Shown here: piece by piece, positions 1 to 64,000 of the stretch | Position numbering within the stretch: the first letter of the stretch is position 1 | How the letters are laid out: each line of letters starts with the position of its first letter | Origin: Streptomyces sp. cg36 | GTDB lineage: Bacteria; Actinomycetota; Actinomycetes; Streptomycetales; Streptomycetaceae | Length of the DNA: 64,000 bases | Assembly (NCBI RefSeq): GCF_041080675.1 | Contig: NZ_CP163520.1 | Location: forward strand, 4,402,001 to 4,466,000 | Direction: 5' to 3' | The notes under the pieces: model-generated | The model's database searches: none | What the model was told of the DNA's origin: nothing | Seen by the model: the letters and a program-made list of their open reading frames with translations, nothing else | Program-made: the position numbers and the translations under genes

Positions 1-1
1 C

Positions 2-124
2 GCCGGTGACCCGCACGCGCTGGACGTGGAGCCCGAGCTCGGCCCCGACCCGCACTGGGTGTGCGGCAAGGCGGGCGTGACGGTGGCCCCGGTCGGCGGC
101 CTCGGCGCGGGCCCGGCCGCATGA
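2..124 (+). CDS. C-terminal end of an unidentified protein (5' end outside window)
   Basis: Only the last 40 codons are present, in the frame entered at base 2 and closed by a TGA. That TGA overlaps the ATG of the next gene (ATGA), the usual sign of translational coupling. The tail is rich in Asp, Pro and Gly, with one Trp-Val-Cys stretch and a Gly-rich end. I do not recognise a family from so short a piece. That it is a real gene rests on the overlap and on Streptomyces-like third-position GC. Confidence 0.5.
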   Translation, partial: AGDPHALDVEPELGPDPHWVCGKAGVTVAPVGGLGAGPAA

Positions 125-390
125 CGGTCTACATCGACCCCCCGACCTGGCCGGGCCACGGCCGCATGTGGTCGCACCTGGTCAGCGACGTCTCGTACGA
201 GGAACTGCACACGTTCGCCGCGGCCATCGGCTGCCCGCCGCGCGCCTTCGAACGCGACCACTACGACGTCCCCGAGGCGCGCTACGCGGACGCGGTGCGG
301 GCCGGGGCGGTGGAGATCGGCTCCAAGGAACTGGTGCGCCGCCTGACGACCGCGGGCCTGCGCCGGCCGAAGGGGCGGCCGGCGCGGTAA
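121..390 (+). CDS. DUF4031 domain protein
   Basis: An 89-residue protein of the DUF4031 family. These are small, single-domain actinobacterial and proteobacterial proteins of unknown function that usually start with a short strand followed by a conserved His/Trp-rich stretch. Here the start reads MTVYIDPPTWPGHGRMWSHL, followed by SDVSYEELHTFAAAIGCP and a central RDHYDVP motif. The ATG at 121 is chosen because it sits in an ATGA overlap with the preceding stop; a GTG 60 bases upstream would add an Arg/Gly-rich tail that does not look like protein. No signal peptide or membrane segment is visible. It converges on the HD-domain gene with only 4 bases between the two stops. Confidence 0.8.
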   Translation: MTVYIDPPTWPGHGRMWSHLVSDVSYEELHTFAAAIGCPPRAFERDHYDVPEARYADAVRAGAVEIGSKELVRRLTTAGLRRPKGRPAR

Positions 391-394
391 CGGC

Positions 395-1036
395 TCACCC
401 CGTCAGCAGTGCCAGCTCCGTCGTCAGGTTCTCGCGTGCCCTCGCCTCCCACTCCCTCGTGCCGTGCGGGGTGCGGAACAGTCTCGGCAGGGACAGGAGC
501 TGGCGCAGGACCGCGGCGCGGCCGGTGCGGAACGCCTCGTCGGGGACGAAGGCGTACTCCTCGCGCACGGCCGCCGCGTACGCCGCGTACGCCTCCTCGT
601 CCCCGGCCAGCACCGCGAGGTCGGCGTCGCACAGGACCTCGCCGTCGGTGTCGCCCTCGTGCGGGTCGTGGGTGACGGTGAGGCGGACCAGGCGGGCGAC
701 CTCGGCGGTGTCGGCCCGGCCCAACCCGGCCTCCGGCAGGGCCCGTTCGGCCTGTGCCGCGCTGCGCTCCTCGTTCTCGGAGCGGTCCGGGCGGTAGACG
801 GCGTCGTGGAACCAGGCGGCCAGGCGCACGAGTTCGGGGGAGCCGGCGTGCCCGGCCAGGGTGTCGACGTGGCGCAGCACCGCCGCCAGGTGGTCGGCGG
901 TGTGGTACGCGCGGTGCGGCTCGGTCCACTGGGCGAGCAGGCGGTCGGCGTACGGGTCCGGGTCCGGGCCGGGGCCGCCCCGGGCGGCGGTGAGGGTCCG
1001 GTTCCAGCGGGCGCGGAGGTCGTCGAGGTCGGCCAT
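395..1036 (-). CDS. HD-domain metal-dependent phosphohydrolase-like protein
   Basis: A 213-residue cytoplasmic protein of the small HD-domain family common in actinobacteria. The metal-binding pattern is visible: an early His in AYHTADHLAAVL, the His-Asp pair in LAAWFHDAVY, a His in VTHDPHEGD, and a distal Asp in VLCDADLAVLA. This is the H...HD...D order needed for a divalent metal site, so hydrolysis of a phosphate ester or nucleotide is likely; the substrate cannot be told. The ATG at 1036 begins MADLDDLRARW, typical for the family; upstream in-frame sequence is low-complexity Arg/Pro. It is divergent from the secreted hydrolase gene at 1155. Confidence 0.8.
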   Translation of the reverse strand: MADLDDLRARWNRTLTAARGGPGPDPDPYADRLLAQWTEPHRAYHTADHLAAVLRHVDTLAGHAGSPELVRLAAWFHDAVYRPDRSENEERSAAQAERALPEAGLGRADTAEVARLVRLTVTHDPHEGDTDGEVLCDADLAVLAGDEEAYAAYAAAVREEYAFVPDEAFRTGRAAVLRQLLSLPRLFRTPHGTREWEARARENLTTELALLTG

Positions 1037-1154
1037 GGGTGCGAGGGTAGCCAGTGCCGCGCCCCGCGCCGCTTCGGACCCTCGGGGTAACCCCCCGGCC
1101 CGGCCGGGGGCGCGCCGGATGGGGCGGGGGGCCGTTCTCCGCGAGGGTGGAGCC

Positions 1155-2402
1155 ATGGATGCCTCGCTCTCCCGCCGTGGTCTGCTGTCCGTCGCCGCCC
1201 TCGCCGCCGCCGCTTCCGTGACCGGCCTGCCGCGCGCCGCCGCCGCGTCCGGCGCCGCGCCCGCCCGCCTGCGCCTCACCCTGCCCGCCCCGACCGGCCC
1301 GCACCCTGTCGGCACCGTCGCGCTGCGGCTGGTGGACCGGGCGCGGCGCGATCCCTGGGTGCCGTCGCGGGGCCGGCGGGAGCTGATGGTGAGCGTGCGG
1401 TACCCGGCGCGGGACGTGCGCGGGTACCCCCGGGCCCCGCAGATGGCGCCGGGCGAGGCCGCCGCGTACGACCTGGCCAGTGGCCTCGGCGAGGACCTGC
1501 CGCCGGGCCGCGTCGACTGGGCGGCGACCCTCAGCCACGCGCACACCGGCGCCCCCGCCGCCGGTGACCGCCTGCCCGTCGTCCTGTACTCGCCGGGCGC
1601 GGGCGACCCCCGCACGCTGGGCACCGACCTCTGCGACGAACTCGCCTCGCACGGCTACGCGGTGGTGATGGTCGACCACACCCATGACGCCGGGGCGGTG
1701 GAGTTCCCGAACGGCCGGGTGGAGCGGACGGTGCTGTTCGACGAGTACGCGCGGGCGCGCAAGAAGGGGCCGAAGGCGCTGGTCGCGTTCTTGAAGAAGG
1801 TCGCGGACGTACGGGTCGCGGACGCCCGTTTCGTACTGGACCGGCTCGGGGCGCTGCCCGGCGGCCTCGGGGCGCGGCTGGACCCGTGCGCGATCGGCAT
1901 GTTCGGCCAGTCGGCGGGCGGCTTCGCCGCCGCCCAGACCCTGCACGACGACCGCCGGGTGCGGGCCGCGCTCAACATGGACGGCGTGATGGGCTACACC
2001 CAGCGCGACGACGACCCCTCCCACCCCTCCACGGTCGCCACCGACGGCGTGGACCGCCCGCTGCTGCTCATGGGCATGGAGGGCGACGACCACCACACCG
2101 TGGCGTCCTGGGGCGCGGCCTGGGAGCACAGCACGGGCTGGCACCGCGACCTCACCCTGACCGGCGCGGCCCACGCCTCCTTCACCGATCTCCAGTACCA
2201 AGTGCCGCAGATCGTAAGGGGGTTGGGCCTGGACGACTCCGTCCGCACCAAGAACGTGGGCAGCCTCGACCCGGAGCGGTCGGTGGCCGCGCAGCGGGCG
2301 TACGTGAGGGCCTTCTTCGACCGGTGGCTGCGGGGCGGGGACCCGGCGGGGCTGCTGGACGGGCCGTCGGCGCGGTGGCCGGAGGTGCGGTTCGTGGCGT
2401 GA
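1155..2402 (+). CDS. Tat-exported alpha/beta hydrolase, PAF-acetylhydrolase/dienelactone-hydrolase-like
   Basis: A 415-residue predicted secreted esterase or lipase-like hydrolase. The N-terminus has a twin-arginine signal (Ser-Arg-Arg-Gly-Leu-Leu, residues 6-11) followed by an Ala-rich hydrophobic stretch and an Ala-Ala-Ala cleavage region near residue 30. The mature part starts like the platelet-activating-factor acetylhydrolase family (RELMVSVRYPA) and has the oxyanion region VVLYSPGAG. The nucleophile elbow is GQSAGG with Ser at about 253, and the catalytic His is probably in GAAHASF at about 340. The acid residue likely lies near the GMEGDDHH segment. The ATG at 1155 is the only start that places the Tat signal correctly. 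It is followed by a strong terminator, so it appears monocistronic. Confidence 0.85.
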   Translation: MDASLSRRGLLSVAALAAAASVTGLPRAAAASGAAPARLRLTLPAPTGPHPVGTVALRLVDRARRDPWVPSRGRRELMVSVRYPARDVRGYPRAPQMAPGEAAAYDLASGLGEDLPPGRVDWAATLSHAHTGAPAAGDRLPVVLYSPGAGDPRTLGTDLCDELASHGYAVVMVDHTHDAGAVEFPNGRVERTVLFDEYARARKKGPKALVAFLKKVADVRVADARFVLDRLGALPGGLGARLDPCAIGMFGQSAGGFAAAQTLHDDRRVRAALNMDGVMGYTQRDDDPSHPSTVATDGVDRPLLLMGMEGDDHHTVASWGAAWEHSTGWHRDLTLTGAAHASFTDLQYQVPQIVRGLGLDDSVRTKNVGSLDPERSVAAQRAYVRAFFDRWLRGGDPAGLLDGPSARWPEVRFVA

Positions 2403-2435
2403 GGGGCCCGCGCGGGGCTGGGCGGGGATCGGGTG

Positions 2436-2467
2436 GGTGCGGGGAGGGCTCCGGCCCTCCTCGCACC
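2436..2467 (+). terminator. Terminator after the Tat-exported hydrolase gene
   Basis: Two 13-base arms (2436-2448 and 2455-2467) pair with a single G-U and enclose a 6-base loop, 34 bases after the stop codon. There is no long T run, as is usual in Streptomyces. It separates the hydrolase gene from cutC. Confidence 0.7.
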
Positions 2468-2552
2468 ACTCCCATACCCCTAGGTGGTATCTGATCCGGC
2501 CGTTTCGGTTTTGGTGTCCATGCGGCTGGGCATGTCGGCGCGTAGGCTTGTT

Positions 2553-2568
2553 ATTGGACTAGACCTGT
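2553..2568 (+). promoter_or_regulatory. DasR-type operator (dre-like) in front of cutC
   Basis: The 16-mer ATTGGACTAGACCTGT matches the DasR consensus ACTGGTCTAGACCAGT at 13 of 16 positions, including the central CTAGACC. It overlaps a possible promoter (TTGGAC at 2554-2559, then 16 bases, then TAGGCA at 2576-2581) and ends 32 bases before the cutC ATG. A repressor bound here would occlude the -35 region. The consensus is recalled knowledge; the site itself is read directly. Confidence 0.7.
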
Positions 2569-2600
2569 CGACGTGTAGGCAGCCGAGGAATTGGGGTCAG

Positions 2601-3290
2601 ATGAGCAACCGTGCACTGCTTGAGGTGATCGCTCTCGACGCGGAGGACGCGCGCGCGGCGCAGGCCGGCGGGGCGGACCGGCTGGAGCTGGTCACCGACA
2701 TGGCGGCCGACGGACTGACCCCCTCCCGCGAGGCGTTCGCGGCGATCCGCGCCGCCGTGGACATCCCGCTGCGCGTGATGCTGCGGGCGGCGGACGGCTT
2801 CGCCGCCGGTGACGTGGACGCGCTCGTCCGCGACGCGCGGGCGCTGCGGGCCGAGGGCGCCGACGAGTTCGTGCTCGGGTTCCTCGACGAGACCGGGGCG
2901 CCCGACATGACGGCGGTGCGGGCGCTGGTGGCGGAGCTCGACGGGTGCCGGTGGACGTTCCACCGCGCCATCGACCGGGCGGCCGACCGCGACGCCCTGC
3001 GCAAGGAGCTCTCCGGCCTGGCCGGGCTCGACACGTATCTGACGGCCGGGTCGGCCCGGGGCGTCGACGACGGCCTGACCACGCTGGTCGCCGAGGCGGG
3101 CCGGGCGGGGGAGCCGGGCTACGAGCCGCGCATCCTGGTCGGCGGCGGGCTGCGCCTGGACCACCTGCCCGAGCTGCTGGCGGCCGGGGTCGACGCGGTC
3201 CACATCGGCGGCGCCTCGCGCCCCCACGGCTGGGACGCGCCGGTGGCGGCGGAAGCGGTCGCCGAGTGGCGCGGGGCGCTGGACGCGTAA
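2601..3290 (+). CDS. cutC: CutC family TIM-barrel protein
   Basis: A 229-residue protein of the CutC family, a TIM-barrel fold whose biochemical reaction is unknown. Family marks are the start LLEVIALDAEDARAAQAGGA, RLELVTDMAADGLTPS, the FHRAID segment, the TAGSARGVDDG loop, a glycine-rich ILVGGGLRLDHL, and the ending VDAVHIGGASRP. The last two resemble phosphate-binding loops of sugar-phosphate barrels. The name comes from an E. coli copper phenotype that was later attributed to the MicL small RNA overlapping that gene, so a copper role is not assured. The ATG at 2601 gives the conserved N-terminus. A dre-like DasR site lies 33 bases upstream, pointing to aminosugar control rather than copper. 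Confidence 0.88.
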   Translation: MSNRALLEVIALDAEDARAAQAGGADRLELVTDMAADGLTPSREAFAAIRAAVDIPLRVMLRAADGFAAGDVDALVRDARALRAEGADEFVLGFLDETGAPDMTAVRALVAELDGCRWTFHRAIDRAADRDALRKELSGLAGLDTYLTAGSARGVDDGLTTLVAEAGRAGEPGYEPRILVGGGLRLDHLPELLAAGVDAVHIGGASRPHGWDAPVAAEAVAEWRGALDA

Positions 3291-3331
3291 CGGGCGGACC
3301 GGCGGGGCGCGCGACGGGATCACCGGGCGAG

Positions 3332-3591
3332 GGGCGGGCCGCCGGGCCTGCCGCCCGGGTCGCCGGGCCTCCCGCCCGGGTCACGGGGGCCGTCGCCCGG
3401 GTCGCCGGGTTTCCCGCCCGCGCCACCGGACCCGTCGCCCGGGTCGCCGGGCCTCCCGCCCGCGCCACCGGACCCGTCGCCCGGGCCGCCGGGCCTCCCG
3501 CCCGGGTCGCCGGGTTTCCCGCCCGGGTCACCGGACCCGTCGCCCGGGTCGCCGGGTTTCCCGCCCGCGCCACCGGACCCGTCGCCCGGGT
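3332..3591. repeat. 21-bp tandem repeat (minisatellite), 11 full units plus flanking partial units
   Basis: Eleven contiguous 21-base units run from 3353 to 3583, each beginning GCCCG(G/C)G(T/C)C. They alternate between two main variants, one ending GGGTTTCCC or GGGCCTCCC and one ending GGACCCGTC. A degenerate unit precedes at 3332-3352 and a partial one ends at 3591. The unit length is a multiple of three, so all frames stay open and spell heptapeptide repeats, but no start or ribosome site suggests translation. It fills the gap between the convergent ends of cutC and the DUF2993 gene and stops exactly at the latter's stop codon. Confidence 0.95.
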
Positions 3592-3592
3592 C

Positions 3593-4837
3593 TCAGTGGC
3601 CCTTCCCCACGCCCACCTCCACCCCGGAGACCGTCGCCACCACGCCCTTCTCCTCCACCCGTACGTCCCGCACCCGCAGTGCCCGCGCCTCCCTCGGGAG
3701 CGTGAACGAGAAGGACAGGCGGTCGGAGAGCTCCGGCGGGCGCAGTGCGATCAGGCCGGTGATCAGCTTCGGGTCGATGCCGATCCGCGACAGCAGCCAG
3801 GGGTGGTCGACGACCACGTCGACGAGGTTGACCCCCATCAGCCGGTCGACGAAGCGGGGCGAGCCCGTCAGCTCGTGCAGCTTCGTCTCGTTCCGCAGCG
3901 CGAGGTCCACGTCCTGCTGCGGCACGCCGAGCCGTTTCACCACCGCGGGCACCGACAGCAGCGACTTCACCCGGGCGGCGTCCCGGCTGAGGAGCTCGGC
4001 GGACTCCCGGTGCAGGGTCAGGCCCCGGTTCCGGCCCGGCCGGTAGGTGGCGATGCCCGGCACGTCCAGGCTCATCCCGTCGACGTCGGTGGCGAGCCCG
4101 CTGTCGCCGACGAGCCGCACCTGGGCCCGCGCCCGTACGCGCAGCCGCTGCCCGGCGACGGCCAGGCTGCCGTCCGCGCCCACGGTGTCGTCGCCGATCC
4201 TGCTGAACTTCAGCTGGGAGGCGGTGAGTTCGCGGTTCATGTCGTCGAAGGACAGGGTGATCCGCCCGTCCAGGCTGCCGACGACCGCACTGCCGATGTC
4301 GTCCGGCAGATCGCCCGTCAGCTTGATGTCCCGCGCACTGGCCTGCACCTTCGTGAGCGAGACCCGGTCGGCGGCCACGTGCGGGACGGTGACGTCCACC
4401 CGCGTCAGACGCTTGTCCAGGACCTGGGTCAGGAACGGGAATCCATGGATGTCCACCTGCGGGGCGGCCACGAGGTGGAGCTGGTCCTGGAGCGCCCGCT
4501 GCGCCTTCTTCTCCGCGTACATGGCCGCGCACCGGTCCGCGAGGACCAGGAACCCGGTGCACACGGCCAGCGCGCACAGCAGCTTCGCCAGCCGGGGGAG
4601 TGCGGCGAACGGGCCGCGCCGCCGCCGTCGGCTCCGCCTGGCGCGGCGGCCGTGGGAGCGCCGGTGGTCGGGCGGCGACCACGGCTCCTCGTCCGGTTCG
4701 GCGTGGAGCCGGCTGAGGTCGAGCGGCAGGATCCGGGGCGGGGGCGCGGGCTCCGTGCCGGGCTCGGGGTCGGCCAGGGCGGCCAGTTCGTCGTAGGGGT
4801 TGCGCGGGCGGGACGGCATGCGTGTGGGGGGTCGCAT
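3593..4837 (-). CDS. DUF2993 (LmeA-like) membrane-anchored protein
   Basis: A 414-residue protein with a long, charged cytoplasmic N-terminus, an Arg-rich cluster at about residues 60-74, one transmembrane helix at about 84-103, and an extracytoplasmic DUF2993 domain. That domain has the sequence VDIHGFPFLTQVLDKRL, typical of the LmeA/YceI-like phospholipid-binding group. LmeA in mycobacteria is a periplasmic phospholipid-binding protein tied to lipomannan maturation; a lipid-binding envelope role here is inferred from family. The ATG at 4837 is used because GGATGAGG sits just upstream; GTG at 4840 is an alternative. It is the downstream partner of the lipoprotein gene at 5660, about 130 bases away on the same strand. 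Confidence 0.82.
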   Translation of the reverse strand: MRPPTRMPSRPRNPYDELAALADPEPGTEPAPPPRILPLDLSRLHAEPDEEPWSPPDHRRSHGRRARRSRRRRRGPFAALPRLAKLLCALAVCTGFLVLADRCAAMYAEKKAQRALQDQLHLVAAPQVDIHGFPFLTQVLDKRLTRVDVTVPHVAADRVSLTKVQASARDIKLTGDLPDDIGSAVVGSLDGRITLSFDDMNRELTASQLKFSRIGDDTVGADGSLAVAGQRLRVRARAQVRLVGDSGLATDVDGMSLDVPGIATYRPGRNRGLTLHRESAELLSRDAARVKSLLSVPAVVKRLGVPQQDVDLALRNETKLHELTGSPRFVDRLMGVNLVDVVVDHPWLLSRIGIDPKLITGLIALRPPELSDRLSFSFTLPREARALRVRDVRVEEKGVVATVSGVEVGVGKGH

Positions 4838-4964
4838 CACCTCATCCCATCACATGTGCAACCGTCGTACGCGTGTGGCAACGGTGACATGGGCCTCACC
4901 CCGGCACAACGCCCGGGAAGGGGCGGCCAGTTGCCCGCCCGCCCCTTCCCGTACGCCTACCTGC

Positions 4965-5660
4965 TCACTTCCAGAAGAGGCCCTGGCCCATGGTGAACGG
5001 GTCGCCCCAGTACTCCGCCGACGCGACCTTGGTCGCCGCCGAGGGGGCGAGCGCGATCGCGCAGCCCTTCTGGGTCTTGCCGTTCGTGAAGCCCTTGGGC
5101 AGGGAGTCGCTCGGGCACTTGTCGAAGCTGCCGATGACCATCAGGTCCTGGGCCTCGCTGCCGTCGCCGAGGTGACCCTTCATATGGCTGACGGAGGCGT
5201 ACGCCAGGTCCGTCGTGCCGACGTTCTTCACCGTGTAGCGGATGTAGTACGGGACCTTCCCGCTGACCTTGTCGCCCAGCTTGAGCGGCGCGAGGTCGGC
5301 GGCGCTGCCCTTCTCGATCGCGTCGACGGTGAGGGAGATCTCGCCCTTGGTGGTCGTCCCGTACGTGAACGGGAACTGCGCCGCCTCACCGATCTTGAAC
5401 GTCTGGCCGCCCTTGGCCTGGGCGCCGCCGCCACCGGTACCGCCGCCGCCCGCGGGCGCCGACGGCTTGTCGGAGGGCTGGGACGACGGCTGCGACGACG
5501 GCTGGGCGGACGGCGCGGACGACGTGGGCGTCGCCCCGCCGACCGGCTTGCCCGCGTCGTCGTCGCCGTTGCACGCGCTCAGCGCCAGCGAACCGACGAC
5601 CACCAGACCGACCGACGCCAGCTTGACCCGGCCGCTCCGGCGCATGACAGAACTGCTCAC
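4965..5660 (-). CDS. Secreted lipoprotein with Ser/Pro/Gly linker (DUF4352-like domain possible)
   Basis: A 231-residue lipoprotein. The signal has Arg-Arg, a hydrophobic core and a lipobox Leu-Ser-Ala-Cys with Cys at about 30. It is followed by a disordered Ser/Gln/Pro segment and a Gly-rich stretch to about residue 85, then a globular beta-rich domain. That domain (FTYGTTTKGEISLTVDAIEK, then YYIRYTVKNVGTTDL) looks like the Ig-like DUF4352 type. Two Cys residues late in the domain could form a disulfide. The GTG at 5660 is chosen because GGGGGAG lies 8 bases upstream; GTG at 5669 would overlap that site. Function unknown; surface exposed. Confidence 0.75.
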   Translation of the reverse strand: MSSSVMRRSGRVKLASVGLVVVGSLALSACNGDDDAGKPVGGATPTSSAPSAQPSSQPSSQPSDKPSAPAGGGGTGGGGAQAKGGQTFKIGEAAQFPFTYGTTTKGEISLTVDAIEKGSAADLAPLKLGDKVSGKVPYYIRYTVKNVGTTDLAYASVSHMKGHLGDGSEAQDLMVIGSFDKCPSDSLPKGFTNGKTQKGCAIALAPSAATKVASAEYWGDPFTMGQGLFWK

Positions 5661-5824
5661 TGTTCGCACTCCCCCGTTGAAGTGTTGCTCAGACGTGTTG
5701 CTGTGGACCGCCTTTGCGATCTCTGCGAACAGAGTTCCTAATGCAGATCAACGGGGGGCCGCCAGCGCGATGACCGAAATGCCGGGGGCCGTGGCCGATT
5801 CATGACCCGACCCATACGAAACCA

Positions 5825-7885
5825 CTACGCGGCGGGCGCCAGCCGCTCCGGCAGCGGGCTCGCGTGGACCACCGTCAGACCCGAGACCGCCCGGGTCAGC
5901 GCCACGTACAGCCGGCGCAGCCCGGTCCGCTCGTCCGGCTCGCCGTCGACCACCGCCGCGGGCTCGTCCAGGACCACGTAGTCGTACTCCAGGCCCTTCG
6001 CCAGGGACGCGGGCACCAGCGTGAGACGGGACTCGGCCGTCGTCTCCTCGCCCGGGTCCAGGAACGCCAGGCCCGCCGCCGTCAGCGCCCCGGCCAGCGC
6101 CGGGACCCGCGCGTCCGCCGCGATCAGGCCGATCGAGCCCTCGTGCCCCAGCGCCTCGCGGCAGGCCGCCAGCACGTCCGCGTCCAGAGCGGCCGGGTCC
6201 GAGGCGCGCACCGCCAGCGAGCCCGGCGTCTCACGCACCGACTCCACCGGCGCCAGCCCCGGCGAGATCGACGGCAGCAGCCGCGAGGCGTACGCGATGA
6301 CCTCGCGCGGCACGCGGAAACCGGCCGTCAGCTCCTCCACCACCGCGTCCGCCTTGCCCAGGTGCCGCAGCGCCTCGGCCCAACTCGCCGTCGCCCAGGG
6401 CGTGGTGCCCTGCGCCAGGTCGCCCAGGACCGTGGCCGAACCCGTCGAGCAGCGGCGGCCGACCGCCCGGTACTGCATGGGGGAGAGGTCCTGCGCCTCG
6501 TCGACCACCACATGGCCCAGCGAGTGGGTGCGCGCCACCAGGTCGCTCGCCTCGTCGATCAAGACCGCGTCCGCCGCCGACCACTTGGCGCCCTTCACGC
6601 TCCGCGCGGGTCTGGCCCACAGGATCGCCTTCTGCTCCTCGGCGCTGAGGACGCCCTCCGCGTGGACGGCCAGGAACTCCGGGTCCGAGAGCAGCCGCAG
6701 CACCAGCTTCGCCGGGTCGATCGGCGGCCACACCGCCTTGACCAGCGCCTTCACCGCGCTGTTGCGGGCCACCGCGTCCTGCACCCGGTCGTCGGGCGCC
6801 TCGCCCGCCTGCTCCATCCGTACGAGCACGGTGTGCGCGATCCGCTGCGGCAGCGCGTCCCGGGCGGCGCCGTAGCGGATGTCGCGCTCGCGCAACTCCT
6901 GGACGATCTCGGCCAGTTCGTACGCCGGGACCCGCCAGCGGCGCGAGCCGCGCACCACCACCAGCGGCTCGGTGGGCGGCGTCACGTGCGAGCGGACCGC
7001 GCGGCGCAGCACCTCGGCCATCCGGGCGTCGCCCTTGACGATCGCGGCGGGCGCCTCGTCGGCGCCCTTCACCTCGACGTGCGCCACCAGGTCGTCCACG
7101 GTCGCCTGCTTGACCTCCAACTCGCCCAGCGCGGGCAGCACTTGCTCGATGTAGTGCAGGAAGGACGCGTTCGGCCCGATCACCAGCGTGCCCGTGCGGG
7201 CCAGGCGCTCGCGGTGCGCGTAGAGCAGATACGCCACCCGGTGCAGGCCGACGGCGGTCTTGCCGGTGCCGGGGCCGCCCTGCACGCACACCGACCCGCC
7301 CAGCCCGGAGCGCACGATCTCGTCCTGCTCGGGCTGGATCGTCGCCACGATGTCCCGCATCGGGCCGACGCGCGGACGCTCGATCTCCGCCTGGAGCAGC
7401 TTGCTGGTGGCGGCCGTCTCGGCCGGGTCGCTGAGGTGCTCGTCCTCGTACGCGGTGAGGTCGCCGCCGGTGTAGCCGAAGCGGCGGCGCAGCCCGATGT
7501 CCATCGGGTCCTTCTTGGACGCCCGGTAGAACGGCTGCGACACCGGCGCGCGCCAGTCGATCACCATCGTGTCGCCGCCGGCGTCGTGCACGTGGCGGCG
7601 CCCGATGTAGAACTGCTCGCCCCCCGCGCCCTCCGCCAACTCCGCGCCCGGGGCGTGCAGATAGTCGAGCCGGCCGAAGAAGAGCGGGGTGTGCGCGAGG
7701 TCCGCCAGGGCCTTGATGCGGTCGTCGATCTGGCGCTGCAGGACGGCCGCGTTGACCCAGTTCGCGGTGACGTCCTTGATGTCGAGGTTCTCCACGTCCT
7801 CGCGCATCGCGCGCAGTGCCGCGCGGGACTCGGTGAGGTGGGCGCGCTCGCGGCCGAGGGGGTCTTCGGGGTCGTGCGGGGACAC
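5825..7885 (-). CDS. helR: HelR-type RNA polymerase-displacing ATPase (UvrD/Rep-fold)
   Basis: A 686-residue superfamily-1 ATPase. It opens with a coiled-coil region (RERAHLTESRAALRAMRED, then VNAAVLQRQIDDRIKAL), has Walker A GGPGTGKT at about 203-210, a DEAQDLSPMQ Walker B motif in the middle, and RRLYVALTRA near the end. This architecture is that of HelD-like proteins that act on RNA polymerase. The length and N-terminus match actinobacterial HelR, reported to displace rifamycins from RNA polymerase and confer resistance; that function is inferred from family. GTG at 7885 follows GGAGGAG by 4 bases, the best ribosome site nearby. A promoter lies 140-170 bases upstream, leaving a leader of about 134 bases. 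I could not confirm a rifamycin-associated element. Confidence 0.85.
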   Translation of the reverse strand: MSPHDPEDPLGRERAHLTESRAALRAMREDVENLDIKDVTANWVNAAVLQRQIDDRIKALADLAHTPLFFGRLDYLHAPGAELAEGAGGEQFYIGRRHVHDAGGDTMVIDWRAPVSQPFYRASKKDPMDIGLRRRFGYTGGDLTAYEDEHLSDPAETAATSKLLQAEIERPRVGPMRDIVATIQPEQDEIVRSGLGGSVCVQGGPGTGKTAVGLHRVAYLLYAHRERLARTGTLVIGPNASFLHYIEQVLPALGELEVKQATVDDLVAHVEVKGADEAPAAIVKGDARMAEVLRRAVRSHVTPPTEPLVVVRGSRRWRVPAYELAEIVQELRERDIRYGAARDALPQRIAHTVLVRMEQAGEAPDDRVQDAVARNSAVKALVKAVWPPIDPAKLVLRLLSDPEFLAVHAEGVLSAEEQKAILWARPARSVKGAKWSAADAVLIDEASDLVARTHSLGHVVVDEAQDLSPMQYRAVGRRCSTGSATVLGDLAQGTTPWATASWAEALRHLGKADAVVEELTAGFRVPREVIAYASRLLPSISPGLAPVESVRETPGSLAVRASDPAALDADVLAACREALGHEGSIGLIAADARVPALAGALTAAGLAFLDPGEETTAESRLTLVPASLAKGLEYDYVVLDEPAAVVDGEPDERTGLRRLYVALTRAVSGLTVVHASPLPERLAPAA

Positions 7886-8025
7886 AGTTCTCCTCCGGAA
7901 GGGGCCCCTGCTCAAGAGCTCGGGGGCGGATCGGGGCTGCGGATCGCCTTGCGGCTTCGGCGGCCGGCCGGTTTCCGTCCGGGCGGCGGCGCTCCTCGGG
8001 AGGGAGGCGTGCGGGGAAGAGGGTG

Positions 8026-8055
8026 ATTGTAGTCAGGGGCGCCCGGCCGGTCGAA
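8026..8055 (-). promoter_or_regulatory. Promoter of helR
   Basis: On the minus strand TTCGAC (8050-8055) and TACAAT (8026-8031) are separated by 18 bases, a good fit to the Streptomyces housekeeping pattern. Transcription would begin near 8019, giving a GC-rich leader of about 134 bases before the helR GTG. A leader this long could carry regulation, but I see no convincing peptide ORF or attenuator in it. Confidence 0.6.
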
Positions 8056-8236
8056 CGGATATTCCGGCGCGCGGGGCGCCCGGGCGGGGCCGTTCCCCCG
8101 GCCGACCCGGAGAAATCCCCGGGGCCCGGGGTCCTACCCGTAGGGGATGGCGTTGGACCAAAGGTGGACACGGGGGCGCCCGGGGTTCCGACCGCAGGGC
8201 GATGGAACGCGGGGGCCCCGGGAGCACCATGGATAC

Positions 8237-8428
8237 ATGAGCCCCGCAACCCTCACCCCCGCGTCCACCGTCCCCGGCCCCCGGGGCGCCACCGCCACCG
8301 GCGCCCCCCACTCCCCGCACCGCGTCGGCAACGCCCTGCGCGCCGCTAAGGCGTTCGCCGGGGCGGCCCTGAGCGTCGTGGTCCTCGGCGAGTACGCGGA
8401 AGAAGCAGGCGTACGCCGCCACCGCTGA
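8237..8428 (+). CDS. Small conserved-looking protein, 63 residues
   Basis: A 63-residue ORF. The N-terminal half is Pro/Thr/Ala-rich and probably disordered. The C-terminal half, beginning VGNALRAAKAFAGAALSVVV, carries a short hydrophobic stretch and a charged end. It may be a membrane-associated small protein. I think similar proteins occur in other Streptomyces, but I name no family. ATG at 8237 has only a distant GGAG. The region upstream to helR (7886-8236) holds the helR leader and promoter and a CCTAC/GTAGG inverted repeat at 8133-8144, and no other gene. Confidence 0.5.
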   Translation: MSPATLTPASTVPGPRGATATGAPHSPHRVGNALRAAKAFAGAALSVVVLGEYAEEAGVRRHR

Positions 8429-8760
8429 CCCGCCCCCGCAGTCCCACGCCCCCGGCCCGCTGAGCCCCGCGCAGTCCCCCGGCCGCCCGCCGATCCCGTC
8501 CCGTTCCGCAAGCCCCCGGCTGTCCCTTCGGCTCGCTGCGTCTGCGGCCGATCCCGCCCCGTCCCGCAGGCCCCGGCCGCCCCCGGCCCGCCGAGCCTGA
8601 CACTGAGCCCGCGCCCGCGTGGCCCCCGCCCGCCGCCGAGCCGAGCCCCGCGGGCCCCCGGCCGCCTTCCGGGCCCCGCCCGTCGCCCGCGGGCCCACGC
8701 CTGCCCCCGGCCCGCCGAGCCTGTCCCTCTCCAGCCGGGTGATCGCCTAGGGTCGCGGCC
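8429..8760. other. Non-coding GC-rich gap with short repeated motifs
   Basis: There are 332 bases without a convincing gene. The sequence is dominated by Pro/Gly-type runs of C and G. A near-identical phrase, CCCCCGGCCCGCCGAGCCTG, appears around 8579-8600 and again around 8704-8723, and shorter fragments occur between. No terminator or promoter stands out except a possible -10-like TAGGGT just before the GTG at 8761. Confidence 0.5.
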
Positions 8761-9969
8761 GTGAAGTACCGGACCGTGGTCGACCGTTCACCCCGCGCCA
8801 CCGGCGCCGTCCTGCTCGGGGTCTCCCTCCTCGCTCTCGTCGTGCTCTGCGTCGTCACGCGCGTTCCCATGGCGGACGCCCTGGTCTACCGGGCCGAAGG
8901 CGCGGCCGTCGTGGGCGGTACCGATCTGTACGGGTTCACCGTCACCCGCTGGCACCTGCCCGCCACCTATCCGCCGTTCGCCGCGGTCCTCTTCGTGCCG
9001 ACCGCCTGGCTCCCGCCGCCCGCGCTGAAGGCCGCCTTCGTCGTCGGGAACGCGCTGCTGCTGGCCGTGCTGGTCCGGCTCTCCTGCCGGTTCGCCGGGC
9101 TCCCGGTCCGGTCCGGGCCCCTGCTGGCCGCCGTCGCCGCCGGCCTCTGGCTCGAACCCGTCTTCCAGACGGTGCTGTTCGGCCAGATCAACCTCGCCCT
9201 GACCTGCCTGGTCCTGGCGGACCTCACGGCCGAGCCCGCAGGCCGCCGCCGGGGCCTCGCCGTGGGGGTCGCGGCGGGCATCAAGCTCACCCCCGCGCTC
9301 TTCCTGCTGTACGCGCTGCTCACCGGGCGGCGCCGGGAGGCGGCGACGGGCGCGGCGGCCTTCGCCGGGACCGTGCTGCTCGGCGCGCTCGTCCTGCCCG
9401 CCGCCAGCGCCGACTTCTGGACCCGGCGCCTCTTCGAGACCGGCCGGGTCGGCAAGGCGTGGATCGTCGACAACCAGTCGCTCCAGGGGCTGTTCGCCCG
9501 GGTGCTGCACACCCCCGCGCCCGGCGCGCCCTGGGCGGTGGCGGCGCTCGCCACCCTGGCGGCGGGCCTGTGGACGGCGTGCCGGGCGCCCGACCCGCGC
9601 CGGGGCGCGCTGGCCGTCGCCGTCACCGCGCTGCTCGTCTCCCCGATCAGCTGGTCGCACCACTGGGTGTGGTGCGTGCCGCTGCTCGCGCTGCTGCTGG
9701 CCGAGGGCCGCCCCCGTACCGCCGTGGCCGTCGCGGCCGTCTTCACCGCGCGCACGCTGTGGCTGGTGCCGCACCAGGGGGAGCTGGACCTCCACCTCCC
9801 CTGGTGGCAGCAGCCGTTGGCGTCGCCGTACCCGCTGCTCGGGCTCGCCGTCCTCGGCGGTACGGCCTGGCGGGCCCGGCGCCGGGGCGCGGACGCCGGG
9901 CCGGGGACCGGTGCTCAGCCCGTCCCGCCCGCCAGCAGGTCGTCCGCGTCGACGATCCGGTACGCGTAG
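8761..9969 (+). CDS. GT87-family polyprenyl-phosphate-dependent membrane glycosyltransferase
   Basis: A 402-residue polytopic membrane protein of the GT87 (DUF2029) family, which uses lipid-linked mannose or arabinose donors on the outer face of the membrane. The N-terminal helix is followed by ADALVYRAEGAAVVGGTDLY, carrying the acidic residues typical of GT-C enzymes, then TYPPFAAVLF. About eight to ten further hydrophobic segments follow, with GIKLTPALFLLYAL and the SPISWSHHWVWC loop, both characteristic of the family. The gene starts with GTG at 8761 with no clear Shine-Dalgarno and may be leaderless. Its last 55 bases overlap the end of the convergent XPB-type helicase gene. The acceptor glycan is unknown. 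Confidence 0.85.
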   Translation: MKYRTVVDRSPRATGAVLLGVSLLALVVLCVVTRVPMADALVYRAEGAAVVGGTDLYGFTVTRWHLPATYPPFAAVLFVPTAWLPPPALKAAFVVGNALLLAVLVRLSCRFAGLPVRSGPLLAAVAAGLWLEPVFQTVLFGQINLALTCLVLADLTAEPAGRRRGLAVGVAAGIKLTPALFLLYALLTGRRREAATGAAAFAGTVLLGALVLPAASADFWTRRLFETGRVGKAWIVDNQSLQGLFARVLHTPAPGAPWAVAALATLAAGLWTACRAPDPRRGALAVAVTALLVSPISWSHHWVWCVPLLALLLAEGRPRTAVAVAAVFTARTLWLVPHQGELDLHLPWWQQPLASPYPLLGLAVLGGTAWRARRRGADAGPGTGAQPVPPASRSSASTIRYA

Positions 9970-11564
9970 CCCTGCTCGGCCAGGAACCGCTGGCGGTGCG
10001 CGGCGAAGTCCTGGTCGATGGTGTCGCGGGCCACCACGGAGTAGAAGTGCGCCTGGTGCCCGTCGGCCTTCGGCCGCAGGACGCGCCCGAGCCGCTGCGC
10101 CTCCTCCTGGCGCGAGCCGAACGTGCCGGACACCTGGATGGCGACGGTCGCCTCCGGCAGGTCGATGGAGAAGTTGGCGACCTTGGAGACGACCAGCACG
10201 CTGATCTCGCCCTGGCGGAACGCCTCGAAGAGCTTCTCGCGCTGGGCGTTGCTGGTCTCGCCCTTGATCACCGGCGCGTCCAGGTGCTCGCCCAGCTCGT
10301 CGAGCTGGTCGATGTACTGGCCGATGACGAGGATCTGCTGGCCCGCGAACTTCTTCACCAGCGCCTCGGTGACCTTCCGCTTGGTCGCGGTGGTCGCGCA
10401 GAACCGGTACTTCTCCTCGGTCTCGGCCGTCGCGTACGCCAGCCGCTCCGCGTCGGTCAGATTGACCCGGACCTCGACGCAGTCGGCGGGGGCGATGTAC
10501 CCCTGCGCCTCGATCTCCTTCCACGGCGCGTCGAACCGCTTCGGCCCGATCAGCGAGAAGACGTCCGACTCGCGGCCGTCCTCGCGCACCAGGGTCGCGG
10601 TGAGGCCGAGCCGCCGCCGCGCCTGGAGGTCGGCGGTGAACTTGAAGACCGGCGCGGGCAGCAGGTGCACCTCGTCGTAGACGATCAGACCCCAGTCCCG
10701 GGAGTCGAAGAGCTCCAGGTGCGGATAGACGCCCTTGCGGCGGGTCGTCAGCACTTGGTACGTGGCGATGGTGACCGGCCGGATCTCCTTGCGGGTCCCG
10801 CTGTACTCGCCGATCTCGTCCTCGGTCAGCGAGGTGCGCTTCACCAGCTCGTGCTTCCACTGCCGGGCCGAGACGGTGTTGGTGACCAGGATCAGCGTGG
10901 TCGCCTTCGCCTCGGCCATCGCCCCGGCGCCCACCAGCGTCTTGCCCGCGCCGCAGGGCAGCACGACCACCCCGCTGCCGCCGTGCCAGAACCCCTCGAC
11001 GGCCTGCTTCTGGTACGGCCGCAGGCTCCAGCCGTCCTCGGCGAGCTCGATGGGGTGCGCCTCGCCGTCCACGTATCCGGCGAGGTCCTCGGCGGGCCAG
11101 CCCAGCTTCAGCAGCGTCTGCTTGATCTGCCCGCGCTCGGAGGGGTGCACGGCCACCGTGTCCGCGTCGATCCGCGCCCCCACCAGCGGGGTGATCTTCT
11201 TGGACCGCAGGATCTCTTCCAGGACCGGCCGGTCGGTGCTGGTCAGCACCAGACCGTGGCTCGGGTGCTTGCTGAGGGTCAGCCGCCCGTACCGGGCCAT
11301 CGTCTCGGCGACGTCCACGAGCAGCGCGTGCGGCACGGGGTAGCGCGAGAACTCGACCAGCGCGTCCACCACCTGCTCCGCGTCGTGCCCGGCCGCCCGG
11401 GCGTTCCACAGCCCCAGCGGGGTCACCCGGTAGGTGTGGATGTGCTCCGGCGCCCGCTCCAGCTCGGCGAACGGCGCGATGGCACGGCGGCAGGCGTCGG
11501 CCCGCTCGTGGTCGACCTCTAGCAGCAGGGTCTTGTCCGACTGGACGATCAGTGGCCCATTCAC
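9915..11564 (-). CDS. XPB-type DNA repair helicase
   Basis: A 549-residue superfamily-2 helicase of the bacterial XPB group. The N-terminal region (to about 170) is the damage-recognition-like domain. Walker A is PCGAGKT at about 203-209 and the DEVH box is at about 297-300. Motif III-like GLTAT is followed by a second RecA domain containing VSGTFGSRQEEAQRLGRVLRP, the family's motif VI. It should be a 3'-5' translocase in DNA repair. GTG at 11564 is chosen because GAGGG lies 8 bases upstream and the protein then starts VNGPLIVQSDKTLLLE, the usual beginning. The gene for its likely partner, ending at 11649, is 84 bases upstream on the same strand. Confidence 0.92.
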   Translation of the reverse strand: MNGPLIVQSDKTLLLEVDHERADACRRAIAPFAELERAPEHIHTYRVTPLGLWNARAAGHDAEQVVDALVEFSRYPVPHALLVDVAETMARYGRLTLSKHPSHGLVLTSTDRPVLEEILRSKKITPLVGARIDADTVAVHPSERGQIKQTLLKLGWPAEDLAGYVDGEAHPIELAEDGWSLRPYQKQAVEGFWHGGSGVVVLPCGAGKTLVGAGAMAEAKATTLILVTNTVSARQWKHELVKRTSLTEDEIGEYSGTRKEIRPVTIATYQVLTTRRKGVYPHLELFDSRDWGLIVYDEVHLLPAPVFKFTADLQARRRLGLTATLVREDGRESDVFSLIGPKRFDAPWKEIEAQGYIAPADCVEVRVNLTDAERLAYATAETEEKYRFCATTATKRKVTEALVKKFAGQQILVIGQYIDQLDELGEHLDAPVIKGETSNAQREKLFEAFRQGEISVLVVSKVANFSIDLPEATVAIQVSGTFGSRQEEAQRLGRVLRPKADGHQAHFYSVVARDTIDQDFAAHRQRFLAEQGYAYRIVDADDLLAGGTG

Positions 11565-11648
11565 GCGGTACACCCTCATTCCGGACGCGGCAGGTGGCGA
11601 AACCTCCAGTGTGCCCCAGCCGGTCAAGCAGAGGGGGTGGCCGCCGGG

Positions 11649-14192
11649 TCAGGCCGGGTCGTCGGCGAGCTCGGCCACGCCCGTGATCCGGTGCAGCGGA
11701 TAGGTGCGGACCTCGTCGGCCGTGTGGTCGTACGCCGTCACGAAGCCGCCCTCCACCCGGACCGGGGCGATCACGCGCTGGCTGGCCGCGCCGTCCGCGT
11801 TCACATAGCCGATCCACAGCGCCGACCCGGTCAGCACGGCCGCCTGGACCGTCGCCAGCGTCTCGGCGGAGCTCGTCCGGGGCAGCCCGCCCGGCTCGGC
11901 GGCGGCCCGCCGGGGCGTCTCCTTGCGGACCACCGTGGCCGCCTCGTCGCCCGCCCGGACGGCCCGCACCGCGGCGCCCAGCAGCGTCTCGTCGGGCAGC
12001 GGCGGCCCGTCGGGCACGGGCACGGGCGCGCTGCGGGCCGGGGTGCGGCGGGTGTCGGCGCGGGTGATCACCACATCGCCCTCGGCGGACTCGGCGGCCG
12101 GCGCGTACCCCATCGCCCGCAGGCCGTCGAGGAGCGCGGCCGGGTCGGCCTGCGCGGCCAGCACCGTCGGGGCGAGCCGGCGCAGCCGCAGCCCGGCCGA
12201 GCGACGGTCGCCGACGATCTCGTCCAGGAGCGTGTCGTCGTCGCACCGCACGTACGCGGAGGCGGCGCCCACCCGCAGGTGGCCGTGGCGCCGGGCCACG
12301 TCGTCGATGAGGTAGCTGAGCGGCTGCGGCACCGGCGTACGGCTGTGCGCCGCCAGGAAGGCGTGCAGGTCGGAGGCCGACTGCCCGGCGTCCAGCGCCC
12401 GGCGCACCGAGGCGGGCGTGAACCGGTAGACGGTGGCGCCACCCTTCGACTCGATGTCCGCGAGCACGTTCAGGGCCGCCGCCAGCGGGCGCCGCAGCGG
12501 CCCCGGGGCGACCGCCGTCAGATCGGCCTGGAGCAGTACGTGGTCGACCGGCTCGGGCAGGTGCGGGGCGAGCGCGGCGGCGGCCGTCAGGGCCAGCAGC
12601 GAGGTGGTGGACTTCGCCGAGGCGGCCGAGGTGGCCGCCTCGCCGGGCGCGCCGCCCGCCGTGTGCACCGCGCCCAGCAGCGCCCGCCCGTGCCCCGACA
12701 GCGCGCCCCGGCCGGTCACCCCGAGCAGCTCGGCCTCGGCCAGCGTCCACCCGGCCAGGCGCGGGCGCAGGTCCTCGGGGCCGGTGCGGGCCGGGTGCTC
12801 CCAGCGCAGCCGGGCCAGCAGGGTGTCCGGGTCGGGCGCGGTGCCCTCCGGCAGGTGCGCCAGCAGGGTCAGCACGCGCCGGCGGACCTCCGGCGCCGGG
12901 GAGCGGTCCAGGTCCGGCCCGAGCGCCGACAGGGTGCGGGCGCGCGCGTCCTGGCCGCCGACCAGCCCCGGCGTACGGGTCGCGGCGAGCCAGGCGGCGG
13001 CGAGGCGCGACCAGCGCTCGGCGGGCGGCAGGTCCAGCCACTCGTCGTACGCGGGCGTCGGCGCGTACCGCTCGTCCGCCTCGCCGTCCGACGCCAACAG
13101 CCCGGCCGCGTAGGCGAGTTCGAGCCAGAAGGCGGCCGTCTGCTCGGTCGTGTCCAGGGCCGCCGCCGTGCGCTTGAGGTCGCGCACGCTCAGCCCGCCC
13201 GCGCGCAGGACGGGCGGGCCGCCCTCGTTCCACTCCGTCAGCAGGTCCTCGACGAGGGTGAGCGCGGTGAGCGCCTGGCCCGCGGCGGCCGAGTCCACCA
13301 CCGGCGCGCGGTACTCGCGGGCCGGCGCGACGGCGGGCGCCAGCGGCTCCGGCGCCCGGTGCGCGCGCCCGGCGCGCAGATGCAGGGCGACCTCGCGGGG
13401 CAGCACCAGGGTGCGCGCGGACGTCGGCAGCAGCAGCCCGTGGTCGCGCAGCCAGCGCACGGGCGGCGCGGGATCCGCCGACACCTCCCCGTACGGCGGC
13501 CCCCACACCAGCCGGTCCAGCACCCCCAGCGCCTCCGGCGGCGCGGTGTCCAGGAGCGCGGACATCCGGACGCGGTCGGTGAACAGGGCGGTCAGCGCGG
13601 CGACCGCGGACACCGGGTCGTGCGTGGCGGGCAGCCCGGCCGCCCGCAGGATCTCCTGGACCCGCCCCGGCGACATGCCCGCCGTGGCCTCGGCGACGGT
13701 GGGGCCGAGGCCGGTGGGGGAGGGGTGGCCGGGGGCCGGGGCCAGCAGCTCGCGGGCCGTGCGCACCAGCCGCAGCCGTTCGTCCGGCCCCCACACCAGC
13801 GCCTGTTCGCGCAGCGCCGCGACCGCGCCCGGCAGCGCGGACGCCACGTCCGCGTTCCCGTCGTCGCCGGTCAGCAGGGTGCGCAGCACCTCGTACGGGG
13901 CCGGGTCGGGCGCCACCGCCAGGGCCTGCGCGGTCTGCAGCGCGAACAGGTCCAGCCGCTCCAGCGCCCGCACCACCGAGGCCCTCGTCCCGGCGCGGGT
14001 CGCCAGCTGGGTGAGGTCGTTGGGCACGGGGGTGAGCAGATCGGGGCGGGCGCGCAGCAGGGCGGCCAGGGACGCGTCGGAGCGGGCGCGCAGCGCCTCG
14101 GCGAGCGTGCGGGGGGCGGCGGATCCGGCCCCGGGCGCGGCGGTGCCCGCGCCGGACCCGGCGCCGCTCGCCTCGGTCGTTCCTTCGGGCAC
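11649..14192 (-). CDS. Helicase-C-like/WYL-like protein, partner of XPB helicase
   Basis: An 847-residue cytoplasmic protein found beside XPB-type helicases in actinobacteria (helicase conserved C-terminal domain family, PF13625-like). The N-terminal two-thirds is mostly helical and Leu/Ala/Arg-rich. A mid-to-late segment (VDHVLLQADLTAVAPGPL, then FTPASVRRALDAGQSASDL) resembles a truncated helicase C-terminal domain with no Walker motifs. The final 90 residues (SALWIGYVNADGAASQRVI to TYPLHRITGV) look like a WYL-type ligand or nucleic-acid binding domain. GTG at 14192 follows AGGAGG by 5 bases, a far better start than the ATGs upstream. It probably works with, or regulates, the adjacent helicase. 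Confidence 0.82.
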   Translation of the reverse strand: MPEGTTEASGAGSGAGTAAPGAGSAAPRTLAEALRARSDASLAALLRARPDLLTPVPNDLTQLATRAGTRASVVRALERLDLFALQTAQALAVAPDPAPYEVLRTLLTGDDGNADVASALPGAVAALREQALVWGPDERLRLVRTARELLAPAPGHPSPTGLGPTVAEATAGMSPGRVQEILRAAGLPATHDPVSAVAALTALFTDRVRMSALLDTAPPEALGVLDRLVWGPPYGEVSADPAPPVRWLRDHGLLLPTSARTLVLPREVALHLRAGRAHRAPEPLAPAVAPAREYRAPVVDSAAAGQALTALTLVEDLLTEWNEGGPPVLRAGGLSVRDLKRTAAALDTTEQTAAFWLELAYAAGLLASDGEADERYAPTPAYDEWLDLPPAERWSRLAAAWLAATRTPGLVGGQDARARTLSALGPDLDRSPAPEVRRRVLTLLAHLPEGTAPDPDTLLARLRWEHPARTGPEDLRPRLAGWTLAEAELLGVTGRGALSGHGRALLGAVHTAGGAPGEAATSAASAKSTTSLLALTAAAALAPHLPEPVDHVLLQADLTAVAPGPLRRPLAAALNVLADIESKGGATVYRFTPASVRRALDAGQSASDLHAFLAAHSRTPVPQPLSYLIDDVARRHGHLRVGAASAYVRCDDDTLLDEIVGDRRSAGLRLRRLAPTVLAAQADPAALLDGLRAMGYAPAAESAEGDVVITRADTRRTPARSAPVPVPDGPPLPDETLLGAAVRAVRAGDEAATVVRKETPRRAAAEPGGLPRTSSAETLATVQAAVLTGSALWIGYVNADGAASQRVIAPVRVEGGFVTAYDHTADEVRTYPLHRITGVAELADDPA

Positions 14193-14306
14193 GTGCGCCT
14201 CCTGGTTGCGCTCGCCGGTCCCCATCCGCCCCACGGTAGCCGCTGCGCGCTACCGTCAGGGCAGGGAGGCGGCGGCGGGCCCCGGCGGGGCACGGAGGGG
14301 AACGTT

Positions 14307-15338
14307 GTGGGGATCGAGAGCGACCAGCTGGTCTACGACTACTTGAGCCGGGTCGGCGACCTGGCCCAGCAGCGGCAGCTGCCCTCGGGGACGCGGATGC
14401 GGCTGGTGACGTCGCTGCGGGACGAGATCGACCGCAGCCGGGCGAAGTTCGCCGGGGACTCCCCGGCCGCGGTGCGCCGCATCCTGGGCCGGCTGGGTAC
14501 GCCGGACGAGGTGGTGGAGACCGTCGCCCGGGACGGCGCGTACGAGGCGCCGCCCGAGGTCGAGGCGGCCGGGCGGGGCGTGCCGGGGCAGCGGGGCGGG
14601 GGCCGGGGGCTGCCGAAGCTGTTTCCGCGCCCGCGCGCGTCGGCGCCCGCCGCCGCCGAGCCGGAGCCGCCCGCCCCGCGCACGGGCGCCTCGCCCCCGC
14701 ACCTGGCCGGCATGGACGAACTCGGCCCGCAGGACGGCGAACCCGACTGGTGGCGCGTCGAGCCCGGACCGTTCGCGGGCGGGCCGGGGGAGACGGTCGC
14801 CGGGTTCGTGGGCGGGGTGGAGATCCCCGAGATACTGCGACCGCCGGTGAAGGAGGAGACCGGTGAGGGGGCGGCCGAGGGAGCCGAGGAGGCCGAGGAG
14901 GAGTTCGCCGAGGAGGACGGGGCGGAGGCGGTCGAGGCCGCGCCCGCCCGCCCCAACTGGCGCGCCCTGATCCCCGGCGGCCCCGCCCGCCCCCGCGCCC
15001 GCCCCCTCACCAACCCGCTGCTGCTCCTGTCCGCCGCGCTGCTGGTGGGGGGCGCGGTCCTGGGCAACTGGTTCGCGCTGGGCGGGGGCTGGCTGCTCGC
15101 GTACGTCTCGCGGCGGCTGACTCCCGCCGAGTCGAAGTGGGCCGTCATGGGACTGCCCGGGCTGACGCTCGCGGGCGGACTCGTCTGGCTGTGGGGCCGC
15201 CACGACGGCCGCTGGGGCGAGCCGATCCCCGACGGCGGGACGGGGGACGCGATGCACGGCCTGTGGCCGTGGCTGGTGCGGATCGCGGCGCTGTCCTCGG
15301 CGGCCTTCGTGGTCTGGCGCTCACAGCGCTCGCGCTGA
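14307..15338 (+). CDS. Membrane protein with N-terminal HAAS-like signalling region, unknown function
   Basis: A 343-residue protein. Residues 1-80 (LVYDYLSRVGDLAQQRQL, then LVTSLRDEIDRSRAKFAGD and VRRILGRLGTPDEVVETVA) resemble the helical HAAS or DUF1700 type that couples to cytoplasmic regulators. A long Pro/Ala/Glu-rich disordered middle includes an acidic run near residue 200. Three hydrophobic segments form the C-terminal third, ending in an Arg/Ser tail. GTG at 14307 has GGAGGGG 6-8 bases upstream. It is divergent from the XPB partner gene with about 115 bases between starts. Confidence 0.75.
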   Translation: MGIESDQLVYDYLSRVGDLAQQRQLPSGTRMRLVTSLRDEIDRSRAKFAGDSPAAVRRILGRLGTPDEVVETVARDGAYEAPPEVEAAGRGVPGQRGGGRGLPKLFPRPRASAPAAAEPEPPAPRTGASPPHLAGMDELGPQDGEPDWWRVEPGPFAGGPGETVAGFVGGVEIPEILRPPVKEETGEGAAEGAEEAEEEFAEEDGAEAVEAAPARPNWRALIPGGPARPRARPLTNPLLLLSAALLVGGAVLGNWFALGGGWLLAYVSRRLTPAESKWAVMGLPGLTLAGGLVWLWGRHDGRWGEPIPDGGTGDAMHGLWPWLVRIAALSSAAFVVWRSQRSR

Positions 15339-15890
15339 GTCACGGGGAGACGCCGCCTCCGGCCGCGGCCCGGCGGGGCGCACGGTGACCCGCGGACCTG
15401 CGTGCCCGGTGGCCGTGCCCGCGCCGGGAGCGCCCCACAGCGGCCCCGAGCGCCGGGCGATCCTTCCCGCCCCCTGCCCGGGGGCACACCCCGGCCCTGA
15501 GCACCCGGGGCCCCGGCCGGGGCGTGCCGCACAGCGGGCACGCGCACCCAAGGGCCCGGGGTCCTGCCCGGCGGCCCCCGCCCGGCCTCCGGCCGCGTGC
15601 CGCGCACCGGCCCTGAGCACCCGGGGGCTCTGCCCGGCCTTTGGCGGGGGTGTTGAACAGCGGCCCTGAGCCACCGGGGAGTTCCGGGGGTTCTGCTCCG
15701 CCTGCGGCGGGCGTGCCGCACCCCGGCCCTGAGCACCCGGGGCCCGGGGTCCCGTCCGGCCCCGGCCGGGGCGTACGCGTACCCAAGGGCCCGGGGCCCC
15801 GTCCGGCCTCCGGCGGCGTGCCGCACACCTGCCCCGAGGACCCCGGGGTCCGGGGGCCCTGCCCGGCTGCCCCCGTGCGGCGCGCCGCAC
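15339..15890. repeat. Intergenic region of degenerate direct repeats (CCCTGAGCACCCGGGG family)
   Basis: About 550 bases without a gene. The phrase CGGCCCTGAGCACCCGGGG or a close variant occurs near 15492, 15608, 15661 (with an extra C) and 15722, with a divergent copy near 15830. A companion phrase, ACCCAAGGGCCCGGGG, occurs near 15546 and 15780. The two phrases alternate with (G/C)CCCGGCC(T/C)-type spacers at roughly 60-120 base intervals. The units contain CCCGGGG/CCCCGGG inverted pairs, so transcripts would be highly structured. This family differs in sequence from the arrays at 22, 25.7 and 36.5 kb. Confidence 0.75.
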
Positions 15891-15900
15891 AATGGACCGC

Positions 15901-16530
15901 ATGTCCCTCCCCGCGCACCCCCTCACCGTCGGCTTCGACCTCGACATGACGCTCATCGACTCCCGCCGCGGCATCCACGCCGTGTACACGCGGCTCGCGG
16001 CCGAGACGGGGGCGCACATCGACGCGGACGCGGCCGTCGGCCGGCTGGGGCCGCCGCTGGAGTGGGAGCTGGGGCACTGGTTCCCCGAGGAGCTGGTCCC
16101 GGAGATGGCGCGGCGCTACCGCGAGCTCTACCCGGCCCACGCCATCGCCCCCTCCCCCGCCCTGCCCGGCGCCGCCGAGGCGATCGGGGCGGTGCGCGCG
16201 GCGGGCGGCCGGGCGATCGTGGTGACCGCCAAGAACCGGCCGCAGGCGGGCCTGCACCTGACGCACCTGGGCCTGGAGCCCGACGAGCTGATCGGCGGGC
16301 TGTGGGCCGAGGCGAAGGCGGTGGCGCTGAAGGAGCACGGCGCCGCCGTGTACGTCGGCGACCACACCGGCGACGTGCTGGGCGCCCGTGCCGCGGGCGC
16401 GCTGTCGGTGGCCGTGGCGACCGGCCCCGTCGGCGCGGACGAGCTGCGCGCGGCCGGCGCCGACGTGGTCCTGGCGGACCTCACCGAGTTCCCGGCCTGG
16501 TGGAAGGGGTACGTGGACGGGCCCCGCTGA
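15901..16530 (+). CDS. HAD-superfamily hydrolase (phosphoglycolate-phosphatase-like)
   Basis: A 209-residue HAD phosphatase. Motif I is FDLDMTLIDS with catalytic Asp at 13 and 15, motif II is VVTAKN (Thr), motif III is the Lys in AEAKAVAL or ALKEHG, and motif IV is VYVGDHTGDVLGAR. The helical cap between motifs I and II is typical of subclass I enzymes such as phosphoglycolate or pyrophosphate phosphatases. There are two in-frame ATGs (15892, 15901). The second is preferred because CACAAT at 15888-15893 would serve as a -10 with transcription starting at about 15901, giving a leaderless mRNA; no Shine-Dalgarno precedes either. The gene stands alone after the repeat gap. Confidence 0.85.
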   Translation: MSLPAHPLTVGFDLDMTLIDSRRGIHAVYTRLAAETGAHIDADAAVGRLGPPLEWELGHWFPEELVPEMARRYRELYPAHAIAPSPALPGAAEAIGAVRAAGGRAIVVTAKNRPQAGLHLTHLGLEPDELIGGLWAEAKAVALKEHGAAVYVGDHTGDVLGARAAGALSVAVATGPVGADELRAAGADVVLADLTEFPAWWKGYVDGPR

Positions 16531-16549
16531 GGCCCCCGCCGGACCGGCC

Positions 16550-16801
16550 CTAGCTCGTGGTGCGGCGCTGCGCCGACACCGACGTCACCACACCGGCCGC
16601 GGCGATGAGGAAGCCCACCCCCATCAGCATGCAGACCCAGTACGCGGCGGGCGGGAACCGGGACGTGTGCAGGAAGAGCGGCGCCACCGTGACCATGGTG
16701 GCGACCGCGCCGAAGAAGAAGACGATGACACCGGCGCGAACCAGCCGGTCCCCGGTGTTCGACTCGTCCCTGGCCGAATTCGCTTGGGTTTCGTTACTCA
16801 C
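16550..16801 (-). CDS. Small two-helix membrane protein
   Basis: An 83-residue protein. A polar N-terminus (VSNETQANSARDESNTGDRL) is followed by two hydrophobic helices, RAGVIVFFFGAVATMVTVAP and AAYWVCMLMGVGFLIAAAGV, linked by a short loop with Phe-Pro-Pro. It ends with basic residues. I do not assign a family; it looks like a conserved Streptomyces membrane protein of unknown role. GTG at 16801 is used because upstream in-frame codons include Arg/Pro-rich and stop-prone sequence, though no good ribosome site is visible. It converges on the HAD gene and is divergent from the cold-shock gene. Confidence 0.65.
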   Translation of the reverse strand: MSNETQANSARDESNTGDRLVRAGVIVFFFGAVATMVTVAPLFLHTSRFPPAAYWVCMLMGVGFLIAAAGVVTSVSAQRRTTS

Positions 16802-16976
16802 TCGGTCAGGGTAGTTCCCTGCCCGTAAGGACCGGCCGGGACGTCTTGTCAGCAGCCTCTGGACCATTAGCCTTGGTCTCGGCGGGTCCTCATGGAGACC
16901 CGCTGCAGTGCTATCCAGAGCCGTTTTCACGGCGAGCCCCGCGCACCCGACGACGAGTACGAGGACGAGGACAGAC

Positions 16977-17360
16977 GTGCCTACCGGCAAGGTCAAATGG
17001 TTCAACAGCGAGAAGGGCTTCGGCTTTCTCTCCCGCGACGACGGCGGCGACGTCTTCGTGCACTCGTCCGTGCTCCCCTCCGGGGTGGAGACGCTCAAGC
17101 CCGGCCAGCGCGTCGAGTTCGGAGTGGTGGCGGGTCAGCGTGGTGACCAGGCTCTCTCGGTGACGGTCCTCGACCCGGCGCCCTCGGTCGCGGCGGCCCA
17201 GCGGCGCAAGCCGGACGAACTGGCCTCGATCGTCCAGGACCTGACCACGCTCCTGGAGAACATCACGCCGATGCTGGAGCGGGGCCGCTACCCCGACAAG
17301 GCGGCGGGCAAGAAGATCGCCGGTCTGCTGCGGGCGGTGGCGGACCAGCTCGACGTCTGA
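16977..17360 (+). CDS. Cold-shock domain protein with C-terminal extension
   Basis: A 127-residue nucleic-acid-binding protein. Residues 1-66 are a cold-shock domain with [18 protein letters not shown] (RNP1 is the KGFGFL part) and RNP2 DVFVHSSVL. The second half, about 60 residues, is helical ([20 protein letters not shown], then [17 protein letters not shown]). This extension distinguishes it from the 67-residue CspA type and is known in actinobacterial longer Csp proteins. It probably acts as an RNA chaperone. GTG at 16977 is preceded by GAGGACGAGG with 6 bases spacing. It is tightly convergent with mqnD. Confidence 0.9.
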
Positions 17361-17371
17361 GCCGCCCCGCC

Positions 17372-18223
17372 TCACCCGAAGCCGAGCGCGTCGCGGCCGA
17401 GCGGAGGCACCAGCCCCTCGGCCGCGGCCCGTGTGAGCAGGCCGCGCACCGCGGCGTAGCCGTCCTCGCCCAAGTCGTGGGTGAACTCGTTGACGTAGAG
17501 CCCGATGTGCTGGTCGGCCACCGCCGGATCCATCTCCTGGGCGTGCTCGCGTACGTACGGCCGGGACGCCTCGGGATCGTCCCAGGCCATCCGGACGGAC
17601 GTCCTGATCACTTCGGCGAGTTCGCGCAGCTTCGGCCCGCCGAGCGAGCGGCGCGCGACGATGGCGCCCAGCGGGATCGGCAGCCCGGTGGTGGCCTCCC
17701 AGTGCTCGCCCATGTCGGCGAGCGCGTGCAGCCCGTACTCCTGGTACGTGAACCGGGCCTCGTGGATGACCAGTCCGGCGTCCACCCGCCCGTCCCGCAC
17801 GGCGGGCATGATCTCGTGGAACGGCAGCACGACGACCTCGCCGACCCCGTCGGGCACCACGTCCGCGGCCCAGAGCCGGAAGAGCAGGTACGCCGTCGAG
17901 CGCTCGCTGGGCACCGCGACCGTCTTCCCGGTCAGGTCGACGCCCGCCTCCCGGGTGAGCACCAGCGGGCCGCAGCCCCGGCCGAGCGCGCCGCCGCAGG
18001 GCAGCAGGGCGTACTCGTCGAGCACCCAGGGCAGCACCGCGTACGACACCTTCAGGACGTCGAGGCCGTCCTCGCCGCGCTCGGCGATGCCGTTGGTGAC
18101 GTCGATGTCGGCGAAGGTGACGTCGAGCTCGGGCGCGCCCGGCACCCGGCCGTGCGCCCAGGCGTCGAAGACGAACGTGTCGTTGGGGCAGGGCGAGTAG
18201 GCGATGCGCAGCGGCTCAGTCAT
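17372..18223 (-). CDS. mqnD: 1,4-dihydroxy-6-naphthoate synthase (futalosine pathway)
   Basis: A 283-residue enzyme of the MqnA/MqnD family that converts cyclic dehypoxanthinyl futalosine to 1,4-dihydroxy-6-naphthoate in the futalosine route to menaquinone. The start LRIAYSPCPNDTFVFDAWAH is diagnostic, followed by LDVTFADIDVTN, a periplasmic-binding-protein-like fold with VAVPSERSTAYLLF, VVLPFHEIMPAV and GLVIHEARFTYQEYGL. Its start overlaps the end of mqnB by 8 bases, so the two enzymes are co-translated. Presence of both argues that the organism makes menaquinone by this route, as Streptomyces do. Confidence 0.95.
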   Translation of the reverse strand: MTEPLRIAYSPCPNDTFVFDAWAHGRVPGAPELDVTFADIDVTNGIAERGEDGLDVLKVSYAVLPWVLDEYALLPCGGALGRGCGPLVLTREAGVDLTGKTVAVPSERSTAYLLFRLWAADVVPDGVGEVVVLPFHEIMPAVRDGRVDAGLVIHEARFTYQEYGLHALADMGEHWEATTGLPIPLGAIVARRSLGGPKLRELAEVIRTSVRMAWDDPEASRPYVREHAQEMDPAVADQHIGLYVNEFTHDLGEDGYAAVRGLLTRAAAEGLVPPLGRDALGFG

Positions 18224-18854
18224 GACCGTTCCAACTCTCCAGTACGGGCGGAAGCTTCCCGAAGGCGTCGGTGAGTGCCGCGAGCGCGTCCCCGATCCGC
18301 CAGGCGGAACGGTCGCGCGGGCCCACCGCGTTGGAGACCGCGCGGATCTCGGCGACGGGCGTGCCGTGCAGGGCCGCCGCCTCGGCGACCCCGAACCCCT
18401 CCATCGCCTCGGCCCCGGCGCCGGGGTGGCGGGCGGCCAGTTCGGCGGCGCGGGCGGCGGTGCCGGTGACGGTGGAGACGGTGAGGACCGGCGCGCACAG
18501 GGCGCCGGTGGCCGCGGCGAGGGCGGCGGCGAGCGCCCGCGGCGGCAGATGGGCGGACCGGCCGAACCCGAGCTCCTCGACGTCGAGGTAGCCGTCGGGC
18601 GTGTCGGCGCCGAGGTCGGCGGCGACGATCCGGGAGGCCACGACCAGCGATCCCACCGGCGCGGCGGGCCGGAACCCGCCGCCGATCCCGGCCGAGACCA
18701 CCAGGCCGTACGGGGCGCGGGCCAGCGCGGTCGCGGTGGCGGCGGCGGACGCGGCGGGGCCGACCCCGCCCGCGACCACGTCGAAGCCGTCCGGGCACGC
18801 CCTCGTGACCGCGTCCCGCTCGGCGGGGACCGCGGTCACGACCAGGACGCGCAC
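18216..18854 (-). CDS. mqnB: Futalosine hydrolase
   Basis: A 212-residue nucleosidase of the phosphorylase/MTAN fold that removes hypoxanthine from futalosine, the step before mqnC and mqnD. Visible marks are RVLVVTAVPAERDAV at the N-terminus, GLVVSAGIGGGF, a substrate-loop region with VSTVTGTAARA, and EAMEGFGVAEAAA followed by IRAVSNAVGPRDRS, where the Glu and Asp are expected to hold the purine. The GTG start at 18854 follows the upstream lipoprotein stop with a single base between, and its own end overlaps mqnD. Confidence 0.95.
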   Translation of the reverse strand: MRVLVVTAVPAERDAVTRACPDGFDVVAGGVGPAASAAATATALARAPYGLVVSAGIGGGFRPAAPVGSLVVASRIVAADLGADTPDGYLDVEELGFGRSAHLPPRALAAALAAATGALCAPVLTVSTVTGTAARAAELAARHPGAGAEAMEGFGVAEAAALHGTPVAEIRAVSNAVGPRDRSAWRIGDALAALTDAFGKLPPVLESWNGHD

Positions 18855-18855
18855 G

Positions 18856-19350
18856 TCAGCTGTCGTCGCGCTTGAGCGTGAAGCTCCACACCGACTTGGG
18901 CTTGTTCTTGTCGTTCACCTGAATGATGTTGATCTTCTTGGTCTTGGGCGCGGCGCTCTGCCCGCCGGTCGCGAACACGTCCGCGTTCGGGAACGAGCGG
19001 TACGTCTTGTTGGACGGCTCGGTGATCGGGTTGCCGTCGAGCACGGCCACCCACTTGTCACCGTGCTCGACGACGTCCGGGTCCACGCCCAGACGCAGGG
19101 TCGCACCCGGCGAGTAGTTGATCGTCTTCGACGTCTTCACGCTGCTGAGGCAGGTCGTGAGCTTTTCGTCGGACAGCACCTTGCCGTCGTTGCGGCAGGC
19201 GGCCTCGGCGTTCACCGAGCTCGTCCCGACCGTCACGGTCGCGAGGGGCGTCGGCTTGTCGCAGGCGGAGAGGACGAGGAGTCCCGCGGAGACGGCGCCG
19301 AGGGCGATGCCGGCCCGACGGGCCTTACCAGAGGTGAACGCAACGGTCAT
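18856..19350 (-). CDS. DUF2771-like lipoprotein, first gene of the mqnB-mqnD operon
   Basis: A 164-residue lipoprotein. Residues 1-30 form a signal with Arg-Arg, a hydrophobic core and lipobox Leu-Ser-Ala-Cys (Cys at 30). The mature part is a compact beta-rich domain (KPTPLATVTVGTSSVNAEAA, then two Cys at the ends of CRNDGKVLSDEKLTTC that may pair). I believe it belongs to DUF2771. Its stop lies 1 base before the mqnB GTG, so it is co-transcribed with the menaquinone genes. Whether this is functional or merely positional is unknown. Confidence 0.78.
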   Translation of the reverse strand: MTVAFTSGKARRAGIALGAVSAGLLVLSACDKPTPLATVTVGTSSVNAEAACRNDGKVLSDEKLTTCLSSVKTSKTINYSPGATLRLGVDPDVVEHGDKWVAVLDGNPITEPSNKTYRSFPNADVFATGGQSAAPKTKKINIIQVNDKNKPKSVWSFTLKRDDS

Positions 19351-19377
19351 GAGCCGAAGGCTATCGGTCCCCCGTGA

Positions 19378-20733
19378 TCACGCCACGCGCGGGTGTGGCG
19401 TGCCGCGCCGCGCGGAGCTCAGCAGCCCCCGTACGGAGGTGAGCGCGCCGACCGCGAGCAGCCCCGCCGCCACCGACATGCCCACCACCCCGTTCAGCGG
19501 CAGCACGATCCCTATGGCACCGCCCAGCACCCACGACATCTGCAGTGCGGTCTCCGAACGGGCGAACGCCGAGGTGCGCACCTCCTCGGGCACGTCGCGC
19601 TGGAGCATCGCGTCCAGCGACAGCTTCGCCAGCGCCTGGGTGAACCCGGCGGACGCGCCCAGCACCGCCATCAGCAGCCCGCTGAAGAAGGCCGCCGCGC
19701 ACACCGCCGCGCCCAGCGCCGCCAGCAGCGCCGCCACGATGATGATCTCCGGGCCCCGGGAGCGCAGCAGCGAGCCCGCCGCGGTGCCCAGCGCGTTGCC
19801 GACGCCCGCCGAGACGCCCACCACGGCCAGCGAGACGGCGGCGCTCTGCCCGGACAGCGGATGCTCGCGCAGCAGGAACGCCAGGAAGAAGATCAGGAAC
19901 CCGGAGAGGGAGCGCAGGGCGGCGTTGGCGATCAGCCCGTTCCGCACGGACGCGCCGACCGAGCGCAGCCCCGGCTTGCGCCCGCCGTGGTCGGACAGCC
20001 CCGCCTTGCTCTCGCCCTTGTCGGAGTCCACCTTGTGGTCGAGCGTGAAGGCCAGGAACGTGCCCGCCACGAAGACGCAGAACGCCCCGTAGAGCGGCCA
20101 CTGCGGCCCGATGTGCTGCAGCCCCGCGCCGATCGGGGCGGCGGCGGCCGTCGCCAGCAGCCCGGCGAGCGTCACCCGCGAATTGGCTTTGACCAGCGAG
20201 AACCGTGGTGGCAGCAGCCGTGGCACGACCGCGCTGCGCACCACCCCGTACGCCTTGGACGCCACCAGGACGCCCAGCGCCGCCGGATACAGCTCCAGGC
20301 CGCCGGTGGCCACCGCGCCCGACATCGTCAGCGCGAGGAGCGCCCGGGCGAGCATCGCGCCCGCCATCGCGGCGCGCCGGCCGTGCGGCATCCGGTCGAG
20401 CAGCGGGCCGATCACGGGGGCCAGGAGGGTGAACGGCGCCATCGTGATCGCCAGGTACAGCGCGACCCGGCCGCGGGCCTGGTCGGTGGGGACGGAGAAG
20501 AACACGGTGGACGCCAGGGCCACGGTGATCATCACGTCGCCCGCGCCGTTCACCGCGTGCAGTTCGATGAGTTTGCCCAGGCCCGACTCACCGGCGCCGT
20601 GCGCGTGCGTCGCCTTTCGGATGGAACGCGCGGTGCCCGTGAAGGGTGTGTGCAGCGCTTTGCCGACCGTCCGCCCCGCCCTGCGGAGGGGACCGGCCTC
20701 GTCGGTGGACCTCGCGGTAGCCACATCAGTCAT
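19378..20733 (-). CDS. MFS transporter
   Basis: A 451-residue polytopic protein with about twelve hydrophobic segments, beginning after a roughly 60-residue cytoplasmic N-terminus. The first helix region is VNGAGDVMITVALASTVFFS; the loop VIGPLLDRMPHGRRAAMAG is an MFS loop 2-3 signature (G-x-x-x-D-R-x-x-x-R). The second half has LSLDAMLQRDVPEEVRTSAF, a conserved cytoplasmic segment of a drug-efflux-like actinobacterial subgroup. ATG at 20733 is chosen; an ATG 24 bases upstream is possible. It is transcribed just upstream of the lipoprotein-mqn operon with a 27-base gap, so it may be co-transcribed. Substrate unknown. Confidence 0.8.
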   Translation of the reverse strand: MTDVATARSTDEAGPLRRAGRTVGKALHTPFTGTARSIRKATHAHGAGESGLGKLIELHAVNGAGDVMITVALASTVFFSVPTDQARGRVALYLAITMAPFTLLAPVIGPLLDRMPHGRRAAMAGAMLARALLALTMSGAVATGGLELYPAALGVLVASKAYGVVRSAVVPRLLPPRFSLVKANSRVTLAGLLATAAAAPIGAGLQHIGPQWPLYGAFCVFVAGTFLAFTLDHKVDSDKGESKAGLSDHGGRKPGLRSVGASVRNGLIANAALRSLSGFLIFFLAFLLREHPLSGQSAAVSLAVVGVSAGVGNALGTAAGSLLRSRGPEIIIVAALLAALGAAVCAAAFFSGLLMAVLGASAGFTQALAKLSLDAMLQRDVPEEVRTSAFARSETALQMSWVLGGAIGIVLPLNGVVGMSVAAGLLAVGALTSVRGLLSSARRGTPHPRVA

Positions 20734-21016
20734 AGTGCCCCAACCCCGTCTGACCATGACGTACCGACGGGGATTCGGACCGGCAGGTGGGCCACGGGCC
20801 GGGAAGGGGGTAGCGTGACAGGCGCGCCGCCCGCGGCTGCCCATGGCCGCGCGCCTCTCCGCGATCCCGCAGAATGGATGGCGAAAGGCGCGCCCCTGAT
20901 CAGCTCACGGCCCGGGCGCGGACGTCGACGCGGCCCCCTGGTCCGCTCCGTCCGCGACTCGTACGTACGCGGTCCCCGGCGCACCCGTGAGACGGCGTAG
21001 GAGAGAAGCGAGACCT

Positions 21017-21925
21017 GTGAGTGCTGCGACGACGCGAAGCCGTACCCCCGACCGCCTGTGCGCCGAAGCGGTCGACCTCGCCCGGGAGGCGGCCGAGGAG
21101 GCCGCACACCCCGGTGTGGTCGGCGAACATGTATCGGCCGTGGCCGAGGGCGACCGGGTCGTCACCCACTTCTTCGAGTGCAAGGAGCCGGGCTACCGGG
21201 GCTGGCGCTGGGCGGTGACCGTCGCGCGGGCCTCCCGCGCCAAGCAGGTCACCCTCGACGAGACGGTCCTGCTGCCCGGCCCCGACGCGCTCCAGGCGCC
21301 CGAATGGGTGCCGTGGAGCGAACGGCTGCGTCCGGGTGACATGGGCCCCGGCGACCTGCTGCCCACCGAGGCCGACGACCTGCGCCTGGAGCCCGGCTAC
21401 AGCGGCGAGGACGCGCCGCCGCCGAACTCCGCGGTCTCCGAGGAGATGGCCGAGCGGGTCGAGGCCGAGGACGCGGAGCTGGTCTCCCGGCCCGACACCT
21501 CGCGCGGCTCGATCGCGGCGGTCGCCGAGGAGCTCGGCATGCGCCGGGCGCGGGTCCTGTCGCGGTACGGGCTGCACGTGGCGGCGGACCGCTGGGACGA
21601 GGCGTTCGGGGCGAAGACCCCGATGGCGCAGGCCGCGCCCGCGTCCTGCGTGTCGTGCGCCTTCCTGGTGCCGCTGGCCGGGTCCCTGCGGCAGGCGTTC
21701 GGGATCTGCGCCAACGAATTCGGCCCGGCCGACGGGCGTGTCGTCTCCCTGTCCTACGGCTGCGGCGGCCACTCGGAGGCCGCGGTCATGCCGAAGCCGC
21801 CGAAGCCGGCGGCGCCGGTGCTGGACACGGTGGGGGCGGATGCGCTGCTGCTGCGTCCGGTGGCGGACGGGGGCTCGGTGGAGGCGTCCCCCGACCGGGA
21901 CTCGGAGGACCTGGGCCACTCATAG
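21017..21925 (+). CDS. DUF3027 protein
   Basis: A 302-residue protein of the actinobacterial DUF3027 family, function unknown. The N-terminal half starts with a helical RLCAEAVDLAREAAEEAA, then GEHVSAVAEGDRVVTHFFEC and KEPGYRGWRWAVTVARA. In the second half CVSCAF and ICANEFGP...GCGGHSE supply four Cys and a His in a zinc-ribbon-like spacing. No membrane segment. GTG at 21017 gives the family's usual start; AGGAG lies about 13 bases upstream. The 283 bases between this gene and the divergent MFS gene show nothing I can name. It is followed by the first dispersed-repeat array. Confidence 0.82.
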   Translation: MSAATTRSRTPDRLCAEAVDLAREAAEEAAHPGVVGEHVSAVAEGDRVVTHFFECKEPGYRGWRWAVTVARASRAKQVTLDETVLLPGPDALQAPEWVPWSERLRPGDMGPGDLLPTEADDLRLEPGYSGEDAPPPNSAVSEEMAERVEAEDAELVSRPDTSRGSIAAVAEELGMRRARVLSRYGLHVAADRWDEAFGAKTPMAQAAPASCVSCAFLVPLAGSLRQAFGICANEFGPADGRVVSLSYGCGGHSEAAVMPKPPKPAAPVLDTVGADALLLRPVADGGSVEASPDRDSEDLGHS

Positions 21926-21968
21926 CCTCCGGGCCCGCCCGCGCGCCTTCTCGGTCCGGAACCTCGTC

Positions 21969-22427
21969 CGCGGGCCGGTCGGGGCTGGCCGCGCAGTTCC
22001 CCGCGCCCCTTTGGGGTGGGTTTTTGTCTGCGGGCCGGTGGGGGGCTGGTCGCGCAGTTCCCCGCGCCCCTGGAAACCCGTTTTCGTCTGCGGGCCGTGG
22101 TCGCTTCTCGCGCAGTTCCCCGCGCCCCTGGGAAACCGGCCTTCGTCTGCGGGTCGTGCTCGCTTCTCGCGCAGTTCCCCGCGCCCCTCGTGGGGCGGTG
22201 GGGGCTGGTCGCGTCGTTCCCCGCGCCCCTGAAACGCCCGTGGCCGAGCCGGCTGCTCCGGCTGAGCCGTACCCCCTAGGGGCGCGGGGAACTGCGCGAG
22301 TAAGCCAGCACGGTCTGCGGACGACAGCGGGGTTGGGGGCGCGGGGAACTGTGCGAGGAGCGATCGCCGGGCCGCAGACGTACATCCGGCTCATGAGGGG
22401 CGCGGGCAACCGCCGCCGGGCCGCAGG
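21969..22427. repeat. Dispersed-repeat array A: five forward then three reverse copies
   Basis: The roughly 46-base unit runs (T)CTGCGGGCCG...GGCTGGTC followed by GCGCAGTTCCCCGCGCCCCT. Forward copies end at 22010, 22071, 22129, 22188 and 22230 (the last has GCGTCG for GCGCAG). Reverse copies begin at 22278, 22335 and 22396 (the last degenerate). Forward and reverse copies therefore meet with their CGCGCCCCT ends facing, so a transcript through the array could fold into one long hairpin. The region from 21926 to 22531 contains no gene. A 59-base block at 22242-22300 covering the first reverse copy recurs at 25697-25754. Confidence 0.95.
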
Positions 22428-22531
22428 TGAACGCTCCACACCGGAGGCGCGGGCCCGGGAGGGCCGGGGGAGGGGTGGACGCGGTACCTTCGGGCTCAGG
22501 GTTCGGTGGACGCAAGAAGCGGAGTGCGCGC

Positions 22532-25500
22532 GTGATCGTGAAGGCGACAACGATCGAGGGCGCCGACCCGTTCGGCACGGCCCGGCTGCGCCGAGGCGTG
22601 GTGGACGCCTGGGCCGCCACCCCCGCCCGCTTCCGCGAGGACGCCAACGCCGAGGAGGACCTCGCCCTCGGCGGCTACCGCGACCGCCTCGTCGTGGAGC
22701 TCGCCCAGAACGCCGCCGACGCGGCGGCCCGCGCGGGCGTCCCCGGCCGCCTCCGCCTCACCCTGCACCCCGGCGCCCCGGGCGAGCAGCCGGTCCTGGC
22801 CGCCGCCAACACCGGCACCCCCCTGGACGCCACGGGCGTGGAGTCGCTCTCCACGCTCCGCGCCTCCGCCAAGCGCCGCGACGCCGGGACCTCGGTCGGC
22901 CGGTTCGGCGTCGGCTTCGCCGCGGTCCTCGCCGTCAGCGACGAGCCCGCCGTCGTCGGCCGTACCGGCGGGGTGCGCTGGTCGCTGGCCGAGGCCCGCG
23001 ACCTGGCCGCCGAGGCCGCCCGCTTCAGCCCGGGCCTCGGCGACGAGCTGCGCCGCCGCGACGGCCACGTACCGCTGCTGCGGCTCCCGCTGCCCGCCGA
23101 GGGCAGCGCCCCCGAGGGCTACGACACGGTCGTCGTCCTGCCGCTGCGCGACGAGCCCGCCGAGGACCTGGTGCGCCGTCTGCTCGCGGAGATCGACGAC
23201 GCGCTGCTGCTGACCCTGCCCGGCCTGGTCGAGGTCGTCGTCGACACCCCGGACGGCACCCGCGTACTGCGCCGCTCCGAGCAGGACGGCTACGTCCACA
23301 TCGACGACACCCGCGACGGCCTCAACCGCTGGCGGACCGTCAGCGCCGCCGGGGCGCTGGAGCCCGCGCTCCTCGCGGACCGGCCCGTCGAGGAACGGCT
23401 GCGCCCGCACTGGTCGGTGACCTGGGCCGTCCCCGTCGATCTGGACGGCGCCCCCCAGCGCCCCCGCACGGCCCCCGTCGTGCACGCGCCCACCCCCACC
23501 GACGAGCCCCTCGGCGTACCCGCCCTGCTCATCGCCTCGCTGCCGCTGGACACCGCCCGCCGCCACCCGGCCCCCGGCCCGCTCACCGACTTCCTGGTGG
23601 AGCGCGCGGCCGAGGCGTACGCCGCGCTCCTCGGCGACTGGCAGCCCGTCTCCACCGGCACCCTCGACCTGGTGCCCGGTCCGCTGGGCCGGGGCGAGCT
23701 GGACGGGGCGCTGCGCGCCGCCGTTCTGGAGCGGCTGCCCCGCGTCGCGTTCCTGGCCCCCGCCGTGCCCTCCGAAGAGCTGCCCGCGCTGCGGCCGTTC
23801 GAGGCCGAGGTGGTAGAGGGCGCGGGCGCCGACACCGTGAAGGTGCTGGCCGAGGTGCTGCCGACGCTGCTGCCCGCCGGTCTGGAGCGCCGCGCCGAGC
23901 TGCGCACGCTGGGCGTGGGCCGGCTGCCGCTGGGCGACGCCATCGAGCGGATCGGCGGCGCCGAGCGCGCCCCCGAGTGGTGGTACCGGCTCTACGACAC
24001 GCTCGCCGGGGTCGACCCGGACCGGCTCAGCGGGCTGCCCGTACCGCTGTCGGACGGGCGTACCGCCGTCGGCCCGCGCCAGATCCTGCTGCCGCTCGCC
24101 GACACCCCCGCCGACCTCGCCCGGCTCGGTCTGAAGGTCGCGCACGCGGCTGCCGCGCACCCCCTCCTGGAGAAGCTCGGCGCCCTCCCGGCCACGCCCC
24201 GGGCCGTGCTGACGACGGCTCAGGTGCGGGCGGCGGTCGCCGGGTCCCTGGACGGCGGGGAGATCTGGGACGAGGACGCGCCGGACGCCGACGAACTCGC
24301 CGAGACCGTACTGGCGCTGGTGCGGGACGCCGGGCTCGAACCCGGCGACGAGCCCTGGCTGGGCGCGCTCGCCCTGCCCGACGAGGACGGCGAGCTCGCC
24401 CCCGCCGGTGAACTCGTGCTGCCCGGAAGCCCGTTCGCGTCCGTCGTGCGCGCGGGCGAACTCGCCGAGGTCGACGCCGAGCTGGCCGAGCGCTGGGGCG
24501 AGCAGCCGCTGGCCGCCTGCGGCGTGCTGGCCACGTTCGCGCTGGTGCGCGCCACCGATGTGGTCCTCGACCCGGACGAACTGGAGCCCCGCGACGGCGA
24601 CTTCGCCGAACCCGACGACGCCGGGCTCCTGGACGCCGTCGACGTGTGGTGCGAGGACCTGCTGGACCAGCTGCCGCACACCCCGGTGCCGCCGGTGGCC
24701 ACCGAGATCGTGGCGGTCCGCGACCTCGACCTGGTCGACGACGACGCCTGGCCGCGGGCGCTGGCGATGCTCGCCCGGCCGCCGCTGCGGGACGCCCTCA
24801 CCCAGCCCGTACGCGTCCTGCTGCCGGACGGCACGACCGAGACGGTCCGCCCGTACACGGCGTGGTGGCTGCGCGGCCACCCCGTACTCGGCGGACGCCG
24901 CCCGGCGGGTCTGCGCGCGGCGGGCTCCGACCCGCTGCTGTCCGGGCTGTACGAGTCGGCCGACGCGACCGGGTTCGACGACGAACAGGTCCTGCGGGCG
25001 CTGGGGGTGCGCACCTCGGTGGCGGCGCTGCTTGACGAGCCCGGCGGCGCGGCCGAGCTGCTCGCCCGCCTCGCCGACGACGGCCTCCCCGTCACCGGCG
25101 CCCAGCTCCACGCCCTCTACACCGCGCTGGCCGACCTCGACCCCGAGCAGGTCACGCTGCCGGACGAGCTGCGCGCGGTGGTCGACGGGGAGGTACGGGT
25201 GGTGGACGCGGCCGACGCGGTGGTCGCCGACGCGCCCGACCTGCTGCCGCTCACCGACGGGCTGCCGCTGCTGCCCGTCGCCCCGGCCCGGGCGGCCGAG
25301 CTGGCCGAGCTGCTCCAGGTGCGGCGGCTCGGTGAGACGGCGTCGGCCGAGGTGACGACGGTCGGCACGGAACACGAGGTGCCGGAGCCGGTACGGACAC
25401 TGCTCGGACCGGCCGCCCCGCTCTCGTACTTCGAGCACGAGGAGCTGCTGGCGGGCGGCGTCGAGCTCGACTGGCGCCGCGCGCCCGACGGGGCCGTCCA

Positions 25501-25636
25501 CGCGGCCACCCTGGAGGGCGTCGCCGCCGGCCTCGCCTGGGCGGCGGGCCAGTGGCCCCGCCGCTTCGAGGTGGCGGCCCTCCTGGAGGACCCGACCCGC
25601 ACGACGGAACTGTCCCGGGCCCGCTGGTTCGACTGA
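22532..25636 (+). CDS. Large Hsp90-like/sacsin-type GHKL ATPase
   Basis: A 1034-residue cytoplasmic protein. The first 200 residues form a GHKL ATP-binding fold like Hsp90 and sacsin: ELAQNAADA at about 56-64 is the N-box (Glu, Asn, Asp), ANTGTPLDA at 92-100 the second ATP-binding loop, and VGRFGVGFAAVL at 122-133 the glycine box. The remaining 800 residues are acidic, Leu/Ala-rich and have no catalytic motif I recognise; the C-terminal part may be a client or nucleic-acid-binding region. Related proteins are annotated as molecular chaperone Hsp90 or sacsin-like in Streptomyces, without known clients. GTG at 22532 has GGAG 7 bases upstream. The gene is bracketed by repeat arrays A and B. Confidence 0.85.
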   Translation: MIVKATTIEGADPFGTARLRRGVVDAWAATPARFREDANAEEDLALGGYRDRLVVELAQNAADAAARAGVPGRLRLTLHPGAPGEQPVLAAANTGTPLDATGVESLSTLRASAKRRDAGTSVGRFGVGFAAVLAVSDEPAVVGRTGGVRWSLAEARDLAAEAARFSPGLGDELRRRDGHVPLLRLPLPAEGSAPEGYDTVVVLPLRDEPAEDLVRRLLAEIDDALLLTLPGLVEVVVDTPDGTRVLRRSEQDGYVHIDDTRDGLNRWRTVSAAGALEPALLADRPVEERLRPHWSVTWAVPVDLDGAPQRPRTAPVVHAPTPTDEPLGVPALLIASLPLDTARRHPAPGPLTDFLVERAAEAYAALLGDWQPVSTGTLDLVPGPLGRGELDGALRAAVLERLPRVAFLAPAVPSEELPALRPFEAEVVEGAGADTVKVLAEVLPTLLPAGLERRAELRTLGVGRLPLGDAIERIGGAERAPEWWYRLYDTLAGVDPDRLSGLPVPLSDGRTAVGPRQILLPLADTPADLARLGLKVAHAAAAHPLLEKLGALPATPRAVLTTAQVRAAVAGSLDGGEIWDEDAPDADELAETVLALVRDAGLEPGDEPWLGALALPDEDGELAPAGELVLPGSPFASVVRAGELAEVDAELAERWGEQPLAACGVLATFALVRATDVVLDPDELEPRDGDFAEPDDAGLLDAVDVWCEDLLDQLPHTPVPPVATEIVAVRDLDLVDDDAWPRALAMLARPPLRDALTQPVRVLLPDGTTETVRPYTAWWLRGHPVLGGRRPAGLRAAGSDPLLSGLYESADATGFDDEQVLRALGVRTSVAALLDEPGGAAELLARLADDGLPVTGAQLHALYTALADLDPEQVTLPDELRAVVDGEVRVVDAADAVVADAPDLLPLTDGLPLLPVAPARAAELAELLQVRRLGETASAEVTTVGTEHEVPEPVRTLLGPAAPLSYFEHEELLAGGVELDWRRAPDGAVHAATLEGVAAGLAWAAGQWPRRFEVAALLEDPTRTTELSRARWFD

Positions 25637-25696
25637 CCCCGGGTGCGCTTGGGCCCGCCCCCCCCGGCCGAGGGGCGATCTTGGCCGGGCCACCAG

Positions 25697-26023
25697 GGCC
25701 GAGCCGGCTGCTCCGGCTGAGCCGTACCCCTAGGGGCGCGGGGAACTGCGCGAGAAGCGGGCACGGTCCGCAGATGAAGGTGGGTTTCTTCAGGGGCGCG
25801 GGGAACTGCGCGAGAGGCGGGCACGGTCCGCAGACGGCATCGGGTTTCAGGGGCGCGGGGAACTGCGCGAGCCTTTGTCTGCGGGCCGGTGGGGGCTGGT
25901 CGCGCAGTTCCCCGCGCCCCTGGTGGCCGGCGGGCAAAGCCCCGGCCAAATGGGGCTGGTGGGACTGCGCACGTCTTTGTCTGCGGGCCGGTGGGGGCTG
26001 GTCGCGCAGTTCCCCGCGCCCCT
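25697..26023. repeat. Dispersed-repeat array B: three reverse then two full forward copies
   Basis: Reverse copies begin at 25732, 25792 and 25849; forward copies span 25874-25921 and 25976-26023 and are identical to each other over 48 bases. A degenerate forward fragment lies between them near 25950. The orientation (reverse then forward) is opposite to that in arrays A and C. The block 25697-25754 repeats 22242-22300 with one base missing. The array sits between the convergent ends of the Hsp90-like gene and the P-type ATPase gene. Confidence 0.95.
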
Positions 26024-26046
26024 ATGGGGCCGGGTCATAGGCAATG

Positions 26047-26108
26047 CCCCGTGCCCCTGTGCGGCCGGGCCGCAGGCGCAGCCCCGTGCCCCTGTGCGGC
26101 CGGGCCGT
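26047..26108. repeat. 35-bp tandem duplication
   Basis: The phrase CCCCGTGCCCCTGTGCGGCC plus GGGCCG occurs twice in tandem, from 26047 and again 35 bases later, ending at about 26108. It adjoins array B but is a different sequence. No gene lies between here and the P-type ATPase stop at 26147. Confidence 0.85.
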
Positions 26109-26146
26109 AGAGAAAGGTCCGGCCAGAAGATGGTGCGGGCAGTGGA

Positions 26147-28564
26147 CTACGCCGGCCACTTCCTCCCCACCCACCTCCACGCGACCTCCAGCAGCCCCGC
26201 CCCCACCACCGCGATCCCCACCGCGGCCCACGGCATCGTCGTCCCCACCAGCTTCAGCGCGAAGAAGCTCTGCAGCCACGGCACCGCCAGGACCAGCAGG
26301 AACGCCGCGCCCATCGCCAGTACGAGGGCGATCCGCCACCATGTGTACGGGCGGGCGATGATCGCCAGGACCCACATCGACACCAGGAACAGCGTCAGCG
26401 TCGCCGCGCTGGTCTCGGCCTCCCGCGCGCCGTCCCCCACGTAGTAGTGGCGCGCCAGCAGGTACGTGGCGAAGGTGGTGAGCGCCGCGATGACGCCGCC
26501 GGGGACCGCGTACCGCATCACCCGCCGTACGAAGTGCGGCTTGGCGCGTTCGGTGTTGGGCGCGAGGGCGAGGAAGAACGCCGGGATGCCGATGGTCAGC
26601 GTCGACAGCAGGGTCAGATGGCGCGGCAGGAACAGGTACTCCACCTGCGTGCACACCACCAGCAGCGCGAGCAGCACCGAGTACACCGTCTTGACCAGGA
26701 ACAGCGTCGCCACCCGGGTGATGTTGCCGATGACCCGGCGGCCCTCCGCCACCACCGAGGGCAGCGTCGCGAAGCTGTTGTTGAGCAGCACGATCTGGGC
26801 CACGGCCCGGGTCGCCTCGGAGCCCGAGCCCATCGAGACGCCGATGTCCGCGTCCTTGAGGGCGAGGACGTCGTTGACGCCGTCGCCGGTCATCGCGACG
26901 GTGTGGCCCCGGGACTGGAGCGCCGCCACCATGTCCCGCTTCTGCTGCGGGGTGACCCGGCCGAACACCGCGTTCTGGTCGAGGACTTCCGCCATCTCGC
27001 CCTGGTCGGTGGGCAGCTGCCGCGCGTCCACGGTGTTCTGCGCGCCCGGCAGCCCGAGCTTGCCGGCCACCGCGCCCACGGAGACCGCGTTGTCCCCGGA
27101 GATGACCTTGGCGTGGACGTTCTGCTCGTCGAAGTAGCGCAGGGTCTCGGCCGCGTCGGGCCGCAGCCGCTGTTCCAGGACGACCAGCGCGGTGGCCCGC
27201 GCGTCCTGCGCCACCTGCGGGTCGTCGAGTTCGCGGCGGGCGCGGGCGAGCAGCAGGACGCGCAGGCCCTGTTCGTTGAGGGAGTCGATCTCGGCGAGCG
27301 CCGGGTCGCCCGCGGGCAGCAGGACGTCGGGTGCGCCCAGCAGCCAGGTGGAGTTCTCCCCGTCGCCCTCGCTGAACGCGGCCCCGCTGTACTTGCGCGC
27401 GGAGGAGAAGGGCAGCGACTCGGTGCAGCGCCACTCCTCGGCGTCCGGGTACGCGTCGATGATCGCCTGGAGGGAGGCGTTGGGCCGGGGGTCGGACTCG
27501 CCGAGCGCGCCGAGCACCTTGCGCACGTACGTCTCCTCCGCGCCGCCCAGCGGGCGCAGTTCGGTGACGTCCATGCCGCCCTCGGTGAGCGTGCCGGTCT
27601 TGTCGAGGCACACCACGTCCACCCGGGCCAGGCCCTCGATCGCGGGGAGCTCCTGCACCAGGCACTGCTTGCGGCCGAGCCGGATCACCCCGATCGCGAA
27701 CGCCACCGAGGTCAGCAGCACCAGGCCCTCGGGGATCATCGGGACGATGCCGCCGACGGTGTACGCGATGGACTGCTTGAAGTTGTCGTCCTTGACCACC
27801 AGTTGGCTGATCACCAGCCCGATGGAGGTCGGGATCATCAGCCAGGTGACGTACTTGAGGATCAGCGAGATGCCGTTGCGCAGCTCGGAGTGGACCAGGG
27901 TGAACCGGCTGGCCTCCTCGGCGAGCTGCGCCGCGTACGCCTCGCGCCCGACCTTGGTCGCGGTGAACGCGCCGCCGCCCGCGACCACGAACGACCCGGA
28001 CATCATCTTGTCGCCGGGCTTCTTCAGTACGGGGTCGGCCTCGCCGGTGAGGAGGGACTCGTCGACTTCGAGGCCGTCGGTCTCGACCACCTCGCCGTCG
28101 ACCACCACCTTGTCGCCGGGGCCGAGTTCGACCAGGTCGCCGAGGACGATCTCGGAGGTGGAGATCTCGGCGGCGGCGCCGTCGCGCCGGACCGTCGGTT
28201 TGGCCTCGCCGATGACCGCGAGCCCGTCGAGGGTCTTCTTGGCGCGCAGCTCCTGGATGATACCGATGCCGGTGTTGGCGATGATGACGAACCCGAAGAG
28301 GCTGTCCTGGAGCGGCGCCACCACCAGCATGATCGCCCAGAGCACGCCGATGATCGCGTTGAACCGGGTGAAGACGTTGGCGCGGACGATCTCGGCGGTG
28401 GAGCGGCTGCTGCGCACGGGGACGTCGTTGACCTCGCCCCGGGCGACGCGTTCGGCGACCTCGGCGGTGGTCAGCCCGGTGGCCCGGCCGGGCGCGGCGG
28501 GCGGCGGCACGGGGTGGACGGGGTCGAGTTCGGCCCCGGCGTCGATATTGGCGCGCTGCGTCAT
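26147..28564 (-). CDS. P-type cation-transporting ATPase, CtpE-like
   Basis: An 805-residue P-type ATPase. In order: N-terminal cytoplasmic region, first helix pair near 65-105, actuator domain with LLTGEADPV at about 171-179, helices 3-4 with PEGL at 278-281, phosphorylation motif DKTGTLT at 321-327, an ATP-binding domain with the usual KVISGDNAVS region, the hinge MTGDGVNDVLAL, then six C-terminal helices. The PEGL membrane motif and short length fit the actinobacterial CtpE group, reported in mycobacteria to take up calcium; the ion here is inferred. ATG at 28564 is the start. It is convergent with array B and divergent in function from the small DUF2530 gene upstream. Confidence 0.88.
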   Translation of the reverse strand: MTQRANIDAGAELDPVHPVPPPAAPGRATGLTTAEVAERVARGEVNDVPVRSSRSTAEIVRANVFTRFNAIIGVLWAIMLVVAPLQDSLFGFVIIANTGIGIIQELRAKKTLDGLAVIGEAKPTVRRDGAAAEISTSEIVLGDLVELGPGDKVVVDGEVVETDGLEVDESLLTGEADPVLKKPGDKMMSGSFVVAGGGAFTATKVGREAYAAQLAEEASRFTLVHSELRNGISLILKYVTWLMIPTSIGLVISQLVVKDDNFKQSIAYTVGGIVPMIPEGLVLLTSVAFAIGVIRLGRKQCLVQELPAIEGLARVDVVCLDKTGTLTEGGMDVTELRPLGGAEETYVRKVLGALGESDPRPNASLQAIIDAYPDAEEWRCTESLPFSSARKYSGAAFSEGDGENSTWLLGAPDVLLPAGDPALAEIDSLNEQGLRVLLLARARRELDDPQVAQDARATALVVLEQRLRPDAAETLRYFDEQNVHAKVISGDNAVSVGAVAGKLGLPGAQNTVDARQLPTDQGEMAEVLDQNAVFGRVTPQQKRDMVAALQSRGHTVAMTGDGVNDVLALKDADIGVSMGSGSEATRAVAQIVLLNNSFATLPSVVAEGRRVIGNITRVATLFLVKTVYSVLLALLVVCTQVEYLFLPRHLTLLSTLTIGIPAFFLALAPNTERAKPHFVRRVMRYAVPGGVIAALTTFATYLLARHYYVGDGAREAETSAATLTLFLVSMWVLAIIARPYTWWRIALVLAMGAAFLLVLAVPWLQSFFALKLVGTTMPWAAVGIAVVGAGLLEVAWRWVGRKWPA

Positions 28565-28691
28565 GATTTCGACGGTACGGGGGGAATTCCCGCTTCACCT
28601 GCCGGGAAGGTCGAACATCAGACCAGGGGAGGAGGCGAATGGTCCTGCGGCGGTATGCGCCGCGACCGGTTTCTCGGGGGATCCGTGGACT

Positions 28692-28997
28692 TTAGACCCT
28701 GGTGCCGTCGGCCGGGGCGTCCCCGTCCGCGCCCTCCCCGGTAGCCGCCCGCGCCGCCGCGTGCCGCTTCAGGGCCGCGTCGCGTCCGCGGACGTACCAG
28801 ATGCCGATCAGCCCGAGACCGCCGCCGGCCAGGCACGTCCAGACCCACCAGAGGTGGCCGTGGTCGTCGAACCAGCCGTAGAACGGCAGCTGGACGAGGA
28901 AGAGGGCGAACCAGAGGACCGTGCCGCCGGTGATGGTGGCGACGACGGGCCCTTCGAGGGGCTCGGGTGCCTCGTGTTTCGGTGTCCACTTCGCCAT
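28692..28997 (-). CDS. DUF2530 small membrane protein
   Basis: A 101-residue protein with two hydrophobic helices (TITGGTVLWFALFLVQLPFY and LWWVWTCLAGGGLGLIGIWY) and charged ends. The motif FYGWFDDHGHLWWVWTCLAG is typical of DUF2530, an actinobacterial membrane family of unknown function. It lies 127 bases upstream of the P-type ATPase start on the same strand, so the two may share a transcript. Confidence 0.85.
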   Translation of the reverse strand: MAKWTPKHEAPEPLEGPVVATITGGTVLWFALFLVQLPFYGWFDDHGHLWWVWTCLAGGGLGLIGIWYVRGRDAALKRHAAARAATGEGADGDAPADGTRV

Positions 28998-29229
28998 GCG
29001 CCCAGTGTAGGGGGAGGGTTTCCGGGGGCCTCCGGGCCGCGGGGAGGCCGGGCGTCCCTTGGGTCTACGCGCGGAGATAGCGATCTTCGACTTATGTATT
29101 CATACTGAAACCGCTTGTGGCTGACTCGTTTTGTTCGTTGAAACGTCCAAAGAAGTTCGGGTTGAGGCCGCTTTTCGCTTGTTCCTCCCCGCCCCGCCTC
29201 CCTGCCCCGTCTCCCGACTGAGGTTTCGC
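28998..29229. promoter_or_regulatory. AT-rich divergent promoter region between DUF2530 and NCS2 permease genes
   Basis: The segment 29075-29165 is unusually AT-rich for this genome and contains a small inverted repeat TATG-TATT-CATA (29094-29105) and several TTTG/TTGA stretches. It must hold the promoters of both divergent genes. The NCS2 gene has GAGG 6 bases before its ATG. I see no purine-riboswitch core, so transcriptional control is more likely. Confidence 0.45.
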
Positions 29230-30678
29230 ATGTCCCCCTCGGCCACCGCCAAGGTCGACACCCCGCCGCCGTCCCCGACGCCGCCGGTCAACGGCCTGGA
29301 CCGCTACTTCAAGATCTCCGAGCGGGGTTCCACCTTCGCCCGCGAGATCCGCGGCGGCTTCGCCACCTTCTTCGCGATGGCCTACATCATCGTGCTGAAC
29401 CCGATCATCCTGGGCAGCGCCAAGGACATGTACGGGCACCAGCTCGACGGCGGCCAGCTGGTCACCGCGACCGTGCTGACGGCGGCCTTCACCACGCTCC
29501 TCATGGGCGTCATCGGCAACGTGCCGATCGCGCTGGCGGCCGGGCTCGGGGTCAACACCGTGGTCGCCCTCCAGCTGGCGCCCCGGATGAGCTGGCCGGA
29601 CGCGATGGGCATGGTGGTCCTCGCGGGCTTCGTGGTGATGATCCTGGTCGCCACCGGGCTGCGCGAGCGCGTGATGAACGCGGTGCCGCTGGGCCTGCGC
29701 AAGGGCATCGCCATCGGCATCGGCCTCTTCATCATGCTGATCGGCCTGGTCGACTCGGGCTTCGTCTCCCGGATCCCGGACGCCGCCCACACCACCGTCC
29801 CGCTCCAGCTCGGCGGCAACGGCCATCTGCTGGGCTGGCCGGTCCTGGTCTTCGTTCTCGGCGTGCTGCTCACCCTGGCGCTGATGGTGCGCAAGGTGCC
29901 CGGCGCGATCCTCATCTCCATCGTGGTGATGACCGGTGCCGCGATGATCATCGACGCGGTCGCCACCGTGCCGTCCTGGGGCCTGACCACCCCGAAGTGG
30001 CCCGGCAACCCGGTCGCGAGCCCCGACTTCGGGCTGGTCGGCAAGGTCAGCCTGTTCGGCGGGTTCGACAAGGTCGGCGTGCTGACCGGCGTCCTGTTCG
30101 TCTTCACCGTGCTGCTGTCCTGCTTCTTCGACGCCATGGGCACGATCATGGGCATCGGCGACGAGGCCAAGCTGACCGACGCCGAGGGCAACATGCCCGG
30201 CATCAGCCGCGTCCTGTTCGTCGACGGCATCGCCGTCGCGGCGGGCGGCGCCTCGTCCTCCTCGGCCACCACCTGCTTCGTGGAGTCCACGGCGGGCGTC
30301 GGCGAGGGGGCCCGCACCGGCCTCGCCAACGTGGTCACCGGCGGCCTCTTCACGGTCGCGCTCTTCCTGACCCCGCTGGCCACCATGGTCCCGTCCCAGG
30401 CGGCCACCCCCGCGCTGCTGGCGGTGGGCTTCCTGATCCTGTCCGGCTCGATCCGGCAGATCGACTGGGACGACTGGACGATCGCGATCCCGGCGTTCGT
30501 GACGATGCTGATGATGCCGTTCACGTACTCCATCACCAACGGCATCGGTATGGGCTTCCTCACCTTCACCGTGCTGCGCCTGGTGGCGGGCCGGGGCCGT
30601 GAGGTGCCGGTGGCGATGTACGTCGTCTCGGCGGTGTTCGCCTTCTACTACCTGATGCCGGCGCTGGGCCTCACCTAG
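29230..30678 (+). CDS. NCS2 (AzgA-like) purine permease
   Basis: A 482-residue permease with about fourteen hydrophobic segments. Family marks are GLDRYFKISERGSTFAREIR with GGFATFFAMAYIIVLNPIIL near the N-terminus, AAGLGVNTVVALQLAP, FFDAMGTIMGIGDEA in helix 8 and the helix-10 motif ASSSSATTCFVESTAGVGEG. These are those of AzgA/PbuG-type hypoxanthine-guanine-adenine proton symporters. The exact purine is not deducible. ATG at 29230 follows GAGG. A terminator follows directly after the stop. Confidence 0.92.
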   Translation: MSPSATAKVDTPPPSPTPPVNGLDRYFKISERGSTFAREIRGGFATFFAMAYIIVLNPIILGSAKDMYGHQLDGGQLVTATVLTAAFTTLLMGVIGNVPIALAAGLGVNTVVALQLAPRMSWPDAMGMVVLAGFVVMILVATGLRERVMNAVPLGLRKGIAIGIGLFIMLIGLVDSGFVSRIPDAAHTTVPLQLGGNGHLLGWPVLVFVLGVLLTLALMVRKVPGAILISIVVMTGAAMIIDAVATVPSWGLTTPKWPGNPVASPDFGLVGKVSLFGGFDKVGVLTGVLFVFTVLLSCFFDAMGTIMGIGDEAKLTDAEGNMPGISRVLFVDGIAVAAGGASSSSATTCFVESTAGVGEGARTGLANVVTGGLFTVALFLTPLATMVPSQAATPALLAVGFLILSGSIRQIDWDDWTIAIPAFVTMLMMPFTYSITNGIGMGFLTFTVLRLVAGRGREVPVAMYVVSAVFAFYYLMPALGLT

Positions 30679-30690
30679 GCCGCGGGCCCC

Positions 30691-30710
30691 GCGGCCCCGC
30701 CGGGGGCCGC
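30691..30710. terminator. Hairpin between convergent NCS2 and RHH genes
   Basis: GCGGCCCC (30691-30698) pairs perfectly with GGGGCCGC (30703-30710) across a 4-base loop, 12 bases after the permease stop and 1 base before the stop of the opposite gene. It can serve both directions. Confidence 0.65.
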
Positions 30711-30711
30711 G

Positions 30712-30894
30712 CTAGGCGGCGCCGTAGAACTTCTCCGTCTCGTCGACGGCGGCGTTGAAGCGCTCGTCGAAGTCATCGCGAATGAGCGTCCGGACCACAT
30801 AGTCCTGGACGCTCATTTGGCGTTTGGCGGCATGCTGCCGGAGCCGTTCGAGCAGCTCACCGTCTATCCGCAGGCTGAGCACGCTGGTCCCCAT
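30712..30894 (-). CDS. Ribbon-helix-helix (Arc/CopG-type) protein
   Basis: A 60-residue protein with the pattern MGTSVLSLRIDGELLERLRQ, then HAAKRQMSVQDYVVRTLIRD. The single strand followed by two helices is the ribbon-helix-helix DNA-binding fold. The last 15 residues (DFDERFNAAVDETEKFYGAA) form a short acidic tail. A 79-residue version from GTG at 30951 is possible, but the added residues are not family-like. No toxin gene lies beside it, so it is more likely an orphan regulator than an antitoxin. The gap to marR (30952-31050) holds the MarR operator. Confidence 0.75.
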   Translation of the reverse strand: MGTSVLSLRIDGELLERLRQHAAKRQMSVQDYVVRTLIRDDFDERFNAAVDETEKFYGAA

Positions 30895-31025
30895 GGGTCG
30901 AGGGTCGCCGCAGGCCCTGCCCTGGTGCGTCACTTTTCCGATAGCTCTCACTCATTCGGGTGATGTGTGTCGTGGTGCGGGACCGCAGTCTAGGCGCGCC
31001 GGTGGTACACGGCTGGTATTTAGCC

Positions 31026-31043
31026 AGAGTAATGAGTTACTCT
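31026..31043. promoter_or_regulatory. MarR operator: AGAGTAA-TGAG-TTACTCT
   Basis: A perfect 7-base inverted repeat with a 4-base spacer ends 7 bases before the marR ATG. It lies in an AT-rich pocket, with TATTTA just upstream as a possible -10. Length and position fit autorepression by the MarR-family protein encoded next. Confidence 0.75.
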
Positions 31044-31050
31044 AACGAAC

Positions 31051-31494
31051 ATGTCTGACCTGTCCCACGGCACTGACGTAGACGTCGCCGCCGTGAACTC
31101 CCTCCGCTCGGCGATCATGCGGCTGAGCCGGCGCCTGAAGCACCAGCGCGTCGACGAGTCGCTGAGCCCCACCGAGATGTCGGTGCTCGGCACCCTCTTC
31201 CGCTGCGGCTCGGCCACCCCCGGTGAGCTGGCCCGCAAGGAGCACGTACAGCCGCCGTCGATGACCCGAATCGTCGCGCTGCTGGAGGCGAAGGGCCTGG
31301 TCAGGCTGGAGCCGCACCCCGACGACCGCCGCCAGAAGGTGGTCAGCCAGACCGAAGAGGCCGAGGCGATGCTCGAAGAGAGCCGCCGCAAGCGCAACGC
31401 CTGGCTGACGACCCTCGCGGAGGGCCTGGACGAGGACGAGTGGGCGAAGCTGCGCGCCGCCGCACCCGTACTGGAGAAGCTCGCACACCTGTGA
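31051..31494 (+). CDS. MarR-family transcriptional regulator
   Basis: A 147-residue winged-helix regulator. The order is a dimerization helix (VAAVNSLRSAIMRLSRRLKH), the recognition region LSPTEMSVLGTLFRCG, PGELARKEHVQPPSMTRIVA as the helix-turn-helix, and RLEPHPDDRRQKVVSQTEE as the wing with the conserved DDRR. The C-terminal helices complete the dimer. It starts 31 bases before the MFS gene begins (stop 31494, TTG 31526) and likely represses both genes through the palindrome in front of it. Confidence 0.92.
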   Translation: MSDLSHGTDVDVAAVNSLRSAIMRLSRRLKHQRVDESLSPTEMSVLGTLFRCGSATPGELARKEHVQPPSMTRIVALLEAKGLVRLEPHPDDRRQKVVSQTEEAEAMLEESRRKRNAWLTTLAEGLDEDEWAKLRAAAPVLEKLAHL

Positions 31495-31525
31495 ACTGAC
31501 CGCGCACGCTTGGAGGCGAACCCCT

Positions 31526-32872
31526 TTGAGTACGGGAAACGGAGCAGACTCCGCCCCCGCACACAACTCCACCCACGACCCGGCTGCCGCCGGCAGCAGA
31601 CGAGGGACCTTCTCCTCCCTCGCGATCCGCAACTACCGGCTGTTCTTCTCCGGTGCCATCGTCTCCAACATCGGCACCTGGATGGCGCGGATCACCCAGG
31701 ACTGGCTGGTCCTCCAGATCACCGGCTCCTCGGTGGCGGTGGGCATCACCACCGCCATGCAGTTCCTGCCGATGCTGCTCTTCGGGCTGTACGGCGGCGT
31801 CATAGCCGACCGCTTCGCCAAGCGGAGCATCCTCTTCGTCACCCAGAGCGCGATGGGCCTGGGCGGGCTCTTCCTGGCGGCCATGACGCTCTCCGGCCAC
31901 GTCCAGGTCTGGCACGTCTATCTGACGGCGTTCTTCACCGGACTGGTGACCGTCGTCGACAACCCGACCCGGCAGTCCTTCGTCTCCGAGATGGTCGGCC
32001 CCGACCAGGTCCGCAACGCGGTCAGCCTCAACTCCGCCAACTTCCAGTCGGCGCGGCTCGTGGGCCCGGCGGTCGCCGGCGGTGTGATGGCGGCGGTCGG
32101 CCCCGGCTGGGCGTTCCTCGCCAACGGCCTCTCCTTCCTGGCGCCGCTGGCCGGTCTCGCCCTGATGCGCACCGCGGAGCTGCGGCCCACCCGGCTCGCG
32201 CCGCGCGGCAAGGGCCAGCTCCGCGAGGGCCTCGACTACGTCTCCAAGCGGCCCGAGCTGATCTGGCCGATCGTCCTGGTCGGCTTCGTCGGCACCTTCG
32301 GGTTCAACTTCCCGATCTGGCTCAGCGCCTTCGCCCATGACGTCTTCGACGGCGGCTCCGGGATGTACGGCCTGTTCAACAGCCTGATGGCGATCGGCTC
32401 CCTGATCGGCGCGCTGCTCGCGGCCCGCCGGGGCACCACGCGGCTGCGGCTGCTGGCGGGGGCGGCGGGCCTGTTCGCGGTCCTGGAGATCGCGGCGGCG
32501 GCGGCCCCGGGCATGGCGCTCTTCGTGGCGCTGCTGATCCCGGTCGGCGTGCTCGGCCTCACCGTCAACGTCACCGCCAACGCCTCGGTCCAGATGGCCA
32601 CCGACCCGGAGATGCGCGGCCGGGTGATGAGCCTGTTCATGATGGTCTTCACCGGCGGCACCCCGCTCGGCGGCCCGCTCTTCGGCTGGCTCACCGACAC
32701 CTACGGCGTCCGCGTCAGCCTCGCCCTGGGCGGTCTGATCTGCGCCCTCGCGGCGCTCGGCGTCGGCCTGATGCTGGCCCGGGCGGCCAACCTGCGGCTC
32801 AAGGTCGACCTGCGGCGCGGCCGGCGGCACCTGGAGTTCGTCCCCCGGGAGCAGTTGGCCACGGCCGCGTGA
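31526..32872 (+). CDS. MFS exporter (EntS/TetA-like), MarR-controlled
   Basis: A 448-residue MFS protein with about twelve helices. The start SSLAIRNYRLFFSGAIVSNI, then GTWMARITQDWLVLQITGSS, and loop GGVIADRFAKRSIL belong to the EntS-like enterobactin/macrolide exporter group (MFS_3). The NPTRQSFVSEMVGPDQVRNA and VQMATDPEMRGRVMSLFMMV segments are also typical. The start is an unusual TTG at 31526, chosen because GGAGG lies 10 bases upstream and no better start exists. It is the second gene of a marR-MFS pair, implying drug or metabolite efflux induced by a ligand of the regulator. Confidence 0.88.
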   Translation: MSTGNGADSAPAHNSTHDPAAAGSRRGTFSSLAIRNYRLFFSGAIVSNIGTWMARITQDWLVLQITGSSVAVGITTAMQFLPMLLFGLYGGVIADRFAKRSILFVTQSAMGLGGLFLAAMTLSGHVQVWHVYLTAFFTGLVTVVDNPTRQSFVSEMVGPDQVRNAVSLNSANFQSARLVGPAVAGGVMAAVGPGWAFLANGLSFLAPLAGLALMRTAELRPTRLAPRGKGQLREGLDYVSKRPELIWPIVLVGFVGTFGFNFPIWLSAFAHDVFDGGSGMYGLFNSLMAIGSLIGALLAARRGTTRLRLLAGAAGLFAVLEIAAAAAPGMALFVALLIPVGVLGLTVNVTANASVQMATDPEMRGRVMSLFMMVFTGGTPLGGPLFGWLTDTYGVRVSLALGGLICALAALGVGLMLARAANLRLKVDLRRGRRHLEFVPREQLATAA

Positions 32873-32903
32873 CCCCTGCGGCGCCCGGCGCGAGACTGGT
32901 CCC

Positions 32904-33467
32904 ATGAGACTCTTCGCCGCGGTGCTGCCCCCGGCCGACCGGCTGGCCGAGCTCGGCCGGCCGGTCGACGCGCTGTGCGCCCTGCCCGGCGCGGACGCAC
33001 TGCGCTGGGCGGGCCGCGACAACTGGCACCTCACCCTCGCCTTCCTGGGCGAGGTCGACGACGCCGTCCGGCCGGACCTGCACGAACGGCTGGCCCGCGC
33101 CGCCCGCCGCACCCCGCCGTTCGAGCTGCGCCTGCACGGCGGCGGCCGGTTCGGCGACCACGTGCTGTGGGCGGGCGTCGCGGGCGGGCTCGACCCGCTG
33201 CGGCTGCTCGCCGAACGCGTGGACGCGGCGGCTCGCCGCGCGGGCGTGGCGATGGAGGAGCACCGCCGCTACCACCCCCACCTCACCCTGGCCCGCAGCC
33301 GCGCCGGCGCCGACCTGCGCCCGTACACCGACGCCCTGGCCCCCTTCGAGGGCACGGCCTGGCGGGTGGCCGAGGTGTTCCTGGTCCGCAGCAACCTCCC
33401 GGTCTCCGGGGTCCCGGCCGAGCTGCCCCGCTACGACGTGGTGGGCCGCTGGCCACTCGGGGCGTGA
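32904..33467 (+). CDS. thpR: RNA 2',3'-cyclic phosphodiesterase
   Basis: A 187-residue protein of the 2H phosphoesterase family (ThpR/LigT). The two catalytic His-x-Thr-x motifs are at 42-44 (NWHLTLAFLG) and 126-128 (RRYHPHLTLAR). The N-terminus MRLFAAVLPP is standard for the family. It hydrolyses 2',3'-cyclic phosphate ends of RNA in vitro; its biological role in bacteria is unclear. It follows the MFS gene by 31 bases and may be co-transcribed. Confidence 0.92.
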   Translation: MRLFAAVLPPADRLAELGRPVDALCALPGADALRWAGRDNWHLTLAFLGEVDDAVRPDLHERLARAARRTPPFELRLHGGGRFGDHVLWAGVAGGLDPLRLLAERVDAAARRAGVAMEEHRRYHPHLTLARSRAGADLRPYTDALAPFEGTAWRVAEVFLVRSNLPVSGVPAELPRYDVVGRWPLGA

Positions 33468-33534
33468 GACGGCGGTACGGGCGGTACGGGCGGTACGGGA
33501 GGGGGCGGAGCCCGGGGGGCGCCGCGGTGTTCGT

Positions 33535-33540
33535 TACGCT
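33535..33540 (+). promoter_or_regulatory. -10 element of a leaderless promoter (TACGCT)
   Basis: TACGCT fits the Streptomyces TANNNT -10 pattern and lies exactly 7 bases before the GTG at 33548, the spacing seen in leaderless transcripts where transcription starts at the first base of the start codon. Upstream (33471-33499) three copies of a CGGGCGGTAC decamer occupy the -35 area. Confidence 0.6.
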
Positions 33541-33547
33541 CGTACGC

Positions 33548-33634
33548 GTGAACCCGAAGACCAGGAACCGGATCATGGCCGGTGTGCTCGTGCTGATGTT
33601 CGTCGTCGTGGCGGTGGCGGCGGCCCGCGGCTGA
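33548..33634 (+). CDS. 28-residue single-helix membrane peptide, leaderless
   Basis: A very short ORF: a basic start VNPKTRNRIMAG followed by a hydrophobic helix VLVLMFVVVAVAA and an Arg-Gly end. This is the classic layout of small bacterial membrane peptides. It has no Shine-Dalgarno but a well-placed -10 for leaderless expression. I believe near-identical peptides are annotated in other Streptomyces, which would support it. Role unknown; possibly a modulator of a larger membrane protein. Confidence 0.65.
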   Translation: MNPKTRNRIMAGVLVLMFVVVAVAAARG

Positions 33635-33664
33635 CGTCCCCGGCGGGGGCCGCCGCGCCCGCCG

Positions 33665-34675
33665 CTACCAGGCGAACGCCTCCGGGGCGGGCCCCGGCCC
33701 CGGGAAGATCTCCTCCAGACCGGCCAGCACCTCCCCGCCCAGCTCCAGCTCCACCGCGCGCACGGCGGAGGCGAGCTGCTCGGCGGTGCGCGGGCCGACG
33801 ATGGGGCCGGTCACGCCCGGCCGGGTCAGCAGCCACGCCAGGGCCGCCTCGCCCGGCTCCAGCCCGTGTTCGGCCAGCAGGTCCTCGTACGCCTGGACCC
33901 GGGGCCGCACCGCCGGGTCCGCGAGCCCGGCGGCGGACCGGCCGCCCTTGGTGCGGGCCCCGCTCCCCTCCCGCTCCTTGCGCAGCGCGCCGCCCAGCAG
34001 CCCCTGGTGGAGCGGGGACCACGGGATGATCCCGACGCCGTACTCCTGGGCGGCGGGGATGATCTCCAGCTCGGCGCGCCGCTCGGCGAGGTTGTACAGG
34101 CACTGCTCGCTGACCAGCCCCAACCGGCCGGTCCTGGCGGCGACTTCATTGCCCTGGGCGATCTTGTAGCCGGGGAAGTTGGAGGTGCCGACGTAGAGCA
34201 CCTTGCCCTGGCGCACCAGGACGTCCATGGCCTGCCAGATCTCCTCGAAGGGCGTCTGCCGGTCGACGTGGTGGAACTGGTAGACGTCGATGTGGTCGGT
34301 GCCGAGCCGCTTGAGGCTGGCCTCCACCGACCGCCGGATGTTGAGCGCGGAGAGCTTGTTGTCGTTGGGCCAGACGCTGGTGTTCCAGGGGCTGCCGTCC
34401 GGGGTCATGTTCCCGTACCCCTTGGTCGCCAGGACGGTCCGGTCCCGGCGCCCGCCGCCGCGCGCGAACCAGGACCCGACGATCTCCTCGGTGAGCCCCT
34501 TGTGTTCGCCGATGCCGTAGATGTTGGCGGTGTCGAAGAAGTTGATGCCCGCGTCGTGGGCGGCGTCCATGATCGCGTGACTGTCGGCCTCGTCGGTCAG
34601 CCCGCCGAAGTTCATCGTCCCGAGGACGAGACGGCTGACCTTGAGTCCGGTGCGTCCGAGCTGCGTGTACTCCAT
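33665..34675 (-). CDS. Aldo/keto reductase
   Basis: A 336-residue NADPH-dependent reductase of the AKR superfamily, nearer to the YghZ/Kv-beta group. The catalytic tetrad is visible: Asp and Tyr in FFDTANIYGIGEH, Lys in TVLATKGYG, His in VYQFHHVD. Cofactor-binding parts are LVSEQCLYNLAERR and GPIVGPRTAEQL near the end. The ATG at 34675 gives the standard MEYTQLGRTGLKVSRLVLGT. Substrate unknown. It ends 30 bases from the stop of the convergent small membrane peptide gene. Confidence 0.9.
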   Translation of the reverse strand: MEYTQLGRTGLKVSRLVLGTMNFGGLTDEADSHAIMDAAHDAGINFFDTANIYGIGEHKGLTEEIVGSWFARGGGRRDRTVLATKGYGNMTPDGSPWNTSVWPNDNKLSALNIRRSVEASLKRLGTDHIDVYQFHHVDRQTPFEEIWQAMDVLVRQGKVLYVGTSNFPGYKIAQGNEVAARTGRLGLVSEQCLYNLAERRAELEIIPAAQEYGVGIIPWSPLHQGLLGGALRKEREGSGARTKGGRSAAGLADPAVRPRVQAYEDLLAEHGLEPGEAALAWLLTRPGVTGPIVGPRTAEQLASAVRAVELELGGEVLAGLEEIFPGPGPAPEAFAW

Positions 34676-34755
34676 GAGGGACCAGCGAACCTCTTGAAGT
34701 GCGCTCGAAGCAAGGGGAGTTCGGCCGGGGCGGATCCGGCCGCGCGCCCCGGGGA

Positions 34756-35442
34756 TCAGACGGCCGCCGCGTACGCCCCGCCGAGGCCCCACCCCTGGTG
34801 CATGGCGTCCGCGAAGGCCGCCGCCAGTTTGTGCTCGCCGGACGCGGCCGGGTGGGTGCCGTCGTAGGTGTCCACGTGGATGTCGTACGCCGCCGGGTGC
34901 GAGGCGAGCAGCAGCGGTGACGACGGCTGGTCCAGATCGGCCACCGCCTTCGCCAGGAGCTCGTTGAAGCGGGCGACCTCGGCGGCGAAGGGCGCGTCCG
35001 TCTCCGCCCGTACGTTGGGTATGACCGGCAGCAGCACCATCTTGATCGCCGGGTTGGCCGCGCGCGCCTCGGCGACGAAGAGGCGGACGTTCTCGGCCGT
35101 CTGGCCGCTGTCGGTGTAGAAGCCGAGGTCGATCAGGCCGAGCGAGACGAGCAGCACGTCCGCGCCCGCCCCGGCCGCCGCCTCGCGGATCAGCGGGGCC
35201 ATGTGGAGCCAGCCCTCGCCCCAGCCGGAGAGGTGGCGCCGGGCCGGTGCGGGGAAGTCCGGCGCGCCGTACGCGGACGACAGCGGGGCGCCCGCCTCCG
35301 TGTCGTACAGCTCGGTGCGCGGCCCCACGATCTCGCAGGGGGCGCCGAAGGCCGTGCTCAGGTGCTGCCACATCCGGTAGCGCCAGGTGATGTCGCCGGC
35401 GCGTCCGATGGTCATGGAATCGCCGACGAACATGAAACGCAT
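34756..35442 (-). CDS. SGNH/GDSL-family hydrolase
   Basis: A 228-residue cytoplasmic esterase-like protein. Block I is FVGDSMTIG with Ser at 9, block II carries a Gly in LVSLGLIDLG where the Asn normally sits, and block V is DGTHPAASGEHK with the Asp and His. No signal peptide. The ATG at 35442 places the GDS motif at the usual distance from the N-terminus; no strong ribosome site precedes it. It is divergent from the secreted propeller protein with 68 bases between starts. Confidence 0.8.
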   Translation of the reverse strand: MRFMFVGDSMTIGRAGDITWRYRMWQHLSTAFGAPCEIVGPRTELYDTEAGAPLSSAYGAPDFPAPARRHLSGWGEGWLHMAPLIREAAAGAGADVLLVSLGLIDLGFYTDSGQTAENVRLFVAEARAANPAIKMVLLPVIPNVRAETDAPFAAEVARFNELLAKAVADLDQPSSPLLLASHPAAYDIHVDTYDGTHPAASGEHKLAAAFADAMHQGWGLGGAYAAAV

Positions 35443-35510
35443 GAGGTCATGATGGCGGATCACCCGGGCGGCTTCGACGGGCGGCCACGTGACGATGGAC
35501 ACTTGATCCC

Positions 35511-36473
35511 ATGCGTTTCCCGATGCGTTCGCTCCTGTCCGTCGTCACGGCCGCCGGGCTGCTCGGGCCGGCCGCCGGACCGGCCGCCGCCGACGACGGC
35601 GACTTCACGATCAAGGACCCCCGGATCAAGGAGTCCAGCGGTCTCGCCGCCAGCCGGGCCCACCCGGGGATCGTCTGGACGCACAACGACAGCGACGACG
35701 GGCCGTACGTCTACGCCATCGACTCGAAGACCGGGGAGACCGTCGCCCGGATCACCATGACGGGCGTCGGGCGCCCGCGCGACGTCGAGGCGATCTCGGT
35801 CGGCGCGGACGGGAACGTGTACGTCGGGGACATCGGCGACAACCTCGGCGGGACCTGGAAGAACGTCTGGATCTACAAGTTCCCCGAGCCCCAGCGGCTC
35901 AAGGACGCGACGGTCAGGGCCACGCAGTACGTGGTGAAGTACGCCGACGGGCCGCGCAACGCCGAGGCGCTGATGGTCCACCCCACGACGGGCCGGGTGT
36001 ACATCGCGTCCAAGAAGGAGGGCGGCGGCGGGCTGTACGAGGGGCCCGCGCACCTCTCCACGGCCGGGACCAACGTCTTCCGGCGCGTCGGCGACGTGCC
36101 GTGGGTCACCGACGGCGCCTTCTCCCCGGACGGCACGAAGCTGGCGCTGCGCGGCTACTTCTGGGCGGCCGAGTACGACTGGAAGGGCGGCAGGATGGGG
36201 GCCCGGCACGGAGTGGAGGCCCCGCTGATGCGGCAGGCCGAGTCCGTCACGTACACGCTGGACGGGAAGGCGCTGCTGTTCGGCAGTGAGGGGGAGCAGA
36301 GTCCGGTTTCGCGGGTCGCCGTCGCGGCGGGTGCCGAGTCCCCCGGGGGCAGGGGGAGTTCCTCGCCGGGCGACGCCGCCTCCGGCGAGGGCAATCGGAA
36401 CCTCGTGTACGGGGGGCTGGCGGTCGTGGGTGTGGGGGCGGCGTGGGTGGGGCTGCGGCGCCGCCGCCGGTAA
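35511..36473 (+). CDS. Secreted beta-propeller-like protein with C-terminal membrane anchor
   Basis: A 320-residue exported protein. A signal peptide covers residues 1-27 (MRFPMRSLLSVVTAAGLLGP to AAADD). The body has repeated strand blades (GIVWTHNDSDDGPYVYAIDS, GRPRDVEAISVGADGNVYVG, PDGTKLALRGYFWAAEYDWK) of the kind found in WD40/esterase-like phytase propellers. The C-terminus has a Ser/Gly linker and a hydrophobic helix followed by five Arg, so it stays attached to the membrane, though no LPxTG-type sorting motif is present. Function unknown. Repeat array C begins just after the stop. Confidence 0.75.
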   Translation: MRFPMRSLLSVVTAAGLLGPAAGPAAADDGDFTIKDPRIKESSGLAASRAHPGIVWTHNDSDDGPYVYAIDSKTGETVARITMTGVGRPRDVEAISVGADGNVYVGDIGDNLGGTWKNVWIYKFPEPQRLKDATVRATQYVVKYADGPRNAEALMVHPTTGRVYIASKKEGGGGLYEGPAHLSTAGTNVFRRVGDVPWVTDGAFSPDGTKLALRGYFWAAEYDWKGGRMGARHGVEAPLMRQAESVTYTLDGKALLFGSEGEQSPVSRVAVAAGAESPGGRGSSSPGDAASGEGNRNLVYGGLAVVGVGAAWVGLRRRRR

Positions 36474-36487
36474 CCACTCGCCCTCCG

Positions 36488-36888
36488 CCTGCGGCGCGGT
36501 GGTTGGCCTGGTCGCGCAGTTCCCCGCGCCCCTTCCGGAGCTGGTTTCTTTGCCTGCGGCCCGGTGGGGGCCGTTCGCGCAGTTCCCCGCGCCCCTTGTC
36601 GGGCCGGTCTTTGGCTGCGGGCCGTGCTGGCTCGCTCGCGCAGTTCCCCGCGCCCCTAGGAGGGCCCTGCGGGCCCATCTTCAGGGCCGCGCGCAACTGG
36701 GCACGGCCCGCAGATGACAGCGGGTTCAGGGGCGCGGGGAACTGCGCGAGAAGCGGGCACGGTCCGCAGGCGAACGGGGTTCTCAGGGGCGCGGGGAACT
36801 GCGCGGGCAACCCCCACCGGCCCGCAGGTGACAGCGGGTCCAGGGGCGCGGGGGACTGCGCGGGCAGCCACGTTCTACCTGCGGACGG
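36488..36888. repeat. Dispersed-repeat array C: three forward then four reverse copies
   Basis: Forward copies end at 36533, 36596 and 36657; reverse copies begin at 36682 (degenerate), 36728, 36785 and 36842. As in array A, forward and reverse units meet with the GCGCCCCT ends facing each other. The array fills the whole gap between the convergent ends of the propeller gene and serC, with the last copy reaching within 7 bases of the serC stop. Confidence 0.95.
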
Positions 36889-36894
36889 AGAACC

Positions 36895-40960
<4,066 letters not shown>

Positions 40961-41118
40961 ACGGGCCGAGCACCGCTTACGTTAAATGGAGGGCGTGGTT
41001 CCGCCGGTGTCGGGAAAAAGCTGGACCGGACTCCACGGCTGGTGCAATATTTTAAACAAGCAGACCAGTGAAGTGAACTGTCCAGCGTGGCGACGAACCA
41101 GCCAGCAAGGGGAACCCG

Positions 41119-42060
41119 GTGACCACTCAGCACGCCGCAGAGCCGACCGCCACCACGGCGGCGACCGTCACCGCGCCGGAGGCGGCGGGCGGGCTCGGCG
41201 GCGCGCGCGGCCGGGGGGCGGCCCTCGCCCCCGTCGCGCTGGTCGTCTCGGCGGGCATATCCGTGCAGTTCGGCTCGGCGGTGGCGGTCATGCTGATGCC
41301 GAGGGCGGGCGCGGCCGGAGTGGTGACGCTGCGCCTCGCGGCGGCGGCGGTGGTCCTGCTGGTCCTCTGCCGCCCGAAGCTGCGCGGCTACCGGCGGGCG
41401 GACTGGGGCACGGTGGTCGCCTTCGGCGCCGCGATGGCCGGTATGAACGGCCTCTTCTACCAGGCGGTCGACCGCATCCCGCTCGGCACGGCGGTGACCC
41501 TGGAGGTCCTCGGCCCGCTGGCCCTGTCCGTCCTGGCCTCGCGCCGCCTGGTCAACTTCGTCTGGGCGGCCCTCGCGCTCGCCGGTGTGGCGCTGCTGGG
41601 CAGCGGCGGGGGTGCGGGGTTCGGGTCGCTGGACCTGGTCGGGGCGGCGTTCGCGGTGGGCGCGGGGGCGTGCTGGGCGGTGTACATCCTGTTCAGCGCC
41701 CGTACGGGCCGCCGCTTCCCGCAGGCCGACGGCCTCGCCCTGGCGATGGCGGTCGCGGCGGTCCTGTCGCTGCCGCTGGGCGCGGTCCAGTCGGGCTCCA
41801 CGCTGCTGGTGCCGTCCACGATCGCCCTCGGCGTGGCGGTCGCCCTGCTCTCCTCCGTCCTCCCGTACACCCTGGAACTCCTGGCCCTGCGCCGCCTGCC
41901 CGCGTCCACGTTCGCGATCCTGATGAGCCTGGAACCGGCCATCGCGGCGACGGCGGGCTTCCTGGTCCTGCACCAGTCCCTGTCCGCGACGGACGCGCTG
42001 GCGATCGCGCTGGTCATCGGGGCGAGCGTGGGGGCGGTGCGGTCGCAGGTACGGCGCTAG
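41119..42060 (+). CDS. EamA/RhtA-family exporter
   Basis: A 313-residue protein with ten hydrophobic helices in two EamA repeats. The start after a polar tail is LVVSAGISVQFGSAVAVMLM, the first repeat ends LGSGGGAG, and the second includes LPYTLELLALRRLPASTFAI and LMSLEPAIAATAGFLVL, a sequence typical of RhtA-like threonine/homoserine exporters. The substrate may be an amino acid. GTG at 41119 has AAGGGG 6 bases upstream. The 158-base gap before it has an AT-rich pocket (41048-41063, CAATATTTTAAACAAG), probably promoter or operator DNA. Its end overlaps the convergent 106-residue gene by 47 bases. Confidence 0.85.
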   Translation: MTTQHAAEPTATTAATVTAPEAAGGLGGARGRGAALAPVALVVSAGISVQFGSAVAVMLMPRAGAAGVVTLRLAAAAVVLLVLCRPKLRGYRRADWGTVVAFGAAMAGMNGLFYQAVDRIPLGTAVTLEVLGPLALSVLASRRLVNFVWAALALAGVALLGSGGGAGFGSLDLVGAAFAVGAGACWAVYILFSARTGRRFPQADGLALAMAVAAVLSLPLGAVQSGSTLLVPSTIALGVAVALLSSVLPYTLELLALRRLPASTFAILMSLEPAIAATAGFLVLHQSLSATDALAIALVIGASVGAVRSQVRR

Positions 42061-42334
42061 CCCAGGGCGGCCCCATCGGCGCCGCCCGCCCGTGCAGCGC
42101 GTCCCGGGCCGCCCCGCGCAGGGCCTCGCCGAGCCGGTCGTGCAGCAGCGCGGCCTCGGAGGGCAGCAGCACCATGTCGGCGTCGGCCACGTGCTCCCCG
42201 TCCCGCGCGAGCCACAGCGGCACGCGCACGTTGCCGTCGGTGTCCCGGCGGGCGGGCCGACTCGGAATGGGGTCGACGCGCCAGCCCCGGGGAGTGGGGT
42301 CGGGGGACCGGGGGGTTTGCTTTTTGGTGGGCAT
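42014..42334 (-). CDS. Hypothetical protein attached to the XRE/DUF6879 module
   Basis: A 106-residue protein. The N-terminal third is basic and proline-rich; the core VRVPLWLARDGEHVADADMV, then LLPSEAALLHDRLGEALR is compact and partly helical, and the tail is Pro/Ala-rich. I recognise no family. ATG at 42334 is the likely start. It overlaps the 3' end of the convergent exporter gene by 47 bases. A copy of the module's 16-bp operator lies 42 bases upstream, so it probably has its own promoter under the same control. Confidence 0.6.
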   Translation of the reverse strand: MPTKKQTPRSPDPTPRGWRVDPIPSRPARRDTDGNVRVPLWLARDGEHVADADMVLLPSEAALLHDRLGEALRGAARDALHGRAAPMGPPWASAVPATAPPPRSPR

Positions 42335-42375
42335 GGGGTGATGGTCCGGCGGGGGGTGGGGGCGGGGCCAGGTTG

Positions 42376-42391
42376 TTGCACGGGATTGCAT
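42376..42391 (-). promoter_or_regulatory. Module operator copy 1: TTGCACGGGATTGCAT
   Basis: On the coding (minus) strand this reads ATGCAATCCCGTGCAA, two TGCAA half-sites one helical turn apart. The same arrangement occurs at 44042-44057 in front of the first gene of the module. It lies between the end of the XRE gene and the ATG at 42334, in the right place for a promoter operator. Confidence 0.6.
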
Positions 42392-42396
42392 CGGGC

Positions 42397-43245
42397 TCAC
42401 CCGAGTGAGGTAATCGCGTCGGTGATCAGAGCCCGGGCTTTCGAGCCGTAGACGGCCATCTCCGCCAACTCGGCGAACGCCCGCACGTACAGCCCGACTT
42501 CGGTCGGGGCGGTGACCGTCACGTCGGCGGACAGCAGCTCGATGGCGGCTCGCCGGCCGTCGAACACCATGAACGTCTCGATGGGCCACATGCGACGCGC
42601 CGCCGTTCTGGGAATGATCCCGAGCGACACCGACGGGAGCGACATGACGGCCAGCAGATGGCCGAGCTGTCCCGCCATGACCCGCGCGTCGCCGAAGCCG
42701 TAGTACAGCACGTCCTCTTCGATGACCAGGGCGAACCTGTGGTCGCCCTCGTGGATCACATGGGACCGGGCCATGCGCGCCTCGACGGCCTCCGCCACGT
42801 CGTCGGGGATCTGCCGGAACTCGGTGATCGCGGTCAGCAGCGCCCTGGCGTAGCCGTCGGTCTGGAGCAGGCCGGGGACCACGTTCGAGCAGTACACGCG
42901 GAAGTGGCGGGTCCGCTCGAACAGGGGGACGGCGGACTCCTGGAGCCTGAGCAGTCCGGTCCGTTGTTTGCGGCGCCATTCGACGTACATCGAGTCGGCG
43001 GTGCGATTGGCGGCGATCAGGTCGGCCGCCTGCTCCTCCGCGCCGCAGGCGCGGCACCACGCACGGATGTCGGCGTCGGACGGAGGCGTCCTGGCGTTCT
43101 CGACGCGGGACGATTTTGCCGCGCTCCAGCCCGCCCGCGCGGCCACCTCCCGCCCGGTGAGCCCGGCGTCCAGGCGCAGCTCCCGCAGGCGCGCGGCGAC
43201 TGCCTCGCGGGCGTTCTGCGCGCTGGACGACGGAGAGGCGGACAC
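42397..43245 (-). CDS. XRE helix-turn-helix regulator with DUF5753 (WhiJ-like)
   Basis: A 282-residue regulator. Residues 12-65 are an XRE-type helix-turn-helix (VAARLRELRLDAGLTGREVA, then ARAGWSAAKSSRVENARTPP). The rest is DUF5753: YVEWRRKQRTGLLRLQESAV, RHFRVYCSNVVPGLLQTDGY, EARMARSHVIHEGDHRFALV, then SLGIIPRTAARRMWPIETFM. This is the WhiJ-like family abundant in Streptomyces, usually paired with small proteins and involved in differentiation. The GTG start at 43245 has a weak ribosome site. It follows the DUF6879 gene by 27 bases and is a good candidate for binding the two ATGCAA/GTGCAA operators. Confidence 0.92.
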   Translation of the reverse strand: MSASPSSSAQNAREAVAARLRELRLDAGLTGREVAARAGWSAAKSSRVENARTPPSDADIRAWCRACGAEEQAADLIAANRTADSMYVEWRRKQRTGLLRLQESAVPLFERTRHFRVYCSNVVPGLLQTDGYARALLTAITEFRQIPDDVAEAVEARMARSHVIHEGDHRFALVIEEDVLYYGFGDARVMAGQLGHLLAVMSLPSVSLGIIPRTAARRMWPIETFMVFDGRRAAIELLSADVTVTAPTEVGLYVRAFAELAEMAVYGSKARALITDAITSLG

Positions 43246-43272
43246 GGGTCGGCTACCGGGCGGCGCGAGCGA

Positions 43273-43803
43273 TCAGACCTTGAACTCCTCGTGCGGAACG
43301 GCCCGTTCCCACACACTGTCGAACGCCACCGCGCACAGCCGGGCCACCGGCGGGTGTTCCGTCCACTCCTCGCCGACGTACCGGCTGTCACCGGTGAAGT
43401 GCCCGAAGCGCACGATCGTCCCGTCGAACAACCAGTAGTCGTTTCCGGGCAGCGCCAAGTCGGATGCCTGGCGCCGGGGGAGCCAGCGCACCAGTTCACC
43501 GGCTGCGACGTTCATGAACGTCCCGTCGTACTCGAAACGGATGTACTCGCTCACGGGCTCGGAGACGATGCGGGCCCGCCGGACCGCGATGCCACGACCC
43601 ACGGCGTCGGCGACCAGATCGTGCCAGGGTCGCCACCACGAAGCGCGGTCCGCGGGATCGTCCCGGTGGCCGGACTTCCAGCTCTCGAACCGTTCCGCTT
43701 CGTTGTCCACCGCGTAGGAGTCCCGCATCTCCAGATGGACAGCGGAACGCTTGCAACGACTCAGGACCTCATCGAAGTCGTACACCGGCCCGCTCTGCTT
43801 CAT
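43273..43803 (-). CDS. DUF6879 protein
   Basis: A 176-residue cytoplasmic protein of the DUF6879 family. Family features are the start DFDEVLSRCKRSAVHLEMRD, a central SEYIRFEYDGTFMNVAAGEL, WLPRRQASDLALPGNDYWLF, then DGTIVRFGHFTGD. Such proteins accompany WhiJ-like regulators and replace the more common DUF397 partner. Function unknown. ATG at 43803 has AGGGAGG 6 bases upstream. It overlaps the end of the preceding 82-residue gene by 35 bases, so the two are translationally coupled. Confidence 0.85.
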   Translation of the reverse strand: MKQSGPVYDFDEVLSRCKRSAVHLEMRDSYAVDNEAERFESWKSGHRDDPADRASWWRPWHDLVADAVGRGIAVRRARIVSEPVSEYIRFEYDGTFMNVAAGELVRWLPRRQASDLALPGNDYWLFDGTIVRFGHFTGDSRYVGEEWTEHPPVARLCAVAFDSVWERAVPHEEFKV

Positions 43804-44017
43804 CGCACGCCTCCCTGATCGCGGTCACCATACGCATGGGGAGCCGCACCACTGCCTCGCCGTCCGGAATCGGCCCCGTCCGCAGGCATGCGGCGCGTAC
43901 GACTTCGTCGACCTGGAACCCCTGGAACAGGAGCTCCTCCATCTCCAGGTCCACCCAGACGGTGGGGCAGTTCCTCTCGTCCGTATCCGGGTCCTTCGCG
44001 ATGAACCGCAGCGCCAT
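43769..44017 (-). CDS. Small acidic protein, first gene of the XRE/DUF6879 module
   Basis: An 82-residue protein: MALRFIAKDPDTDERNCPTV, WVDLEMEELLFQGFQVDEVV, RAACLRTGPIPDGEAVVRLP, then a helical MVTAIREACDEAERAGVRLR. The layout (short beta start, acidic helix, C-terminal helix) resembles the small partners of WhiJ-like regulators, but it is not DUF397. ATG at 44017 has GGGAGG 5 bases upstream. The second copy of the operator is 25 bases upstream, so it heads the operon. Confidence 0.72.
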   Translation of the reverse strand: MALRFIAKDPDTDERNCPTVWVDLEMEELLFQGFQVDEVVRAACLRTGPIPDGEAVVRLPMRMVTAIREACDEAERAGVRLR

Positions 44018-44041
44018 GTCAGCCTCCCGAGCCGACGGAAA

Positions 44042-44057
44042 TTGCACGGCCTTGCAT
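44042..44057 (-). promoter_or_regulatory. Module operator copy 2: TTGCACGGCCTTGCAT
   Basis: It matches the copy at 42376-42391 in 14 of 16 bases (only the two middle bases differ) and has the same orientation relative to the gene it precedes. The conserved part is TTGCACGG-NN-TTGCAT. It ends 25 bases from the ATG at 44017, so bound protein would sit on the promoter. Confidence 0.6.
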
Positions 44058-44148
44058 GCACGACCATCCCGACACCGCACCGGACCCGTCAAGAGCGCAC
44101 TCCCCCAACCGACTTGCGCCCCCGGCGCACTCCCCACCCCCCTGGGAA

Positions 44149-44177
44149 AAAACAATGCAAGCATGCTTGATTGTTTT
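44149..44177. promoter_or_regulatory. 29-bp palindrome upstream of the AtuA/carboxylase operon
   Basis: The arms AAAACAAT (44149-44156) and ATTGTTTT (44170-44177) flank the perfect 12-base palindrome CAAGCATGCTTG (44158-44169), with one unpaired G at 44157. The block is strongly AT-rich in a GC-rich genome. It lies 57 bases before the GTG at 44234 and 132 bases before the divergent start at 44017. Such a palindrome suits a dimeric regulator; the TetR protein encoded at the far end of the operon is the obvious candidate. Confidence 0.75.
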
Positions 44178-44233
44178 GGCCCCCACTGCCATGCTCCCGG
44201 ACACACGCCGCCGTGTCCCGAGGGGAGCGCACT

Positions 44234-45025
44234 GTGTCCGATCCGTCCGCCGTGCTCGATGATCTGCGCGACGAAGACGAGGAACTCGACCGGCTCGTGG
44301 CCGGGTTGGGGGAGCGGGAGTGGCGGCGGGCGACCGCCGCCGAGGGGTGGAGCGTCGCGCACCAGGTCGCTCACCTCGCCTGGACCGACCGCGCCGCGCT
44401 GCTCGCCGTCACCGACCCGGACGCGTTCGGGGCCGAGGTCGAGAAGGCCGCCGCCGCGCCGGAGACCTTCGTCGACGAGGGCGCCGACGAGGGGGCCCGG
44501 CTCCCGGCCGGCGAGCTGCTGCGGCGCTGGCGCGACGGCCGCGCCGCACTGCGCCGCGCCCTGCTCGCCGCACCGCCCGGCGCCCGCTTCCCCTGGTACG
44601 GCCCGCCCATGTCCACCGCCTCCATGGCCACCGGCCGCCTCATGGAGACCTGGGCGCACGGCCAGGACGTGTGGGACGCCCTCGGCCGCACCCGTGAGCC
44701 CACCGCCCGGCTGCGCCACGTCGCCCGGATCGGGGTGCGGGCCCGCGACTTCGCCTTCGCCGTGCACGGACTCCCCGCGCCCGCCGAGGAGTTCCGGGTC
44801 GAGCTGGCCGCCCCCGACGGGCGGGGGACCTGGGCGTACGGGCCCGAGGGCGCGGCCCAGCGCGTCACCGGCCCCGCGCTCGACTTCTGCCTCCTGGTCA
44901 CCCAGCGCGTCCACCGCTCCGACACCGCCGTGCGCGCCGAGGGCCCCGACGCGGACCGCTGGCTCGGCATCGCCCAGGCGTTCGCCGGTCCGGCCGGGCC
45001 CGGACGCGCGCCCAAGGGGGCCTGA
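44234..45025 (+). CDS. MDMPI-like (TIGR03084) metal-binding protein
   Basis: A 263-residue protein of the mycothiol maleylpyruvate-isomerase/DinB-like fold. The N-terminal four-helix part has the metal-site signature: His in SVAHQVAHLAWTD, Glu and His in METWAHGQDVWDAL. The TIGR03084 hallmark is a C-terminal domain after about residue 160 (ARDFAFAVHGLPAPAEEFRV, then GPALDFCLLVTQRVHRSDTA). Members bind zinc and may use mycothiol. GTG at 44234 follows GAGGGGAG. Its stop overlaps the atuA start by one base. It is the first gene of the operon; its step in the pathway is not known. Confidence 0.85.
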   Translation: MSDPSAVLDDLRDEDEELDRLVAGLGEREWRRATAAEGWSVAHQVAHLAWTDRAALLAVTDPDAFGAEVEKAAAAPETFVDEGADEGARLPAGELLRRWRDGRAALRRALLAAPPGARFPWYGPPMSTASMATGRLMETWAHGQDVWDALGRTREPTARLRHVARIGVRARDFAFAVHGLPAPAEEFRVELAAPDGRGTWAYGPEGAAQRVTGPALDFCLLVTQRVHRSDTAVRAEGPDADRWLGIAQAFAGPAGPGRAPKGA

Positions 45026-46707
45026 TGCGCCGCCCCCTGCGCATCGGCAACGCCTCCGGGTTCTACGGCGACCGCTTCGACGCGATGCGCGAGATGCTCA
45101 CCGGCGGCCCCCTCGACGTGCTCACCGGCGACTACCTCGCCGAACTCACCATGCTCATCCTCGGCCGGGACCGGCTGAAGGACGCCCGGCTCGGCTACGC
45201 CAAGACCTTCCTGCGCCAGCTGGAGGAGTGCCTGGGCACGGCGCACGAGCGCGGGGTGCGGATCGTCGCCAACGCGGGCGGGCTCAACCCGGCCGGACTG
45301 GCCGACGGCGTACGGGAGTTGGCGGACAAGCTCGGGGTTCCGGTGCGGGTCGGCCATGTGGAGGGCGACGCGCTGGTGCCCGGACCCGGGGTGCTGGCCG
45401 CCAACGCCTACCTCGGCGGCGCGGGCATCGCCGCCTGCCTGGCCGCCGGGGCCGATGTCGTCGTCACCGGCCGGGTCACCGACGCGGCCCTGGTCACCGG
45501 GCCCGCCGCCTGGTGGCACGGCTGGGGCCCGCAGGAGTACGACGCGCTGGCGGGCGCGGTCGTCGCCGGGCACGTCCTGGAGTGCGGCACCCAGGCCACC
45601 GGCGGCAACTACGCCTTCTTCGGCGGCCACGACGTGCGCCGCCCCGGCTTCCCCCTCGCCGAGATCCACGCGGACGGCAGCAGCGTCATCACCAAGCACC
45701 CGGGCACGGGCGGCCTGGTCGACCCCGGGACGGTCACCGCGCAGCTGCTGTACGAGACGGGCGGCGCCCGGTACGCCGGGCCCGAGGTCACCGCGCGGCT
45801 CGACACCGTGGCGCTGACGTCCGAGGGGACCGACCGGGTGCGGATCGAGGGGGTGCGCGGCGAGGCGCCGCCGCCCACGCTCAAGGCGGGGCTCTGCCGG
45901 ATCGGCGGCTGGCGCAACGAGGTCGTCTTCGTGCTCACCGGGCTCGACGTCGAGGCCAAGGCGGAGCTGGTCCGGGCGCAGACCGAGGACGCCTTCGAGC
46001 GGGCCGGGCGGCGTCCGGCCGAGGTGCGCTGGGAGCTGGCCCGCACCGACCGGCCCGACGCGGAGACCCAGGAGACGGCCGGCGCGCTGCTGCGGCTCGT
46101 GGTGCGCGACCCGGAGCCGGAGGCGGTGGGGCGGACGGTGAGCGGCGCCGCCGTGGAGCTGGCGCTGGGGAGCTATCCGGGGTTCCACCTCACGGCCCCG
46201 CCCGGCAGGGGCGCCCCGTACGGCGTGTTCGAGGCGGCCCGCGTCGGGCACGACGAGGTCGCGCACACGGCCGTGCTGCCCGGCGGGGAGCGGCTGGCCG
46301 TGCCGCCGCCGGCGCGGACCCGGGCGCTGGAGCCGGTCGAGCCGCCCGCGCTGCCCGCACCGCTGCCCGCCGGTCCGGTCCGGCGGGCCCCGCTGGGGCT
46401 GGTCGCGGGGGCCCGCAGCGGGGACAAGGGCGGGGACGCCAACGTGGGGGTGTGGGTGCGGTCGGACGACGCCTGGCGCTGGCTCGTCCACGCGCTGACG
46501 GTTGACAGATTTCAGGAACTGATAGCTGAAAGCCGTCAGTTGAAAGTCGTCAGACATCAGCTGCCCAACCTCCGTGCCCTCAACTTCACCGTCCACGGCC
46601 TCCTCGGCGAGGGCGTCGCCTCACAGGCCCGTTTCGACCCCCAGGCCAAGGCGCTCGGCGAATGGCTGCGCTCGCGCCATCTGGACATCCCGGAGGTACT
46701 GCTGTGA
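45025..46707 (+). CDS. atuA: AtuA-family protein (acyclic terpene utilization, DUF1446)
   Basis: A 560-residue cytoplasmic protein of the AtuA (DUF1446) family. Characteristic segments are RIGNASGFYGDRFDAMREML at the start, GDYLAELTMLILGRDR, VANAGGLNPAGLADGVREL, GADVVVTGRVTDAALVTGPA and ECGTQATGGNYAFF. A C-terminal ferredoxin-fold domain begins near LGLVAGARSGDKGGDANVGV. In Pseudomonas, atuA belongs to the citronellol/geraniol degradation cluster, though its exact reaction is unsettled. Codons 491-511 (46495-46560) use rare AT-rich triplets, noted separately. Its stop overlaps the carboxylase beta-chain start (GTGA). Confidence 0.88.
   Translation: MRRPLRIGNASGFYGDRFDAMREMLTGGPLDVLTGDYLAELTMLILGRDRLKDARLGYAKTFLRQLEECLGTAHERGVRIVANAGGLNPAGLADGVRELADKLGVPVRVGHVEGDALVPGPGVLAANAYLGGAGIAACLAAGADVVVTGRVTDAALVTGPAAWWHGWGPQEYDALAGAVVAGHVLECGTQATGGNYAFFGGHDVRRPGFPLAEIHADGSSVITKHPGTGGLVDPGTVTAQLLYETGGARYAGPEVTARLDTVALTSEGTDRVRIEGVRGEAPPPTLKAGLCRIGGWRNEVVFVLTGLDVEAKAELVRAQTEDAFERAGRRPAEVRWELARTDRPDAETQETAGALLRLVVRDPEPEAVGRTVSGAAVELALGSYPGFHLTAPPGRGAPYGVFEAARVGHDEVAHTAVLPGGERLAVPPPARTRALEPVEPPALPAPLPAGPVRRAPLGLVAGARSGDKGGDANVGVWVRSDDAWRWLVHALTVDRFQELIAESRQLKVVRHQLPNLRALNFTVHGLLGEGVASQARFDPQAKALGEWLRSRHLDIPEVLL
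46495..46560 (+). other. Atypical low-GC codon patch with direct repeats inside atuA
   Basis: In about 65 bases the gene uses AGA twice, ATA, TTT, TTG, AAA, GAA and GTT, all rare here. The 13-mer TGAAAG(C/T)CGTCAG occurs twice (46527-46539, 46541-46553), and CTGACGG (46495-46501) is the inverse complement of CCGTCAG (46533-46539). The translated residues still fit the AtuA family. TTGACA at 46502-46507 followed after 15 bases by TAGCTG could serve as an internal promoter. Confidence 0.7.
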
Positions 46708-48305
46708 CCCTCCTGCCCACCGCGCTCGACACCGCCGGGCCCGAGTACGCCGCCCACCGCGCGGCCATGCTCGCCAAGCTGGCCGAGCTGGAGACCGAGC
46801 ACGCCAAGGCGCTCGCGGGCGGCGGCGCCAAGTACACCGCGCGCCACCACGAGCGGGGCAAGCTGCTCGCCCGGGAGCGCATCGAGCTGCTGGTCGACCC
46901 GGACACCCCGTTCCTGGAGCTGTCGCCGCTGGCCGCCTGGGGGAGCGACTACCCCGTCGGTGCCTCGCTGGTCACCGGCATCGGGGTCGTCGAGGGCGTC
47001 GAGTGCCTGATCACCGCCAACGACCCGACGGTGCGCGGCGGGGCCTCCAACCCGTGGACGCTGAAGAAGGCGCTGCGGGCCAACGAGATCGCGTTCGCCA
47101 ACCGGCTGCCCTGCATCAGCCTGGTGGAGTCCGGCGGCGCCGACCTGCCCTCGCAGAAGGAGATCTTCATCCCGGGCGGCGCGCTCTTCCGCGACATCAC
47201 GCGGCTCTCCGCCGCCGGGATCCCGACGATCGCGGTGGTCTTCGGCAACTCGACGGCGGGCGGCGCGTACGTACCCGGGATGTCCGACCACACCGTCATG
47301 ATCAAGGAGCGGTCGAAGGTCTTCCTCGGCGGGCCGCCGCTGGTGAAGATGGCCACCGGCGAGGAGAGCGACGACGAGTCGCTGGGCGGCGCCGAGATGC
47401 ACGCCCGCACCTCGGGCCTGGCCGACCACTACGCGGTGGACGAGCACGACGCCCTGCGCCAGGCCCGCCGGATCGTGGCCCGGCTCAACCACCGCAAGGC
47501 GCACCCGGATACGCCGGTGGTCTGCGAGCCGCCCGAGTACGACGAGGACGAGCTGCTCGGGATCGTGCCCGGCGACCTCAAGACGCCCTTCGACCCGCGC
47601 GAGGTGATCGCCCGGCTCGTCGACGGGTCCGACTTCGACGAGTTCAAGCCGCTGTACGGGCCGAGCCTGGTCACCGGCTGGGCGCGGCTGCACGGCTACC
47701 CCGTCGGCGTCCTCGCCAACGCGCAGGGCGTCCTGTTCAGCGCCGAGTCGCAGAAGGCCGCCCAGTTCATCCAGCTCGCCAACCAGCGCGACGTCCCGCT
47801 CCTGTTCCTGCACAACACCACCGGCTACATGGTCGGCAGGGAGTACGAGCAGGGCGGGATCATCAAGCACGGCGCGATGATGATCAACGCGGTGAGCAAT
47901 TCGAGGGTGCCGCACCTGTCGGTGCTGATGGGCGCCTCCTACGGCGCCGGGCACTACGGCATGTGCGGGCGGGCGTACGACCCGAGGTTCCTCTTCGCCT
48001 GGCCCGGCGCCAAGTCGGCCGTCATGGGCCCGCAGCAGCTCGCCGGGGTCCTGTCGATCGTCGCCCGCGCCTCGGCGCTGGCCAAGGGGCAGCCGTACGA
48101 CGACGACGCGGACGCCGGGCTGCGCGCGATGGTCGAGCAGCAGATCGAGGCCGAGTCCCTGCCGGTGTTCCTGTCCGGGCGGCTGTACGACGACGGGGTC
48201 ATCGACCCCCGCGACACCCGCACGGTCCTGGGCATCTGTCTGTCCGCGATCCACACGGCCCCGGTCGAAGGCGCGCGCGGCGGCTTCGGCATCTTCAGGA
48301 TGTGA
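46704..48305 (+). CDS. Acyl-CoA carboxylase carboxyltransferase (beta) subunit, methylcrotonyl/geranyl-CoA type
   Basis: A 533-residue carboxyltransferase with both N- and C-terminal crotonase-fold halves. It matches the MCC/GCC beta group: RERIELLVDPDTPFLELSPL, VESGGADLPSQKEIF, NSTAGGAYVPGMSDHTVMIK and FLGGPPLVKMATGEESDDES, with GGA and the carboxylate-binding SYGAGHYGMCGRAYDPRFLF later. It transfers CO2 from biotin to a branched enoyl-CoA; together with atuA, a geranyl-CoA or methylcrotonyl-CoA-type substrate is likely. GTG at 46704 overlaps the atuA stop, with GGAGG 6 bases upstream. It pairs with the alpha subunit encoded next. Confidence 0.92.
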   Translation: MTLLPTALDTAGPEYAAHRAAMLAKLAELETEHAKALAGGGAKYTARHHERGKLLARERIELLVDPDTPFLELSPLAAWGSDYPVGASLVTGIGVVEGVECLITANDPTVRGGASNPWTLKKALRANEIAFANRLPCISLVESGGADLPSQKEIFIPGGALFRDITRLSAAGIPTIAVVFGNSTAGGAYVPGMSDHTVMIKERSKVFLGGPPLVKMATGEESDDESLGGAEMHARTSGLADHYAVDEHDALRQARRIVARLNHRKAHPDTPVVCEPPEYDEDELLGIVPGDLKTPFDPREVIARLVDGSDFDEFKPLYGPSLVTGWARLHGYPVGVLANAQGVLFSAESQKAAQFIQLANQRDVPLLFLHNTTGYMVGREYEQGGIIKHGAMMINAVSNSRVPHLSVLMGASYGAGHYGMCGRAYDPRFLFAWPGAKSAVMGPQQLAGVLSIVARASALAKGQPYDDDADAGLRAMVEQQIEAESLPVFLSGRLYDDGVIDPRDTRTVLGICLSAIHTAPVEGARGGFGIFRM

Positions 48306-48312
48306 GGCGCTG

Positions 48313-50226
48313 ATGATCCAGTCCGTTCTTGTCGCCAACCGGGCCGAGATAGCCTCCCGGGTCTTTCGCACCTGCCGCGACCTGGGCATCTCCACGGTCG
48401 CCGTGCACTCCGACCCGGACGCGGCACTCCCGTACGTACGGGAGGCCGACGCGGCCGTGCGGCTGCCGGGGGCCGCGCCCGCGGAGACCTATCTGCGCGG
48501 CGAACTGCTCGTGAAGGCCGCCCTGGCGGCGGGCGCCGACGCGGTGCACCCCGGGTACGGGTTCCTCTCCGAGAACGCCGGCTTCGCCCGCGCGGTCGAG
48601 GACGCCGGGCTGACCTGGATCGGCCCGCCGCCCGCCGCCATCGGGGCCATGGCCTCCAAGACCCGGGCCAAGGAGCTGATGGCGGCGGCCGGGGTGCCGC
48701 TGCTGGCCCCCGTCGACCCGGCGAAGGCCACCGCCGCCGACCTCCCGCTGCTCCTGAAGGCGGCGGCGGGCGGCGGCGGGCGCGGCATGCGGATCGTGCG
48801 CGAACTGGACGTCCTGGAGGCCGAGTTGGCGGCGGCCTCGGCGGAGGCCCGCGCCGCCTTCGGGGACGGCGAGGTGTTCGCCGAGCCGTACGTCGAGCGC
48901 GGACGCCATGTCGAGGTGCAGATCATGGCCGACGCGCACGGCACGGTCTGGGCGCTCGGCACCCGCGACTGCTCGCTCCAGCGCCGCCACCAGAAGGTGA
49001 TCGAGGAGGCGCCCGCGCCCGGACTGCCCGAGGGGCTGCGCGCCCGGCTGCGCACCGCCGCCGTGGCCGCCGCCCGGGCCGTCTCCTACCGGGGCGCGGG
49101 CACGGTCGAGTTCCTGGTCGACGCCGGGGGCCGGGCGTACTTCCTGGAGATGAACACCCGCCTCCAGGTCGAACACCCGGTCACCGAGGCCGTGTTCGGT
49201 CTCGACCTGGTTGCGCTCCAGCTCCGGGTGGCCGAGGGCGACGCCCTGCCCGCCGAACCGCCCGAGCCGTCCGGGCACGCCGTCGAGGCGCGGCTGTACG
49301 CGGAGGACCCGGCCCGCGGCTGGACCCCGCAGACCGGCGTCCTGCACCGGCTGGCCGTGCCGGACGGGGTGCGCCTGGACCGGGGCTACGGCGACGGCGA
49401 CACCGTCGGCGTCCACTACGACGCCATGCTCGCCAAGGTCGTCGTCCACGCCCCGACCCGCGCCGCCGCCGTACGCGGACTCGCCCGCGCGCTGGAGCGG
49501 GCCGCGGTGCACGGCCCCACCACCAACCGCGACCTGCTCGTACGCTCCCTGCGCCACCCCGACTTCGCGGCCGGGCACCTGGACACCGGCTTCTACGACC
49601 GGCACCTGGCGGAGCTGACCGCGCCGCGCGAGGGGGAGGCGCACGCGGCGCTCGCCGCCGCGCTCGCCGACGCGTCGGCCCGCTCCTCCCGGTTCGGCGG
49701 GGGCTGGCGCAACCTGCCGTCCCAGCCGCAGAGCAAGCGGTACGGCGACCACGAGATCCGCTACCGCCGCACCCGCGAAGGACTCCATGCCGAGGGCTTC
49801 CCGGACGTACGCGTGGAGGCGGCCGAGCCGGGCCGGGTGCGGCTCGAAATCGGCGGGGTGGCACGGGAGTTCACCGTCACCCGGTACGGCGACCGGGTGT
49901 ACGTCGACACCGCGGCCGGGTCGTACGCCCTCACCGCGCACCCCCGCTTCACCGACCCCAGCGAACTCGTCGCCCCCGGCTCGCTGCTCGCCCCCATGCC
50001 GGGGGTGGTGGTCCGGGTCGCCGACGGGCTCGCCGAAGGGGCCGAGGTCGCCGCCGGACAGCCGCTGATCTGGCTGGAGGCCATGAAGATGACCCACCCC
50101 ATCACCGCCCCCGCCGCCGGAACCCTCACCGCGCTCCACGCCGCCCCCGGCCGCCAGGTCGAGGTCGGCGCCCTGCTCGCCGTCGTGCACACCGCCCCCG
50201 AAGCACAGGAGGACCAGCCGTCATGA
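48313..50226 (+). CDS. Acyl-CoA carboxylase biotin-carboxylase/BCCP (alpha) subunit
   Basis: A 637-residue alpha chain. Residues 1-450 are biotin carboxylase (VLVANRAEIASRVFRTCRDL, the ATP-grasp glycine loop AAAGGGGRGMRIV, and EMNTRLQVEHPVTEAVFGLD with the catalytic Glu/Arg set). A linker follows, and the last 80 residues are the biotin carrier domain with EAMKM near the C-terminus, where the Lys is biotinylated. It supplies carboxybiotin to the beta chain encoded upstream, an arrangement of MCC, GCC and PCC enzymes. Its stop overlaps the acyl-CoA dehydrogenase start (ATGA). Confidence 0.94.
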   Translation: MIQSVLVANRAEIASRVFRTCRDLGISTVAVHSDPDAALPYVREADAAVRLPGAAPAETYLRGELLVKAALAAGADAVHPGYGFLSENAGFARAVEDAGLTWIGPPPAAIGAMASKTRAKELMAAAGVPLLAPVDPAKATAADLPLLLKAAAGGGGRGMRIVRELDVLEAELAAASAEARAAFGDGEVFAEPYVERGRHVEVQIMADAHGTVWALGTRDCSLQRRHQKVIEEAPAPGLPEGLRARLRTAAVAAARAVSYRGAGTVEFLVDAGGRAYFLEMNTRLQVEHPVTEAVFGLDLVALQLRVAEGDALPAEPPEPSGHAVEARLYAEDPARGWTPQTGVLHRLAVPDGVRLDRGYGDGDTVGVHYDAMLAKVVVHAPTRAAAVRGLARALERAAVHGPTTNRDLLVRSLRHPDFAAGHLDTGFYDRHLAELTAPREGEAHAALAAALADASARSSRFGGGWRNLPSQPQSKRYGDHEIRYRRTREGLHAEGFPDVRVEAAEPGRVRLEIGGVAREFTVTRYGDRVYVDTAAGSYALTAHPRFTDPSELVAPGSLLAPMPGVVVRVADGLAEGAEVAAGQPLIWLEAMKMTHPITAPAAGTLTALHAAPGRQVEVGALLAVVHTAPEAQEDQPS

Positions 50227-51371
50227 CCGCACGAAGCAGCACCATCGAGAGCCAGGAACTCAAGGACCTGCGGGCCGCCGTCGCCGCCCTCGGGCAGCGC
50301 CACGGCCGCGGCCACGACCGCCGGGTGCTGTGGGCCGAGGCCGCCAAGCTCGGCTACCTGGGGGTGAACCTGCCCGAGGAACACGGCGGCGGGGGCGGCG
50401 GCATGGCCGAACTCTCCATCGTGCTGGAGGAGTTGGGGGCGGCGGGCTGCCCGCTGCTGATGATGGTCGTCTCGCCCGCGATCTGCGGCACGGTCATCGC
50501 CCGCTTCGGCACCGAGGAGCAGCGCCGCGCCTGGCTGCCGGGGCTCGCGGACGGCTCGCTGACCATGGCGTTCGGCATCACCGAGCCCGACGCGGGCTCC
50601 AACTCGCACCGCATCACCACCACCGCCCGCCGCGACGCGGAGAGCGGCGGCTGGATACTGGACGGCCGCAAGGTCTTCGTCTCCGGCGTCGACATCGCGG
50701 ACGCCACGCTGATCGTCGGCCGCACCGAGGACGCCCGCACCGGCAGCCTCAAGCCGTGTCTGTTCATCGTGCCGCGCGACGCCCCGGGCTTCGGCCGCTC
50801 GATGATCGACATGGAGATCCAGGCCGAGGAGAAGCAGTTCGAGCTGGTCCTCGACGAGGTGCGGCTGCCCGCGGAGGCGCTGGTGGGCGACGAGGACGCG
50901 GGGCTGCTCCAGCTCTTCGCCGGGCTCAACCCCGAGCGGATCATGACGGCCGCGTTCGCGATCGGCATGGGCCGCTACGCGCTGGACCGGGCGCTGGCGT
51001 ACGCGCGCGAGCGGCAGGTGTGGAAGCAGCCCATCGGCGCCCACCAGGCCATCGCCCACCCGCTGGCCCAGGCGCACATCGAGCTGGAGCTGGCCCGGCT
51101 GATGATGCAGAAGGCGGCGGCGCTCTACGACGCGGGCGACGACGCGGGCGCGGGCGAGGCCGCCAACATGGCCAAGTACGCGGCGGCCGAAGCCTGTGTG
51201 AAGGCCGTGGACCAGGCCGTGCACACCCTCGGCGGCAACGGCCTCACCCGGGAGTACGGGCTGGCGGCGCTGGTCACGGCGGCGCGCGTGGCGCGGATCG
51301 CGCCGGTCAGCCGCGAAATGATCCTGAACTATGTCTCGCATCAGACGCTGGGGCTTCCCAAGTCGTACTAG
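50223..51371 (+). CDS. Acyl-CoA dehydrogenase
   Basis: A 382-residue flavoprotein. Signatures are MAFGITEPDAGSNSHRI (first ACAD signature, substrate/FAD site), DGRKVFVSGVDIADATLIVG, and QAVHTLGGNGLTREYGLAAL (second signature). It should oxidise the acyl-CoA to its 2-enoyl-CoA with electrons going to ETF. In this operon it fills the role of AtuD or LiuA (citronellyl-CoA or isovaleryl-CoA dehydrogenase); substrate choice is inferred from context. It overlaps the alpha-subunit gene by four bases and is followed after 20 bases by the CoA ligase. Confidence 0.9.
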   Translation: MTARSSTIESQELKDLRAAVAALGQRHGRGHDRRVLWAEAAKLGYLGVNLPEEHGGGGGGMAELSIVLEELGAAGCPLLMMVVSPAICGTVIARFGTEEQRRAWLPGLADGSLTMAFGITEPDAGSNSHRITTTARRDAESGGWILDGRKVFVSGVDIADATLIVGRTEDARTGSLKPCLFIVPRDAPGFGRSMIDMEIQAEEKQFELVLDEVRLPAEALVGDEDAGLLQLFAGLNPERIMTAAFAIGMGRYALDRALAYARERQVWKQPIGAHQAIAHPLAQAHIELELARLMMQKAAALYDAGDDAGAGEAANMAKYAAAEACVKAVDQAVHTLGGNGLTREYGLAALVTAARVARIAPVSREMILNYVSHQTLGLPKSY

Positions 51372-51391
51372 CCGTACTAGGACGTGCCCCC

Positions 51392-52984
51392 ATGGTCTTC
51401 CTCAGCGAGTACGCAGCCGTCCCGGTCGTCGACGCACCCATCCACGAGGCCGTCCTCGGCCGGGCCGCGCCCGGGTACGGGGACGCCCCCGCACTGATCG
51501 ACGGGACGGACCCGACCGGCGCCACCTCCGTCTCGTACGCCCTGCTGGACGTCCGGCACCGCCGGGTGGCGGCGGCGCTCGCCGCGGCCGGGGTGCGCAA
51601 GGGCGAGGTGGTCGCCCTGCACAGCCCCAACTCGATCCACTTCCCGGCCGTGTTCTACGGGGCCACCCGCGCGGGCGCGTCGGTCACCACCGTCCATCCG
51701 CTGGCCACGGCCGAGGAGTTCGCCAAACAGATAGCCGACTCCTCGGCGCGCTGGATCGTCACGATCGCGCCACTTCTGGAGACGGCCCGCCGGGCGGCCG
51801 AACTCAGCGGCTGCATCTCCGAGATCTTCGTCTGCGACCGGGCCGAGGGCCACCGCTCGGTCCTGGACATGTACGCCTCCACCGCGCCCGAACCCGAAGT
51901 GGAGATCGACCCCGGCGAGGACGTCGCCGTGCTGCCGTACTCCTCGGGCACCACCGGCGTCCCCAAGGGCGTGATGCTCACCCACCGCTCCATCGCCACC
52001 AACCTGGCCCAGCTGCGCCCGCTGGTCCCGATGGGGCCGGGCGACCGCATCCTCGCGGTGCTGCCGTTCTTCCACATCTACGGCCTCACCGCGCTCCTGA
52101 ACGCCCCGCTGCGGCACGGCGCGACCGTGGTGGTGCTGCCGCGCTTCGACCTGGAGCAGTTCCTGGGCGCGATCGAGCACCACCGCATCACCGGGCTGTA
52201 CGTGGCGCCGCCGATCGTGCTCGCGCTCGCCAAGCATCCCGCGGTCGCGCAGTACGACCTGTCCTCGCTGGAGTACGTCGTCAGCGCCGCGGCCCCGCTC
52301 GACGCCCGTCTGGCCGCGGCCTGTTCGGCGCGGCTCGGACTGCCGCCGGTGCGCCAGGCGTACGGGATGACGGAGCTGTCGCCCGGCACCCACGCGGTGC
52401 CGCTGTCGGCCGCGAGCCCCCCGCCGGGCACGGTCGGCAAACTGCTGCCCGGCACCGAGATGCGCATCCTCTCGCTCGACGAGCCGGGCCGGGACGCGGC
52501 GGCGGGCGAGGAGGGCGAGATCGCCATCCGGGGCCCGCAGGTGATGAAGGGGTACCTCGGCCGCCCCGAGGCCACCGCCGAGATGATCGACGCCGAGGGC
52601 TGGCTGCGCACCGGGGACGTCGGCCGGGTCGACGCGGACGGCTGGCTCTTCGTCGTCGACCGGGTCAAGGAGCTCATCAAGTACAAGGGCTTCCAGGTCG
52701 CCCCGGCCGAGCTGGAGGCGCTGCTGCTCACCCACGAGCGGATCGCGGACGCGGCCGTGGTCGGCGTCCCGGACGCGGACGGCGCCGAGATCCCCTGCGC
52801 GTACGTGGTGCGGGCGCCGGGCGGGCCGGAGCTGAGCGCCGACGAGGTGATGGAGTTCGTGGCCGGGCGGGTCGCCCCGTACAAGAAGGTCCGCCGGGTG
52901 GAGTTCGTCGGCGGGGTGCCGCGCGCGGCGACCGGCAAGATCCTCCGCCGTGAACTGAGGGAACGTCAGAAAGGCAGCGCATGA
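51392..52984 (+). CDS. AMP-forming acyl/aryl-CoA ligase (cinnamate:CoA ligase-like)
   Basis: A 530-residue adenylate-forming ligase. The P-loop is PYSSGTTGVPKGVMLTHRS, followed by FFHIYGLTALLN, VVSAAAPLDARLAAA, QAYGMTELSP (A5), GWLRTGDVGRVDADGWLFVV (A7), KELIKYKGFQVAPAELE (A8) and PRAATGKILRRELRE with the catalytic Lys (A10). It closely resembles ScCCL of S. coelicolor (SCO4383), shown to activate cinnamate and 4-coumarate in vitro. Its place among atu/liu-like genes suggests that the natural acid may instead be a branched or isoprenoid one. ATG at 51392 has AGGA 9 bases upstream. It overlaps the hydratase gene by four bases. Confidence 0.92.
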   Translation: MVFLSEYAAVPVVDAPIHEAVLGRAAPGYGDAPALIDGTDPTGATSVSYALLDVRHRRVAAALAAAGVRKGEVVALHSPNSIHFPAVFYGATRAGASVTTVHPLATAEEFAKQIADSSARWIVTIAPLLETARRAAELSGCISEIFVCDRAEGHRSVLDMYASTAPEPEVEIDPGEDVAVLPYSSGTTGVPKGVMLTHRSIATNLAQLRPLVPMGPGDRILAVLPFFHIYGLTALLNAPLRHGATVVVLPRFDLEQFLGAIEHHRITGLYVAPPIVLALAKHPAVAQYDLSSLEYVVSAAAPLDARLAAACSARLGLPPVRQAYGMTELSPGTHAVPLSAASPPPGTVGKLLPGTEMRILSLDEPGRDAAAGEEGEIAIRGPQVMKGYLGRPEATAEMIDAEGWLRTGDVGRVDADGWLFVVDRVKELIKYKGFQVAPAELEALLLTHERIADAAVVGVPDADGAEIPCAYVVRAPGGPELSADEVMEFVAGRVAPYKKVRRVEFVGGVPRAATGKILRRELRERQKGSA

Positions 52985-53715
52985 CCTACGTACAGCGGTC
53001 GCAGGACCGGGGGATCCGCACGCTCGCCCTGGACTCGCCCGCCAACCGCAACGCCCTGTCCGCCGGGCTGGTCGGCGAGCTGGGCGCGGCGCTGGAGGAG
53101 TGCGCCGGGGACAAGGGCGTACGCGCGCTGGTGCTCACCCACACCGGCACCACCTTCTGCGCGGGCGCCGACCTCAAGTCCCCGGCCGACCCGGGGGCGT
53201 TCGTGGCGCTGCTGCGCGCCCTGGTCGAACTGCCCAAGCCGGTGGTGGCGCGGGTGACCGGGCACGTGCGCGCGGGCGGGCTCGGGCTCCTCGGCGCCTG
53301 CGACATCGCGGTGGGCGGCCCGGAGTCCAGCTACGCCTTCACCGAGTCCCGGCTGGGGCTCGCCCCCGCCGTCATCTCCATGCCGCTCCTGCCGCGCATG
53401 GAACCGAGGGCGGCGGCCCGCTACTTCCTGACGGGGGAGCGGTTCGGGGCGCCGCAGGCGGCCCGCGCGGGGCTGCTCACGGAGGCCGCCGAGGACGTCG
53501 ACGCGGCGCTCGACGGCGTGCTCGACGGCCTTCGGCGGGCCTCCCCGCAGGGGCTGGCCGCCTCGAAGGCGCTGGTCACGGCTACCGTGGTGGAGGCGTT
53601 CGACCGCTGGACGGATGAGCTGAGCGCGCGTTCGGCCGCCCTGTTCGCCTCGGACGAGGCACGGGAGGGCGTGACCGCGTTCCTGGAACGACGGGATCCC
53701 GTATGGGTGTGGTGA
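52981..53715 (+). CDS. Enoyl-CoA hydratase/isomerase family protein
   Basis: A 244-residue crotonase. The oxyanion hole segments are FCAGADLKSP and VRAGGLGLLGACDIAVG. The Glu in FTESRLGLAPAVIS fits the second catalytic acid of hydratases, while the first (usually in the GG-x-x-E region) is not obvious, so isomerase or carboxyl-lyase activity is possible. In an Atu/Liu-type route it would hydrate the carboxylated enoyl-CoA (AtuE or LiuC step). No gene for an HMG-CoA lyase is present nearby. It overlaps genes on both sides. Confidence 0.88.
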   Translation: MTYVQRSQDRGIRTLALDSPANRNALSAGLVGELGAALEECAGDKGVRALVLTHTGTTFCAGADLKSPADPGAFVALLRALVELPKPVVARVTGHVRAGGLGLLGACDIAVGGPESSYAFTESRLGLAPAVISMPLLPRMEPRAAARYFLTGERFGAPQAARAGLLTEAAEDVDAALDGVLDGLRRASPQGLAASKALVTATVVEAFDRWTDELSARSAALFASDEAREGVTAFLERRDPVWVW

Positions 53716-54299
53716 CCTCCGCCGCCAAGAGCCCCAAGCAGGACCGCAGCCGGGCCACCCGGCAGCGGCTCCTGGAGGCGGCCGTGGCGTGTCTGGCCGA
53801 GCACGGCTGGGCGGGCTCGACGGTGTCGGTGGTGGCCGAGCGGGCCGGGGTTTCGCGGGGCGCGGCCCAGCACCACTTCCCGACCCGGGAGGACCTGTTC
53901 ACGGCGGCCGTCGAGTACGTGGCCGAGGAGCGCTCCTCGGCGCTGCGCGCGCTCGGCCCCACCGACCGCCACACCGTGGTCGCCAGCCTCGTCGACCTGT
54001 ACACGGGACCGCTGTTCCGGGCGGCGCTGCACCTGTGGGTGGCCGCCGCCAACGAGCCGCAACTGCACGCCCGGGTGCGGGAGCTGGAGGCGCGGGTCGG
54101 CCGGGAGTCGCACCGCATCGCGGTGGCGCTGCTCGGCGCGGACGAGTCGGTGCCCGGGGTGCGCGAGACGGTCCAGGGCCTCCTGGACATGGCCCGGGGC
54201 CTGGGCCTGGCCAACGTCCTCACGGACGACCGGGCCCGGCGCGAGCGGGTCGTGGCGCAGTGGGCGGAGCTGGTGGACGGGGCGCTGGGGCGGGCCTAG
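53703..54299 (+). CDS. TetR-family regulator, last gene of the AtuA/carboxylase operon
   Basis: A 198-residue TetR-type repressor. The DNA-binding part is SRATRQRLLEAAVACLAEHG, then GSTVSVVAERAGVSRGAAQH and HFPTREDLFTAAVEYVAEER; the C-terminal helices form a ligand pocket. ATG at 53703 overlaps the hydratase stop; GTG at 53712 is an alternative that gives the common GTGA overlap. As the terminal gene of an eight-gene operon with a large palindrome in front of its first gene, it probably represses its own operon and responds to an acyl-CoA intermediate. Confidence 0.9.
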   Translation: MGVVTSAAKSPKQDRSRATRQRLLEAAVACLAEHGWAGSTVSVVAERAGVSRGAAQHHFPTREDLFTAAVEYVAEERSSALRALGPTDRHTVVASLVDLYTGPLFRAALHLWVAAANEPQLHARVRELEARVGRESHRIAVALLGADESVPGVRETVQGLLDMARGLGLANVLTDDRARRERVVAQWAELVDGALGRA

Positions 54300-54319
54300 C
54301 GGTGGCGGTGGCCGTGGCG

Positions 54320-54414
54320 GGGCCGACGGTCGCGCGTGGCCGTCGGCCCGGAGGCGTCGGCGGTCGTGAGGGGGCCGACGGCCAGGAAGGGGGCCGGGCG
54401 CACGCCCGGCCCCC
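54320..54414. terminator. Pair of hairpins between the TetR gene and the small secreted protein gene
   Basis: The first hairpin pairs GGGCCGACGG (54320-54329) with CCGTCGGCCC (54340-54349). The second pairs GGGGGCCGGGCG (54389-54400) with CGCCCGGCCCCC (54403-54414) and is followed by TCCTTT. Both lie between convergent genes. The second is strong enough to stop transcripts from both sides. Confidence 0.75.
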
Positions 54415-54426
54415 CTCCTTTCACGC

Positions 54427-54684
54427 TCAGGCGTTGTTGTCGGCGTCCTCGCACGCCTTGGCCTCGTTGCGCAGGGCGTTGGCCTGCTGGTGGGCCTTGG
54501 CGGCGGCGGCGCGCTCGCCGAGGTGCTTCAGCTCCTCGGCCTTGCGGTCGAGCTGCGCGGCCTGCTGGCGCAGTTCGGCCGGCTTGCAGGTGATGATCCC
54601 GGCCTGCGCGGCGGGCGCGGCGGTCACGGCCAGACCACCGGCGAGCAGCACGGCGGACAGGACGGCGGTGGCGGTTCGGCGCAT
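54427..54684 (-). CDS. Small secreted helical protein
   Basis: An 85-residue exported protein. Residues 1-28 form a signal peptide (RRTATAVLSAVLLAGGLAVT, then AAPAAQA). The mature part is a single predicted amphipathic helix or coiled coil (CKPAELRQQAAQLDRKAEEL, then HLGERAAAAKAHQQANALRN) with a Cys at each end that could link to close a helical hairpin. I do not recognise a family. GGAG lies 8 bases before the ATG. Confidence 0.72.
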   Translation of the reverse strand: MRRTATAVLSAVLLAGGLAVTAAPAAQAGIITCKPAELRQQAAQLDRKAEELKHLGERAAAAKAHQQANALRNEAKACEDADNNA

Positions 54685-54868
54685 GGGGGCGCTCCAAGTC
54701 CCGGACCGGAAAGGCCCGTTGTGGGGGGAGTCGTACCCGAAAACCCTATCGAATCGAGCCGGTGGTCGATCAAGTGGGTTTCGGCCGGGGCCGGATACGG
54801 GTGTGGCGCCGCCCCCGTCCCCGGGGCGGCGCCACACACGGCTGACCTGCGCGGAAGGGGGCCGGGGC

Positions 54869-55969
54869 TCAGCCCCGGATCGCGCCGAACCCCGCCACCT
54901 CGCGCGGGTCGCGCGGACCCGGGCCGATGTAGCGGGCGGACGGGCGGACCAGACGGCCCGTCCGCTTCTGCTCCAGGATGTGCGCCGACCAGCCCGCGGT
55001 GCGGGCGCAGGTGAACATCGAGGTGAACATGTGCGCCGGCACCTGCGCGAAGTCCAGCATGATCGCGGCCCAGAACTCCACGTTGGTGGCGAGCACCCGG
55101 TCGGGGCGGCGCGCGTGCAGCTCTTCGAGGGCCGCCTTCTCCAGCGCCTCGGCGACCTCGAAGCGGGGCGCGCCCAGCTCCTTGGCGGTGCGGCGCAGCA
55201 CCCGGGCGCGCGGGTCCTCGGCGCGGTAGACGCGGTGGCCGAAGCCCATCAGGCGCTCGCCCTTGTCCAGGGCCTTCTTGACGTACGCGGTGGCGTCGCC
55301 GGTCCGCTCGATCTCCTCGATCATGCCGAGGACGCGGGAGGGGGCGCCGCCGTGCAGCGGGCCGGACATCGCGCCGACCGCGCCGGAGAGCGCGGCGGCG
55401 ACGTCGGCGCCGGTGGAGGCGATGACGCGGGCGGTGAACGTCGAGGCGTTCATGCCGTGCTCGGCGGCCGACGTCCAGTACGCGTCGACGGCCTTGACGT
55501 GCTTGGGGTCCGGCTCGCCGCGCCAGCGGATCATGAACCGCTCGACGATGGACTCGGCGCGGTCGATCTCGCGCTGCGGCACCATCGGCAGGCCCTGTCC
55601 GCGCGCCGACTGCGCCACGTACGAGAGCGCCATCACGGCGGCCCGCGCCAGGTCGTCGCGGGCGGTGCGCTCGTCGATGTCGAGCAGCGGCTTGAGGCCC
55701 CAGACCGGGGCGAGCATCGCGAGCGCGGACTGCACGTCCACGCGGATGTCACCCGAGTGGACGGGGATGGGGAACGGCTCGGCGGGCGGCAGGCCGGGGT
55801 TGAAGGCGCCGTCGACGAGCAGGCCCCACACGTTCCCGAACGACACGTGGCCGACGAGGTCCTCGATGTCGACCCCGCGGTACCGCAGGGCACCGCCTTC
55901 CTTGTCGGGTTCGGCGATCTCGGTCTCGAACGCGACGACTCCTTCAAGTCCGGGTACGAAGTCGGACAT
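54869..55969 (-). CDS. Citrate synthase-family enzyme (citrate synthase 2 type)
   Basis: A 366-residue protein of the short, hexameric-type actinobacterial citrate synthase group. The first active-site His is in the SAAEHGMNASTFTARVI segment, SGPLHGGAPSRVLGM follows, and the second His is in MGFGHRVYRAEDPRARVLR. Where canonical citrate synthases have a catalytic Asp in NVDF, this protein has Glu (ATNVEFWAAIMLDF), a change I associate with the second citrate synthase of Streptomyces. It may make citrate or 2-methylcitrate. ATG at 55969 is the start. It is divergent from pdxH. Confidence 0.88.
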   Translation of the reverse strand: MSDFVPGLEGVVAFETEIAEPDKEGGALRYRGVDIEDLVGHVSFGNVWGLLVDGAFNPGLPPAEPFPIPVHSGDIRVDVQSALAMLAPVWGLKPLLDIDERTARDDLARAAVMALSYVAQSARGQGLPMVPQREIDRAESIVERFMIRWRGEPDPKHVKAVDAYWTSAAEHGMNASTFTARVIASTGADVAAALSGAVGAMSGPLHGGAPSRVLGMIEEIERTGDATAYVKKALDKGERLMGFGHRVYRAEDPRARVLRRTAKELGAPRFEVAEALEKAALEELHARRPDRVLATNVEFWAAIMLDFAQVPAHMFTSMFTCARTAGWSAHILEQKRTGRLVRPSARYIGPGPRDPREVAGFGAIRG

Positions 55970-56359
55970 CGGGCGGCTCCTCGTGTTGCGTGCGACAGCT
56001 GCGGGATGGACGCGGGCGGGGGTGCCCCTTTCCCCCGTATTGCCCGTTGCGGCGGTAACTCACCCACCGGGTAGTAGGGGGGCCACAGTGGCCCAGCGGA
56101 GAGTTTGGCGGGTTCGACGGGTGCGGGGAAGCGTGACATCCGGCACACTGCCCCATTTGCCGCGCGGAGGGTTGGCGACCCTCCGTGCCGGGAAAAATGA
56201 CACGCCGTGCCATTTGGAACATGGCCTTCCGTCCCCGGCCGCCGCATCCGCCCCGGCAGCCCCTCCCGGCGCCCTCCCCGGTGCCCGTCCCGGCCGCCCC
56301 TTCCGGCATCCGTCCCGGCCGCCCCGCCGCGCCCGGCCGCCCTGCGGCAGGATGACGCC
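55970..56359. promoter_or_regulatory. Divergent regulatory region between citrate synthase and pdxH
   Basis: There are 390 bases without a gene. Visible elements are an inverted repeat CGGAGGGT-N5-ACCCTCCG (56165-56185), two TGACA...CCATTTG motifs (56134-56159 and 56198-56216) and GCCAT-N7-ATGGC (56209-56225). These are candidate operators for one or both divergent genes. The stretch before the pdxH GTG is a run of CCCGGCCGCC-type sequence without signals. Confidence 0.5.
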
Positions 56360-57010
56360 GTGACCGATCACGACCCCGCGGCCATGCGCCGCCAGTACCG
56401 CACCACCCTCCTCGACGAGGCGGACCTCGCGGCGACCCCGATGGCCCAGTTCGCCCGCTGGTTCAAGGAGGCCGTCACCGCGGGGCTGCACGAGCCGAAC
56501 GCCATGGTCGTCGCCACGGCGACCCCCGACGGCCACCCGTCGACGCGCACGGTCCTGCTCAAGGCGTACGACGACCGCGGGTTCGTCTTCTACACCAACT
56601 ACGCCTCCCGCAAGGGCCGCGAACTGGCGGCGAACCCGCGCGTCTCGCTGCTCTTCCCCTGGCACCAGATCTCCCGCCAGGTGATCGTCACCGGCACCGC
56701 CGGGCAGGTGCCGCGGGAGGAGACCGAGGCGTACTTCCGCTCCCGCCCGCACGGCTCGCAGCTCGGCGCCTGGGCGAGCCCCCAGTCCGCCCCGCTCGCC
56801 TCCCGGGCGGAACTGACGTCCCGTTACGAGGAGTTGGCGGCCCGCCACCCCGAGGGCACCGAGGTCCCGGTGCCGCCGCAGTGGGGCGGCTTCCGGATCG
56901 TCCCGGAGGCGGTGGAGTTCTGGCAGGGCCATGAGAACCGGCTGCACGACCGGCTGCGCTATGTGCCGGCGGGGCCGGACGAGTGGCGCGTCGAGCGCCT
57001 CGCCCCGTAG
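56360..57010 (+). CDS. pdxH: Pyridoxamine 5'-phosphate oxidase
   Basis: A 216-residue FMN enzyme that oxidises pyridoxamine or pyridoxine 5'-phosphate to PLP. It has the family start [35 protein letters not shown] with the FMN-binding Arg/Lys, [17 protein letters not shown], the [13 protein letters not shown] segment, and the C-terminal motif [15 protein letters not shown] with the substrate-binding Arg residues. Length fits. GTG at 56360 gives the usual N-terminus. A long inverted repeat follows after 27 bases. Confidence 0.95.
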
Positions 57011-57037
57011 CGCCCGGCGGGGCCGGGACACGCAGAA

Positions 57038-57098
57038 ACCCGCGGGCTCGGGTTCCTCCGGAGAGGAGCCGGCCGGACGTGCCGGCGAGCCCGCGGGT
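57038..57098. terminator. 13-bp inverted repeat after pdxH, also end of the minus-strand transcript
   Basis: ACCCGCGGGCTCG (57038-57050) and CGAGCCCGCGGGT (57086-57098) pair perfectly around 35 bases that contain a smaller hairpin (57051-57070). On the minus strand the 3' arm is followed by TTCTG, a weak U tail. On the plus strand it lies 27 bases after the pdxH stop, so it can end both transcripts. Confidence 0.7.
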
Positions 57099-57163
57099 CG
57101 GTGACTGCTGGGAATTCGGCCGGCGACAAGCCGGCACCGCACAGAGAGTGCGACTGGCAGGCG

Positions 57164-57202
57164 CTAGCCCGCAGTCACCTCACGCGTCCGGTATCCATAC
57201 AT
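57164..57202 (-). CDS. 12-residue leader-like peptide MYGYRTREVTAG
   Basis: ATG at 57202 is preceded by GGGAGGTGG with 8 bases spacing, one of the strongest ribosome sites in the window, and runs to TAG at 57164. The peptide has two Tyr and two Arg codons in the first eight, the amino-acid bias seen in some attenuation leaders. Its last four codons form the 5' arm of the closing stem of the downstream fold. It is too short for standard gene calls. Confidence 0.55.
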   Translation of the reverse strand: MYGYRTREVTAG

Positions 57203-57235
57203 CTGCCGAACCACCTCCCTTCTCGTGTGCACCAC

Positions 57236-57264
57236 ACATTAGGAAGCCGCGCGGGGCGCGACAA
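57236..57264 (-). promoter_or_regulatory. Promoter TTGTCG-N17-TAATGT for the small transcript
   Basis: On the minus strand TTGTCG (57259-57264) and TAATGT (57236-57241) are exactly 17 bases apart, a good match to the housekeeping sigma pattern in Streptomyces. It lies 20 bases after the VOC gene's stop and points away from it toward the peptide ORF. Confidence 0.65.
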
Positions 57265-57283
57265 CCGAATTAACGGCCGCTCT

Positions 57284-57658
57284 TCACCCGGCCCGTTCCC
57301 CGGCGGACCGCTCCACGCAGAACTCGTTGCCCTCGATGTCCGCGAGGGTCACCCACCCCCCGCCGTCGGGGCGCCGGTGGTCGCCGACCAGGGTGGCGCC
57401 GAGGGCGAGCAGCCGGTCCACCTCCTCGTCGCGGGTGCGGTCCTGGGGCTGGAGGTCGAGGTGGACGCGGTTCTTCACGGCCTTGGCGTCCTCGACCGCC
57501 ACGAAGAGCAGCGCGGCGCCCTCGGTGGTGACCAGGGCCTCCGGGTCGCCCGGGAGGTCCTCGTCGGCGAGCTTGCCGTCGAGGACCGCGGCCCAGAAGG
57601 TGCCGAGGGCGTGGGCGTCGGCGCAGTCGAACGTCACATGACGTACAAGTGAGGTCAT
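57284..57658 (-). CDS. VOC (glyoxalase-like) family protein
   Basis: A 124-residue protein of the vicinal-oxygen-chelate fold (two beta-alpha-beta-beta-beta units). Segments are HVTFDCADAHALGTFWAAVL at the start, KNRVHLDLQPQDRTRDEEVD in the middle and GGWVTLADIEGNEFCVE at the end, with His and Glu in metal-binding places. It could bind a small drug or metabolite; no substrate is evident. ATG at 57658 is preceded, on its strand, by CATAGT exactly 7 bases upstream, so the mRNA is probably leaderless. Confidence 0.85.
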   Translation of the reverse strand: MTSLVRHVTFDCADAHALGTFWAAVLDGKLADEDLPGDPEALVTTEGAALLFVAVEDAKAVKNRVHLDLQPQDRTRDEEVDRLLALGATLVGDHRRPDGGGWVTLADIEGNEFCVERSAGERAG

Positions 57659-57716
57659 GGGCGTCACTATGTTCGAAGACGGCGGGCCGGAAAAGGCGTT
57701 TACGCGCGCGTGGGCG

Positions 57717-58199
57717 ATGTCGGCCGCGCGGATCGACCTGGAGCCCCTGCGGGCCGGGCACGCCGACGAGATGGCGGACGTGCTGGGCGACCCCGCGCTG
57801 CACCGGTTCACCGGCGGCGCCCCGTATGCGCGGGACGAACTGCGCGCGCGGTACGAGAGGTTGGCCGCCGGGTCGCCCGACCCGGCCGTGCACTGGCTCA
57901 ACTGGGTGGTGCGGCTGCGCGGGGACGGCCGTCCGGTGGGTACGGTCCAGGCCACTGTGGAGGGCGCCGCGGCGGAGGTCGCCTGGGTGATCGGCACGCC
58001 CTGGCAGGGCCGCGGGTACGCCACCGAGGCCGCGCGGGCGCTCGTCGCCGGGCTCGCCGCGCACGGGGTCCGCCGCGTCGTCGCGCACATCCACCCCGAC
58101 CACACCGCCTCCGCCGCCGTCGCGCGCGCGGCCGGGCTGGCCCCGACGCGGGAGCGCCGGGACGGCGAGGTGCGCTGGAGCGGCGGGCCGGGCGGCTGA
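57717..58199 (+). CDS. GNAT-family N-acetyltransferase
   Basis: A 160-residue acetyltransferase. The start MSAARIDLEPLRAGHADEMA is followed by the LNWVVRLRGDGRPVGTVQAT strand region, VIGTPWQGRGYATEAARALV (the acetyl-CoA pyrophosphate-binding motif with Gln/Arg-x-x-Gly-x-Gly/Ala) and the Ala-rich helix SAAVARAAGLAPTRERR. An ATG at 57657 would make the divergent genes overlap and add an odd AT-rich segment, so 57717 is preferred; no ribosome site is obvious. The 173 bases before the PAS gene show no gene. Confidence 0.8.
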   Translation: MSAARIDLEPLRAGHADEMADVLGDPALHRFTGGAPYARDELRARYERLAAGSPDPAVHWLNWVVRLRGDGRPVGTVQATVEGAAAEVAWVIGTPWQGRGYATEAARALVAGLAAHGVRRVVAHIHPDHTASAAVARAAGLAPTRERRDGEVRWSGGPGG

Positions 58200-58372
58200 G
58201 GGCCGGGGAGCGGGCGCGCGCGGTTCCGCCCGGCCCGGCGTCGCAAAACGATCCCTGGGGCGAAGGGATTTCGGGGAAGTCGGTGTGGGATCCGTCACGT
58301 TCCAGTTGAATGATCCGACGAGGGTCGGTGCGTCGGCGTGACGCGGCGACACGTCCTGCAGGGGGTGCCAGG

Positions 58373-59752
58373 ATGAGTGCTTCCCGGAGTGAGACCACCA
58401 ACGCCCTCGGTCCCGACGAGCCGGACCGGGAGCACGAGGACGGTCCCGGCGCGGCGGCCGAGCCCGAACCCGGCGGCGATCTGCTCGCCGCCCTGCTCGA
58501 CGGCATGGACGCGGCGCTCTGCGCCTTCGACGCGGCCGGCGCGGTCACCCACTGGAACCGCGAGGCCGAGCGGATCCTCGGCTGGAGCGCCGGGGAGGCG
58601 GTGGGCCGCAAGGGCTTCGCCGGGTGGGCGGTGCGGGCCGCCGACGCGGGCGAGGTGGAGGGCCGGCTGATGGCGGCGATGGACGCGCCGGGCCGCCAGG
58701 TCCACGAGTTCGCGCTGCTCACCAAGGACGGCGGCCGGGTCCTGGTGCGCACCCAGTCGGCCGGGGTGCGGGGCGCGGACGGCACACCGGCGGGCGTGTA
58801 CTGCGCGTTCAGCGAGGTGCACGCGCAGATCGACCTGGAGCGCTCGATCGCGCTCAGCGAGGCCCTGTTCGAGGACGGCTCCTGGGGCGTCGTCCTGGTC
58901 GACGTGGACCTGCGGCCCACCGTCGTCAACGCGTACGCGGCCCGCGCCCTGGGGACCGGCCGCGCCACCCTGCTCGGGCGCCCGCTGGGCGAGCTGGTGG
59001 TGCGGGGCGTCGACGAGCTGGAGGGCGCGCTCCACCACGTACTGGCGGAGGGCGCGCCCGCCTCGCCCGCCGAGCTGTGGGCGACCGTGCGCACCGCCGA
59101 GGGCGAGCGGCGGCGCTGCTGGCACAGCGGCTTCCTGCGGCTCGCCTCGCCGCTGGCCGAGGAGCCGGTGCCGCTCGGGGTGGCCTGGCTCTTCCAGGAC
59201 GTCACCGACGCCAAGCTCGCCGAGCAGGAGGCCGACCGGCTGCGGTTCCGGTGGAACCAGCTGCACCGGGCGGCGCGCACGGCGGCCGAGTGCGAGGACC
59301 CGGCGGAGGCGGCCACCGCGTACCTGGACTTCGCGCTCGCGGGCTTCGCCGAGCACGCGCTGGTCGATCTGGCGGTCGGCGAGGACCGGCTGGTGCGGAC
59401 GGCGGCGTCCCCGGCGTCCGCGCCGGGCCCGGTCGCCCCGGTGGCGGGCGGCGGCTTCCCGGTCCGCTACGCCCCGGGCCACCCCGCGCTCCAGGCGGCC
59501 GACCGGATCGGCTCGGTCCGGGCCAGCGGCGGCGCGGGGGCGCAGAGCTGGGCGGAGGAGCGCCAGTGGCCGCCGGACGCCCGCCACGCCCTGTGCACGG
59601 TCCTGCGCAGCCGGGGCCGTACGGTCGGCGTCCTGACGTTCCTGCGCGGCCCCGGCCGCCCGGCGTTCGAGCGCCCGGACGCGACGTACGCGGAGAGCGT
59701 GGCGGTCCGGGTGGCCGCGTCCCTGGACCTGGCGCGGGCCCTGGAGCACTGA
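58373..59752 (+). CDS. PAS domain protein (PAS-PAS with C-terminal GAF-like region)
   Basis: A 459-residue cytoplasmic sensor-type protein. A first PAS domain lies at about 38-160 (LLDGMDAALCAFDAAGAVTH, WNREAERILGWSAGEAVGRK). A second weak one is near 165-290 (GSWGVVLVDVDLRPTVVNAY, ending AWLFQDVTDAKLAEQEADRL). From about 295 a GAF-like domain is seen (HRAARTAAECEDPAEAATAY, FLRGPGRPAFERPDATYAES). No kinase, cyclase or phosphatase output domain is present, so it may be a stand-alone sensor or a truncated SpoIIE-type protein. ATG at 58373 follows AGG directly. A terminator follows the stop. Confidence 0.8.
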   Translation: MSASRSETTNALGPDEPDREHEDGPGAAAEPEPGGDLLAALLDGMDAALCAFDAAGAVTHWNREAERILGWSAGEAVGRKGFAGWAVRAADAGEVEGRLMAAMDAPGRQVHEFALLTKDGGRVLVRTQSAGVRGADGTPAGVYCAFSEVHAQIDLERSIALSEALFEDGSWGVVLVDVDLRPTVVNAYAARALGTGRATLLGRPLGELVVRGVDELEGALHHVLAEGAPASPAELWATVRTAEGERRRCWHSGFLRLASPLAEEPVPLGVAWLFQDVTDAKLAEQEADRLRFRWNQLHRAARTAAECEDPAEAATAYLDFALAGFAEHALVDLAVGEDRLVRTAASPASAPGPVAPVAGGGFPVRYAPGHPALQAADRIGSVRASGGAGAQSWAEERQWPPDARHALCTVLRSRGRTVGVLTFLRGPGRPAFERPDATYAESVAVRVAASLDLARALEH

Positions 59753-59754
59753 GC

Positions 59755-59803
59755 CGCCGGGCGCGCCGGGGCCCGGACACCTCGAAGCTCCGGGCGCCCG
59801 GCG
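59755..59803. terminator. Nested hairpin between convergent PAS and SIS genes
   Basis: The outer arms CGCCGGGCGC (59755-59764) and GCGCCCGGCG (59794-59803) enclose an inner GCCCGG/CCGGGC pair. It lies between two stops facing each other, 3 bases after the PAS stop. Confidence 0.6.
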
Positions 59804-59832
59804 CCGTGACCGGGGCCCGGCCCGTCGCGCTC

Positions 59833-60588
59833 TCAGTGCCGGAAGAAGATCCGGTCCCTGTACTCCGTCATCACCCGGCCGTTCCACTCGTGGCCGCCGT
59901 CGACGTTGCCGGACCGCAGCAGCGGCGGCTCGATGCCGCGCTCGACCAGGGACTCCGTCGCGGCGGCCATCATGGCCTGCATCAGCGCGCTGGTGACGAC
60001 GGTGGAGGCGGGCGCGAAGGGGGCCTCGACCCCCTCGTGGGTGAGCTCCGCGTCCCCGATCGCGATCTTGCTGTCCAGGACGATGTCGCAGTGGTCGCGC
60101 AGGAAGGTGCCCGACACGTGCCGGGACTTGGTGCCCTCCGCGTACGCCACGGAGGTGACGCCGATGACGGTCAGGCCGAGGGCGCGCGCGTTCATGGCCA
60201 TCTCCACCGGCAGCGCGTTGCGGCCGGAGAGGGAGATGATCACGACGACGTCGCCGGGGCGGGCCGGGCTGGAGTCCAGGACCGCGCCCGCGAGCCCGTC
60301 CACCCGCTCCAGGGCGGACCCCAGCGGCGCGGGCGTCACGTCCACGCCGACCGTGCCGGGCACCGCGAGGAGGTTCATCAGGGCGAGCCCGCCCGCCCGG
60401 TAGACGACGTCCTGCGCGGCCAGCGAGGAGTGCCCGGCGCCGAACGCGAAGAGCCGCCCGCCCGCCGCCACCGCGTCGGCGACGGCGGCTCCGGCGGCGG
60501 CGACGCTGTCCGCCTCCTCGTCCCGTACCCGCTGGAGCAGCCCGATGGCCGCGTCGAAGAACTGACCGGCCAGTTTGCTCTCGCTCAT
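59833..60588 (-). CDS. SIS-domain sugar-phosphate enzyme (NagS-like)
   Basis: A 251-residue protein with a single SIS domain. The phosphosugar-binding segments are LFAFGAGHSSLAAQDVVYRA, VVVIISLSGRNALPVEMAMN (with Ser-Gly) and LTVIGVTSVAYAEGTKSRHV. Its size and position beside dmdR1 match SCO4393 of S. coelicolor, which I recall as the N-acetylglucosamine-6-phosphate dehydratase NagS connected to aminosugar toxicity; assignment rests on synteny and family, so no symbol is given. ATG at 60588 has AGGG upstream. A DasR-like operator covers its promoter, supporting an aminosugar role. Confidence 0.82.
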   Translation of the reverse strand: MSESKLAGQFFDAAIGLLQRVRDEEADSVAAAGAAVADAVAAGGRLFAFGAGHSSLAAQDVVYRAGGLALMNLLAVPGTVGVDVTPAPLGSALERVDGLAGAVLDSSPARPGDVVVIISLSGRNALPVEMAMNARALGLTVIGVTSVAYAEGTKSRHVSGTFLRDHCDIVLDSKIAIGDAELTHEGVEAPFAPASTVVTSALMQAMMAAATESLVERGIEPPLLRSGNVDGGHEWNGRVMTEYRDRIFFRH

Positions 60589-60680
60589 CGCCTGGGCCCT
60601 TTCCGGGGGTGAGATCGGTGGGGTGGTCGGGGAGGTGCCGGGGAGGTGCCGGGGGGTCGGAATGGGGGGTGCCGCCGCAC

Positions 60681-60710
60681 ACGTTGCGGTCTGGACCATT
60701 CCCGTGTCAA
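60681..60710 (-). promoter_or_regulatory. SIS-gene promoter with DasR-type operator in the spacer
   Basis: On the minus strand TTGACA (60705-60710) and CAACGT (60681-60686) are 18 bases apart. The 16-mer at 60685-60700, TGCGGTCTGGACCATT on the plus strand, matches the DasR consensus ACTGGTCTAGACCAGT in 12 of 16 positions and sits between the -35 and -10. A bound repressor would block RNA polymerase. The operator is about 97 bases from the ATG. Confidence 0.65.
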
Positions 60711-60828
60711 TACGCCCGCACCCCGGCCGGGGCCCCCGCCGGGGCACGGTTGTCAGTGCGATGCGTCAGAATTGGGGTCAGGGCCAGCGCACGAGTGCTT
60801 TCAACAGTCACAGCATCGAGGGGCACGT

Positions 60829-61521
60829 ATGTCCGGACTGATCGACACGACGGAGATGTATCTCCGCACCATCCTCGAACTTGAGGAAGAGGGTGTGGTC
60901 CCCATGCGCGCCCGGATCGCCGAGCGACTCGACCAGAGCGGGCCGACGGTGAGCCAGACGGTCGCGCGGATGGAGCGCGACGGCCTGGTCCAGGTCGCGG
61001 GCGACCGCCATCTGGAGCTCACCGACGAGGGCCGCAGGCTCGCCACCCGCGTGATGCGCAAGCACCGCCTCGCCGAGTGCCTGCTGGTCGACGTGATCGG
61101 CCTGGAGTGGGAGCAGGTGCACGCCGAGGCGTGCCGCTGGGAGCACGTGATGAGCGAGGCGGTGGAGCGCCGCGTCCTGGAGCTGCTGCGCCACCCCACC
61201 GAGTCGCCGTACGGGAACCCGATCCCGGGCCTGGAGGAGCTGGGCGAGAAGTCCGAGGCCGACGCGTTCCTGGAGGACGGGATCATCAGCCTCAACGAGC
61301 TGGAGGCGACCGAGGACGGCATGACCGTGGTCGTGCGCCGCATCGGCGAGCCGATCCAGACGGACGCCCAGCTGATGTACACGCTGCGGCGCGCGGGTGT
61401 GCAGCCCGGCGCGGTCGTCAGCGTCACGCGCTCGCCGGGCGGCGTCCTGGTCGGCAGCAGCGGCGAGGCGGCCGAGCTCGACGGCGACGTGGCCTCCCAC
61501 GTCTTCGTGGCCAAGCGCTAG
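60829..61521 (+). CDS. dmdR1: Iron-dependent DtxR-family repressor DmdR1
   Basis: A 230-residue DtxR/IdeR regulator. The winged helix is MYLRTILELEEEGVVPMRAR, then IAERLDQSGPTVSQTVARME. The dimer and metal-binding region follows, including HRLAECLLVDVIGLEWEQVH, AEACRWEHVMSEAVERRVLE and HPTESPYGNPIPGLEELG, with the Cys/Glu/His metal ligands. The last 75 residues form an SH3-like domain. Length and sequence order match S. coelicolor DmdR1 (SCO4394), which controls siderophores and antibiotics in response to iron. ATG at 60829 follows GAGGGG by 6 bases. An antiparallel ORF overlaps almost all of it. Confidence 0.92.
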   Translation: MSGLIDTTEMYLRTILELEEEGVVPMRARIAERLDQSGPTVSQTVARMERDGLVQVAGDRHLELTDEGRRLATRVMRKHRLAECLLVDVIGLEWEQVHAEACRWEHVMSEAVERRVLELLRHPTESPYGNPIPGLEELGEKSEADAFLEDGIISLNELEATEDGMTVVVRRIGEPIQTDAQLMYTLRRAGVQPGAVVSVTRSPGGVLVGSSGEAAELDGDVASHVFVAKR

Positions 61522-62093
61522 GGCTTTGCGGGGCTGACGGCCCCGAGGGTCCACGACGGGGGCCGGTGACGTGCGCAGGGCGCCGCGCCGCCCCCGTTCC
61601 GCTTGGGGCGCAAGGGAGTTGGCGGGGCGGCGCCGACGGCCCGCCGGGCCGGGAATTCCGGTCGGATCGGCAGCGGACGGACGGTTCGCGTGCCAGGCTG
61701 TCGCTTGAGGCATATGACCTGTACGGGCGCGCGGCCCGGGAGGGAGGGGGCTCGTGCGGAACGATCCTGCGCCCCTGGTGCCCCTCGGCCCGGCCGCCGG
61801 ACCTCCTGGAACGGACGAGGACCCCGGCGCCCTGCGGCGCCGGGGCCTGCCCTCCCCGGTGCTGACCCGGAGCCCCGAGCTCCCGGGGTCAGTCCCCTTC
61901 GGCCGGCCCCTCGTGCTCGTCGTGGCCGCCCGCCTCCCGCAGGAGATCTCCCCTCGGCGCGAGCCGTCAATCCTTGAGTCCGGTCACTCGAACGAGGGGT
62001 GTTGCGCGAGAGACGCGAGTTTTCGAATAGAGGTTCGATACCCTGCCGTGAACTGACCTCAGAGCTTCGGAGCCGAAGGGGGTGCCAGGACAC
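61522..62093. other. 572-base gap with possible SOS-like box and no sure gene
   Basis: No convincing gene. An open frame from GTG 61754 to 62056 has a good GGGAGGG ribosome site, but its product is Pro/Arg-rich and runs through an AT-rich promoter zone. At 62023-62038 TCGAATAGAGGTTCGA resembles the actinobacterial LexA box (12 of 14 core positions), and TACCCT at 62039-62044 could be the -10 of the hydrolase gene. A CCGGCGCC/GGCGCCGG hairpin is near 61823-61845. Confidence 0.5.
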
Positions 62094-62972
62094 ATGGTGC
62101 GACGCAGCGACGTGACGGGACACGAGGGCGTGCGCCTCGCCGCCTGGGAGTTCGCCGACCCGCCCAAGGGCCGCCGCTCGGCCGACCCCGCGCCGGGGGT
62201 GCTCCTGCTCCACGGCCTGATGGGCCGCGCCGCGCACTGGGCGTCCACCGCCCGCTGGCTGGCCGAGAAGCACCGGGCGGTCGCCCTCGACCAGCGCGGC
62301 CACGGCCGCAGCGAGAAGCCCGCCGAAGGCCCGTACACCCGCGAGGCGTACGTGGCGGACGCGGCGGCGGCCATCGAGCAGCTCGGCCTCGCCCCGGTCA
62401 CCCTGATCGGCCACTCCATGGGCGCCCTCACCGCCTGGCAGCTCGCCGCCGGCCGCCCCGACCTGGTGCGCGCCCTGGTCGTCTGCGACATGCGGGCCTC
62501 CGCGCTCGGCACGGCCTCGCAGCGCGAGTGGGAGGACTGGTTCAAGTCCTGGCCGGTGCCGTTCGCGACGCTCGCGGACGTACGGAAGTGGTTCGGCGAG
62601 GACGACCCCTGGGTGGAGCGGCCCAGCCCCGCGCGCGGCGAGTTCTTCGCCGAGGTGATGGCCGAGCGCGCCGACGGCTGGCGCCCGGTCTTCTCCCGCC
62701 GCCAGATGCTCCGCTCCCGCGAGACCTGGGTCTACGACGCGCACTGGGAGGAGCTGGCCCAGGTCCGCTGCCCGGCCCTGGTGGTGCGCGGCCTGGACGG
62801 CGAGCTGGGCCGCGCCGAGGCCCAGGAGATGGTCCGCGTCCTGCCCCGGGGGAGGTACGCGGAGGTGGCCGACGCCGGGCACCTGGTCCACTACGACCAG
62901 CCGGAGGGCTGGCGGGCCGTGGTCGAGCCCTTCCTGCGCGAGACGGCCGACGAGCCGGTCCCGTCCTCCTGA
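62094..62972 (+). CDS. Alpha/beta hydrolase
   Basis: A 292-residue cytoplasmic alpha/beta hydrolase. The oxyanion segment is VLLLHGLMGRAAHW, DQRGHGRSEKP follows, the nucleophile elbow is IGHSMGALTAW (Ser), the acid is probably in LVVRGLDGELGRAEAQ, and the His is in ADAGHLVHYDQPEGW. These match esterase- or epoxide-hydrolase-type enzymes (non-heme haloperoxidase-like subgroup). ATG at 62094 has AGGA close by. Its promoter region contains the LexA-like box. A strong hairpin follows the stop. Confidence 0.85.
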   Translation: MVRRSDVTGHEGVRLAAWEFADPPKGRRSADPAPGVLLLHGLMGRAAHWASTARWLAEKHRAVALDQRGHGRSEKPAEGPYTREAYVADAAAAIEQLGLAPVTLIGHSMGALTAWQLAAGRPDLVRALVVCDMRASALGTASQREWEDWFKSWPVPFATLADVRKWFGEDDPWVERPSPARGEFFAEVMAERADGWRPVFSRRQMLRSRETWVYDAHWEELAQVRCPALVVRGLDGELGRAEAQEMVRVLPRGRYAEVADAGHLVHYDQPEGWRAVVEPFLRETADEPVPSS

Positions 62973-63018
62973 ACGGCGAGCCGGGCGCGTCCGTCGCCCC
63001 GCCCCGCCCGGACGCGAC

Positions 63019-63050
63019 CGCGGGCGCCACCCGTGCGAGTGGCGCCCGCG
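63019..63050. terminator. 12-bp perfect hairpin between convergent genes
   Basis: CGCGGGCGCCAC (63019-63030) pairs with GTGGCGCCCGCG (63039-63050) around an 8-base loop, 47 bases after the hydrolase stop and 29 before the transporter stop. It can terminate from both sides. Confidence 0.75.
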
Positions 63051-63078
63051 AACCCGTAAGGACTCCCGGCGGAGCGGC

Positions 63079-64000
63079 TCAGCCCCGGCTGACCGCCGTC
63101 AGGATCTCCGGCAGCCGCCTGGCGGTGCGCGGGGCCGCGGCGCGCAGCCCGGCGTACGCCACGAGCGCCCCGTACACCACGCCCGCGGGCAGCACCAGCC
63201 AAAGCGAGTCGTGGTGGCCGGCCACGTGCAGCCAGATCACCAGCGCGATCAGCGGCGCGCAGAGCAGCCCGCTGGTCAGCATGCCGCCGGTGATCGCCAG
63301 GAACGCGATGCCGCCCTGGCCCGGCGCCACGTTCTTGCGGCTGTCCTGCGGGATCGAGTACGCGAACACCGCCGAGGCGACCGCGCCCGTCGCCAGCATC
63401 GCGCCCAGCAGCCCCAGCGAGAGCCCCAGCGCCTCGGGCAGCGCCGCCCAGTCGCCGATCGCCCCGGCGGTGACCACCGCGACCAGGACCGTGTACGGCA
63501 GGGTCACCAGCAGGATCGCCAACGCCCGCGCGCGCAGCTCCAGATAGGCGTCCCGGGACGAGGAGATCGTCTGGACGACCATCCAGAACGCCGAGGTGTC
63601 CTGGCCGAACTGGTTGTACATCTGGGCGCCCAGCATGAACGCGCCGAACGAGGCGAAGTACACCGTGCCGTGCCCCTGGAGGGCGTTGAACAGCGGCACG
63701 ATCAGACCGATGGCCAGCGAAGTGATCCACGCCGTCTTGGTCTTGGGATCGCGCCAGGCGTACCGCAGGGTGCGCAGCATCACCGTGCCGGTGCGCCCCT
63801 CGGGCAGCAGCCCGGCCAGGCCCGCCCCGGACTTCTCGCGGCCGGTGTCGGCGGGCCGCACGGTCGAGCCGTCCGGGCTCGTCATCAGCCGGGTGAGCGA
63901 GCGCTGCCAGCCGTACAGCAGGGCGGCCAGGGCGGCGGCGGTGAGCAGCAGCTGGAGCACCGCCCGCCCGTACGCGCCGTCGGCCGCCGAGTCGACCGCG
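63079..64000 (-). CDS. Polytopic ABC-2-type transporter permease-like protein (5' end beyond window)
   Basis: The last 307 codons of a membrane protein; the frame is open to the window edge, so the start lies outside. Six or so hydrophobic helices are visible: VLQLLLTAAALAALLYGW, the ITSLAIGLIVPLFNALQG region, LAILLVTLPYTVLVAVVTAG, LGLLGAMLATGAVASAVFAY, AFLAITGGMLTSGLLCAPLI and SLWLVLPAGVVYGALVAYAG. The arrangement fits an actinobacterial ABC-2 transporter permease; an ATPase gene would be expected just outside. A long polar loop near the beginning has MTSPDGSTVRPADTGREKSG. Substrate unknown. Confidence 0.72.
   Translation of the reverse strand, partial: AVDSAADGAYGRAVLQLLLTAAALAALLYGWQRSLTRLMTSPDGSTVRPADTGREKSGAGLAGLLPEGRTGTVMLRTLRYAWRDPKTKTAWITSLAIGLIVPLFNALQGHGTVYFASFGAFMLGAQMYNQFGQDTSAFWMVVQTISSSRDAYLELRARALAILLVTLPYTVLVAVVTAGAIGDWAALPEALGLSLGLLGAMLATGAVASAVFAYSIPQDSRKNVAPGQGGIAFLAITGGMLTSGLLCAPLIALVIWLHVAGHHDSLWLVLPAGVVYGALVAYAGLRAAAPRTARRLPEILTAVSRG

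Follow-up and report, generated by a model that had tools for sequence, protein, structure and literature searches.

A catalogued actinobacterial small RNA, RF02471, lies on the minus strand at positions 57034-57230 of the window (the whole stretch of 64,000 nucleotides of Streptomyces DNA that was analyzed). Comparison with relatives suggests that it is a stand-alone structured RNA which is probably, although we hold this with modest confidence, a translation-gated switch that would be either folded or translated but not both at once. At the center of this reading is a 12-codon open reading frame (ORF), of which codons 5-11 appear to form one structural strand that pairs with the loop of a 3′ hairpin (pseudoknot), with the 5′ end of the RNA (helix P0) and with a downstream partner (helix P1). 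The comparative support, drawn from sequence alignments and pair counts, was strongest for P0 and the ORF.

The RNA was matched by cmscan to RF02471 (Ms_IGR-5) at window positions 57030-57228 of the minus strand with 90.8 bits (cut-off 45, E = 7.2e-19). The alignment covers model positions 1-184 of 184, i.e., the full length without truncation, and is the sole gathering-level Rfam match within the 64 kb. The core pattern of the RNA occurs once in the window and in none of 100 shuffles. A match to RF01068 (Guanidine-II) at 56859-56909 scored 17.9 bits, below its cut-off of 32, and was set aside. The original prediction had called the RNA uncharacterised. This holds for its function, for which nothing was found in the literature available, but not for the RNA itself, which is cataloged and, according to the accessible text of the respective studies, transcribed in S. 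lividans (PMC8079986) and S. avermitilis (PMC8780764) as well as transcribed and annotated as a small RNA in M. smegmatis (PMC10454040). The features of the locus are:

57034-57230, minus strand: small RNA, member of RF02471 Ms_IGR-5 (cmscan)
57236-57264, minus strand: putative promoter with a −35-like TTGTCG (57264-57259), 17 nt and a −10-like TAATGT (57241-57236) (sequence)
57205-57223, minus strand: ribosome-binding site complementary to the 16S rRNA 3′ tail, 16 nt at 57223-57208 and 19 contiguous pairs to 57205 with G-U pairs included (sequence, relatives)
57164-57202, minus strand: 12-codon ORF, ATG at 57202 to TAG at 57164, MYGYRTREVTAG (frame, start and stop conserved in relatives)
57224-57227, minus strand: 5′ strand of P0, CACG, predicted to pair with 57184-57181 (RNAalifold helix with covariation)
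57181-57184, minus strand: 3′ strand of P0, CGTG, codon 7 and the first base of codon 8 (RNAalifold, pair counts)
57171-57179, minus strand: 5′ strand of P1, GGTGACTGC, end of codon 8 into codon 11 (pair counts, swaps)
57100-57108, minus strand: 3′ strand of P1, GCAGTCACC (pair counts, swaps)
57185-57190, minus strand: 5′ strand of the pseudoknot, CGGACG, codons 5-6 (comparative)
57074-57079, minus strand: 3′ strand of the pseudoknot, CGTCCG, in the loop of the 3′ hairpin (comparative)
57206-57210, minus strand: 5′ strand of H1, the hairpin holding the start codon, predicted to pair with 57191-57187 (fold energies of own versus swapped strands; weaker pair counts)
57187-57191, minus strand: 3′ strand of H1, with bases common to the pseudoknot strand (fold energies)
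57037-57098, minus strand: 3′ hairpin with a terminator-like outer stem, the pseudoknot loop on the inner hairpin and a weak T tail (sequence and fold)

The promoter, ribosome-binding site, ORF, 9-bp closing stem and terminator hairpin with its weak tail, all of which had been proposed from the letters of this locus, are indeed found in the minus-strand sequence, and GGGAGGTGG lies between promoter and ORF. A generic scan called neither the promoter nor the terminator here (0 promoters, 0 terminators). The start, placed earlier at about 57229, is predicted at about 57230 from the conserved 5′ end. Counting back from the first G of GGAGG, T, T, and G are found at 46, 45, and 44 nt in 166, 169, and 133 of 252 relatives, respectively, and a T at 23 and at 18 nt in 149 relatives each. 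With TTG and T(A/T)...T enriched at a fixed distance in these 252 sequences, the promoter-like sequence is partly conserved. Upstream of the −35-like box there is also an A-run (53-52 nt before GGAGG, A in 186/252 and 199/252), comparable to promoters with UP elements. As previously noted, pdxH (pyridoxamine phosphate oxidase; 56360-57010, plus strand) lies antisense and is convergent to the small RNA. A Glyoxalase_6 (VOC) gene (57284-57658, minus strand) is located upstream of it, and a GNAT gene (plus strand) and a citrate synthase gene (minus strand) are farther away (all named by Pfam).

The comparisons used 252 distinct sequences out of 265 loci, anchored at a GAG codon of the ORF; L078 and L080, which carry the RNA without being anchored by the expression, and 11 duplicates of the first 120 nt were left out. 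Of these sequences, 139 came from loci found by Rfam alone (L001-L145) and 113 from loci (L146-L265) fetched by a pattern with GGAGGTGRTYC, GGAC and GTGAGGTGNC, so that those letters are no evidence in the latter set. The pseudoknot tests used the 223 or 244 sequences with an assignable loop, and searches of the whole 3′ region used 243. Since the shuffles treat relatives as independent, the significance of all such tests is inflated.

The reading frame is conserved throughout these relatives. With no frame imposed, an ATG, GTG or TTG located 12-18 nt from the first G of GGAGG was found in the GAG frame of 242 of the 252 sequences, and from every one of these 242 starts 11-14 codons are read before a stop (12 codons in 227). 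The other two frames had 1 and 7 such starts, reading 8 and 1 codons. The same test on the 139 Rfam-only sequences placed 129 starts in the GAG frame versus 1 and 4 in the others. Once CTG, ATC, and ATT are allowed, a start is present in 251 relatives, L128 having none. Because three start codons interchange, the start is not fixed by one letter of the Rfam model, nor is it fixed by the fetch pattern. The stop lies exactly 15 nt after GAG in 252/252 relatives (TAG 209, TGA 24 and TAA 18 among the 251 with a start), although TAG is favored by the Rfam consensus itself. The GGAGG-to-GAG distance is 36, 37 or 38 nt in 232 sequences, steps which are not multiples of three, and despite this variation the start is found 21 nt before GAG in 227. 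The remaining two frames of the ORF stretch contain stops in 177 and 241 of 251 relatives; the stretch is therefore not stop-poor. The accessible text of PMC4974804 reports ribosome reads for the homologues in M. abscessus and M. smegmatis and adds that most characterised E. coli non-coding RNAs also show footprints; ribosome reads on a small RNA are no proof of translation.

P0 was detected by RNAalifold in 29 aligned relatives. It is fully paired in 219 of 252 sequences when G-U pairs are counted and a one-base register shift is allowed, compared to at most 168 in swapped controls; without the shift, four pairs form in 191 sequences, three in 24 and none in 37. The pairing letters occur in 15 combinations, including the complete exchanges CCAG/CTGG, CTTC/GAAG and CGTG/CACG. 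Three of the pairs vary; in a set of 58 dissimilar sequences, two of these exceeded all 3000 shuffles and the third was reached by 5. With Watson-Crick pairs only, none of the 3000 shuffles reached any of the three, and slid controls did not exceed their shuffles.

In 193 of 252 relatives all nine pairs of P1, the 9-bp closing stem, can form (with GCAGYCACC), in 51 eight and in 8 seven; these counts come from a best-of-region search and are thus biased upward. Its own partner scored 16.00 versus at most 15.19 in 200 swaps (243 sequences), and versions that are changed but still paired occur (GGTGACCAT/ATGGTCACC and GGTGGCTAC/GTAGCCACC). An AATYCC-like strip at window positions 57116-57111, just 5′ of the P1 3′ strand and on the 3′ side of an internal loop, recurs in many relatives and is a possible binding site. 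A further putative stem, P2 (codon 11 past the stop), found no support, as 23 of 200 swaps were as good.

The putative pseudoknot joins xGGACy of codons 5-6 to GTCC in the loop of the 3′ hairpin. As only GTCC was sought for GGAC sequences, the 4-bp core is itself no evidence, which lies instead in the changes. Compensatory pairs are CGGATG/CATCCG in L108, CGGATT/AATCCG in L118 and TCGACC/GGTCGA in L126, and a search of the GGAT sequences for ATCC as well as GTCC found ATCC in 5 of 7. Five or more pairs are possible in 202 of 244 sequences and the core four only in 42. The base after GGAC pairs in 166/244 (at most 123 in 5000 shuffles), and the base before it in 130/244 (at most 119). A control slid by one base on the latter side gave 109 pairs, reached by 24 of 5000 shuffles, and 100 Watson-Crick pairs, reached by none of 5000. 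Because this control also beat most shuffles, which points to inflation of such tests by shared ancestry, only the base after GGAC is relied on. With redundancy filters of 0.84 and 0.78, that base paired in 77/122 and 46/76 sequences (at most 65 in 5000 shuffles and at most 42 in shuffles, respectively); at 0.72 the result was not significant (10/23, shuffle mean 7.0, reached by 476 of 5000), and a filter below 70% identity left 7 sequences. In the search of the whole 3′ region, the own partner scored 9.69 versus at most 9.05 in 200 swaps (243 sequences). In the window the pseudoknot hairpin and the terminator-like hairpin are nested, while they look separate in several outgroup sequences. Shorter versions of the RNA, with 15 nt between TCC and GTGGAGGTGGC, occur in the genomes G366, G425, G485, and G543; GGAC is absent there from G366, G425, and G543 (present in G485), and the pseudoknot may be missing or replaced in them. 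The hairpin H1 folded with −4.46 kcal/mol versus −3.77 at best in 300 swaps (83 reduced sequences), and H1 and the pseudoknot compete for GGAC.

The single-sequence minimum-energy fold of the window RNA reached −108.4 kcal/mol (z = −4.09, 0/200 shuffles as good) and contained neither P1 nor P0. Forcing the 9-bp stem of P1 gave −99.9 kcal/mol, a cost of 8.5 kcal/mol. Hence, the closing stem of the original prediction is backed by the swaps and the changed-but-paired versions and rests on comparative evidence, being absent from the minimum-energy fold. RNAalifold recovered only P0 and four P1 pairs from the 29-row alignment; the variable middle probably misaligns the rest, and own scripts with swap controls were used for this reason. 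The Rfam drawing pairs the ribosome-binding site with codons 10-11. All six of these pairs are possible in 126 of 252 relatives, but since the binding site hardly varies, this helix is neither supported nor excluded by pair counts.

RF02471 was present in 60 of 61 Streptomyces genomes, in 192 of 296 genomes drawn from the class and in all nine additional genomes of the order. In a draw from the phylum, 31 of 149 genomes had matches (15 above the cut-off), 21 of them outside the class (5 above the cut-off); these draws partly overlap. A simple core pattern was found in 75 of 246 phylum genomes, some of these by chance, as a reversed control also matched some. Only one of the matched genomes listed from the Streptomyces and class draws, G143, had two matches. 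When 21 of the 105 negative genomes were searched again, still no match was obtained, and in these the RNA is missing, diverged or unassembled. The only Streptomyces genome without a match, even in a laxer search, was G008 (5.5 Mb), which may reflect loss, divergence or an assembly gap. No phage-borne copy was seen, the exact core pattern having 0 matches in viral contigs. A metagenome-assembled genome labeled Spirochaetia (L208, VFLI01000053.1) carries the same ORF and similar 3′ elements at 1230-1276, and mis-binning is possible in this case. This survey supports the proposal of a regulatory RNA that stands alone and whose ORF overlaps a closing stem, as both stem and ORF are conserved across and beyond the class, whereas most of the peptide is not.

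Two of the roles initially considered for the locus were not supported. A gene for a functional 12-residue peptide would account for the conserved start, frame and stop and for the residues TREV[AT], which recur among the ORFs of the relatives. However, in the 227 relatives whose ORF has 12 codons, codons 2-4 show about the same variability at each of the three codon positions (entropy 1.54-1.75 bits, and 1.09 at codon 2 position 3), positions 1 and 2 being as variable as position 3, which argues that the peptide is probably not selected. Moreover, the constant residues sit where P0, P1 or the pseudoknot fix nucleotides, and codon 7 encodes R, C, S, G, or E, with changes that mostly accompany those of the RNA 5′ end. 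The peptide gene was rejected by this codon-position test and is very improbable; the ORF seems to be conserved as an ORF, with translation that looks kept and a peptide that mostly is not. Even less credible, to a degree that we would hardly entertain it, is a cis-acting leader or attenuator whose downstream gene has moved or decayed here. An ORF that overlaps a closing stem and precedes a terminator does resemble ribosome-controlled leaders, and the next downstream gene, by computed gene calls with an amino-acid score, is on the same strand in 92 of 252 relatives, but it is on the opposite strand in 144 (2 relatives showed none, and 14 loci break off too early). A rougher tally that includes antisense ORFs distributes 104 same-strand genes over 55 families, the largest with 10 members; no conserved downstream gene was found among the 252 relatives, and the ORF contains no run of codons for one amino acid. 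The attenuator was rejected on account of these varied neighbors. The RNA is also kept in nearly all of the Streptomyces genomes searched, and 35 of the 43 Streptomyces loci examined have a pdxH-like gene in the vicinity; such a gene is close, downstream and on the opposite strand in 60 of 252 relatives. In the mycobacterial loci listed, mostly a gene which we take to be pabC-like precedes the RNA, and varied genes, some of them presumably Rv0813c-like, follow it. Gene neighbors thus appear to change while the RNA stays.

The two other explanations concern what the RNA acts on. It may act on the ribosome itself, its 16-19 bp duplex with the 16S rRNA tail capturing 30S subunits (as a decoy, in hibernation or as a sensor of availability) and the downstream helices slowing the captured ribosome; we consider this possible, albeit on the doubtful side. 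All 16 tail positions can pair, G-U pairs counted, in 221 of 252 relatives, and a contiguous run of at least 16 within a 20-nt stretch is found in 240. In 1.68 Mb of locus DNA a run of 16 is reached by only 2 of the roughly 9,797 other GGRGG cores; four more matches there are the RF02471 RNA itself. The 9-Mb genome has eight sites that can pair with the 16-nt tail, namely six opposite 16S genes, the RF02471 RNA and one other. The duplex of the window RNA was computed at −33.3 kcal/mol, versus −11.5 and −12.6 at two common sites. Positions −3 to −1 face U and carry A or G throughout, apart from a single sequence at a single position, a pattern that fits G-U pairing. On the other hand, complete 16-nt pairing is not universal, with 9 of the 15 RNA-bearing Streptomyces genomes among G000-G015 showing it, and some relatives, such as G009, have several other sites for the 16-nt tail. 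The strong site may also simply serve efficient initiation, and titration would require copy numbers near those of ribosomes. In the rRNA genes seen, TCT closes the 16S tail (no match came from 18 of the 35 genomes searched, and one tail match, in G496, did not resemble rRNA), and as these tails share the same end, no compensatory test of the duplex is possible. An unlikely explanation is a non-coding, trans-acting small RNA that pairs with mRNAs and is only protected or stabilized by ribosomes covering its ORF. The stand-alone unit and the annotation as a small RNA in the accessible text on M. smegmatis (PMC10454040) speak for it, whereas no conserved free seed was established besides the ribosome-binding site and the AATYCC strip.

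Among known systems, trp-type leaders have a short ORF that overlaps a stem upstream of a terminator-like hairpin, and dual-function small RNAs with small ORFs, such as SgrS and SR1, encode functional peptides. The present locus resembles both mechanistically; it lacks a defining feature of the leaders and does not show that of the dual-function RNAs. With ribosome-controlled attenuators it shares the short ORF with a ribosome-binding site, overlapping a stem before a terminator-like hairpin, but unlike them it has no conserved downstream gene, codon run or mostly conserved peptide. With the dual-function RNAs (SgrS, SR1 and, as far as the accessible sources go, VcdRP) it shares a reading frame of its own. 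In contrast to them, the ORF itself appears to be the central strand of the fold, with codons 2-4 not conserved and later residues accounted for by RNA pairing. The tmRNA is likewise a stable RNA with a tiny ORF and a pseudoknot, but ARAGORN found 0 tRNA or tmRNA genes in 56900-57400, and the tmRNA reading was rejected on this result. Covariance models hold no pseudoknots. The locus is a full-length RF02471 member at twice the cut-off, but the Rfam consensus structure leaves GCAGTCACC unpaired, lacks P0, P1 and the pseudoknot and does not mark the ORF. Extended Shine-Dalgarno mRNAs of S. aureus are similar in their extended pairing with the anti-Shine-Dalgarno sequence; according to the accessible text of PMC13009471, those cases are mRNA start sites or leader ORFs, whereas RF02471 is a stand-alone RNA conserved across a phylum. 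No function, ORF, pseudoknot, P0 or 16S complementarity of RF02471 is described in the literature searched, which takes in only a minority of subscription papers. Under the names looked for, no passage on this RNA was found in PMC4109619, PMC8628891, PMC3207917, PMC5521070, PMC4633059, and PMC9094748; other names, such as MTS2823 or a generic IGR, occur there.

For the translation-gated switch, we envisage that without a ribosome the folded RNA would close P0 around the ribosome-binding site, with the start codon held in H1, or freed when the pseudoknot takes the shared GGAC. A bound 30S subunit would have to open the loop formed by P0, and a ribosome traversing the ORF would strip P0, P1 and the pseudoknot. 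Since a ribosome in codons 5-11 must open all three helices, the folded and translated states would exclude each other, and ribosome occupancy would set the shape, stability or partner binding of the RNA. A role as a switch or sensor is what we infer most directly from this anatomy. The ability of the start region to pair with the 16S 3′ tail suggests that the RNA senses or handles ribosomes, and the 30S subunit is the boldest candidate target. More tentatively, and with a greater chance of being wrong than right, the family may be an ancient RNA device of the Actinomycetota which reads free 30S subunits through the duplex with the 16S tail and, because the ORF is the strand holding three long-range helices, reports initiation by refolding; its "product" would then be the translation event, neither a peptide nor an antisense RNA.

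Orphan small RNA families abound in databases, and the anatomy described here offers a direct mechanism for one of them, an RNA spread over much of a phylum known for its antibiotic producers. What is conserved in its reading frame would be the fact of being translated, not the peptide, and the frame is fused with an RNA fold. If this reading is true, RF02471 would be a sensor of translation or of ribosomes that acts in trans.
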